Virus record (IMG/VR): IMGVR_UViG_3300009788_000240
Span: 1-30,938 of that record
Length of the DNA: 30,938 nucleotides
Direction: 5' to 3' (one strand)
Origin: a virus
A program made the translations under genes and the position numbers. This document shows positions 1 through 30,938 of this stretch, piece by piece (position 1 is the stretch's first letter; each line of letters opens with the position of its first letter). The notes under the pieces were generated by a model. The model was not told where the DNA came from. It was given only the letters and a program-made list of their open reading frames with translations, and did not search any database.

Positions 1-2662
1 AGATAAGTCAGAATTAGAACTTAAAGACAAAGCAAAATTCAGAAGAGTAATCAAAAACATTCAAACACCTGAGCAATTACAATCTAAACTCCCAGAGATT
101 CAAGAAAGAATTGTTAGTTTAGCGGAATCAAGCGAAATTAGGAGACTAAAAACTGATATCAAGAAAGAATTGAAAGCGGTAAAACCTAAAATTGTAGCAG
201 GAAAACCAATAGGAAAATTTACAGCTGATGTTCAGCGTGTTTTAGATTCTACAAGAGGAGCAATAGGACTTACTCAAATTCAAGCTGAAGAGAAAATAGA
301 TAGCAATCTTGAAAAGTATAAGTTAAAGCCAATGCCGGCAGAGATTGCGTTACAGAATAGGATTTTAAGTATGAGCTCTAGGGACGCTAAAAGTTTAAGA
401 AGTTTATTGGGTATGATTAGAAAAATGAAGGAAACAGGAGATGTAGCCTCATCTCTTAGGAAATTTAACATTCAGGAAGATTTAGATCGAAAGAAAAAAT
501 ACATTATTGACGTAGTAACTGATTATAAAGGAATAGTAAAAGGCAGAGAGACAGTCGGAAGAGCAAGAATGACTTGGAGAAGAAAAATGATTCATTCTCT
601 TAGATCTTTAGGAAATGATTTTGTTTTGAGTTGGCCAGGATTAATGCGTATTTTGGACCGGCATACTCCAGTTGATAAAAAGACCCTTAACAAAAGATTC
701 TCTGTTTTAGATCAAGATAATAAACAAAAAGAATTGCAAGAAAGTTATATTAATGACTTTAACAGAATGTTTGCTGAAATCTACGATATTCCTAATCAAA
801 CAACTAAAGATTCTTTAATGCTTCCTTTGAGAATAGGAGATGAAATTGGAAAACTTAAAAAAGAAATAAATCTTGGTACTTTTATAAACAATGTCGGAAC
901 TAAAATAGAACTTAAAATGACTAAGGACGAAATGATTAAGAGATATATGGAGTTTAAGGACCCAACACTAGAACAAAGCTTTTTACAGGGCAATTATTAC
1001 ACTAATGAGATTAAAGATGCTATTACTTCTACTCTTACGAAACAAGAGATTAGATTGGCTAATATGCAGTTAAATCTTTACAGAAAACAACATGAAAAAA
1101 TAAACCCTCTTTATCAAGAAATGTTTGGTGTAGATCTTCCTTTCAATGAGTTCTATTCTCCAATTATGAGAGAGGGATATCAAGTTGACACAAAACAAGG
1201 TTTTGAAGTCTTGTTAGACGAAGCTAATTACAGAAGAGGTGTAACGAGTAAGAGCTTTATTAGTAGAAGGAAAAACATTTTACCTATTGCTAAACAGGGT
1301 AGTCTGTACGCACTAGATAGACATATCACAGATACTAATTATTTTATAGCTTGGGCGAAGAAGGTCAGAGAATTGGATAATATCTTTTCAGATCCTAAAG
1401 TCAGGGAGTCTATCGATCAAGAATTTGGAAACAAACTATTAAGAGAAATACAGAATAGTATTGATGATATCGGTTTTAATAGAAGGACTCGTGGACAACT
1501 TCATGGAGCTGTTGATTGGTTCAGAAAGAAATTTACAATAGGTGTATTGATGTTAAAACCTGCTTTAGCTGCTAAACAATTTACGGCTACATTAGCTTAT
1601 TTAGAAGATGTGACACCAGTAGAGTTTGCATCAGGCTTTGTTGATTTTTGGAAAAACCCAATCAAGAATTACAAAATAATGGCTAAAGAAAGTGTTTTTA
1701 TTAGAACAAGAGGAACACAAGGAAATATCGAGAGAGATATCAAGGCCGCAATGAAAACTGAAGTTTATGATAGATTTTCTAAGGTCAACAGTTTTATAAA
1801 TATGGCAATGATGAATATAATGCTTGGAGATCTTGGATCTATAACAACAGGTTCCTGGATAATGAGAAGGGTAGCACTTAAAAAAGGTTTGAGTTTATCA
1901 GAAGCAGTTAGTGAATATGAAGAGTTTGGATCTGAAACACAGCAATCATCAGACATTTCCCGATTAACAGCATTTCAGAAAGGAGGAAGTTTAGAAACTC
2001 TTTTCTCAATGTTTAAGTCTAACCCAGCACAATACTTAGCCAAAGAACTTAATGCTGTTAGTAGTTTATTTCAAAAAGGAGGAACTACTCCTGCAAACTT
2101 AAAAAAGGTAGCTAAAACATTATTCATTTATCACATTTTACTACCACTTGTTTTCCAGTGGGTAAGTAATTTTGGTGGTTGGGCCGATGAAGATAACGAA
2201 GAATATAGGAGAGCTATGATTTTTGGTTCTTTAAATGGATTGTTTATTTTTGGAGACATGTTAGATTGGGCTTTGAGAAAGGCCCTAGGAATGAGAGTCT
2301 ATGAAATAGGAATACCAATAAATCAAGCTATACAAGAGGTTGGAAATGTTCTTTCTAAAATAGATTTTGACGACATAACAGCAGAAGACATGAAAGATGC
2401 TCTTGGAGAAATGGTCATGGCTAGTGAAAACTTTGGAGTTCCTGCAAAATATCTTTTAAGATTGCCTAAAGCAGTTCAAAAATTATTAGAACAAGATTGG
2501 CGAGAGGGAATAGGTTTAATGCTTGGATGGAGTGAATATATGCTAGGAATGAAAAGAAAGAGAGGGAAGAAAGGAATTCCTGGAATGCCATCCTTAAAAA
2601 TGGGAGACGTGTTAAAAAAAGAATCATTAAAAATGGAGTTACCATCATTAAAAATGCGATGA
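1..2662 (+). CDS. Large virion-associated protein, 5' end outside window
   Basis: The frame is open from base 2 with no upstream stop, so the gene begins before the window; at least 886 residues remain. A TTG at 170 lies inside an already open helical coding stretch and is not a convincing start. The protein is charged and alpha-helical, with hydrophobic stretches near residues 510-533, 704-725 and 738-758 of the visible part. Its C-terminal end has three SLKM motifs. The style (long, helical, no enzyme motif in this half, next to lysis genes) recalls the C-terminal parts of large phage polyvalent or ejected virion proteins; this is recalled family resemblance, not a search. It overlaps the endolysin gene by ATGA. 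A role in the virion or in DNA ejection is inferred. Confidence 0.6.
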   Translation, partial: DKSELELKDKAKFRRVIKNIQTPEQLQSKLPEIQERIVSLAESSEIRRLKTDIKKELKAVKPKIVAGKPIGKFTADVQRVLDSTRGAIGLTQIQAEEKIDSNLEKYKLKPMPAEIALQNRILSMSSRDAKSLRSLLGMIRKMKETGDVASSLRKFNIQEDLDRKKKYIIDVVTDYKGIVKGRETVGRARMTWRRKMIHSLRSLGNDFVLSWPGLMRILDRHTPVDKKTLNKRFSVLDQDNKQKELQESYINDFNRMFAEIYDIPNQTTKDSLMLPLRIGDEIGKLKKEINLGTFINNVGTKIELKMTKDEMIKRYMEFKDPTLEQSFLQGNYYTNEIKDAITSTLTKQEIRLANMQLNLYRKQHEKINPLYQEMFGVDLPFNEFYSPIMREGYQVDTKQGFEVLLDEANYRRGVTSKSFISRRKNILPIAKQGSLYALDRHITDTNYFIAWAKKVRELDNIFSDPKVRESIDQEFGNKLLREIQNSIDDIGFNRRTRGQLHGAVDWFRKKFTIGVLMLKPALAAKQFTATLAYLEDVTPVEFASGFVDFWKNPIKNYKIMAKESVFIRTRGTQGNIERDIKAAMKTEVYDRFSKVNSFINMAMMNIMLGDLGSITTGSWIMRRVALKKGLSLSEAVSEYEEFGSETQQSSDISRLTAFQKGGSLETLFSMFKSNPAQYLAKELNAVSSLFQKGGTTPANLKKVAKTLFIYHILLPLVFQWVSNFGGWADEDNEEYRRAMIFGSLNGLFIFGDMLDWALRKALGMRVYEIGIPINQAIQEVGNVLSKIDFDDITAEDMKDALGEMVMASENFGVPAKYLLRLPKAVQKLLEQDWREGIGLMLGWSEYMLGMKRKRGKKGIPGMPSLKMGDVLKKESLKMELPSLKMR

Positions 2663-3189
2663 ACTATTCATTAGAACAAATAAGACTCAAAATACAAATC
2701 TTTTTTCTTCAATTAAGAATTCTTATATTGAGGCAAAAGCTTACTGTTCCTAATCTTCCTGTACCTGTTGCTATAGTTGTTCACTATGACGGAACTGGGA
2801 ATAATTTCGCTTCAGTTGATAATTGGCACAAACAAAAATGGGGATTTAAAAGTAGTATAGGGTTTTATTGCGGATATCATTATTTTTTACAACTTGATTG
2901 TAAGTTATTCCAAGCAAGAGCCGACAACGAAGAAGGAGCGCATTGTGTAGAGAAAGCAAGACCTGGTTATTGGAACAAAAATTCTATAGGAGTTTGTGTA
3001 ATGGGAGATAATACAAAGTTCACAGAAGAAATGAAAGTAGAATTAAAAAAACTTTTAGATAGGCTAAGAATCAAGCACGGAATACCTTTTTCAGAGATCT
3101 ATGTTCATAAAAATATCAAACCAACAGTGTGTCCGGGTAGCAAGATAGCCAATTATATCAAGTGGTACAAAAATCAGCAGAGAAGCTAA
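2659..3189 (+). CDS. Endolysin, N-acetylmuramoyl-L-alanine amidase (Amidase_2/PGRP type)
   Basis: 176 residues. The amidase fold is recognisable: VVHYDGT (H42), GYHYF (H74), GAHC (H96), NSIGVCVMGD, and VHKNIKPTVCPG, giving probable zinc ligands H42, H150 and C158. T156 sits where T7 lysozyme has its catalytic lysine, as in peptidoglycan-recognition amidases. It would cut the amide bond between MurNAc and L-alanine in peptidoglycan to release progeny. The first 30 residues are unusually hydrophobic and basic (IFFLQLRILIL), which could be a membrane-targeting or signal-arrest segment; there is no clear cleavage site. The start overlaps the previous stop (ATGA) and there is no Shine-Dalgarno sequence. 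The holin-like gene follows after an intervening HNH gene. Confidence 0.88.
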   Translation: MNYSLEQIRLKIQIFFLQLRILILRQKLTVPNLPVPVAIVVHYDGTGNNFASVDNWHKQKWGFKSSIGFYCGYHYFLQLDCKLFQARADNEEGAHCVEKARPGYWNKNSIGVCVMGDNTKFTEEMKVELKKLLDRLRIKHGIPFSEIYVHKNIKPTVCPGSKIANYIKWYKNQQRS

Positions 3190-3223
3190 ATTAAGACGAC
3201 TAGACGATAAGCTATTAATCAAT

Positions 3224-3252
3224 TTGACACAGAACTTTAAAAGGTATATACT
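3224..3252 (+). promoter_or_regulatory. Sigma-70-type promoter upstream of HNH gene
   Basis: TTGACA at 3224-3229, 17-bp spacer, TATACT at 3247-3252. The expected transcription start (about 3259) coincides with the first base of the structured leader at 3259-3310. It resembles the promoters at 6548, 10419, 10626 and 22150. Confidence 0.75.
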
Positions 3253-3258
3253 TTAATT

Positions 3259-3310
3259 AACTGCTAGGTCTTTTTTATACAACACTCCCCGCCTAGCAGT
3301 TGGGAGTGTT
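3259..3310 (+). promoter_or_regulatory. Structured RNA leader with interleaved stems (element 1)
   Basis: Two perfect inverted repeats are interleaved: A1 AACTGCTAGG (3259-3268) pairs with A2 CCTAGCAGTT (3292-3301), and B1 AACACTCCC (3281-3289) pairs with B2 GGGAGTGTT (3302-3310). The order A1-B1-A2-B2 is pseudoknot topology, but with no linker between A2 and B2 both full stems probably cannot form together, so a bistable switch is as likely. B is followed by a T-rich run. The HNH start codon lies 13 nt after B2. A homologous element is at 5850-5897. Confidence 0.7.
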
Positions 3311-3323
3311 TAATTTTAAGATT

Positions 3324-3890
3324 ATGCCAAAAGGAATTAAGGGTTTTCAAAAAGGACATAAGTTTGGAGTAAGATTTAAAAAAGGAAAAAATAATCCTAG
3401 TTATATAGATGGAAGTTATTGCGACAATCCAAAACAATATCATGAAAAATATCAGCAAGAACATAAAAAAGATAGAAAAGAATATCAGCAAAAATATCGG
3501 CAAGAACATCGAGAACAAATAAATAAATTAAGGAGAAAATATGAAAGAGAAAGAAAAAGAAAAGACCCAAAATTTCATCTTGATGGGAATATGGCAACGG
3601 CTATATGGCTTGCACTTAAAGGAAAGAAATTTGGGGCGAGCTGGGAAACATTAGTTGGCTATACTTTAGAAAAACTAATGCAAAGACTAAGCGTAAATTT
3701 TAAAAAAGGAATGAGTTTTGAAAATTATGGCGAGTGGCATATTGATCACCGAAAGCCGAAAAGTTTATTCAAGTATAAAACAGTTGAAAACAAAGAGTTT
3801 AAAAGTTGCTGGAGCTTAGTCAACTTACAACCTCTATGGGCTTCAGATAATAAAAAGAAGTCTAATCATTATATTAATATGGTAATATAA
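3324..3890 (+). CDS. HNH endonuclease with NUMOD3-like N-terminus (homing type)
   Basis: 188 residues from the ATG at 3324. I prefer this to the in-frame TTG at 3300, which lies inside the leader repeats and would add an unrelated N-terminus. The opening MPKGIKGFQKG...KKGKNNPSYIDG resembles the NUMOD3 DNA-binding module of homing endonucleases. A charged helical repeat region (KYQQEH, KYRQEH) follows, then a C-terminal HNH-like core: EWHIDHRKPKSLF, then NLQPLWASDNKKKSN. It would nick or cut DNA at a recognition site. It sits between the endolysin and the holin-like gene with its own promoter and structured leader, which fits a mobile insertion in a lysis cassette. No SD is seen. Confidence 0.8.
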   Translation: MPKGIKGFQKGHKFGVRFKKGKNNPSYIDGSYCDNPKQYHEKYQQEHKKDRKEYQQKYRQEHREQINKLRRKYERERKRKDPKFHLDGNMATAIWLALKGKKFGASWETLVGYTLEKLMQRLSVNFKKGMSFENYGEWHIDHRKPKSLFKYKTVENKEFKSCWSLVNLQPLWASDNKKKSNHYINMVI

Positions 3891-3928
3891 AGGAATAAAG
3901 TCGATATTACAAGCCAAAAATTAGTAAA

Positions 3929-4132
3929 ATGACAAAAGCATTTTGGAAATCTAAAACAATTTGGTTTAACTTCTTGACGATCGTTATGGTTTTAGCGACA
4001 GCCATAGGTTATAAACCAAATGCAGAATTAGCAGAAAGTGTAGGAGCTTTATTAGTGGCACTAAGTCCGTTTGTGAACTTTTTCTTGAGAGTCACTACTG
4101 AAAAGAAACTAGGTGTTAAAGACGGAGAATAA
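3929..4132 (+). CDS. Holin-like small membrane protein
   Basis: 67 residues. Two hydrophobic segments are predicted by eye, about residues 12-28 (WFNFLTIVMVLATAIGY) and 38-55 (GALLVALSPFVNFFLRV), followed by a charged tail (TEKKLGVKDGE). Size, topology and closeness to the endolysin gene match small phage holins, which collect in the inner membrane and open it so that the endolysin reaches peptidoglycan. It starts at an ATG without SD, 38 bp after the HNH gene. The holin role is inferred from context and topology. Confidence 0.7.
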   Translation: MTKAFWKSKTIWFNFLTIVMVLATAIGYKPNAELAESVGALLVALSPFVNFFLRVTTEKKLGVKDGE

Positions 4133-4136
4133 TAGT

Positions 4137-4196
4137 TGTGCTATAATAAAGATGTAAGCATTTTATTTAGAAATTTCCACTTTAGGTGGATTTTTC
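4137..4196 (+). promoter_or_regulatory. Extended -10 promoter followed at once by a terminator-like hairpin
   Basis: TGTGCTATAAT gives an extended -10 (TATAAT at 4142-4147); the -35 is poor. About 25 nt after the expected start, TCCAC (4176-4180) pairs with GTGGA (4186-4190) and TTTTT follows (4191-4195). If both work, the product is an RNA of only about 43 nt with no ORF. Confidence 0.5.
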
Positions 4197-4198
4197 TA

Positions 4199-4227
4199 TT
4201 GACAGAGTGTAACAAAAGTGCTGTAAT
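4199..4227 (+). promoter_or_regulatory. Sigma-70-type promoter
   Basis: TTGACA at 4199-4204, 17 bp, TGTAAT at 4222-4227, with an extended -10 TG at 4219-4220. It lies directly after the T-tract of the preceding hairpin and leads into the next terminator-like hairpin, about 55 nt past the expected start. Confidence 0.6.
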
Positions 4228-4287
4228 TACGTCATAATAGTAAGGAGCCTTAATTGCAATTTACTAAATTAAAACAATTTGTTTTTT

Positions 4288-4311
4288 CAACTCGTTAAGG
4301 GTTGTTTTTTT
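4288..4311 (+). terminator. Rho-independent terminator-like hairpin
   Basis: CAACTC (4288-4293) pairs with GGGTTG (4299-4304) including one G-U, loop GTTAA, followed by a run of T to 4311. An upstream CCTTAA (4248-4253) can pair with TTAAGG (4295-4300), overlapping the 3' arm, so an alternative fold is possible. The tract also supplies the -35 of the next promoter. Confidence 0.55.
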
Positions 4312-4330
4312 GTTAAATTCGTGCTATGAT
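4302..4330 (+). promoter_or_regulatory. Promoter for the metallophosphoesterase gene
   Basis: TTGTTT at 4302-4307, 17 bp, TATGAT at 4325-4330 with an extended -10 (GTGCTATGAT). The same GTGCTAT context occurs at 4139 and 5833. The expected start is near 4337, leaving a short leader with a strong SD (GGAGGT at 4357-4362). Confidence 0.55.
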
Positions 4331-4372
4331 TAACATAGTTCATTAGCAATTTACTTGGAGGTGAATGATTGA

Positions 4373-5164
4373 ATGAACGAAACAATAGAAGAACTATTTA
4401 GAGGAAAACCAGACGGAATAGAATCTATAGAATACAGATGCTCTGAAGACGAGATGAAATTAATCCCTTTGGGAGATGTGCATTTAGGAGCACCTACTTG
4501 CAACATTCAGAAATTTTTAGACACTGTTACCTATATAAAAAAGTCAGGAAGTAGGGTTATCTTAATGGGAGATCTAATGGAATGTGCTTCTAAAACATCA
4601 GTTGGTGCTGGATGGGTGGAACAAGTTAATCCGCCACAGACTCAATTAAATGTTTTATATGACATCCTAGAACCTATTAAAGACCAGATAATCGTAGTCC
4701 TAGACGGTAACCATGAACATAGAATTTGGAAAAGTTCAGGAATCAAGGTTTCTGAAGTATTGGCCCAAAGACTAGGAGTTCCCTATGGCGGATATTCTTG
4801 TTTTGTTGGCTTAACAGTTGGCGGACGAAGATATGTAATACACGCCCAACACGGAAGTTCTAGTGCTTGGTATCCACACACAAAGATAACAGCTGCTATG
4901 AGGACATCAAATCATACTCTCGCAGACGTTTATCTTTATGGACATACACACGAATTAATGTCTTTGACTCTTGAGAAAAGAGAGTTGAAAAAGATCGGCA
5001 GAGGTTCACGTGTAGACAGAAAGAAAGTATATTACGTTCTTACAGGCGGATTTTTAGAGTACGAGTATTTGTACGCTGAAAGGAAAAATATGTACCCTGT
5101 GAAGACAGGCGTAGCCAAAATCAAGTTCTGTGGCGACAGATGGGATGTTCACGTTTCTACTTAG
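4373..5164 (+). CDS. Calcineurin-like metallophosphoesterase
   Basis: 263 residues with the full motif series of the metallophosphoesterase superfamily: GDVHLG (D35, H37), GDLMEC (D67), GNHEHR (N113, H114), HAQHG (H157, H160) and YGHTHE (H191, H193). These form a two-metal centre that hydrolyses phosphomono- or phosphodiester bonds. The actual substrate (nucleotide, DNA end or phosphoprotein) cannot be read from the sequence. Phages often carry such genes near DNA-metabolism functions. The start is fixed by SD GGAGGTGA about 10 nt before the ATG, a rarity in this window. It is followed by a gene with an identical SD at 13 nt. Confidence 0.85.
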   Translation: MNETIEELFRGKPDGIESIEYRCSEDEMKLIPLGDVHLGAPTCNIQKFLDTVTYIKKSGSRVILMGDLMECASKTSVGAGWVEQVNPPQTQLNVLYDILEPIKDQIIVVLDGNHEHRIWKSSGIKVSEVLAQRLGVPYGGYSCFVGLTVGGRRYVIHAQHGSSSAWYPHTKITAAMRTSNHTLADVYLYGHTHELMSLTLEKRELKKIGRGSRVDRKKVYYVLTGGFLEYEYLYAERKNMYPVKTGVAKIKFCGDRWDVHVST

Positions 5165-5177
5165 GAGGTGATAAAAA

Positions 5178-5474
5178 GTGAACGATGAAGACTACATCAA
5201 GACCATCACAATGATTTGTAATGACTACACTATTATGATGAATATGTTAAAAAGCATAAATCCAAGACAAGGAATTACTGCTAAGACATTACCCATACTA
5301 GAAATAGTCAGCAGAGTCTTTATAGGTGTGATAGCAAAGAACATTCACGCAATCTTCCAATCTAAAGCAATTCAAAATGCTATAAAAGAGGAAGGTACTA
5401 AAGACGAAGTAGGTGATGATTCAGACGAAGAAATCTATGAAGAAGATACTGACTTTCAAAATTTCTACATTTAG
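5178..5474 (+). CDS. Small acidic-tailed protein of unknown function
   Basis: 98 residues from a GTG start, chosen because a perfect AGGAGGTGAT lies 5163-5172, 5 nt upstream. The N-terminal two-thirds is helical and mixed polar; the C-terminus is strongly acidic (EVGDDSDEEIYEEDTD). I do not recognise a family. It shares the SD-dependent mini-operon of the metallophosphoesterase and the downstream HNH gene, so a shared acquisition is likely. The acidic tail could mediate protein or nucleic-acid mimicry, which is only a guess. Confidence 0.7.
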   Translation: MNDEDYIKTITMICNDYTIMMNMLKSINPRQGITAKTLPILEIVSRVFIGVIAKNIHAIFQSKAIQNAIKEEGTKDEVGDDSDEEIYEEDTDFQNFYI

Positions 5475-5486
5475 GAGGTGATTTAA

Positions 5487-5828
5487 ACGAGAAAGAAAAA
5501 GCGTCGTAAAAAACGCAGAAAAGTCAAAGGCTTCAACCATAAACAGAGACGACTTATCAGAAGAAGAGACAATTGCGAGTGTCAATTCCAAAATTGTGGT
5601 AATACTGAAAATTTACAATGTCATCATATTGTGAAAATGTCTTACGCAATTAGATTTCTGGGATGGTCCAAAGAAATGGCTAATAGCATTCAAAATGGAG
5701 TTACTATTTGTAATTCTTGTCATCGTTTTCTTCACCGCAAAAATACTTGGAAAAGGTATATAAACTATTTCCAAAAAATAGCATTATGCTATTGGGAGAA
5801 TGAACTTTCTCCCTTTCTTTATTTTTAA
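5487..5828 (+). CDS. Small HNH endonuclease, apparent ACG start
   Basis: 113 residues if started at ACG 5487. The frame opens after TAA 5484-5486. No in-frame ATG, GTG or TTG occurs before GTG 5631, which would cut off the first zinc pair of the HNH core. A perfect AGGAGGTGAT (5473-5482) sits 4 nt before the ACG, matching the spacing of the preceding GTG gene. The protein has a very basic N-terminus (RKKKRRKKRR), then RRRDNCECQFQNCGN, LQCHHIVK and NGVTICNSCHRFLH: a compact zinc-bound HNH nuclease. The 3' end is overlaid by two hairpins that look like a terminator. Alternative: a start mutation (ATG to ACG) that silenced or damped the gene. Confidence 0.7.
   Translation, partial: TRKKKRRKKRRKVKGFNHKQRRLIRRRDNCECQFQNCGNTENLQCHHIVKMSYAIRFLGWSKEMANSIQNGVTICNSCHRFLHRKNTWKRYINYFQKIALCYWENELSPFLYF
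5777..5826 (+). terminator. Double hairpin and T-tract inside the end of the HNH gene
   Basis: AATAGCA TTA TGCTATT (5777-5793) is a perfect 7-bp hairpin. GGGAGAA (5794-5800) then pairs with TTCTCCC (5807-5813), followed by a T-rich tract to 5826. The stop codon of the HNH gene lies within the T-tract. It is a good intrinsic terminator directly upstream of the next promoter. Confidence 0.7.
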
Positions 5829-5833
5829 AAGTG

Positions 5834-5842
5834 TGCTATTAT
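5834..5842 (+). promoter_or_regulatory. Extended -10 promoter for the second structured leader
   Basis: TGCTATTAT: extended -10 TG with TATTAT at 5837-5842. No good -35 (TTTCTT at the 17-bp position). The expected start, 5849-5850, coincides with the first base of the leader's stem A, as for element 1. Confidence 0.5.
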
Positions 5843-5849
5843 TATATTG

Positions 5850-5897
5850 CTGGTGAGTCTTTTATTATGTCCCGCCTGACTCACCAGTTTGGCGGGG
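5850..5897 (+). promoter_or_regulatory. Structured RNA leader with interleaved stems (element 2)
   Basis: A1 CTGGTGAGTC (5850-5859) pairs with A2 GACTCACCAG (5878-5887). B1 CCCGCC (5871-5876) pairs with B2 GGCGGG (5891-5896), extendable by one U-G pair. The order A1-B1-A2-B2 matches element 1 at 3259-3310, and GTCTTTT plus CCCGCCT are shared in the same places, while the stem A arms differ but still pair. The HNH ATG is again 13 nt downstream, and B is again followed by a T-rich run. Confidence 0.7.
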
Positions 5898-5910
5898 CTT
5901 TTAATAATAT

Positions 5911-6528
5911 ATGTTATTTAAAAAAGGAAGAAAAAAAACAGGAGGAAGAACAAGAAAAGGAAAAATACTCGTTTGTCCTATTTGTAAAAAAGAATTTTAT
6001 GTAAAACCGAGTTATATAAAGATAGGAAAGTATTGTTCTTACGAGTGTATGGGAAAATCTAGAGTAAAAGAAAAAGTAAAATTTATTTGTTATAACTGCA
6101 AGAAAGATTATTTTGTGCATTCTTCTATAGCTAAATGGAACAAAATAAGAGAACATAAACATAACTTTTGTTCTGCTAAATGTCGGCATTCTTTTTATAC
6201 TGGAGAAAACAACATCAGATGGGTAAAAGATAGAAGTAAATTAAAATGTAGACCATTAAGAAATAAAGACAATATACAATGGGTGAATAAGGTTTTCAAG
6301 AGAGACGATTATACCTGTATGTTGTGTAAAGAAAGAGGTAAAAATTTAGAAGCTCATCATGTAAAAAGATGGGTTGATTATCCAGAATTAAGATTTGAAC
6401 TAAGCAATGGAATAACTTTATGCAAGAAATGCCACCTTTTGACTAGAGGTAAAGAAAAGAATTTTGAAAAGAGGTTTAAGTCTTACATTAAGTATTTCAG
6501 ACGCAAAGTCCGAAATGCAGGGAGATAA
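5911..6528 (+). CDS. HNH endonuclease with two zinc-finger modules
   Basis: 205 residues. The N-terminus is basic (GRKKTGGRTRKGK). Two treble-clef-like zinc modules follow: CPIC...CSYEC (about residues 22-46) and CYNC...CSAKC (about 63-92). A classic HNH core comes next: RDDYTCMLCKERGKNLEAHHVKRW...NGITLCKKCH, then a basic C-terminal tail. It is a stand-alone homing-type nuclease; the zinc modules probably bind DNA. It has its own promoter and structured leader but no SD. The stop codon lies inside a perfect GGGAGATAA/TTATCTCCC hairpin that closes the unit. Confidence 0.87.
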   Translation: MLFKKGRKKTGGRTRKGKILVCPICKKEFYVKPSYIKIGKYCSYECMGKSRVKEKVKFICYNCKKDYFVHSSIAKWNKIREHKHNFCSAKCRHSFYTGENNIRWVKDRSKLKCRPLRNKDNIQWVNKVFKRDDYTCMLCKERGKNLEAHHVKRWVDYPELRFELSNGITLCKKCHLLTRGKEKNFEKRFKSYIKYFRRKVRNAGR

Positions 6529-6539
6529 AATTATCTCCC
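6520..6539 (+). terminator. Perfect 9-bp hairpin over the HNH stop codon
   Basis: GGGAGATAA (6520-6528), AA, TTATCTCCC (6531-6539). There is no strong T-run (CTATTTCTT follows), so termination is uncertain. The similar GGGAGA/TCTCCC arms at the end of the preceding HNH gene make it notable as a unit boundary. Confidence 0.5.
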
Positions 6540-6547
6540 ACTATTTC

Positions 6548-6576
6548 TTGACACTTTTTAAAAAATAAACTATACT
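6548..6576 (+). promoter_or_regulatory. Sigma-70-type promoter
   Basis: TTGACA at 6548-6553, 17 bp, TATACT at 6571-6576. It starts the structured leader 6581-6692 and the early genes from 6731. Confidence 0.78.
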
Positions 6577-6580
6577 TATG

Positions 6581-6692
6581 TAATATGCAAAATATAAAGA
6601 ATCACAATTTAATTATTGACTGCAAAGAGCAGATGATAACCTCGCAAGAGGGTGGTTTCTTTAAGCCACGCATATTATCGTTTGCTCTTTTT
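6581..6692 (+). ncRNA. Structured leader: 16-bp stem, GNRA hairpin and interleaved pairing (element 3)
   Basis: The stem 6624-6639/6675-6690 pairs 16 consecutive bases with two G-U pairs. It encloses CCTC-GCAA-GAGG (6640-6651, a GNRA tetraloop) and GTGG...CCAC (6652-6655/6666-6669), making a three-way junction. TAATATGC at 6581-6588, at the expected transcript start, is fully complementary to GCATATTA at 6670-6677, again giving order A1-B1-A2-B2. The stem ends in TTTTT, so it may also act as a terminator. There is no ORF inside. The next gene starts at 6731. Confidence 0.62.
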
Positions 6693-6730
6693 AGTTTGGA
6701 ATTAATTATTAATTATTAATTAAAAAAAAT

Positions 6731-6937
6731 ATGATAACTCAAATAAAAAGAAACTTAGCAAAAATGGGAATTGGCAACCCAATTAATAGACTTTTTTATA
6801 CTAACAGAGAAATTAATGAAATGAAAAAGCGAGGGGAATTTTTCAAAGGAAAGATAAATTGTCGCTCAGAAAATTATATTCTCGGATATACCAACGGCTA
6901 TTCTGCTGGTCGTAGGAAAGCTATGATAAATAAATAA
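6731..6937 (+). CDS. Small basic protein of unknown function
   Basis: 68 residues, basic, with no recognised domain. FYTNREINEMKKRGEFFKGK followed by ENYILGYTNGYSAGRRKAM suggests a short helix pair. It is the first gene after the promoter at 6548 and its structured leader, so probably an early gene. No SD; the ATG follows an A-rich stretch. It ends one base before the next ORF. Confidence 0.6.
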   Translation: MITQIKRNLAKMGIGNPINRLFYTNREINEMKKRGEFFKGKINCRSENYILGYTNGYSAGRRKAMINK

Positions 6938-6938
6938 T

Positions 6939-7118
6939 ATGAACGAAGAAGAAATAAAATTAAAAATTAGAAATTATCTTTACTACGAAATTGTTAGAAA
7001 AGATAAATGGATGGGTCAAGGAAGATATTATATTTCAATAATAGATTTGATTTTAGGAATTATTTGGTTTCCATTTTTTGTCTGTAAAAAATTATTTACG
7101 ATTAAAATTTTAAAATAA
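6939..7118 (+). CDS. Small membrane protein
   Basis: 59 residues: a charged N-terminal half (MNEEEIKLKIRNYLYYEIV) followed by one hydrophobic segment (about 35-50, SIIDLILGIIWFPFFV) and a basic end. Single-pass inner-membrane topology is likely. Function unknown. It sits within a tight early operon. The coding call rests on the uninterrupted frame and the tight packing with its neighbours. Confidence 0.55.
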   Translation: MNEEEIKLKIRNYLYYEIVRKDKWMGQGRYYISIIDLILGIIWFPFFVCKKLFTIKILK

Positions 7119-7121
7119 ACA

Positions 7122-7631
7122 ATGACTAAACTACAACAACTTAGAGAAGCCATAATAAAAGAGATACCAGAGATAATAAAGCTAAAGTTTGGGTGTAAGG
7201 TAAGAATATATACTAAAGGTGAAGAGATTGCTGCAACAGAATCAAATCCTGATAGTATTCATAATATAGATGAAATAGTAGTTGTAGATGATTATATGGA
7301 AAGGAGTAAAGTATTTGTTTGGGACAGTGATGAATTTAGGTTTGACGAAGTTAAAAAAGGAATAACAGGAGAAGATGAAGATGATGAAGCATTCTTTTTT
7401 GAAATCATAGGACGCAAAATAACTCTCGCTGATGTATTAAGGGTTTTGAATAAAAAGATTGATATAAGATTAGGTGTTATCTTGTTAAAAGGTGGACAAT
7501 TTTATTTTTCAAGAGGTAGAGGTTTCAAATCTGAAGATTGTAATTGTCATTGGCAATTTGACAAACCGTTCTCCTTGCAGTCAGAGAAGACAATAGACTT
7601 TTTATCAAAAATAATTCTAAAGGATGAATAA
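7122..7631 (+). CDS. Conserved-type phage hypothetical protein
   Basis: 169 residues. The sequence LREAIIKEIPEIIKLKFGCKVR, then EIIGRKITLADVLRVLN, then a tail with FDKPFSLQSEKTIDFL, recalls a hypothetical family I associate with phages and plasmids of uncultivated bacteria. No enzymatic motif is known to me. A mid-region acidic loop (GEDEDDEAFFF) is present. Soluble and probably early-expressed. Overlaps the next short ORF by 8 bases. Confidence 0.7.
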   Translation: MTKLQQLREAIIKEIPEIIKLKFGCKVRIYTKGEEIAATESNPDSIHNIDEIVVVDDYMERSKVFVWDSDEFRFDEVKKGITGEDEDDEAFFFEIIGRKITLADVLRVLNKKIDIRLGVILLKGGQFYFSRGRGFKSEDCNCHWQFDKPFSLQSEKTIDFLSKIILKDE

Positions 7632-7764
7632 AGAAGATAAAGAGATAAATGAGGTACTTAGATGGTTTTCATCTCTGTTTATAGTTATTGGTTTTCTTAT
7701 ATCTCCAGGCTGGGTTAAGTTTTTAATGATTGCTTATTTCTTTAGACCTATAAGAGATGAATAA
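7624..7764 (+). CDS. Tiny membrane protein
   Basis: 46 residues, MNKEDKEINEVLRWF... then a hydrophobic stretch (SLFIVIGFLISPGWVKFLMIAYFF). Its start overlaps the preceding stop, and its end carries the same GATGAATAAAGAA sequence as its beginning, where the next tiny gene starts. Function unknown; one or two membrane passes. Confidence 0.5.
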   Translation: MNKEDKEINEVLRWFSSLFIVIGFLISPGWVKFLMIAYFFRPIRDE

Positions 7765-7882
7765 AGAACCAATTAAAAAAGTATTTTATGAGGGATTAGC
7801 TTGGATGTTTGTCCTGATCGGCTTTGGAATAATGATTGCATTAATAGAAAATGGGTTTTGTTTATTTAATTGTTTCAACTAA
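7757..7882 (+). CDS. Tiny membrane protein
   Basis: 41 residues, MNKEPIKKVFYEGLAW followed by a single membrane segment (MFVLIGFGIMIALIENGF). The start overlaps the previous gene by 8 bases and repeats the same junction sequence. Function unknown. Confidence 0.5.
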   Translation: MNKEPIKKVFYEGLAWMFVLIGFGIMIALIENGFCLFNCFN

Positions 7883-7884
7883 AC

Positions 7885-8208
7885 ATGATAAATAAAGGTT
7901 TAATAATTATTCTCTACGTAAAACAAAAAGGCGAGTGTTATTATTGTCATTGTGATTTATTAGAAGATGCAGAACAGAATATACCTATTCACATTGATCA
8001 CATCAAACCTAAAAGTAAGAAAGGTGGAGATGAAAGAGAAAATTTAGCTCTTGCTTGTCAGTGGTGTAATTGCGCCAAAAGCAATAGAACTAAAAAAGAA
8101 TTTTTGGAATATATAAAACCTTATTTAGATGGAAAAGTTAATAGGCACGATTTAGCAGAATTTAAAAAATATAAAGCATTACATAAAAAATATAAAGGGT
8201 CAGTTTAA
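7885..8208 (+). CDS. HNH endonuclease
   Basis: 107 residues from ATG 7885, preferred to the in-frame TTG at 7870 that overlaps the previous gene. Textbook HNH: GECYYCHCDL, then IHIDHIKPKSKKGGDERENL, then ACQWCNCAKSNRTKKEF, with two zinc CxxC pairs and the catalytic DH of the beta-beta-alpha-metal fold. No NUMOD module is visible, so it may be a free-standing homing or phage-exclusion nuclease rather than a specific DNA binder. It lies directly before the putative replication initiator. Confidence 0.87.
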   Translation: MINKGLIIILYVKQKGECYYCHCDLLEDAEQNIPIHIDHIKPKSKKGGDERENLALACQWCNCAKSNRTKKEFLEYIKPYLDGKVNRHDLAEFKKYKALHKKYKGSV

Positions 8209-8210
8209 CA

Positions 8211-8762
8211 ATGAAATACAATATCAACATCAATCAATTAGTATTATCAAAAACAACTCTTGATGTTGTAGATGGAGCAATTCTTGATTACATAGTTTTT
8301 TACTGCAATAGCAAAAATAAAAAGATAGAAAAGCAAAGAGTTGTAAAAGACGGTGTTGTTTGGACATGGATAAATTTGAAAACCTTACTAGAAGATATGC
8401 CACTACTAAGAATAAAATCAATAAGTTCTTTGAGTGTTAGAATTAAAAAAATAAGCAGTGAAAAATTTATAGATACAGTTAGGTTCGGACATCAAAAGCT
8501 ATTCGTTAAAACGAACAGCTATACAGACAAGCTATTCGTACAGACGAACAGAGCTATTCGTACAAACAAACAGCTTCTAAGTAAAAGCTATTCGTCTAGA
8601 CGAACCAATAATTATACTAATAATTCTTATACTATTAATAATAAGAAAAAAATTATTAAAAATTTTAAAAAAGAAGAAAAACCAAAAAAAGAATTTTCTT
8701 TAAAAGATATTAGAAGTGGTAGAAAAAAACTTTCTAAAAAATTAACATTTGCAAAAGTATGA
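8211..8762 (+). CDS. Putative replication initiator (winged-helix, origin-binding)
   Basis: 183 residues. The first ~90 residues (LDVVDGAILDYIVFYC...WTWINLKTLLEDMPLLRIKSISSLSVRIKKI) fit a winged-helix domain of the phage replisome-organiser/initiator type, where the W..L...PLL..KS..SLS.RI pattern is typical. The middle is Ser/Thr/Asn-rich and low in structure. It coincides with an array of DNA repeats (8497-8604) and an AT-rich stretch; the repeats occur in different reading frames, so the DNA rather than the peptide appears conserved. The C-terminus is basic. By analogy with lambda O, it would bind iterons inside its own gene and start replication. Overlaps the next gene by ATGA. Confidence 0.68.
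   Translation: MKYNININQLVLSKTTLDVVDGAILDYIVFYCNSKNKKIEKQRVVKDGVVWTWINLKTLLEDMPLLRIKSISSLSVRIKKISSEKFIDTVRFGHQKLFVKTNSYTDKLFVQTNRAIRTNKQLLSKSYSSRRTNNYTNNSYTINNKKKIIKNFKKEEKPKKEFSLKDIRSGRKKLSKKLTFAKV
8497..8680 (+). other. Candidate replication origin: iterons plus AT-rich region
   Basis: AGCTATTCGT occurs at 8497, 8530, 8552 and 8586, spaced 33, 22 and 34 bp, close to whole helical turns. Three copies extend to dyads: TTCGTTAAAACGAA (8502-8515), TTCGTACAGACGAA (8535-8548) and TTCGTCTAGACGAA (8591-8604). A nearly pure A+T region follows (8605-8680), suited to unwinding. The array lies inside the putative initiator gene, as the lambda origin lies in O. Confidence 0.68.
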
Positions 8763-9022
8763 AACTTAAACTTACGATTTTAATAACAATTTTACTTTTA
8801 ATAGCTAAATACTCGTTATGCCAAGTAAAACCTATTAGAGAACCAGATAAGGTGGTTGAATGGCAGAAAATTTACAGATGTTGTGATGACAAATGCTATC
8901 TTCTTAAAGGCATTACTGAACAAGATCCAGTAAAAGAAGTTTCTCGTAAAGAAGTCTATGATAATTACAATGAAGAAACGATCATTTTTAGTAGCAGGTA
9001 TTGTCCTGAAATAATAGATTAA
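8759..9022 (+). CDS. Secreted or membrane-anchored small protein
   Basis: 87 residues with an N-terminal signal-like segment (KLKLTILITILLLIAKYSLC). Cysteine 21 recalls a lipobox but Leu at -1 is unfavourable. The mature part has YRCCDDKCYLL and a later Cys, suggesting disulfides outside the cytoplasm. An exported early phage protein may modify the cell surface, for example superinfection exclusion, but this is inference. ATGA overlap upstream, TAATG overlap downstream. Confidence 0.6.
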   Translation: MKLKLTILITILLLIAKYSLCQVKPIREPDKVVEWQKIYRCCDDKCYLLKGITEQDPVKEVSRKEVYDNYNEETIIFSSRYCPEIID

Positions 9023-9501
9023 TGCCAACAGGAGTTTATAAAAGAAAGTGGGCTTTAAAATATGATAGATGTATCAGATGTGGAACAAAAAAGATAAAAC
9101 ACGGAGGGAAAGGTCTTTGTAGATATTGTTGTCATAGAAAATGGAGGCAGGGAACGAAAGGAAAAGAATTACAAAAAATTAGTAGAGAGAAATGGTATTC
9201 AAGTGTTAAGGGAACTAAAAAATACAGAAAATATAATAAAATAAAATTTGAAGAGTGGAAAAAGACAACTGGATATAGATTATGGAATCAAAGATGGTTA
9301 ACAATAAGAAAGTTTGAAAGATTTATAGAAAGGAAAGAGATGTTAAAAAGAGATTTAGGAGGTATAAAATTTCGTTGTAGCGGTTGCGACAAAAAATGCT
9401 TAATTATCAGTCCTATTAAAGAATTAAAGAAACATAAAATGTACGAGTTCGATTTATTTAAGGAGGTATTAATAAAAAATTGTAAAAAAAATAAAAAATG
9501 A
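9022..9501 (+). CDS. Zinc-binding protein with NUMOD3-like start
   Basis: 159 residues, very basic. MPTGVYKRK matches the opening of many NUMOD3/HNH homing proteins. A zinc module follows, DRCIRCGTKKIKHGGKGLCRYCCHRKW, with a second later (FRCSGCDKKCLI). No HNH catalytic histidine pair is visible, so it may be a DNA-binding relic of a homing protein or a distinct regulator. Overlaps both neighbours. Confidence 0.6.
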   Translation: MPTGVYKRKWALKYDRCIRCGTKKIKHGGKGLCRYCCHRKWRQGTKGKELQKISREKWYSSVKGTKKYRKYNKIKFEEWKKTTGYRLWNQRWLTIRKFERFIERKEMLKRDLGGIKFRCSGCDKKCLIISPIKELKKHKMYEFDLFKEVLIKNCKKNKK

Positions 9502-10046
9502 GCAGTTTCAAATTACAAGAAAAATACATACCAGAGAAGTGCGATTGTTGTGGTCAAAGTAAAACATATCTAATTCCTATTGATCCAGGAGCAGTTGATA
9601 TTTTAAAAGCAGTCGCCAAAGTAATTTTGAACAAAGGAATTAATTGTGTACACCCTCGTAAAGAAATGGAAGTTCCTGCAACACCAAACTATGACTTAAT
9701 GATCAAAGACGGACATCTAACTTCTAATATGGTTGGAAACTTAACTAGACCTAGACTTCACGGATTAATTGCAAAGGTCAGAAAACAACCTGGAAATTAT
9801 TGCTTGACACCAAAAGGAGCTGATTTTCTAAAAGGCAAGTCAATTCCAAAATATGCTATTAAAAGCAAAGTAATAGGACGTCAAGTTGGTTATTGGTTAG
9901 GAGAAAAACACCAAGTAACAATTAAAGATTTCTCAAGTGACGAAGAATACTGGGAGGGATTTTATATAAAAGATGGCCATGTAATAATAGGAATTGAAAA
10001 GGATCCAAAAACTCAAAAGCAATTATTCATTTCACAGGTGTCATGA
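9498..10046 (+). CDS. Zinc/winged-helix putative DNA-binding protein
   Basis: 182 residues. KCDCCGQ near residue 14 suggests a zinc site. LTSNMVGNLTRPRLHGLIAKV then GNYCLTPKGADFLKGK resembles a winged helix ending in the beta-wing phrase TPKG..FL found in phage and archaeal regulators. The C-terminal third is beta-rich and unassigned. Possible transcriptional or replication role. Overlaps the methyltransferase remnant by ATGA. Confidence 0.6.
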   Translation: MSSFKLQEKYIPEKCDCCGQSKTYLIPIDPGAVDILKAVAKVILNKGINCVHPRKEMEVPATPNYDLMIKDGHLTSNMVGNLTRPRLHGLIAKVRKQPGNYCLTPKGADFLKGKSIPKYAIKSKVIGRQVGYWLGEKHQVTIKDFSSDEEYWEGFYIKDGHVIIGIEKDPKTQKQLFISQVS

Positions 10047-10415
10047 AGAAAAAACTAAAAATACTAAATTTGTATGGAGGAATTGGAGGAAAAAAGAGGT
10101 GGTTCTATGGATGCAAACATAACAGATAAAATGCAGTTAGGTGGAGCAAGTTTAAAAGGTGAACATAAAGAGATACGGTTAACCAAAAACAACCACCCAA
10201 CAGTCAAACCGATAAAACTAATGGAATATCTATGCACCCTAACTAAAACACCAACAGGAGGAATAGTCTTGGATTGTTTCGCTGGTTCAGGAACAACAGG
10301 CATAGCTTGTAAATTAACTGATAGACCTTTTATCTTAATAGAAAAAGAGCCTGATTATTGTAAAATTGCAAAGGCTAGAATAAAAGCTGTAAGGAAACAA
10401 CAAACATTATTATAA
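10043..10415 (+). pseudogene. DNA methyltransferase remnant (two broken pieces)
   Basis: A 28-residue ORF (10043-10129) reads KILNLYGGIGGKKRWF, like the N-terminal cofactor-site start of phage DNA methyltransferases. In the +1 frame an overlapping ORF (10074-10415, 113 residues) carries the C-terminal part of a beta-class N6-adenine/N4-cytosine methyltransferase: NNHPTVKPIKLMEYL, then GGIVLDCFAGSGTTG (SAM site), then FILIEKEPDYCKIAKARI. The catalytic DPPY-type motif and target-recognition region are absent. It looks like deletion fused to a different gene's start. The 113-residue piece may still be made and bind SAM, but methylation is unlikely. Confidence 0.68.
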
Positions 10416-10418
10416 CAT

Positions 10419-10447
10419 TTGACAAGATTTTAAAAACAATATATTAT
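10419..10447 (+). promoter_or_regulatory. Sigma-70-type promoter before the sigma-like gene
   Basis: TTGACA at 10419-10424, 17 bp, TATTAT at 10442-10447. The expected start is near 10454, only 8 nt before the ATG, so the transcript would have almost no leader. Confidence 0.7.
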
Positions 10448-10461
10448 TAAATAAAAACAAT

Positions 10462-10629
10462 ATGCCAGAAAATCCAATACAAAAACAAGAAAGAGCAAAA
10501 AGAGACAAAGAGATATTAGAATTATATCCGCTTTTGACATTAGATGAAATCGGAAAAAAGTATGATATTACTCGTGAAAGAGTCAGACAAATTATACAAA
10601 AAGCAGGGGTTAAGGTTTTAAAGACTTGA
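10462..10629 (+). CDS. Sigma-70 region 4-like mini-protein
   Basis: 55 residues. After a helical N-terminus, LTLDEIGKKYDITRERVRQI followed by IQKAG reproduces the helix-turn-helix of sigma-70 region 4.2 (typically TLEEIG...VTRERVRQIE), which contacts the -35 element and the RNA polymerase beta flap. Regions 2 and 3 are absent, so it cannot be a complete sigma factor. It could be a promoter-specific DNA binder, a co-activator or an antagonist of host sigma. It lies exactly between two TTGACA promoters, and the downstream TTGACA overlaps its stop codon, which suggests autoregulation. Confidence 0.82.
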   Translation: MPENPIQKQERAKRDKEILELYPLLTLDEIGKKYDITRERVRQIIQKAGVKVLKT

Positions 10630-10654
10630 CAAGACTTTTTAAATAATATATACT
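10626..10654 (+). promoter_or_regulatory. Sigma-70-type promoter overlapping the sigma-like gene's stop
   Basis: TTGACA at 10626-10631 (sharing the TGA stop), 17 bp, TATACT at 10649-10654. It drives the structured leader before 10820 and the small-gene operon to about 14 kb. Confidence 0.75.
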
Positions 10655-10819
10655 ACTTACAGAAGTTAAAATTGAATACAGCAAGGACAGGTCAGTTCGA
10701 TAAACGAGCAAAGCAGATTAACGAAGTCCACCAAAAAATTACGACTCTCTTAATCTCAATAAAACTCATCTTACTTACCTGCTCCTTGCTAATATATAAA
10801 AACTTAGCTTCGTAAAATT
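10655..10819 (+). promoter_or_regulatory. Long structured leader without an ORF
   Basis: AGCAAGGACAGGT (10680-10692) pairs with ACCTGCTCCTTGCT (10777-10790), 13 bp with one bulged C. Inside, AGATTAA and TTAATCT (near 10715 and 10750) form a second stem and GTTCG/CGAGC a short one. ACGAAG inside can also pair with CTTCGT (10808-10813) beyond the main stem. A regulatory leader or an embedded small RNA is plausible; no known riboswitch class is recognised. Confidence 0.5.
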
Positions 10820-10996
10820 ATGAAAAAAACAATTGAAGCATGGATAATAATTGACGAGAGGGATAGAGCTTTTACAGAAGCCAAACCAAACTGGGGAAGA
10901 TATTGGATTTTCGAAACACAAGAAGATGCAAAAAAAGCAAAAGATAGTTTTTCTGATAGTGGCAACAAAATAATAAGAATAGAAATTAAAATCTAA
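10820..10996 (+). CDS. Small protein of unknown function
   Basis: 58 residues, MKKTIEAWIIIDERDRAFTEAK...YWIFETQEDAKKAKDSF...IIRIEIKI. The beta-alpha-beta pattern, with a region resembling phage proteins that read 'WAI.D....F......I..T...A', suggests a compact soluble fold. First gene after the long leader. Function unknown. Confidence 0.6.
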   Translation: MKKTIEAWIIIDERDRAFTEAKPNWGRYWIFETQEDAKKAKDSFSDSGNKIIRIEIKI

Positions 10997-11009
10997 CTTC
11001 ACAAAAATT

Positions 11010-11198
11010 ATGAAATCAATAATCCCAATTTTAATAATGTTCACTATTCTAGGTTTCATTTTCTTAAAAGGTTTAGATCGCCACGAGAAGATGGAATGTG
11101 AAATTTGGCAAAAGCAGAGTCAGGAATTTAGAGGTTGGTATTCTACCCAAAATCAAAAGGACCAATGTTTAAACTATAATATAACCCTAACCAAATAA
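11010..11198 (+). CDS. Small membrane protein
   Basis: 62 residues with an N-terminal hydrophobic segment (IIPILIMFTILGFIFL, about 4-19) and a polar C-terminus with two Cys (CEIWQ, QCLNY). Probably a single-pass protein with an exported tail. It ends in NITLTK, encoded by the recurring boundary sequence described under findings. Function unknown. Confidence 0.55.
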   Translation: MKSIIPILIMFTILGFIFLKGLDRHEKMECEIWQKQSQEFRGWYSTQNQKDQCLNYNITLTK

Positions 11199-11202
11199 AA
11201 CA

Positions 11203-11376
11203 ATGACAAAAAAAGTTTGCAAAATGACAAAAGAAATAAAAAGGTTTGATGCTTTACCCAGAGAAAATCAAATTGAGGACGAAGTCAGAGGACAAACCGA
11301 TAACAAAAGAATATCCTGTTGTAATGCTCCTGTGATAGCCGGTCGGTGTTCAGTTTGTAAGGAGAATTGTTATTAA
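11203..11376 (+). CDS. Small zinc-finger-like protein
   Basis: 57 residues. The C-terminus CCNAPVIAGRCSVCKENC is a probable zinc knuckle; the rest is polar and charged. No SD. Function unknown, possibly nucleic-acid or protein binding. Confidence 0.55.
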   Translation: MTKKVCKMTKEIKRFDALPRENQIEDEVRGQTDNKRISCCNAPVIAGRCSVCKENCY

Positions 11377-11405
11377 AATTATCAACCCCTAATCAATAAA
11401 TAAAG

Positions 11406-11630
11406 ATGACTAAATATGAAGAAAGATTAAAACTTAATAAAATGAGAGTGATAAAGCATAAAAGAGAGAAGGAAAATGAAAGTTGTCATTGTCGTGTGTG
11501 TGATTTTTCTGATTTTGGGAGCGGAATGTTAGATAAAGCAAAAGACCACGCAAAAAAAACAGGTCATACAATAGATGTTTATTATGAAACTTGGAGAGAG
11601 GTAACTTATTTTAAAAACCTAACCAAATAA
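11406..11630 (+). CDS. C2H2-type zinc-finger-like small protein
   Basis: 74 residues. CRVCDFSDFGSGMLDKAKDH...TGH gives C-x2-C-x(15)-H-x(5)-H, close to a C2H2 finger, preceded by basic helices. Probably DNA or RNA binding. It ends in KNLTK through the recurring boundary sequence. Function unknown. Confidence 0.55.
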   Translation: MTKYEERLKLNKMRVIKHKREKENESCHCRVCDFSDFGSGMLDKAKDHAKKTGHTIDVYYETWREVTYFKNLTK

Positions 11631-11636
11631 ATAAAG

Positions 11637-11819
11637 ATGATAGAAGAATTACTTAAATCAAAATATGAGTTTCAAGGTAATGGTAATTTTGACAGTATTA
11701 AGTGTTTGGATTGTAAAGAAAGGATAGAAGTTGATGAAGCTTATGAGGCAGTTGATGGTCATTATTATTGTAGAATTTGTGGAGAGATTATAGATAAAAA
11801 TTTAAAAACTAACCAATAA
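11637..11819 (+). CDS. Small zinc-ribbon protein
   Basis: 60 residues. CLDCKERI (23-26) and YYCRICGEII give two CxxC knuckles separated by an acidic loop (EVDEAYEAVDGHY), a typical zinc ribbon. Function unknown. Flanked on both sides by boundary repeats. Confidence 0.58.
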   Translation: MIEELLKSKYEFQGNGNFDSIKCLDCKERIEVDEAYEAVDGHYYCRICGEIIDKNLKTNQ

Positions 11820-11825
11820 ATAATT

Positions 11826-11993
11826 ATGGAAACATTAAATTTAATAAAACAATTAGAAGAAGAAATAAAAAGATTAGACTCTGATATTACTTTTTATGAG
11901 TCTATGCTTAAAAGCAAAAAAATAACTAAGGAATTATTATTAGAAAAGGTCTCAAAATTAAACCAAGAAATACAAGATGACTACGGAAAATAA
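11826..11993 (+). CDS. Short coiled-coil protein
   Basis: 55 residues, almost entirely helical with heptad-like Leu/Ile (LNLIKQLEEEIKRLDSDI, then ELLLEKVSKLNQEIQ). Overlaps the nuclease gene start by 17 bases, so the two may be translationally coupled. Function unknown. Confidence 0.52.
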   Translation: METLNLIKQLEEEIKRLDSDITFYESMLKSKKITKELLLEKVSKLNQEIQDDYGK

Positions 11994-12963
11994 AGTTTGG
12001 GGTATAGGTAGAGTTTGGAACGAAGCACTTGCTGGAGATAACAATAGGAAATATGAACCAAGAGAACGCTTGTGGGCTTCTGAATTGGACAATGCTCCAA
12101 TAGATACTTGGTTAAAGCTCAAAGGAGTAAAACCAACTAATCCTCCTAATGCAAGGTCAAGAAGAAAGTTTGAAGCTGGGAATATCTGGGAATGGCTTGT
12201 GGCTATAATTCTTCAAAGGGCTGGAATCTTAATCAGTCAACAGGATTGGGTCGCTTATCAATATCCTGGACTTTTAAAGGTAACTGGTAAATTAGATTAT
12301 ATAGCAGGAGGCAAACCTAATTTTGATAGGGCATTTTTAGAACAAATGGAGTTACCACCAAAGATAATTAAAGCTGGGGAGAGTATAGTTCAGCATTTAG
12401 AAAAAAACTATCCTAATGGACTTGAAACACGAATTATTGAAATGAAATCAACATCAAGTTTTATGTTTGATAAAATGAAAAAGGATGGGAGACCATCCAC
12501 AGGACACGAACTACAATTATTTCACTATCTAAAAGCTAAAGATATGCAAAAAGGATCTATTCTCTATGTCTGTAAAGACGATTGTAGAATGATTGAAATG
12601 CCAGTGTTTAATTCTTTAGTTGTAGAAGAAAAGTATAAAAAAGCTATTGAAACTATTACTAAATATCATCAAGAAGACAAGCAACCTCCATTAGAAAAAC
12701 CTATTGAATTTAATGGTGATAGATTTACTAAAAACTGGAAGATTGAGTATTCTGGCTATTTAACTAAATTGTATGGCTTCAAAGAACCTAAAGATTTTTA
12801 TGAGAAGTATGCTCCAATAATTAGTAGTTGGAACAGAGTTTTGACAAGAATGGAGGACGGAAAAGATATGACCGAAAGTAATAAAGAAAAATTAGTAGAA
12901 ATAGAAAAAGCTGGGTTTGATATTGAGAAAATTAAAGGTCAATTATTAACTAATAAAAAATAA
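11977..12963 (+). CDS. PD-(D/E)XK family nuclease (RecB-like exonuclease)
   Basis: 328 residues. The fold is indicated by FEAGNIWEW (E66), GKLDYI (D107), IIEMKST (E155, K157) and HELQLFHYL (Q180), the motif order of RecB/Cas4/lambda-Exo-like nucleases. No iron-sulfur cysteine cluster is visible, so it is not a typical Cas4. It likely resects double-stranded DNA ends; the following SSB-like and NinB-like genes support a recombination module, as in phage single-strand annealing systems. C-terminal ~100 residues are helical and unassigned. Confidence 0.78.
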   Translation: MTTENKVWGIGRVWNEALAGDNNRKYEPRERLWASELDNAPIDTWLKLKGVKPTNPPNARSRRKFEAGNIWEWLVAIILQRAGILISQQDWVAYQYPGLLKVTGKLDYIAGGKPNFDRAFLEQMELPPKIIKAGESIVQHLEKNYPNGLETRIIEMKSTSSFMFDKMKKDGRPSTGHELQLFHYLKAKDMQKGSILYVCKDDCRMIEMPVFNSLVVEEKYKKAIETITKYHQEDKQPPLEKPIEFNGDRFTKNWKIEYSGYLTKLYGFKEPKDFYEKYAPIISSWNRVLTRMEDGKDMTESNKEKLVEIEKAGFDIEKIKGQLLTNKK

Positions 12964-12965
12964 AA

Positions 12966-13451
12966 ATGTCAGAAGAAAAAACAATTTCACAACAATTATT
13001 AGAGAAAGCAACTAAAGAAGGTAAAACTCCAATTCCTTTTTTAAGGTTAGCAATTCAAGTCAAGGGCGATGATGGTAAAAAGAAAGGAGTAAAAGGCACA
13101 GGTCCACACATCGTTAAATTTATTTCAGATAAAGCAGTTGAGATAGAAAACTATAAGACCAAAGAAAAGGAAAAAGGAGTAGAATATCTTTTTGAAAAGA
13201 ACGGACAGCAAAAGAGATACCAAAATTCAATTTATAATGAGAATGGAGAACTACATTATTTTGTAGCAAGAATGGCCGAAGTTCAAAAAGGCGAGACCAT
13301 AACTCTTGAATACAAGAAAATAGAGGGAAGTTTTAAAGGTTATAATTCAGTAGAAAGAGGAGGAGAACCTAAAGAGGAAGTTCCAGTAATTGAACAAGAC
13401 GATGAAATAAAAACTGAAGAGGAAGAAGCAATCAATTTAGATATACCCTAA
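12966..13451 (+). CDS. SSB-like single-stranded-DNA-binding protein
   Basis: 161 residues. A beta-rich core (PHIVKFISDKAVEIEN, GVEYLFEKN, YQNSIYNENGELHYF, ITLEYKKIEGS) compatible with an OB fold is followed by a linker and an acidic tail ending EEEEAINLDIP, similar to the SSB tail ending DIPF. The final Phe is missing. Position between an exonuclease gene and a NinB-like gene fits ssDNA binding during recombination or replication. Assignment rests on context and tail, not on strong sequence identity. Confidence 0.55.
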   Translation: MSEEKTISQQLLEKATKEGKTPIPFLRLAIQVKGDDGKKKGVKGTGPHIVKFISDKAVEIENYKTKEKEKGVEYLFEKNGQQKRYQNSIYNENGELHYFVARMAEVQKGETITLEYKKIEGSFKGYNSVERGGEPKEEVPVIEQDDEIKTEEEEAINLDIP

Positions 13452-13840
13452 TGAATCCAATTTTTGAAGGCAAAGTAGAAAAAGGAAAGATATTTTTAAA
13501 AGCTCCTGAAACTTTTAGAAGTTATAAAAAAACTTTTGAAGGAAAGAAAATTCAAGTAATTTTAAGAAAGTATAAGACATCAAGAAGTTTGCCTCAAAAC
13601 AATTATTATTTTGGTGTAGTAGTTAAAATGTTAGCAGACGAATTTGGCTATTCAACTCAAGAAATGCACGATGCTTTAAAGCTAGAGTTTTTAAGAAAAA
13701 CTGGGGGAATTTTAGAAACAGTTAGAAGCACTACCGATCTAACCACCACAGAGTTTGAAATGTTACTTGAGAAAATTAGAATATGGGCTTTAACAGAACA
13801 CGATGTAAAAATACCTTTGCCCAATGAGATTGAGATATGA
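13451..13840 (+). CDS. NinB-like recombination protein
   Basis: 129 residues. SRSLPQNNYYFGVVVKMLADEFGY, then EMHDALKLEFL, then STTDLTTTEFEMLLEKIRIWA and IPLPNE fit the NinB (lambda Orf) pattern of QN..Y....V..la...G...e.h..lK..fl and the later TT.L.t.eF...e.i..wA. Lambda Orf binds ssDNA and SSB and mediates recombination. Start overlaps the SSB-like stop by one base. Next gene overlaps by ATGA. Confidence 0.72.
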   Translation: MNPIFEGKVEKGKIFLKAPETFRSYKKTFEGKKIQVILRKYKTSRSLPQNNYYFGVVVKMLADEFGYSTQEMHDALKLEFLRKTGGILETVRSTTDLTTTEFEMLLEKIRIWALTEHDVKIPLPNEIEI

Positions 13841-14157
13841 TTAGCGGAGAAGAATCTCTATGGGTTGCACTAAAGTTTCAAGGATTTTTCGAAGATTATG
13901 ACACTTTCGAAGAATATAAGAACAGAAATAAGAAAGTAAAAACTGTTGCCCAAGCAGTAGAAGAAAATCAGATTAAGAAAAATATCAAAAAATCAGAGGA
14001 ACTTGAATTTTTAATAGCAAGTTATAATCCAAAGCCACGAAATCCAATAGAATTAAAAAAGTTTGAAGGAGAAAGAATGGAAAAAGAAGATAAAGAGTGG
14101 CGGCTAAAACATCTTTTAACAGATGAACACAGAGAGAGGTTTGATTCGTGGGGTTAA
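13837..14157 (+). CDS. Hypothetical protein of the recombination module
   Basis: 106 residues, highly charged, helical, no Cys. SLWVALKFQGFFEDYDTFEEY then basic and acidic helices. ATGA coupling to the NinB-like gene suggests co-translation. No family recognised. Confidence 0.6.
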   Translation: MISGEESLWVALKFQGFFEDYDTFEEYKNRNKKVKTVAQAVEENQIKKNIKKSEELEFLIASYNPKPRNPIELKKFEGERMEKEDKEWRLKHLLTDEHRERFDSWG

Positions 14158-14175
14158 TAAAAATAATAAATAAAT

Positions 14176-14346
14176 ATGAAGAAAGAATTAAACAAATGGC
14201 AAATAGGGATAAAGGTAGGAGAAAGAATGGATAGAATAGATAGCTTAGGATGGAGACAATTTCAATTCTATATATTGAAGTTTATTTCATTCCCTTCAGA
14301 AGGAAGAATGATAACTAAAGTAAAATATAAAGATTTTAATTTTTAA
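14176..14346 (+). CDS. Small hypothetical protein
   Basis: 56 residues, basic, MKKELNKWQIGIKVGERMDRIDSLGW then an aromatic beta-like end (FQFYILKFISFP). No SD, no recognised domain. Confidence 0.48.
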   Translation: MKKELNKWQIGIKVGERMDRIDSLGWRQFQFYILKFISFPSEGRMITKVKYKDFNF

Positions 14347-14353
14347 TTAATGA

Positions 14354-14743
14354 ATGAAAAGCAAAAGACAAAGATTAGTTAAAAAACTTGATGACGTATT
14401 TTCTAAATTTATTCGTCAAAGAGATACTGATGAAGATGGATTATGTTATTGTTATACCTGCACAACTATAAAAGACCTTAAAGAAATGGATGCAGGACAC
14501 TATATCAAGCGAGGTTGTATGAGAACCAGGTGGGACGAAAGAGATGTTCATGCTCAATGTACTACTTGTAATCGATTTAAAGGAGGAAGAATGGACGAAT
14601 ATGCTTTACATCTAATTAAGGACTATGGCGAAGGAATTATCGAAGAACTTATGCAACTGAAACACATGCCGGTTAAAAAACATACTATTGAAGAATTAGA
14701 GTGTTTAGTCAAACTCTATAAAGATAAATTAAAAAATACATGA
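14354..14743 (+). CDS. NinG/Rap-like recombination endonuclease
   Basis: 129 residues. CYCYTC (C31-C36), EMDAGHYIKRGCMRTRWDERDVHAQCTTCN (H49, H66, C69, C72), GGRMDEYALHLIKDYG are the hallmarks of NinG (lambda Rap), a zinc-dependent structure-specific nuclease that cuts recombination intermediates such as Holliday junctions and D-loops. Lambda NinG is longer; here the N-terminal extension is short. Together with the nuclease, SSB-like and NinB-like genes it completes a lambda-nin-style recombination set. Its stop overlaps the next start (ATGA). Confidence 0.82.
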   Translation: MKSKRQRLVKKLDDVFSKFIRQRDTDEDGLCYCYTCTTIKDLKEMDAGHYIKRGCMRTRWDERDVHAQCTTCNRFKGGRMDEYALHLIKDYGEGIIEELMQLKHMPVKKHTIEELECLVKLYKDKLKNT

Positions 14744-14880
14744 AAAAATTAGTAGAAGCATTTTTATTATTTAGTGGTATCGCTAGTTTGATAGCTGCCT
14801 ATTTTCAACAAAGTACACTTTGGTTAGGAGTAGGAGTTGCATGTTTAATTCTTCTCTTTGCCTTGCTTGTAGAAGATTAA
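14740..14880 (+). CDS. Tiny two-segment membrane protein
   Basis: 46 residues, two hydrophobic segments (AFLLFSGIASLIAAYF and LWLGVGVACLILLFALL) and acidic end VED. ATGA coupling to the NinG-like gene. Holin-like topology but far from the endolysin; function unknown. Confidence 0.55.
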   Translation: MKKLVEAFLLFSGIASLIAAYFQQSTLWLGVGVACLILLFALLVED

Positions 14881-14904
14881 AATGTTAGAATATAGTAATA
14901 AGAC

Positions 14905-14997
14905 ATGAGTAAAAAGAAAAAGCGTAAGAAGCAACACCGTCGAGATATTAGAAACCAACGCAAAAAAACGCATGTTAAAAATAAAACCTCTCAATGA
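14905..14997 (+). CDS. Very basic 30-residue peptide overlapping groES
   Basis: MSKKKKRKKQHRRDIRNQRK... with about half Lys/Arg. It ends 25 bases inside groES in another frame. The N-terminus resembles the basic start of the HNH protein at 5487, so it may be the relic of a similar gene. Translation would couple to groES. Nucleic-acid binding is likely if made. Confidence 0.4.
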   Translation: MSKKKKRKKQHRRDIRNQRKKTHVKNKTSQ

Positions 14998-15259
14998 TTT
15001 TGTATTTCTTCTATGGGAAAAGAAAAAAGAATCAAAATCAGGAATAGTATTAGCTGATGTTTCTAAATCTAGGCCTTCAAAAGCAAAGGTTATTGCTGTT
15101 GGTCCTGGCGAAATAGACAAAAGTGGAAAATTTAGGAAAGTTAATTTGAAAGTAGGAGATATTATTATTTTAGATCCGTTTATACCACAATCAATTAAGG
15201 TAGATGGAGAAGAGTATCTTGTTTGTCGAGAGAGAGATATATTTGCTAAGATATCTTAA
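14972..15259 (+). CDS. groES: GroES co-chaperonin (Cpn10)
   Basis: 95 residues, the usual Cpn10 length. Opening IKPLNDFVFL corresponds to the family's 'i.PL.DRV.v'; the mobile loop (about 17-32) carries GIVLADV, where IVL binds the GroEL apical domain. AKVIAVGPGE and VGDIIILDPF...IKVDGEEYLVCRERDIFA complete the barrel. It would form the lid of the phage or host chaperonin. The usual E of 'KEEKTAGGIVL' is replaced by a Lys/Ser-rich loop. Followed after 2 bases by an HNH gene, then the groEL locus. Confidence 0.93.
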   Translation: MLKIKPLNDFVFLLWEKKKESKSGIVLADVSKSRPSKAKVIAVGPGEIDKSGKFRKVNLKVGDIIILDPFIPQSIKVDGEEYLVCRERDIFAKIS

Positions 15260-15261
15260 AA

Positions 15262-15795
15262 ATGCCAAAAGGAATTCCAAAGAGTGGAAAAAACAAAGGG
15301 TGGTTTAAGAAAGGAGATAAGATAAATCTGGGGAAAGTAACAACAGAAAAAACTAAGCAGAAATTAAGAAAAATAAATATAGGTAGGAAACATACTAAAA
15401 AAGTAAAAAAGAAAATAGCTCAGTCTTCTAAAAAAAGATGGAAAAACCCAGAATATAAGAAGAGAGTTAGCAAGAAAATTAGCGAGGCGTTGAAAGGGAA
15501 GAAATGCCCGTGGGCTACTCCTCCACATTATCGGGGAAGTAAAAATCCAGCTTGGAAAGGAGGTGTTACCACCGAAAATGATAAAATAAGAAGGAGTATT
15601 GAATATCGACTATGGAGAGAATCAGTCTTTGCGAGGGATAATTGGACTTGCCAGGAGTGTGGAAAAAGAAAATTGATACTAAACGCACATCACATTAAAA
15701 GTTTTGCAAGAAACAAAAAATTGAGAACATCTATAGAAAATGGCGTTACATTATGTCGAAAATGCCATATAGAAGTTCATAAAAATATAAACTAA
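15262..15795 (+). CDS. HNH homing endonuclease with NUMOD3 repeats, between groES and groEL
   Basis: 177 residues. MPKGIPKSGKNKGWFKKGDK, then several Ser/Lys-rich NUMOD3-like repeats (INIGRKHTKKVKKK, ISEALKGKK), a GSKNPAWKGG turn, and the HNH core WTCQECGKRKLILNAHHIKSFA...NGVTLCRKCHIEVH. This is the layout of phage homing endonucleases. It is inserted in the same operon as groES and groEL with no own promoter or leader seen, unlike those at 3324 and 5911. Confidence 0.88.
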   Translation: MPKGIPKSGKNKGWFKKGDKINLGKVTTEKTKQKLRKINIGRKHTKKVKKKIAQSSKKRWKNPEYKKRVSKKISEALKGKKCPWATPPHYRGSKNPAWKGGVTTENDKIRRSIEYRLWRESVFARDNWTCQECGKRKLILNAHHIKSFARNKKLRTSIENGVTLCRKCHIEVHKNIN

Positions 15796-15800
15796 AAAAC

Positions 15801-16094
15801 ATGGAAGAAAAAAAAGAACAAGTAATTCAATTAAGTGTCTTAGATGGATTAAGAGCATTTCATAATACACATTTAGAGAAGTTTTTGACTCATAAAATAA
15901 ACGCAATTTATTACTCTGAAATGAAACCTAATGATGTTGCAAAAATAATGATGATACCAAGTGGTAATCCACAACTACCACCTACAAGAAGAGATATTAA
16001 GGCAAAAGATGCTTTAACTGAGGCAACAAAAGCAAGAAATCATCAAGATCATATTTTAAGAATTATTAAACGTTTGATTAAAGAAGAAAAATGA
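15801..16094 (+). CDS. Small hypothetical protein before groEL
   Basis: 97 residues, MEEKKEQVIQLSVLDGLRAFHNTHLEKFL... with a central PSGNPQLPPTRRDIKA loop and helical ends; no Cys. It overlaps groEL by ATGA, so it is translated together with it. No family recognised; a chaperonin adaptor or substrate is conceivable but unsupported. Confidence 0.62.
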   Translation: MEEKKEQVIQLSVLDGLRAFHNTHLEKFLTHKINAIYYSEMKPNDVAKIMMIPSGNPQLPPTRRDIKAKDALTEATKARNHQDHILRIIKRLIKEEK

Positions 16095-17680
16095 ACAAAC
16101 AAATACTATTTTCTGACGAGGCTAGAAAGAAGCTTCAAAAAGGAGTAGACATTCTATCTAATGCAGTCAAGGTTACTTTAGGACCTAAAGGAAGAGTGGT
16201 CGCTTTCAAAAAAGGAACTTCTACTTTTTCATTAGACGGAGTTACTGTGGCTAATAATGTAGAACTGAAAGACCCTGTTGAAGCTATGGGCTGTGATTTA
16301 GTCAAAGATATAGCTAACAAGACTGATAAGGAAGCAGGAGACGGAACCACGACGGCTACAATTCTTGCTCAACATATTTTAAAAGAAGGATTAAAAGCTA
16401 TGGCCGCAGGTGTAGATGTAATTGAGTTAAAGAAAGGTTTGCTTATGGGTTTAGAAATAGCAGTAGGAACAATTAAAAAGATGGCCAAGCCACTCACTAA
16501 AGATAAAGATGTCGAGAGTGTAGGAACTATCGCCTCAAGGGATGCTAAGATTGGAAGAACTATTGCAGATATTATTAAAAAGATTGGTAAAGACGCAATT
16601 ATAGCAGTAGAAGAATCTCATACTATTGGACTCCAGCAAGAGATAGTCAAAGGACTTCAGATTGATAAAGGTTTTATTTCTCCATACATGATAACTCATC
16701 CCGAGAGAATGGAGACTATTATAGAAAAACCTTATATATTAGTAACATCTCAAGCAATCAGCACTAACGAAGAAATCATTGGAGTATTAGACGAAGTTTA
16801 TGGAGCTGATAATAAAGCTCTTTTAATTATAGCTGATGACGTTTCCGGTGAAGCATTGCCTACTGTTGTTTTAAACAAGATTAGAGGAAAACTTAGAATT
16901 GCAGCAGTTAAAGCTCCAGGTTATGGAAATGACAAACAAAACAAACTACAAGACATTTCTATTCTTACAGGAGCTAAGTTAATTACTGAAGAAATAGGAA
17001 TAAAAGTTGAAGATGTAGGATTAACTGAATTAGGGCAAGCCGATAGAGTAATTATAAGTAAAGACAAAACTACAATTATTGGAGGTGGAGGCAGTAAGTC
17101 AGCAATCAATAAAAGGATCAAAGAGTTAACTTTAGCAATGAAGAAAGAAGAATCAGACTATCAGAAAGAATTATTGAAAAAGAGAATTGCTAAACTTAAA
17201 GGTGGTATTGCTATAATTAAAGTAGGAACAATCTCTGAACAAGAGAACAAAGAAAAGAGATACAGAATTGAAGACGCAGTTCGAGCTACAATGTCAGCAA
17301 TCGAGGAAGGAATTGTACCTGGCGCTGGAATGACCCTGATTCAAGCTTCGAAAGAAATAGAAAAGAAAATGTTATTAGAAAAGAATATGAGTACAAGACT
17401 AGGATTAGGAATTTTATACAACGCAATCAGAGAACCAGCCAAGCAGATTATTCTTAACGCAGGAGGTAAGCCAGATGTTATATTAGAAAAGACAAAAGAC
17501 AGTGTGTCAAGAGGTTATAATTCAGCAACAGGAGAATATGTTGATTTACTAAAGGCAGGAATAATAGACCCAGCAAAAGTTGTAAGAGTAGCATTAGAAA
17601 ATGCAGTGAGTGTAATTTCTCTATTCTTAATAACAGAGGTTGTAATAGTCGATTTACCAGAGGAAAAAGATAAAAAATAA
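16091..17680 (+). CDS. groEL: GroEL chaperonin (Cpn60)
   Basis: 529 residues against 548 in E. coli. [23 protein letters not shown] (D49, cf. D52), [12 protein letters not shown] (D84, cf. D87), a full apical domain ([47 protein letters not shown]) and [23 protein letters not shown] (cf. D398) show an intact ATPase and hinge. In the apical substrate site, E. coli Y199 and F204 are replaced by Phe and Met. The C-terminal GGM repeat tail is missing; it ends LPEEKDKK. It would assemble the folding chamber with the GroES at 14972. Start overlaps the previous stop (ATGA). Confidence 0.96.
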
Positions 17681-17691
17681 TTAATAAAAAC

Positions 17692-17823
17692 ATGAGTAAA
17701 TTAGGAAATTTTTTATTCACAATAGAAGAAATAATGAAAAGATTGTTTTCAATTTCTCTTTGCATTGCAGGAATAATTGTAACTTATGAAGTCGTTGTTT
17801 ATTTCATCGAGAGTTTAATATAA
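17692..17823 (+). CDS. Tiny membrane protein
   Basis: 43 residues with one hydrophobic segment (LFSISLCIAGIIVTYEVVVYFI). Function unknown; part of the chaperonin operon by spacing. Confidence 0.45.
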   Translation: MSKLGNFLFTIEEIMKRLFSISLCIAGIIVTYEVVVYFIESLI

Positions 17824-17836
17824 AGTAAGTAGTAAT

Positions 17837-18223
17837 ATGAACTACAAACTAGCAAAACAATTAAAAGAGGCAGGGTTTCCACAGAATATATTTCTTGGAA
17901 GTAGGTATTTTGATTTAGAAAATGAATGTTCATTATCAATAATAAATTCTGTGCCAATGGGAGATATTTCAGTAAAAGATTGGCTTAAGGTTCCGACCCT
18001 TTTAGAACTAATAGAGAATTGCAAAACAACTATTCGCCTTACTATTTACGATTCAACAAGGGTGATGGAAGGAATTAAAGGTAAAGGTTTTGGTAGAAGG
18101 AATTGGGCAAAAGCAGAAGCATTAGGAGTTTTTACAGGAAAAGATAAGAATCCAGTTTGTGCAGAAGCTAAAGACGAAGATGACGCAATGGCTAAATTAT
18201 ATATAAAGTTAAACAAGAAATGA
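17837..18223 (+). CDS. Conserved-type phage hypothetical protein
   Basis: 128 residues. MNYKLAKQLKEAGFPQN, VPTLLELIENC and the end AEDEDDAMAKLYIKLNKK-like pattern (AKDEDDAMAKLYIKLN) match a family of small phage proteins that I recall from many tailed phages (the 'LA..LK.AGFPQ...P.L.EL.EA...EA.A.LWL.L' pattern). No function is established. It lies just before the terminase genes and is coupled to the next ORF by ATGA. Confidence 0.75.
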   Translation: MNYKLAKQLKEAGFPQNIFLGSRYFDLENECSLSIINSVPMGDISVKDWLKVPTLLELIENCKTTIRLTIYDSTRVMEGIKGKGFGRRNWAKAEALGVFTGKDKNPVCAEAKDEDDAMAKLYIKLNKK

Positions 18224-18393
18224 ATATAGGAGCAATTACACTTTTAATGTTTATAATAACAAGTCCTATTATTGTCGTGTGGTTAACGCGACTTATTGAT
18301 ATAGAAGAATGTGTTGATAGCATAATACTACCATTAGAGATTCAAGCATTAGAAGAAATGTTAGAACAAGCCAATGAAAAAACTACTAACTAA
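18220..18393 (+). CDS. Small membrane protein overlapping terS
   Basis: 57 residues: an N-terminal membrane segment (TLLMFIITSPIIVVWL) then an acidic helical tail (IEEC...EIQALEEMLEQANE). ATGA overlap at its start, 20-base overlap with terS at its end. Function unknown. Confidence 0.52.
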   Translation: MNIGAITLLMFIITSPIIVVWLTRLIDIEECVDSIILPLEIQALEEMLEQANEKTTN

Positions 18394-18889
18394 ATCAGAG
18401 ATAAAACAGAAGGAAGCATTCTTTATTTATTTCAATTTAGGTAAGAGTAGAAGTCTAAAAAAATTAGATCAACTTTGTATCAAAAAAGGCATAAAAGTAA
18501 GCATGGGTAGTTTAAGGGTTTGGAGTGTTGGAAATGATTGGGTGAGAAAAACTAGGGCAATGGATAATTCAGTATTAGATATAGTTAAAAGAACGGCTGT
18601 GGATGATAAAGTATTAAGCAAAGAACGAATCTTAGAAATGACAAAGATTGTAATGGAAAAGGCTGTTGAGCAGATAGAGAAAGGAAAAGTAATTCCAACG
18701 CCATCAGATTTCAAGAAAATGTGGGAAGTGAGTAGAATAGAAATGGATAAACCAATTGGAAAAGAAGCCTTAATGTTGAGACCTGCCTTGAATATCTTCT
18801 TAACGAAGAACACAAACATTTTAAAAGTCGTAGCTAAAACAAGTGAAGAAATCAAAGAAGCTCTTCATAAGGAGATAGAAGAAGAATGA
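18374..18889 (+). CDS. terS: Terminase small subunit
   Basis: 171 residues. FFIYFNLGKSRSLKKLDQLC...SMGSLRVWSVGNDWVRK resembles the N-terminal helix-turn-helix of small terminases, with SR.L..L....S..TL..WS...W..R. A helical oligomerisation region follows (DDKVLSKERILEMTKIVMEKAVEQIEKG). The subunit recognises packaging sites and hands DNA to the large subunit at 20430. It is separated from terL by several tiny ORFs, and its stop is coupled to a 22-residue ORF. Confidence 0.74.
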   Translation: MKKLLTKSEIKQKEAFFIYFNLGKSRSLKKLDQLCIKKGIKVSMGSLRVWSVGNDWVRKTRAMDNSVLDIVKRTAVDDKVLSKERILEMTKIVMEKAVEQIEKGKVIPTPSDFKKMWEVSRIEMDKPIGKEALMLRPALNIFLTKNTNILKVVAKTSEEIKEALHKEIEEE

Positions 18890-18954
18890 CAATTCCTGAA
18901 ACAGTCTTTGTAATAATGTTTATACTATGGTTAATTCAACCTAAAGAATTATGA
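18886..18954 (+). CDS. 22-residue hydrophobic micro-ORF with ATGA at both ends
   Basis: MTIPETVFVIMFILWLIQPKEL: one membrane segment. Its ATG overlaps the terS stop and its own stop overlaps the next ATG, each as ATGA, so ribosomes could pass from terS through it to 18951. This double coupling argues for real translation even at this length. Confidence 0.45.
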   Translation: MTIPETVFVIMFILWLIQPKEL

Positions 18955-19196
18955 AAGAAAAACTAATTAAAAGCAGTGAAATATGGAGAGGCCATGACGA
19001 AATATCTATTTTTGAAGATGAGTTTATTGTAGATGTTAGTAGTGTGTTAGGTGCTTATTGTGGATCATTTATCTGCAACGAAAAAACGTTCATAGAGCTA
19101 GAAAAGTTTAATAAAAGTAGTAAAGGGGCTAATTATTTTAATAGAAGAGGATATAAAACTATACAAAAATTGTTGTGGTTTAGATTAATAATTTAA
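18951..19196 (+). CDS. Small hypothetical protein
   Basis: 81 residues, MKEKLIKSSEIWRGHDEISIFEDEFIVDVSS... a beta-rich start, with CGSFICNEKTF in the middle and basic end. Coupled by ATGA to the preceding micro-ORF. No family recognised. Confidence 0.58.
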   Translation: MKEKLIKSSEIWRGHDEISIFEDEFIVDVSSVLGAYCGSFICNEKTFIELEKFNKSSKGANYFNRRGYKTIQKLLWFRLII

Positions 19197-19208
19197 TAAT
19201 AAAAAACT

Positions 19209-19391
19209 ATGAAGATACCAAACAATATAAAAACATTAACAAAGTTAAGCGATTGGTGTGAGAAAAACAACCCAAAAACAATAGAAATAAGCAAGAGTGC
19301 AAACATTAAATTGATTAGAGAGTTTGATAATAAAAACTATCAGTGGAGTTGGGAGTGGTTTAGAGGTATTAAACTAAACTATTTAAAATGA
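19209..19391 (+). CDS. Small hypothetical protein, paralogue of 19739
   Basis: 60 residues. MKIPNNIKTLTKLSDWCEKNNPKTIEI aligns along its length with the gene at 19739 (MKLPNNIATLTELGSWCDKNNPDVIEI), including WC.KNNP, the REF/QEF motif and the C-terminal YLK. A local duplication with two unrelated ORFs between. Function unknown. Confidence 0.6.
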   Translation: MKIPNNIKTLTKLSDWCEKNNPKTIEISKSANIKLIREFDNKNYQWSWEWFRGIKLNYLK

Positions 19392-19633
19392 TTAAATTTT
19401 TATTAGGAGTATTACTAGGCCATCTAATCTCTACGTTTATAACAAACAAGAGAGGTTTTGAGATTAAAATTGATAAGAAGGGTGAGAATGTAACACTCGA
19501 GCCAATCAATCCAAAGCGTAAGGTTGAGTTTATTGGTGAGCCAACACGTCAAGAGGTTGATGAGGCAGAGAGACCTAAAGGATTAAGTCGGTTCTTTAAA
19601 TTATTCGCTAAACCAGCAAAGGAAGATGATTAA
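19388..19633 (+). CDS. Small membrane-anchored protein
   Basis: 81 residues: hydrophobic N-terminus (FLLGVLLGHLISTFI), then a polar cytoplasmic domain (GENVTLEPINPKRKVEF) and basic/acidic tail. Overlaps both neighbours. Function unknown. Confidence 0.55.
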   Translation: MIKFLLGVLLGHLISTFITNKRGFEIKIDKKGENVTLEPINPKRKVEFIGEPTRQEVDEAERPKGLSRFFKLFAKPAKEDD

Positions 19634-19742
19634 GATAACAATCAATCACGTTATAAGTATCCTTTTAATAACCAACATATTTTTATACATTGTTGCTGGA
19701 TTTTATATTACTTATCAATTAATAAAATTTTACTTATTATGA
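19626..19742 (+). CDS. Tiny membrane protein
   Basis: 38 residues, mostly hydrophobic (ISILLITNIFLYIVAGFYI). Overlaps both neighbours (8 bases, then ATGA). Function unknown. Confidence 0.45.
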   Translation: MIKITINHVISILLITNIFLYIVAGFYITYQLIKFYLL

Positions 19743-19936
19743 AATTACCAAACAATATAGCGACACTAACAGAATTAGGCAGTTGGTGTGATAAAAACAA
19801 TCCAGATGTAATAGAGATAGAGGAGAAGGCTGAAATAAGAACTATCCAAGAGTTTAATCCTGAATCTCCAAGTTTTTGGGGTAATTGGAAATACTTTAGA
19901 CAATATCCAATAAAATACTTAAAGAAGTTCTTATGA
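19739..19936 (+). CDS. Small hypothetical protein, paralogue of 19209
   Basis: 65 residues, see 19209: MKLPNNIATLTELGSWCDKNNP. Slightly longer C-terminus (YLKKFL). Its N-terminal half is better conserved than the C-terminal half, suggesting the WC.KNNP region is functional. ATGA coupling on both sides. Confidence 0.6.
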   Translation: MKLPNNIATLTELGSWCDKNNPDVIEIEEKAEIRTIQEFNPESPSFWGNWKYFRQYPIKYLKKFL

Positions 19937-20436
19937 ACGAAGTAGAAAGACTAACTCAAAGGACTAAAGAAATACAGAAAGAACTAGCTAAAGACAAAGA
20001 AAGAAGGAAGCCCAAGCCAAACGAGAGAATGGATGACGACATTCCTCAATTCTTAAAGTCTTATGATTTTTGGTGTGATACTTGCCAGGAGGATTTTGTT
20101 TCATCAGCAAGAAAAACAAGTTATAGGTTAGATGGCCATAAGATCTCAACAATCAGAGGAATATGTCCTGAATGTGGAAAGGAGGCAATTAGGTATGCTA
20201 CCCACAGGGACCAAGACCCTTATTACAACAAATCTCGTAAGATAAGACGACAAAGGAATGAATACGCCTTAGACTTCCTTAGAGCAGGTCAATTTGGATT
20301 TAAAACTCAATATGGAGAACCTTATGAAGAGTTCAATAAAAGACTGGCAAGAATAGATGAGAAGAGATTCAATAAGAAATTAAGAACAGGATTAAGGGGA
20401 TTATCACTAAAAGAAAAAGAACTACGTAGATGGTAA
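19933..20436 (+). CDS. Zinc-ribbon protein next to terL
   Basis: 167 residues. A basic helical N-terminus, then SYDFWCDTCQEDF and GICPECGKEAIRYATHRDQDPYY form a zinc ribbon; the C-terminal half is basic and helical. Proteins with this 'SYDF.C..C..DF' ribbon sit beside GpA-type terminases in phages I recall. Possibly DNA binding in packaging. Overlaps terL by 7 bases. Confidence 0.65.
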   Translation: MNEVERLTQRTKEIQKELAKDKERRKPKPNERMDDDIPQFLKSYDFWCDTCQEDFVSSARKTSYRLDGHKISTIRGICPECGKEAIRYATHRDQDPYYNKSRKIRRQRNEYALDFLRAGQFGFKTQYGEPYEEFNKRLARIDEKRFNKKLRTGLRGLSLKEKELRRW

Positions 20437-22004
20437 AGCCAGAGGATGTTTCAATACTTCACTGGATTTTAAGTAACAAGATAGTAAATGAGAAAGGAGA
20501 ATTACTAGAGTTCAAAGATAGAGGATACCTAATAGATATATTGGAGGACTTTACTCCAGTGCAAGCAATAAAGAAATGTGCGCAGATTGGTGGATCTGTT
20601 ATTTTTACATTAAAAGCTTATTATGCTGCAGACAAAGGAAGGTTCAATGTGATATACACAATGCCGTCTGATTCTGAGGTTAGTGAGTTTGTAAAGACTA
20701 AAGCAGATAAGATATTTCAGGCCAATGAGGTTTTAAGGAGGAAGTTTAGTAGTGATACTGTTGGGCTAAAGCAAATCAATGACAGATTTATTTATTACAA
20801 GGGTACGAGATCAAAGAGTGTAGCTATATCAACTACCGCTGACCTTTTAATTCATGACGAGATTGATAGAAGTGATTTAGGAACTATTGAAACTTATAAA
20901 TCAAGAATTACAGCGTCACCATACAAAGGAACGTGGTATTTATCTAATCCTAGTTTGGTAGGAGTAGGAGTGGATGAAATCTGGCAACTATCAGATAAGA
21001 AAGAATGGTTCATTACTTGTTCTAAATGTAAAAAAGAACAATATCTCAAGTGGGAAGAGAACGTTGATGAGATAAAAGGATTGTATGTTTGTAATAGCTG
21101 CAATGAAGAGATTACTGACAAAGACAGAAAGCTAGGTAGGTGGAAACCAACAGTTTCGGGGAAAGAGGTATCAGGATATCACATTTCTCAAATGATGGCT
21201 CCCTGGCTGTCTGCTAAAGACCTAATTAGAGAAAAAGAACTACGAGGAGAGGATTATTTCAGAAACTTCATATTAGGAGAACCTTACAGCGTGGGAGAAC
21301 AAGCTGACATTAGGCAGGCGATTATGGATGGTTGGTCTGCAAAGCCATTGGACAAAAAACCTTTTTACATGGGTATTGATATCGGAAGAATCAAGCATTA
21401 TGTTATAGGTTCAGAGGATGGAATCTTCAAAACTGGAACTTGTCAAAGTAGAGAAGAGTTGGAATCAGTTATTGAAAAATACAATCCTACTATAGTTATG
21501 GACGCAGGACCAGAAAGAACGTGGGCCGAAGAGTTTAAGAATAAGTATCCTAAACTGTTTCTATGTTTTTATCGTAAGGACAAAGAGGTTAAGGAAATAG
21601 TAAAGTGGGGAGGAATGACTAAAACAGATCAAGACAATTGGGGTTATGTTTGGACTGACCGGACTAGAATCATAGACAAGGTAATAGACGAGATAGTAAA
21701 AGGGAACATTCAATTTGCTATAAACAGACAGGATTTAGAGGTCTATATTAGGCATTGGGAGTCAATGAGAAAGATAATCGAAATAACACCATTAGGAACA
21801 GAAAGGTACATTTGGGATTCAAAGACAGGAGTAGATCACTTCTCTCATGCAACTGTTTATTTTCAAATAGCTAAAATGAGAAAAATGAGTAAGGTGGAGT
21901 TTGTTTCAGAGAAGTCTGAAGAAAAGAAGATCATAGAAAGAACTAGTGATGGGTTTATAATGAGACCACTAAAAGAAATAATTGAAGAACATCAACATGA
22001 CTAA
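20430..22004 (+). CDS. terL: Terminase large subunit (GpA-like)
   Basis: 524 residues. ATPase: deviant Walker A in KKCAQIGGSVIFTLK (50-62), Walker B LLIHDEIDRSD (D143, E144), coupling motif WYLSNPS. An inserted zinc ribbon, CSKC...CNSC (C197, C200, C221, C224), is typical of GpA-type proteins. The RNase-H-like nuclease follows: YMGIDIGRIKH (D317), TIVMDAGP (D358) and SKTGVDHFSHATVY. It cuts concatemers and powers DNA translocation through the portal at 22287. The Walker A lacks the classic GKS lysine order, as often in this family. Confidence 0.88.
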   Translation: MVKPEDVSILHWILSNKIVNEKGELLEFKDRGYLIDILEDFTPVQAIKKCAQIGGSVIFTLKAYYAADKGRFNVIYTMPSDSEVSEFVKTKADKIFQANEVLRRKFSSDTVGLKQINDRFIYYKGTRSKSVAISTTADLLIHDEIDRSDLGTIETYKSRITASPYKGTWYLSNPSLVGVGVDEIWQLSDKKEWFITCSKCKKEQYLKWEENVDEIKGLYVCNSCNEEITDKDRKLGRWKPTVSGKEVSGYHISQMMAPWLSAKDLIREKELRGEDYFRNFILGEPYSVGEQADIRQAIMDGWSAKPLDKKPFYMGIDIGRIKHYVIGSEDGIFKTGTCQSREELESVIEKYNPTIVMDAGPERTWAEEFKNKYPKLFLCFYRKDKEVKEIVKWGGMTKTDQDNWGYVWTDRTRIIDKVIDEIVKGNIQFAINRQDLEVYIRHWESMRKIIEITPLGTERYIWDSKTGVDHFSHATVYFQIAKMRKMSKVEFVSEKSEEKKIIERTSDGFIMRPLKEIIEEHQHD

Positions 22005-22170
22005 AGAAGAAATAATTAAAGAGGAAGTTAAAGTATTATTAGAAAAGGGCTTCTTTGATTTGAAGAGTGGCCAAGTTATAATTGATAAACATAATGGATT
22101 AATTCAAGACATGACATTCGTTACTAAACCCTATAAAAGGAAGAAAGACTTGACAAGAAAAACTGAATAA
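21997..22170 (+). CDS. Small hypothetical protein overlapping terL end
   Basis: 57 residues from ATG 21997, which overlaps the terL end by 8 bases; an in-frame TTG at 21982 would lengthen it without need. Helical, charged, basic C-terminus (TKPYKRKKDLTRK). Its 3' end holds the TTGACA of the promoter at 22150. Function unknown. Confidence 0.55.
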   Translation: MTKEEIIKEEVKVLLEKGFFDLKSGQVIIDKHNGLIQDMTFVTKPYKRKKDLTRKTE

Positions 22171-22178
22171 ACTATAAT
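22150..22178 (+). promoter_or_regulatory. Sigma-70-type promoter of the head operon
   Basis: TTGACA at 22150-22155, 17 bp, TATAAT at 22173-22178: a perfect consensus. Expected start near 22185, leading into the hairpin before the portal gene. Confidence 0.8.
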
Positions 22179-22230
22179 GTAATAAATCTAAGCCCTAACC
22201 ACGGACGGAAAATAAAAATCCAAATCCACG

Positions 22231-22283
22231 GCGGGCAGAGGATAGAATAGTAAACTGCTATTTTGTCCTTTGCTCGCTTTTTT
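22231..22283 (+). terminator. 20-bp terminator-like hairpin just before the portal start
   Basis: 22231-22250 pairs with 22258-22277 without interruption (20 bp, four G-U pairs), loop TAAACTG, followed by TTTTTT; the portal ATG begins at 22287. Upstream GGAC-GG-AAAATA (22203-22214) can pair with TATTTTGTCC (22259-22268) in the 3' arm, an alternative fold that would undo the hairpin. Confidence 0.72.
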
Positions 22284-22286
22284 ATT

Positions 22287-24188
22287 ATGATTGATATTTC
22301 AAATCTAAGTGATACAAGATTAAAACGTCTGATTAATAACAGGTGGACTTCTTTAGATAAGTCGTCAGCGATAATTACTGAGACCTATAAGAAGAATAAG
22401 AGAGTATGGCAAAATGATGATTCGGTTGTAGCGACCATTCCTAGAAAGAAGTCTAGAGTTAGAGACAATAGAGTATTCTTAGCAGTTGAAAGTGTAATAG
22501 GAAATCTTACTGGAAGACCATCAAAGCCAAATGTCTTACCAGGTAACGAAAGTCCTGAATCAGGACAAGTAGCGACAGACTTAACTGATGTCTTTTTAGA
22601 GAAATACCGAACTTTAAAGCTAAAAAAGAAAGTAAGAAGAGGTTTAAGATGGTTGTTATTATCAAGAAAAATAGTTCTTAAAAACATTTGGAATAATGAT
22701 AAAGATGACTTTGACCTTGCAGTAGTAGATCCTAGAAGTATAAGATTTAGTGAAAATGGTGATGTCGTAGAACAGATAGACACTGACATAGACACTATGT
22801 TGGATAGGTTTCCTGACAAAGTAGAAGAGATCTTGAAAAAAGCAGGTGGAAGAAAGAATGAAATTGATGCGAGAATTAAGAATGACCCTGTTTCATATAA
22901 AGAAGCTTGGTTAGGAGATTGGGTTGTTCATGAGTTTAGAGGGGAAATTTTAAAGAAAGAGTTAAATCCTTATTGGGATTGGGATGGAGTATTCTTTGAT
23001 AAGGATGAAATGAGAAAATTTGATAAAGCCAAGATGAAAGAAAGAAAGAAACTTTTAGTAAGTGCAAGAGGAACAAGAGAAGGAAGAGTTACCGAGATGA
23101 AGAAAGAAAAGAAAGCCGATAAGTATCAACAATACCTTTTCAATCATTTTGATAAACCAACTCATCCATACATTTGCGCAACAATGTTGGATGTAGAAAA
23201 GAAAGAAGTAGGAGAAACTTCGTTAATAGAACAAGTTTTATCTCTACAAGAAAATATCAACAAGAGAAAGAGACAGATTTCAGATAACGCTGCATCAGCC
23301 AATGGAAGATGGAAGATAGATACGAAGCACATGGAATTAAAGAGCAAAGGAGAGTGGCAAGCAATGAAATCAGACCCAGAAGGAATGATTATCGGAGATG
23401 GAGTAGGAATGGGTGTAACGATAGAAAGTGGAAGAGATTTACCTAATATGGTGACAGAAGATCTAGTAATGTCTATTCAATCACTAGAGTCTATATTTGG
23501 AACTCAAGCAACAATGAGAGGAGAGAGAGAGGGATCTGAAACGGCCACAGGTAGAGCTATATTAAGAGAAAGAGGCTTCCAAAGATTAAACGAACTCGTT
23601 GACGTGGTAGACACACTTCACCTTGAAATCTACAATTGGCAGTTACAGTTCATGAAGATTAATTATACTGAAAGCCACTACACTAAGTTACTAGGAAAGG
23701 AAACAGCCATGAGAGTGATAGAAATAATGCAAGACAACCTTGAAGATGGAATCGAGATAAAGGTAATTCCAGGCCAAATAATGCCAGTAGATAGAGTTTA
23801 TAGAGCAGAAACAGCGAAAGAACTAGTAGTTGCAGGAATGATAACACCACTACAATACTTCGAGGCAGCTGAATTTGATAACCCAATGGAGACTGCAAAA
23901 CAGATTGAAATGTATAAGGTTAGCCCATTTTCAATTCTTGAATTAGATCCTGAAGATATAGAAAATATGAAAGATGGAATAGCATTATTACAGGAATTGG
24001 CTCAAGCGGCTCAACCAACAGACGAAAGAGCTACTGCAATTGCAGAACTTAGAAAGAAAACAGATGAGATAGTAAAGAATCCTGAATTTAAGAAGAAATC
24101 ACCTAAAGAACAGCAAGAGATATTAAGCAAGTTAAAGATGCAATTTAAGAATTTATCAAAAGCTAAACCGAAAGAGGAAACTAAATAA
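22287..24188 (+). CDS. Portal protein
   Basis: 633 residues from ATG 22287. The in-frame TTG at 22263 lies in the 3' arm of the hairpin and is disfavoured. Portal features: an N-terminal region with VESVIGNLTGRPSKPNVLPG, a wing (VVDPRSIRF, WVVHEFRG), a helical stem with SLIEQVLSLQENINKRKRQISDNAASANGRW-like spacing, and TMRGEREGSETATGRAILRERG (a motif common in podovirus-like portals), then a helical C-terminus. It forms the dodecameric ring for DNA passage, next to the terminase and scaffold genes. Confidence 0.78.
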   Translation: MIDISNLSDTRLKRLINNRWTSLDKSSAIITETYKKNKRVWQNDDSVVATIPRKKSRVRDNRVFLAVESVIGNLTGRPSKPNVLPGNESPESGQVATDLTDVFLEKYRTLKLKKKVRRGLRWLLLSRKIVLKNIWNNDKDDFDLAVVDPRSIRFSENGDVVEQIDTDIDTMLDRFPDKVEEILKKAGGRKNEIDARIKNDPVSYKEAWLGDWVVHEFRGEILKKELNPYWDWDGVFFDKDEMRKFDKAKMKERKKLLVSARGTREGRVTEMKKEKKADKYQQYLFNHFDKPTHPYICATMLDVEKKEVGETSLIEQVLSLQENINKRKRQISDNAASANGRWKIDTKHMELKSKGEWQAMKSDPEGMIIGDGVGMGVTIESGRDLPNMVTEDLVMSIQSLESIFGTQATMRGEREGSETATGRAILRERGFQRLNELVDVVDTLHLEIYNWQLQFMKINYTESHYTKLLGKETAMRVIEIMQDNLEDGIEIKVIPGQIMPVDRVYRAETAKELVVAGMITPLQYFEAAEFDNPMETAKQIEMYKVSPFSILELDPEDIENMKDGIALLQELAQAAQPTDERATAIAELRKKTDEIVKNPEFKKKSPKEQQEILSKLKMQFKNLSKAKPKEETK

Positions 24189-24322
24189 CGAACTGATGCT
24201 TATGCTCGAGAGCATCTTACATAAAACATAGAGCAATAACATAACCGCTGTTTTCATCAAGCAACTTAATGGAATCTCGTAGAGAATAACTGTTAAGGGG
24301 GCAATGATAATAGCCAAAATAC
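24189..24322 (+). promoter_or_regulatory. Portal-scaffold intergenic region with short stems
   Basis: GATGCT (24195-24200) pairs with AGCATC (24211-24216). TTATGCTC (24200-24207) can also pair with GAGCAATAA (24231-24239) with one bulge, overlapping the first stem. No promoter or ORF of note. It may be a processing site or leader for the scaffold gene. Confidence 0.35.
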
Positions 24323-25027
24323 ATGTCAGACGAGAATTTAAACCTAGAGGGCGAGGCCGAGAGTGGTACACCCCCAGAAGGTGGTGAGGGAGAACCAAAA
24401 GGAGAATTAGTCAAAATCGGTGATAAAGAATATACCGTCGATCAATTGACTAAATCTTTAGAAAACTCTAGTAAGTACGATGAGTTACTCCCAGAGTTTA
24501 CTAAGAAATCGCAACTTTTAGCGATAGCTCTTGGTAACAAGGATCCTGAGCAGGAAGGCTTACCCGCCATGCTTAAAGAGGGTTGGAAACCTAAAACTTT
24601 CCAGGAATTGTCTGGAGATATAAAGGACTTAGCTGAGTATAAGGAGAAACAAGGCAAAGATGCCACCGAAGCTCAAGTTAAGAAAACTGAGGATGCTAAG
24701 AAGCAAGTAGATAGTTTTGTGGAAGAGATCAAGAAGAAAGATAAAGACTTCGATGACAAAGATTTCTTCGGGTATATCGATCGCCACAAGATTACAGTTA
24801 AGACTCCTAATGATCTTAAATCTGTATATTCTACTTATTCTGAAGCTAACATTGATGGAAAAGCCGCAGTAAGAGTAGCTCTTGCCAATAAGGCGAAACG
24901 AGCTGCAGATGGAGTATCTACACCATCTTCGGAAGGTGGAAAACTTCCATACGATCCTCAAAAGCTAAGGACAAGTGGGTTAAGCATAGTTGACGCTGCG
25001 AAGGAAGCATTATCAAAATTCAAGTAA
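24323..25027 (+). CDS. Capsid scaffold protein
   Basis: 234 residues, acidic N-terminus (GEAESGTPPEGGEGEP), then a helical charged middle (SLENSSKYDELLPEFTKKSQLL, then VDSFVEEIKKKDKDFDDKDF), and a basic C-terminus (GGKLPYDPQKLR...DAAKEALSKFK). Low in Trp and Cys. Composition and place between portal and major capsid genes match scaffold proteins, which guide procapsid assembly and then leave. Confidence 0.72.
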   Translation: MSDENLNLEGEAESGTPPEGGEGEPKGELVKIGDKEYTVDQLTKSLENSSKYDELLPEFTKKSQLLAIALGNKDPEQEGLPAMLKEGWKPKTFQELSGDIKDLAEYKEKQGKDATEAQVKKTEDAKKQVDSFVEEIKKKDKDFDDKDFFGYIDRHKITVKTPNDLKSVYSTYSEANIDGKAAVRVALANKAKRAADGVSTPSSEGGKLPYDPQKLRTSGLSIVDAAKEALSKFK

Positions 25028-25033
25028 AAAACG

Positions 25034-26089
25034 ATGGAATTTTCAGACGCCGTAAAAACGGTTACTAGGGAAACAATCGTACCACAAGTTTCAGATACCA
25101 TTCTTGAAGGAAATGTGTTTCTTTTAAGAACTCTTGGAAACGCCAAGAGCTGGAGTTCTGGTTTCAGATATGATATCCCTATCAAATACAAAAAATCTAC
25201 TGAAGGTGGATTAGTTCCAGTTGGTGGAACCCTTGATACATCAAGGCAGGAAACGAGGATTAAAATGCAATTTGAACCTCAACGTATTCACAAACCAGTA
25301 GTAGTTGATGACATTGAAGTAGCAGTAAATCAAGGTGACGAAAGAGTCCTTGAATTACTATCTGTTGAAATGGATTCAATTGCACAAGACTTGACTGATG
25401 ACCTAGGAGATTATATCTACACAGGTACCAGTGCAGCTTCAGGTGCAGCTTCATTTGATTCAATCTTAAATGCAGCTGATGACTCTACTAATTTTGCTAA
25501 TTATGGAGCACAACCTAGAGGCACATACGCAAGTCTTAAAGGGTATTACGCCGCAACAATCGGTGCATTAGCAATATCAGACATGTCCACCGGATACGAT
25601 GGTGTAGAAATTGGTGGTGTTGGACCAAGTTTAATTGTTTCAACCCCTACAATCTGGTCTGCTTATGAAGCTTTGCTTAGTCCTACTGTAAGAGCAGGAT
25701 ATCAAACGTCAGGCTTCCCACAAGTTACTAGAACTGGAGTAGTTTCCGGTACTAATGCTTTAAGTGGAGGTACGCTTGGTTTCAACGCCTTATGGTACAG
25801 AGGCACACCTTTTGTTAAGGATGACAAGTGTACATCTCAAAAGATGTTTATGTTAAACGAGAAGAACTTCTTTTGGGCAGGGTTAAATCTTCCAGGTTAT
25901 GAAAAATTTAACACGGGAGAAGCTAACATTGATGGACCACAAGCCTTACCGATTCCTAAAGGATTCAATTGGTCTGGAATGTTAAGATCAACTAATCAAC
26001 CAGCCGAAGTCGGCCACATGTATTTAGTTGGTAACTGGATGTCAAACGACCCACGAAGAACGGGTCAAATGACTGGAATCACAGGCTAG
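25034..26089 (+). CDS. Major capsid protein (HK97-like fold expected)
   Basis: 351 residues. ETIVPQVSDTILEGNVFLLRTLGN, FRYDIPIKYKK, GGTLDTSRQETRIKMQFEPQRIHKPVVVDDIEVAVNQGDERVLELLSVEMDS, and LTDDLGDYIYTG show the strand-helix pattern of HK97-type capsid proteins, with a Gly/Ser/Ala-rich surface region. It lies directly after the scaffold gene. Exact subfamily not named. Confidence 0.8.
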   Translation: MEFSDAVKTVTRETIVPQVSDTILEGNVFLLRTLGNAKSWSSGFRYDIPIKYKKSTEGGLVPVGGTLDTSRQETRIKMQFEPQRIHKPVVVDDIEVAVNQGDERVLELLSVEMDSIAQDLTDDLGDYIYTGTSAASGAASFDSILNAADDSTNFANYGAQPRGTYASLKGYYAATIGALAISDMSTGYDGVEIGGVGPSLIVSTPTIWSAYEALLSPTVRAGYQTSGFPQVTRTGVVSGTNALSGGTLGFNALWYRGTPFVKDDKCTSQKMFMLNEKNFFWAGLNLPGYEKFNTGEANIDGPQALPIPKGFNWSGMLRSTNQPAEVGHMYLVGNWMSNDPRRTGQMTGITG

Positions 26090-26124
26090 GATTATTCATT
26101 TAACGTGTTATCTTTTGACCTGGC

Positions 26125-26141
26125 GGGGGTGTAAAAGCCCC
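26125..26141 (+). promoter_or_regulatory. Short hairpin with shared GGGGGTGTAAAA core
   Basis: GGGG (26125-26128) pairs with CCCC (26138-26141) around GTGTAAAAG, in the gap after the capsid gene. The same core recurs at 28765-28784 before another virion gene. No T-run follows, so it may be a processing or stability element rather than a terminator. Confidence 0.45.
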
Positions 26142-26170
26142 TGACCCGAGAAAGAAACAATAAAATAAAC

Positions 26171-27166
26171 ATGGGAAAAGCTAGAAATTATATGCCTGCA
26201 GTAGGCACATTTGGACACAAATGGTACCCAGAAGACATTGTAGGTTCGCCGTTGATGTCAACTGGAGACTATTGGTTCGTTGATGCTGCCTCAGCAGACA
26301 AAGGTGGCAAGAGTTGGGATCAACCCTTCTCAGACCTTGACGAGGCCTTCGCTGCTGTTGGTGACGGAGACGTTATTTTTGTGAAACCTGGTACTTATAC
26401 AGGAAATTACTCAACTCCTACTGAAACGGAAGCACAGAATGTTTCTGTTATTGGAGTTTCACCAGGAATGCCAGGAATTAGAGGTGGAGTTAATCTTGTA
26501 CCAACTACTTCCTCAAGTCCTATTATTACCAATAACGCTTCAGGTTGGAGATACAGTAATATGTGTTTCAGACCAGGAGCAACTTCTTCAGGTATTAAGT
26601 TAGTAGCTGACCAGAATACAACTGCTTATATCGCAGGTACAGATGGATCTATTTCTCAAGGAGTGACAGTAGATAACTGTATGTTCTGGGGTGGTGGCAC
26701 TGGTAAGTATGGAATTGAAGCTGCAGGTTTGACAGATTACAACGGAATTCATTACGCCAACATTATCAATAATCACTTCATGTATCATAATGCTACAGGA
26801 GCAGCCGCTATTTGGGGTGCTTCTGGAGGTAATCCAAACATTGGTTGGAGAGTTATCGGTAATCAGTTTGAATCCAACAGGTCGCATATCAATTGTTATT
26901 CAGGTATGGGTTGGGTAGGTAGTAGGTTTGAAGACAATACATTCCCTTGGCACGGAGTTTATGCTTCTGCTTTGGATATGCTGATTGACCTCAGGGCAAG
27001 TGCATCTCCTACTACTACAGGAGGAAACGTAGTGGCCCATTGCTTCTTTGGTTGTACTGAAAGCCAATATGCGAGTGGTGACGGTTATGTTCGCACTAAC
27101 AACTACGATCTAGGGGCGGGTAACTATTGTAGGGATGCTATCTATTCATCAGAAATTAACCACTAA
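26171..27166 (+). CDS. Right-handed beta-helix virion protein
   Basis: 331 residues. FVDAASADKGGKSWDQPFSDLDEAFAAVGDGDVIFVKPGTY is the opening coil of pectate-lyase-like beta-helix proteins. Repeats such as GWRYSNMCFRPGA, VTVDNCMFWGGG, NIINNHFMYHN, WRVIGNQFESNRS and RFEDNTF continue the ladder. No clear catalytic signature is seen. Between the capsid protein and other virion genes it may be a head or tail spike, or a decoration that binds or degrades polysaccharide. Confidence 0.72.
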   Translation: MGKARNYMPAVGTFGHKWYPEDIVGSPLMSTGDYWFVDAASADKGGKSWDQPFSDLDEAFAAVGDGDVIFVKPGTYTGNYSTPTETEAQNVSVIGVSPGMPGIRGGVNLVPTTSSSPIITNNASGWRYSNMCFRPGATSSGIKLVADQNTTAYIAGTDGSISQGVTVDNCMFWGGGTGKYGIEAAGLTDYNGIHYANIINNHFMYHNATGAAAIWGASGGNPNIGWRVIGNQFESNRSHINCYSGMGWVGSRFEDNTFPWHGVYASALDMLIDLRASASPTTTGGNVVAHCFFGCTESQYASGDGYVRTNNYDLGAGNYCRDAIYSSEINH

Positions 27167-27177
27167 TCATAGAAAAC

Positions 27178-27282
27178 ATGTCTAAAAAAGAAAAAGAGTT
27201 AAAAGAAGTGAAACATACATTTGTTCAAGCAGACAATCTCGATGATAAACCTAAAGTCAAAGCTAAGAAAGTAAAGAAATAG
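27178..27282 (+). CDS. Short charged peptide
   Basis: 34 residues, MSKKEKELKEVKHTFVQADN... ending in Lys-rich KAKKVKK. It lies 11 bp after the beta-helix gene and keeps the A-rich pre-start context. Function unknown; coding is plausible but not secure. Confidence 0.4.
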   Translation: MSKKEKELKEVKHTFVQADNLDDKPKVKAKKVKK

Positions 27283-27298
27283 AACTTTTTCTTGTGAG

Positions 27299-27394
27299 TT
27301 CACTTAGTCCTTAAAAGGTTTGAGGATTAAGATGAGCTTATTAGGCTCAGTCGCACGGCATTTCTTGATTAACGGTCGAGTTAATGCAAGTGAA
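27299..27394 (+). ncRNA. Cloverleaf-like intergenic structure
   Basis: TTCACTT (27299-27305) pairs with AAGTGAA (27388-27394). Inside are AGTCCT/AGGATT (27306-27311/27323-27328), TGAGC/GCTCA with a 7-base loop (27333-27349) and TTAAC/GTTAA (27369-27373/27380-27384). The shape recalls tRNA, but the T-arm and the tail are not canonical, so I do not call a tRNA. Confidence 0.35.
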
Positions 27395-27431
27395 AGGTCG
27401 AGTGTGATTTAAATTAAAACAAAATAGTACG

Positions 27432-28130
27432 ATGAAATTGATAAATTTTCAAAGTATCTTTGATACACCTACTGTAAAGATGGGAAGCATGAATGAGTTG
27501 GGATGTACTCCCGATGGTAGAATCTGGGAATACATGAAGACGACTGAAATAATCAGTCAATTTATGACAGTTTCCAATCCTGCTAATCTTGATGTTGATA
27601 CTGTTGCCTCTTCAACCAATAAAGCTGGCCAAAGTGTTTATATTCTTGAAGCTGGAGCAGCTTGGACAGCAGGAGCATATCAAGATCACTGGTTCCTAGT
27701 CGATGACGGAACAGGTGAAGGTCAAGGTGGTAAAATCAAGGATAACACAGCTGACACGCTAGAACTATATACCGATTACGCTTTAGGAACAGCTTTAACT
27801 GTAGCTGGAGTATCTGATATTGTTATCAGGCACGAACCAGACGCAGAGAAAATTCCAATCACCGTAGAAGAAACTCCTGTAAAAGGAGTAGCTCAGGTAG
27901 CATTTGCTTCTGGTGATTACGGTTGGTTCTTAAAGAGGGGAATTGGTTTTGTGTTAGCCGGTGAAGCAATTACTATTAACATAGGAATTACTCCAGGAGA
28001 CAACACAGAGGGAACAGCGATTAAGTCAACGACTACAGAGGGAGCATTTGACGCTAACAGTTTTGCAAGATGTTTGGTAGCCAATGCAAATGCTGATAAA
28101 GCATGTATGGCAGACATAAACATTATATAG
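27432..28130 (+). CDS. Virion protein, decoration-like
   Basis: 232 residues, beta-rich and acidic, with Gly/Ala/Thr-rich strands (VYILEAGAAWTAGAYQDHWFLVDDGTGEGQGGKIKDNTADTLELYTDYALGTALT; GYGWFLKRGIGFVLAG-like turn 'GDYGWFLKRG'). Composition and place fit capsid decoration or head-fibre proteins. No specific family named. Confidence 0.6.
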   Translation: MKLINFQSIFDTPTVKMGSMNELGCTPDGRIWEYMKTTEIISQFMTVSNPANLDVDTVASSTNKAGQSVYILEAGAAWTAGAYQDHWFLVDDGTGEGQGGKIKDNTADTLELYTDYALGTALTVAGVSDIVIRHEPDAEKIPITVEETPVKGVAQVAFASGDYGWFLKRGIGFVLAGEAITINIGITPGDNTEGTAIKSTTTEGAFDANSFARCLVANANADKACMADINII

Positions 28131-28241
28131 TCAATCGTTTTAGTGGCTGAACTTGTGGATTGGCCACTAAATAGGGTTGATTAACCTTATAGTCGAAAGG
28201 TTGTATTACAATAATTATTAATAATTAACGTTGACGCAAAC
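28131..28241 (+). promoter_or_regulatory. Intergenic region with a 9-bp hairpin
   Basis: TTTAGTGGC (near 28139) pairs with GCCACTAAA (near 28164-28172), enclosed by TCAATC/GGTTGA, and followed by AACCTT/AAGGTT (near 28183-28205). AATTATTAATAATT is a perfect palindrome just before the next gene. No promoter is evident; a processing or attenuation site is possible. Confidence 0.42.
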
Positions 28242-28757
28242 ATGAATATAGAACAAAAATTAGCCGAAGAAAAAGAGCGCAAAATAGCACGTTTCAAGAA
28301 CATAGATAATGAGAGTTTTACTCACTCATTTAGAGGAGTATCCATTACTGTTCAAGCAGGAGAAGAGTATATTGGTAGACTTCCTGAAGTAGAACATTTG
28401 GCAAAACATTTAGCCAGAAAAATGCTTTCAAGGGAAGCCAAAAAGAAATCTTCCAAAGAAAAAACTATAAAACTTTGGACTCCTGAACAAATAGAAATAG
28501 TAATGGGAAAGATTGTTACTGTTATAGGAAAGAAAGAACCTAAAGAGACTCTTGCTCCTAAAGAGAAAAGAGATAAAGATGCTGAAGATTTGAAAGACGA
28601 ATTTACTCCAGAAAAACCAGCTCTAAAAGAACCTCCTAAAGTTTCAAAAAAGGATGTTATAAAAGAGTTGGAGAAAAGAGGAGTTAAACCAGACGTAAAG
28701 AAAACACTGGAAGAATTACTTAAAGAGCTTATGGAACTCGAAGCACAAGGTAAATAA
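28242..28757 (+). CDS. Charged virion-module protein with SAP/HeH-like C-terminus
   Basis: 171 residues. The first part (FKNIDNESFTHSFRGVSITVQAGEEYIGRLPEVEHLAKHLARKM) is a compact beta domain with an AKHLARK helix; the middle is Lys/Glu/Pro-rich and likely disordered; the end VSKKDVIKELEKRGVKPDVKKTLEELLKEL resembles an HeH/SAP-type helix-extended-helix. Possible connector or DNA-contacting head protein. No firm family. Confidence 0.55.
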   Translation: MNIEQKLAEEKERKIARFKNIDNESFTHSFRGVSITVQAGEEYIGRLPEVEHLAKHLARKMLSREAKKKSSKEKTIKLWTPEQIEIVMGKIVTVIGKKEPKETLAPKEKRDKDAEDLKDEFTPEKPALKEPPKVSKKDVIKELEKRGVKPDVKKTLEELLKELMELEAQGK

Positions 28758-28764
28758 TTAACCG

Positions 28765-28784
28765 TGGGGGTGTAAAAACCCCCA
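28765..28784 (+). promoter_or_regulatory. Short hairpin, second copy of the GGGGGTGTAAAA core
   Basis: TGGGGG (28765-28770), TGTAAAAA, CCCCCA (28779-28784): 6 bp. The same core and a similar AAATAAAACATGG downstream context occur at 26125. The start codon of the next gene is 8 nt away. Confidence 0.5.
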
Positions 28785-28792
28785 AATAAAAC

Positions 28793-29122
28793 ATGGATCA
28801 TAGACAATCACACGGAGTTCCCTTTAGGGAAACACATACACACGCAACAGTAGCTTTGGCTACCATAGCTGCTGTAGCAGGTAAGAGGCACTATATTACA
28901 GATATGGCTGTTTCGTCTGACAAGGATGGAGCAGTTGTTCAGGTAAAAGATGGATCTACTGTCATTTGGCAGATGAATCTAACTAATGCAGTAACAGGAG
29001 GACCATATATTTATTGGCATTCTTTGGTTGTTCCATTAATAGGAAGCAAAGGAGCGGCTGTCAGTATTACTATTGACGGAAGTTCTGTATGTAAAGCTAA
29101 CTTAGCAGGATTTACATTGTAA
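28793..29122 (+). CDS. Small beta-sandwich virion protein
   Basis: 109 residues. THATVALATIAAVAGKRHYITDMAVSSDKDGAVVQVKDGSTVIWQMNLTNAVTGG...KGAAVSITIDGSSVCKANLAGFTL is a recognisable pattern of small phage head or tail-associated beta proteins. No catalytic motif. Likely structural. Confidence 0.62.
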   Translation: MDHRQSHGVPFRETHTHATVALATIAAVAGKRHYITDMAVSSDKDGAVVQVKDGSTVIWQMNLTNAVTGGPYIYWHSLVVPLIGSKGAAVSITIDGSSVCKANLAGFTL

Positions 29123-29123
29123 T

Positions 29124-29702
29124 ATGGATATTGACAAAGTTATAGAATTGAGAGAAGAGAAAGAAGAATTGTCTGGTGAGATTAAGGTAATGAAAGAAAA
29201 GAAAGGAGAGATTGTGGACCAGATAACAAGTGAAAGAAGAAAACTTGAAGATCTTAGAAAAGAAAAAGAAAAGTTCTTAGATGATCGAGAAAAAGAAGCC
29301 GAAGGAAGAGTCAAAAGTGCAGAAGAAACGATAAAAAAAGCGATGGAAGAAATGATTGTTTTAGGGCAAGTAGCAGAGAAAGTAGTATTAGATGTAACAA
29401 ATAAGACTAAAAATGCAGTAGATGGAGTGTTAGGGCTTGTAGAGAGAGCAGAGAATCTAGTTAAGAGTTCAGATACACTTAAAAATCAGTCAAAGAGTGT
29501 TGTAAAGAAACTTAAAGAAGCTAGTAGTAATTTGGAAGAAAACATTTTAAAAAACAGTGAAATTGAAAAGGAGTTAAAAGCCAAAGAAAAAACAGTCGAA
29601 GCAAAAAGCCAAAAAGCTGATCGAAAGCTCAAGAGAGCAGAAAATCTTGCTTACTGGCATAAACAATCAAATTCAACTTACAAAGAAGAAAAATGCAAAT
29701 AA
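29124..29702 (+). CDS. Long coiled-coil protein
   Basis: 192 residues, nearly all helical and heptad-rich with Lys/Glu (REEKEELSGEIKVMKEKKGE, RRKLEDLRKEKEKFLDDREK, VVKKLKEASSNLEENILKNSE). The C-terminus is basic and aromatic. It starts one base after the previous stop. A structural rod or head-internal role is inferred. Overlaps the next gene by 10 bases. Confidence 0.65.
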   Translation: MDIDKVIELREEKEELSGEIKVMKEKKGEIVDQITSERRKLEDLRKEKEKFLDDREKEAEGRVKSAEETIKKAMEEMIVLGQVAEKVVLDVTNKTKNAVDGVLGLVERAENLVKSSDTLKNQSKSVVKKLKEASSNLEENILKNSEIEKELKAKEKTVEAKSQKADRKLKRAENLAYWHKQSNSTYKEEKCK

Positions 29703-29977
29703 CATCGAGACCAACAATAGCAAACGTTGCAATGACAACTGGTGGAACAGAATACTCTTATGCCATTCCATCCAATGTCAAAAGAATTAAGTTTAAGTTA
29801 AGAGCATTAAACGCCCTTTTAAAATATACTTTTGTAGCAACAGAATCAAATACAACCTATATTACAGTTCCTTACGGTGAATCAGAAATAATAAATGATG
29901 CTAGGTTAGGAGGCAGAACTATTTACTTTCAGTCTCCAACATCTACACAGGTTTTAGAAATAAAAGTATGGGTATAA
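29693..29977 (+). CDS. Small virion-type protein, paralogue A
   Basis: 94 residues. SRPTIANVAMTTGGTEYSYAIPSNVKRIKFKLRAL...YITVPYGES...TIYFQSPTSTQVLEIKVWV matches the next gene along its whole length, with TIYFQ/TLYFQ and QV.EI endings. Same length; the two overlap by 10 bases. A tandem duplication of a beta protein, probably structural. Confidence 0.6.
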   Translation: MQITSRPTIANVAMTTGGTEYSYAIPSNVKRIKFKLRALNALLKYTFVATESNTTYITVPYGESEIINDARLGGRTIYFQSPTSTQVLEIKVWV

Positions 29978-30252
29978 AATCAAGAATAACTATTGAGAAT
30001 GTAGATATGGCTACTGCAAACGAGGAGTATTATTATGCCTTACCAGCTAAAACAAAAAAGTACAAAATTAGATTAAGAAACGTTGGTTATCCTTTAAAAT
30101 TAGCAATAGTCGAGGGAGATTCGCCAACAACATACGTCAACATTGCTCAAGGCAAAAGCCACGAGGAAGATGACGTTAGAACACCAAACATTACATTATA
30201 TTTTCAGACAACTGCAAACACACAAGTTGCTGAAATAATAAGTTTTATATAA
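29968..30252 (+). CDS. Small virion-type protein, paralogue B
   Basis: 94 residues, MGIKSRITIENVDMATANEEYYYALPAKTKKYKIRLRNV...YVNIAQGKSHEEDD...TLYFQTTANTQVAEIISFI. Clearly related to the preceding protein but more polar. Retention of both copies suggests separate positions in the particle or a heteromer. Confidence 0.6.
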   Translation: MGIKSRITIENVDMATANEEYYYALPAKTKKYKIRLRNVGYPLKLAIVEGDSPTTYVNIAQGKSHEEDDVRTPNITLYFQTTANTQVAEIISFI

Positions 30253-30254
30253 AC

Positions 30255-30938
30255 ATGAACAAACTATTAAAAGCATTTTTATTCGCAATAATTACAATCT
30301 TTTTAACAGCTGCGACTGTTAATGCAATTACACTTTGGTACTTAGATGGTACTACTTTAAAGCCAGTTGATAATACTTGGACAGTTGAAGGTATGACTGA
30401 GGGAGACGTTTTAAGTGTGGGCGACTGTGCGAGTGGTGCATGTTTAGATGGTACTTCAGATGGAGGAAGTTATATCAGAATATACGACGGAGACTCTAAT
30501 TATGCAGAACTTAATTTAGGAAACGTGGGAAGTGATTATACTGTCTATCTGCCTTTAACCACAGGAACTCTTATCCATACTGAAGCAGACCCTCTTTCAG
30601 CTACTAAGGCTTTAGGCAACTTAACTGGAGTAGCAATTAACACTTCTTTAATTTCAGATGCAGCCGATACTGACGATCTTGGTTCGGCAACTTATGAATG
30701 GAGAAGTTTATATCTAGGAGATGATGGAAGACTTTACTTCGGTATTGGGCAAGATGGTTCTATTCATAGAAATGCAGCAAATGAATTAACTATAACAGCT
30801 ACTGCAGGAGTAACTGTTTCAAATGATTTTACTGCAACCACTCTTTATGGAGATGGTTCTAATTTAACAAATGTCGGTTCTGCGGTTGCTAATGCTTTAA
30901 CGATTGATGCTAAAGAAGAAGGCACTGGCTCTATCGTG
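30255..30938 (+). CDS. Fibre-like protein with signal peptide, 3' end outside window
   Basis: 228 residues are visible and the frame is open to the edge. MNKLLKAFLFAIITIFLTAA then TVNA gives a Sec signal with cleavage after residue 24 (VNA|ITLW). The rest is beta-rich and repetitive with LYLGDDGRLYFGIGQDGSIH, AANELTITATAGVTVSNDF and LYGDGSNLTNVG, styles found in phage tail fibres and spikes. A signal peptide on a virion-type protein is unusual: it would route the protein to the periplasm or surface. Alternative: a host-type adhesin acquired by the phage. Confidence 0.68.
   Translation, partial: MNKLLKAFLFAIITIFLTAATVNAITLWYLDGTTLKPVDNTWTVEGMTEGDVLSVGDCASGACLDGTSDGGSYIRIYDGDSNYAELNLGNVGSDYTVYLPLTTGTLIHTEADPLSATKALGNLTGVAINTSLISDAADTDDLGSATYEWRSLYLGDDGRLYFGIGQDGSIHRNAANELTITATAGVTVSNDFTATTLYGDGSNLTNVGSAVANALTIDAKEEGTGSIV

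Follow-up and report, generated by a model that had tools for sequence, protein, structure and literature searches.

Why should two HNH genes of one phage, whose proteins have little in common, each be preceded by the same arrangement of interleaved inverted repeats? The question is raised by a fragment of about 31 kb from an uncultured phage, IMG/VR record IMGVR_UViG_3300009788_000240, which was analysed over its full length (positions 1 to 30,938) and is referred to here as the window. Profile matches place amidase, metallophosphoesterase, NinG, terminase, portal and capsid genes in this phage, and further ORFs of the window read by eye as GroES and GroEL. An earlier note, made from the letters alone, had described two promoter-leader units in which the arms of two stems alternate in the order A1-B1-A2-B2, and had proposed an RNA switch or the end of a homing unit as their best explanation.

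Two leaders with interleaved stems

Both elements were recovered on the plus strand in a rescan, at the places and with the arm order described. Element 1 (3259-3310) follows a promoter consisting of TTGACA, a 17-nt spacer and TATACT (3224-3252), which matches the consensus at 11 of 12 positions and ends 6 nt before A1. The arm A1 (3259-3268) starts at the expected transcription start and forms 10 of 10 base pairs with A2 (3292-3301), while B1 (3281-3289) forms 9 of 9 with B2 (3302-3310). The sequence TAATTTTAAG, a weak U-rich stretch, lies directly 3’ of B2, and the terminator score at this point is weak (-33). The gene that follows (3324-3890) encodes an endonuclease VII-like HNH protein of 188 aa (phrog_1035, E 7e-9).

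Element 2 (5850-5898) has an extended -10 sequence, TGcTATTAT (5834-5842), identified by reading the sequence, with a poor -35. Its arm A1 (5850-5859) pairs at 10 of 10 positions with A2 (5878-5887), and the loop carries an AUG (5867-5869) just before B1 (GTCCCGCC, 5869-5876), which forms eight pairs, one of them G-U, with B2 (GGCGGGGC, 5891-5898). Next to B2 stands TTTTAATAAT, with a terminator score of +5.7, and the HNH gene (5911-6528) encodes 205 aa with a match to PF01844 (E 2.4e-6). As had been noted, the two HNH proteins are quite different, being not detectably similar to each other (BLASTP E = 2.6), and no RuvC part is apparent in the HNH proteins.

A structural scan for interleaved perfect stem pairs, with arms of at least 8 and at least 6 bp, returned these two elements and no others in the window, element 1 being detected on the minus-strand reading as well; at a stricter cut-off, no interleaved pairs were found in 20 Markov-shuffled windows. 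Two of the primary-sequence likenesses that had been emphasised fared less well. The 13-nt gap between B2 and the start codon holds for the window pair, subject to the way in which the terminal G-U of stem B is counted in element 2, but not for the family described below, in which the distance varies from about 6 to 25 nt. The GTCTTTT and CCCGCCT patches occupy different structural places in the two elements and, in the other copies, are conserved only in part. A search with GTCTTTWWTWWW...CCCGCC and a -10 as the pattern returned a single genuine copy, that of contig L015, the remaining matches being due to chance, so these patches are not a signature of the family.

Homologues, covariation and the genes downstream

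At least seven homologues were found in six other viral contigs, L015, L086 (two copies), L131, L149, L160 and L181, which gives nine copies together with the window pair. The L015 and L086 copies come from contigs that are related to the window through the metallophosphoesterase gene: the former lies on the plus strand at about 2617-2677, before a NUMOD3-HNH gene, and the latter, L086a and L086b, on the minus strand at 1756 and 3013. The signature learnt from these copies consists of a promoter, A1 and a U-rich loop ending in AUG directly before a C-rich B1. When IMG/VR was scanned with the promoter and AUG motif, blind to both stems and HNH genes, at least 120 stretches were obtained, and interleaved stems were present in 4 of the 119 stretches tested among the matches listed (L131, L149, L160 and L181), against a shuffle expectation of 0.03. 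In bacterial genomes, a similar pattern gave 117 matches, none of them with the stems. Among 380 genomes of Patescibacteria, the phylum of L289, the one pattern match was in L289’s own genome and was devoid of stems, and 50 HNH-bearing viral records gave one pattern match and no confirmed leader. With regard to searches by other routes, the HNH protein at 5911 retrieved no relatives, the one at 3324 retrieved relatives of which none had the leader, and neither the 3190-6560 stretch nor three of the homologue leaders showed DNA similarity to phage or plasmid records.

The arms themselves speak for a folded RNA. Since full-length MAFFT alignments placed A1 unreliably, covariation was counted on hand-cut stem cores of 9 bp for A and 6 bp for B, in seven copies by tool and in all nine by script. 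All 135 core positions are paired across the nine copies (script); perfect pairing was in part a selection criterion, so this percentage is not independent evidence and it is the number and variety of pair types that are informative. When 3’ arms are exchanged between copies, the paired cells fall to a mean of 34.8 of 81 for A and 39.0 of 54 for B, and the best pairing partner of each A1 is its own A2. In the seven gap-free copies, both partners have changed in 12 of the 15 pairs, and both differ in 34 cells. The covariation score, 0.990, compares with 0.253 after shuffling and was reached in 0 of 500 shuffles; sliding the partners destroys the covariation. The compensatory change claimed for the two window copies is thereby confirmed, as own arms pair and arms of different copies do not, and copies with covarying arms are found before HNH genes in eight of nine cases, which is the outcome that the check proposed in the earlier note called for. 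There is thus good support, from homologues and substitutions, for an RNA in which two stems conflict with each other. Although the region is AT-rich and contains many short inverted repeats, a coincidence of such repeats, which the earlier note had named as the alternative, retains practically no probability in view of the shuffle controls, the homologues and the covariation, and the homologues had already refuted it. We regard it as almost certain that this is a real, conserved and structured RNA leader of HNH genes.

Several features other than the stems are shared. A sigma70-like promoter ends 6-13 nt before A1 in all nine copies, which places A1 at or very near the expected transcription start; TTGACA stands 16-18 nt from a -10 in seven of the nine, and L086b has the -10 GATAAT. 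The AUG is found in the loop just before B1 in eight of nine copies. The pattern by which L131, L149, L160 and L181 were picked required both a consensus promoter and the AUG, so these four are no evidence for either feature; among the five other copies, a strong promoter and the AUG are each present in four. At the level of primary sequence, conservation is better for the U-rich loop ending in AUG before B1, the C-rich B1 and the UUU-AA-rich sequence after B2. A conserved leader peptide was not found, the frames that open at the AUG being 5 to more than 50 codons long and lying in any of the three phases with respect to the gene, and most copies have no well-spaced Shine-Dalgarno sequence. 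In L131, 32 nt lie between the upstream gene and A1, so that the promoter overlaps the end of that gene.

Eight of the nine leaders stand before HNH genes, which belong to at least three unrelated types, even though the searches that found the homologues did not use HNH; the exception is L086b, followed by a small ORF without an HNH domain. The downstream genes of L131 and L160 match NUMOD3 and, weakly, HNH. Those of L149 and L181 encode proteins with no match in Pfam or PHROGs, which are assigned to the HNH type only through their similarity to the 3324 protein (39% and 46% identity, respectively). No relative of the terminase, portal or capsid protein of the window was detectable in the L131, L149, L160 and L181 contigs. 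This joint recurrence of leader and HNH gene in unrelated-looking phages makes the leader look like the 5’ part of a mobile HNH endonuclease cassette. To that extent the idea of a homing-unit end has substance, but nothing points to a recombination end. The same recurrence might be expected of an element acting at the DNA level, be it an operator of the cassette, a homing site or a recombination end, with the arms serving as cruciforms or protein sites, and I-TevI is known to repress its own promoter from an operator located there (PMC2988022). Notwithstanding, the arm sequences diverge widely while pairing is kept, which is more readily expected of a strand that folds than of a protein recognition sequence, and we consider such a role quite improbable.

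Candidate mechanism and its alternatives

What the two stems do is best approached through their folding. Form A and form B have similar energies. As transcripts of eight of the nine copies are lengthened, the minimum-energy fold is A up to a point at or within 3 nt of the completion of B2, and contains B thereafter; L181 is the exception, A remaining its more favourable fold. These are thermodynamic minima as opposed to a kinetic simulation. Loops of pseudoknots that cross a stem are subject to a steric limit. In all nine copies A2 and B2 are separated by 0-5 nt, compared with 9-14 bp of stem A, so that the complete helices A and B could hardly coexist; a simultaneous H-type pseudoknot was considered and rejected, as its third loop would be too short to cross stem A. 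Judging from this loop length, A and B would also exclude each other in the cell. The switch is the best part of the earlier reading, conflicting and covarying stems being well supported and the switching itself being a proposal.

With B formed, A2 closes a small hairpin inside it, and B is thus predicted to be a compact hairpin with UUU-AA-rich sequence directly next to it. Terminator scores of the d'Aubenton Carafa type amount to +10 for L131 and +6 for element 2, lie between -4 and 0 for L086a, L160 and L181, and range from -13 to -33 for the others. Seven of the nine are below zero and two are clearly positive, and all exceed the 99th percentile of random windows (-38). Sequence rich in U begins within 0-3 nt of B2 in every copy, the U-runs being short (UUUAA). 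The scores and the U-rich tails would fit weak or partial termination, that is, attenuation of a strong promoter.

The reading that we favour, with modest confidence, is that the leader is a promoter-proximal transcription attenuator of the HNH endonuclease gene, within a cassette in which a strong promoter, some 50-65 nt of structured RNA and the endonuclease gene would travel together. RNA polymerase would start at A1, and the A hairpin, acting as antiterminator, would form once A2 emerges, enclosing the U-rich loop with its AUG and then B1. On emerging, B2 would compete for B1, and the GC-rich B1:B2 hairpin with the U-rich stretch would act, just ahead of the endonuclease start codon, as an intrinsic terminator of weak to moderate strength. 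The outcome of this contest would set the number of transcripts that reach the gene, so that a cassette with a strong promoter would still make little nuclease. A ribosome on the AUG beside B1 would presumably cover B1 and keep the terminator open. Termination at B is predicted from the features described above; it is preferred over masking of the start site since the U-rich sequence stays by B2 while the start codon drifts over about 6-25 nt.

Translational control as in T4-type homing endonucleases, with the leader either hiding or exposing the start region of the HNH gene, appears rather unlikely, even though part of the family has a feature that would suit it. In element 2, L131, L149, L160 and L181, a segment flanking the -10 (C1) is perfectly complementary over 8-13 bp to an AU-rich segment before the HNH start codon (C2), and the two sides have changed in concert in L160 and element 2; I-TevI, segB and mobE are established examples of this layout (PMC2988022, PMC3014915). 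Transcripts reading through from upstream would pair C1 with C2, those from the leader’s own promoter would lack C1 and be translated, and A and B would further tune access. This pairing is absent, however, from element 1, L015, L086a and L086b, which makes the outer stem an option of the leader family or partly a product of chance, and over all nine copies own C segments pair barely better than exchanged ones (8.3 vs 6.5 bp). Furthermore, a Shine-Dalgarno sequence is poorly spaced or absent in most copies and B2 lies at no fixed distance from the start codon.

The promoter, compact structure and terminator-like end would also make a complete small-RNA unit, and the arms are private to each copy, so the leader might instead be a regulatory RNA of about 55-60 nt that ends after B2 and acts in trans, for instance on the same leader in an incoming phage. 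This seems improbable, as eight of nine copies lie directly upstream of an HNH gene, which an independent RNA does not require, and the terminators look leaky. A speculative and equally doubtful extension joins such trans-action to attenuation: in mobile bistable leaders with private arms, a resident, terminated leader would silence the same cassette arriving by phage. This could conceivably amount to an RNA-based self-recognition of homing cassettes.

Other promoter-proximal, terminator-like hairpins were observed in the window, at 6548-6690 and in the portal leader (22150-22285), and in relatives at L014 13376, L088 16796 (minus strand), L089 19018 and L083 6060 (minus strand), several of them with competing early stems. 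The first is a predicted third attenuator on the plus strand with the same A1-B1-A2-B2 logic and another build (TTGACA-17-TATACT, early stem 6583-6588/6670-6675, late stem at about 6624-6639/6675-6690 with a T-run), and it falls outside the HNH leader family. This phage and its relatives may commonly use attenuation right behind strong promoters; among their promoter-proximal hairpins, the HNH leader alone stands out by clear homologues.

Comparison with known systems

The open full-text literature, a limited coverage to which most subscription papers do not belong, yielded no description of such a leader. The HEARO/omega-RNA of IscB, invoked earlier as a precedent, is likewise a non-coding RNA beside an HNH gene, but the present leaders are much shorter and the HNH proteins have no apparent RuvC part. 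The comparison fails, as Rfam 15, HEARO included, matched neither the window at gathering score, nor 3190-6760 at E 1, nor five homologue loci at E 0.5. With H-type pseudoknots the leaders share the order of the arms, but the 0-5 nt that separate A2 from B2 are too few to bridge a stem of 9-14 bp, and a stable complete pseudoknot is unlikely.

Transcription attenuators, in their general definition (PMC3369936), resemble the leaders in that early and late hairpins are mutually exclusive, here by inference, and U-rich sequence follows the late one before the gene. Unlike them, these leaders measure 50-65 nt, with the first arm at or near the first transcribed base, and they have short U-runs, no conserved leader peptide and no aptamer that could be seen. 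The leader would define a new family of RNA and, as a naturally bistable RNA of very small size, would lend itself to work on co-transcriptional folding.

Closest among known systems is the way in which RNA controls T4-type homing endonucleases: there, expression is limited at translation by one hairpin that covers the ribosome binding site (PMC2988022, PMC3014915). As in I-TevI, I-TevII, I-TevIII, T4 segB and Aeh1 mobE, RNA structure at the start of the gene would limit the endonuclease, and the promoter lies inside the structured region; an outer stem comparable to theirs occurs in element 2, L131, L149, L160 and L181, and could form in upstream-initiated transcripts only. The leaders described here differ in that two interleaved, competing stems lie downstream of the transcription start, and masking of the start site is not general. 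The control of homing endonuclease expression has so far been best known from T4-like phages, in which many free-standing homing endonucleases are described as promoter-less cassettes (PMC2988022). Here, in contrast to the T4-type leaders, a leader of one type is shared by HNH genes, and by phages, that are unrelated to each other, and a single compact promoter-leader with this distribution makes the idea that expression control moves with the endonuclease directly testable.

Portal gene leader and GroES/GroEL region

At window 22150-22290, a strong promoter lies ahead of the portal gene, and behind this promoter comes a terminator-like hairpin, itself very strong, with a T-run that stops 2-5 nt upstream of the ATG. 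The same promoter-terminator-portal order recurs on the minus strand of the related contig L083, at 6060, with a similar leader (TAAGCCCT..ACC). This layout suggests late-gene antitermination.

Elsewhere in the window, GroES-like and GroEL-like ORFs are adjacent (14972-17680), with an HNH gene at 15262 sitting between them. The GroEL of L131, another viral contig, is 40% identical to the GroEL-like ORF of the window.

Other interleaved leaders

The window carries a third interleaved, promoter-proximal putative attenuator at 6548-6690, upstream of a 68-aa ORF; its hairpins are nested and its tail is TTTTT. Among the other viral contigs, a second leader type is common to L013 (945-1012) and L056 (3890-3954) and is also present in L084 and L099. 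Here, a hairpin with the loop TCCTTG comes first and is followed by interleaved stems with an A2-B2 gap of 0-1 nt, about 20 nt upstream of a non-HNH gene. Three stems in the order A1-B1-C1-A2-B2-C2 are found in L014 at 13344-13460, together with a Shine-Dalgarno sequence and a 22-codon leader ORF that starts with GTG and ends in Cys-Trp. L088 (minus strand, 16796) has four interleaved stems and a terminal T-run.

HNH genes in other contigs

HNH genes split the metallophosphoesterase gene at two distinct sites, in contigs L016 (9380-9990) and L017 (1620-2442). The L016 insert resembles a group I intron, for which Rfam gave no match. Its HNH promoter is so near the ATG that almost no leader would be left on the mRNA.

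A further contig, L012, presents an HNH leader of another kind (about 3970-4001), a TTGACTC...GAGTCAA hairpin that holds the Shine-Dalgarno sequence within it, directly 5' of the ATG, and that resembles known translational hairpins.
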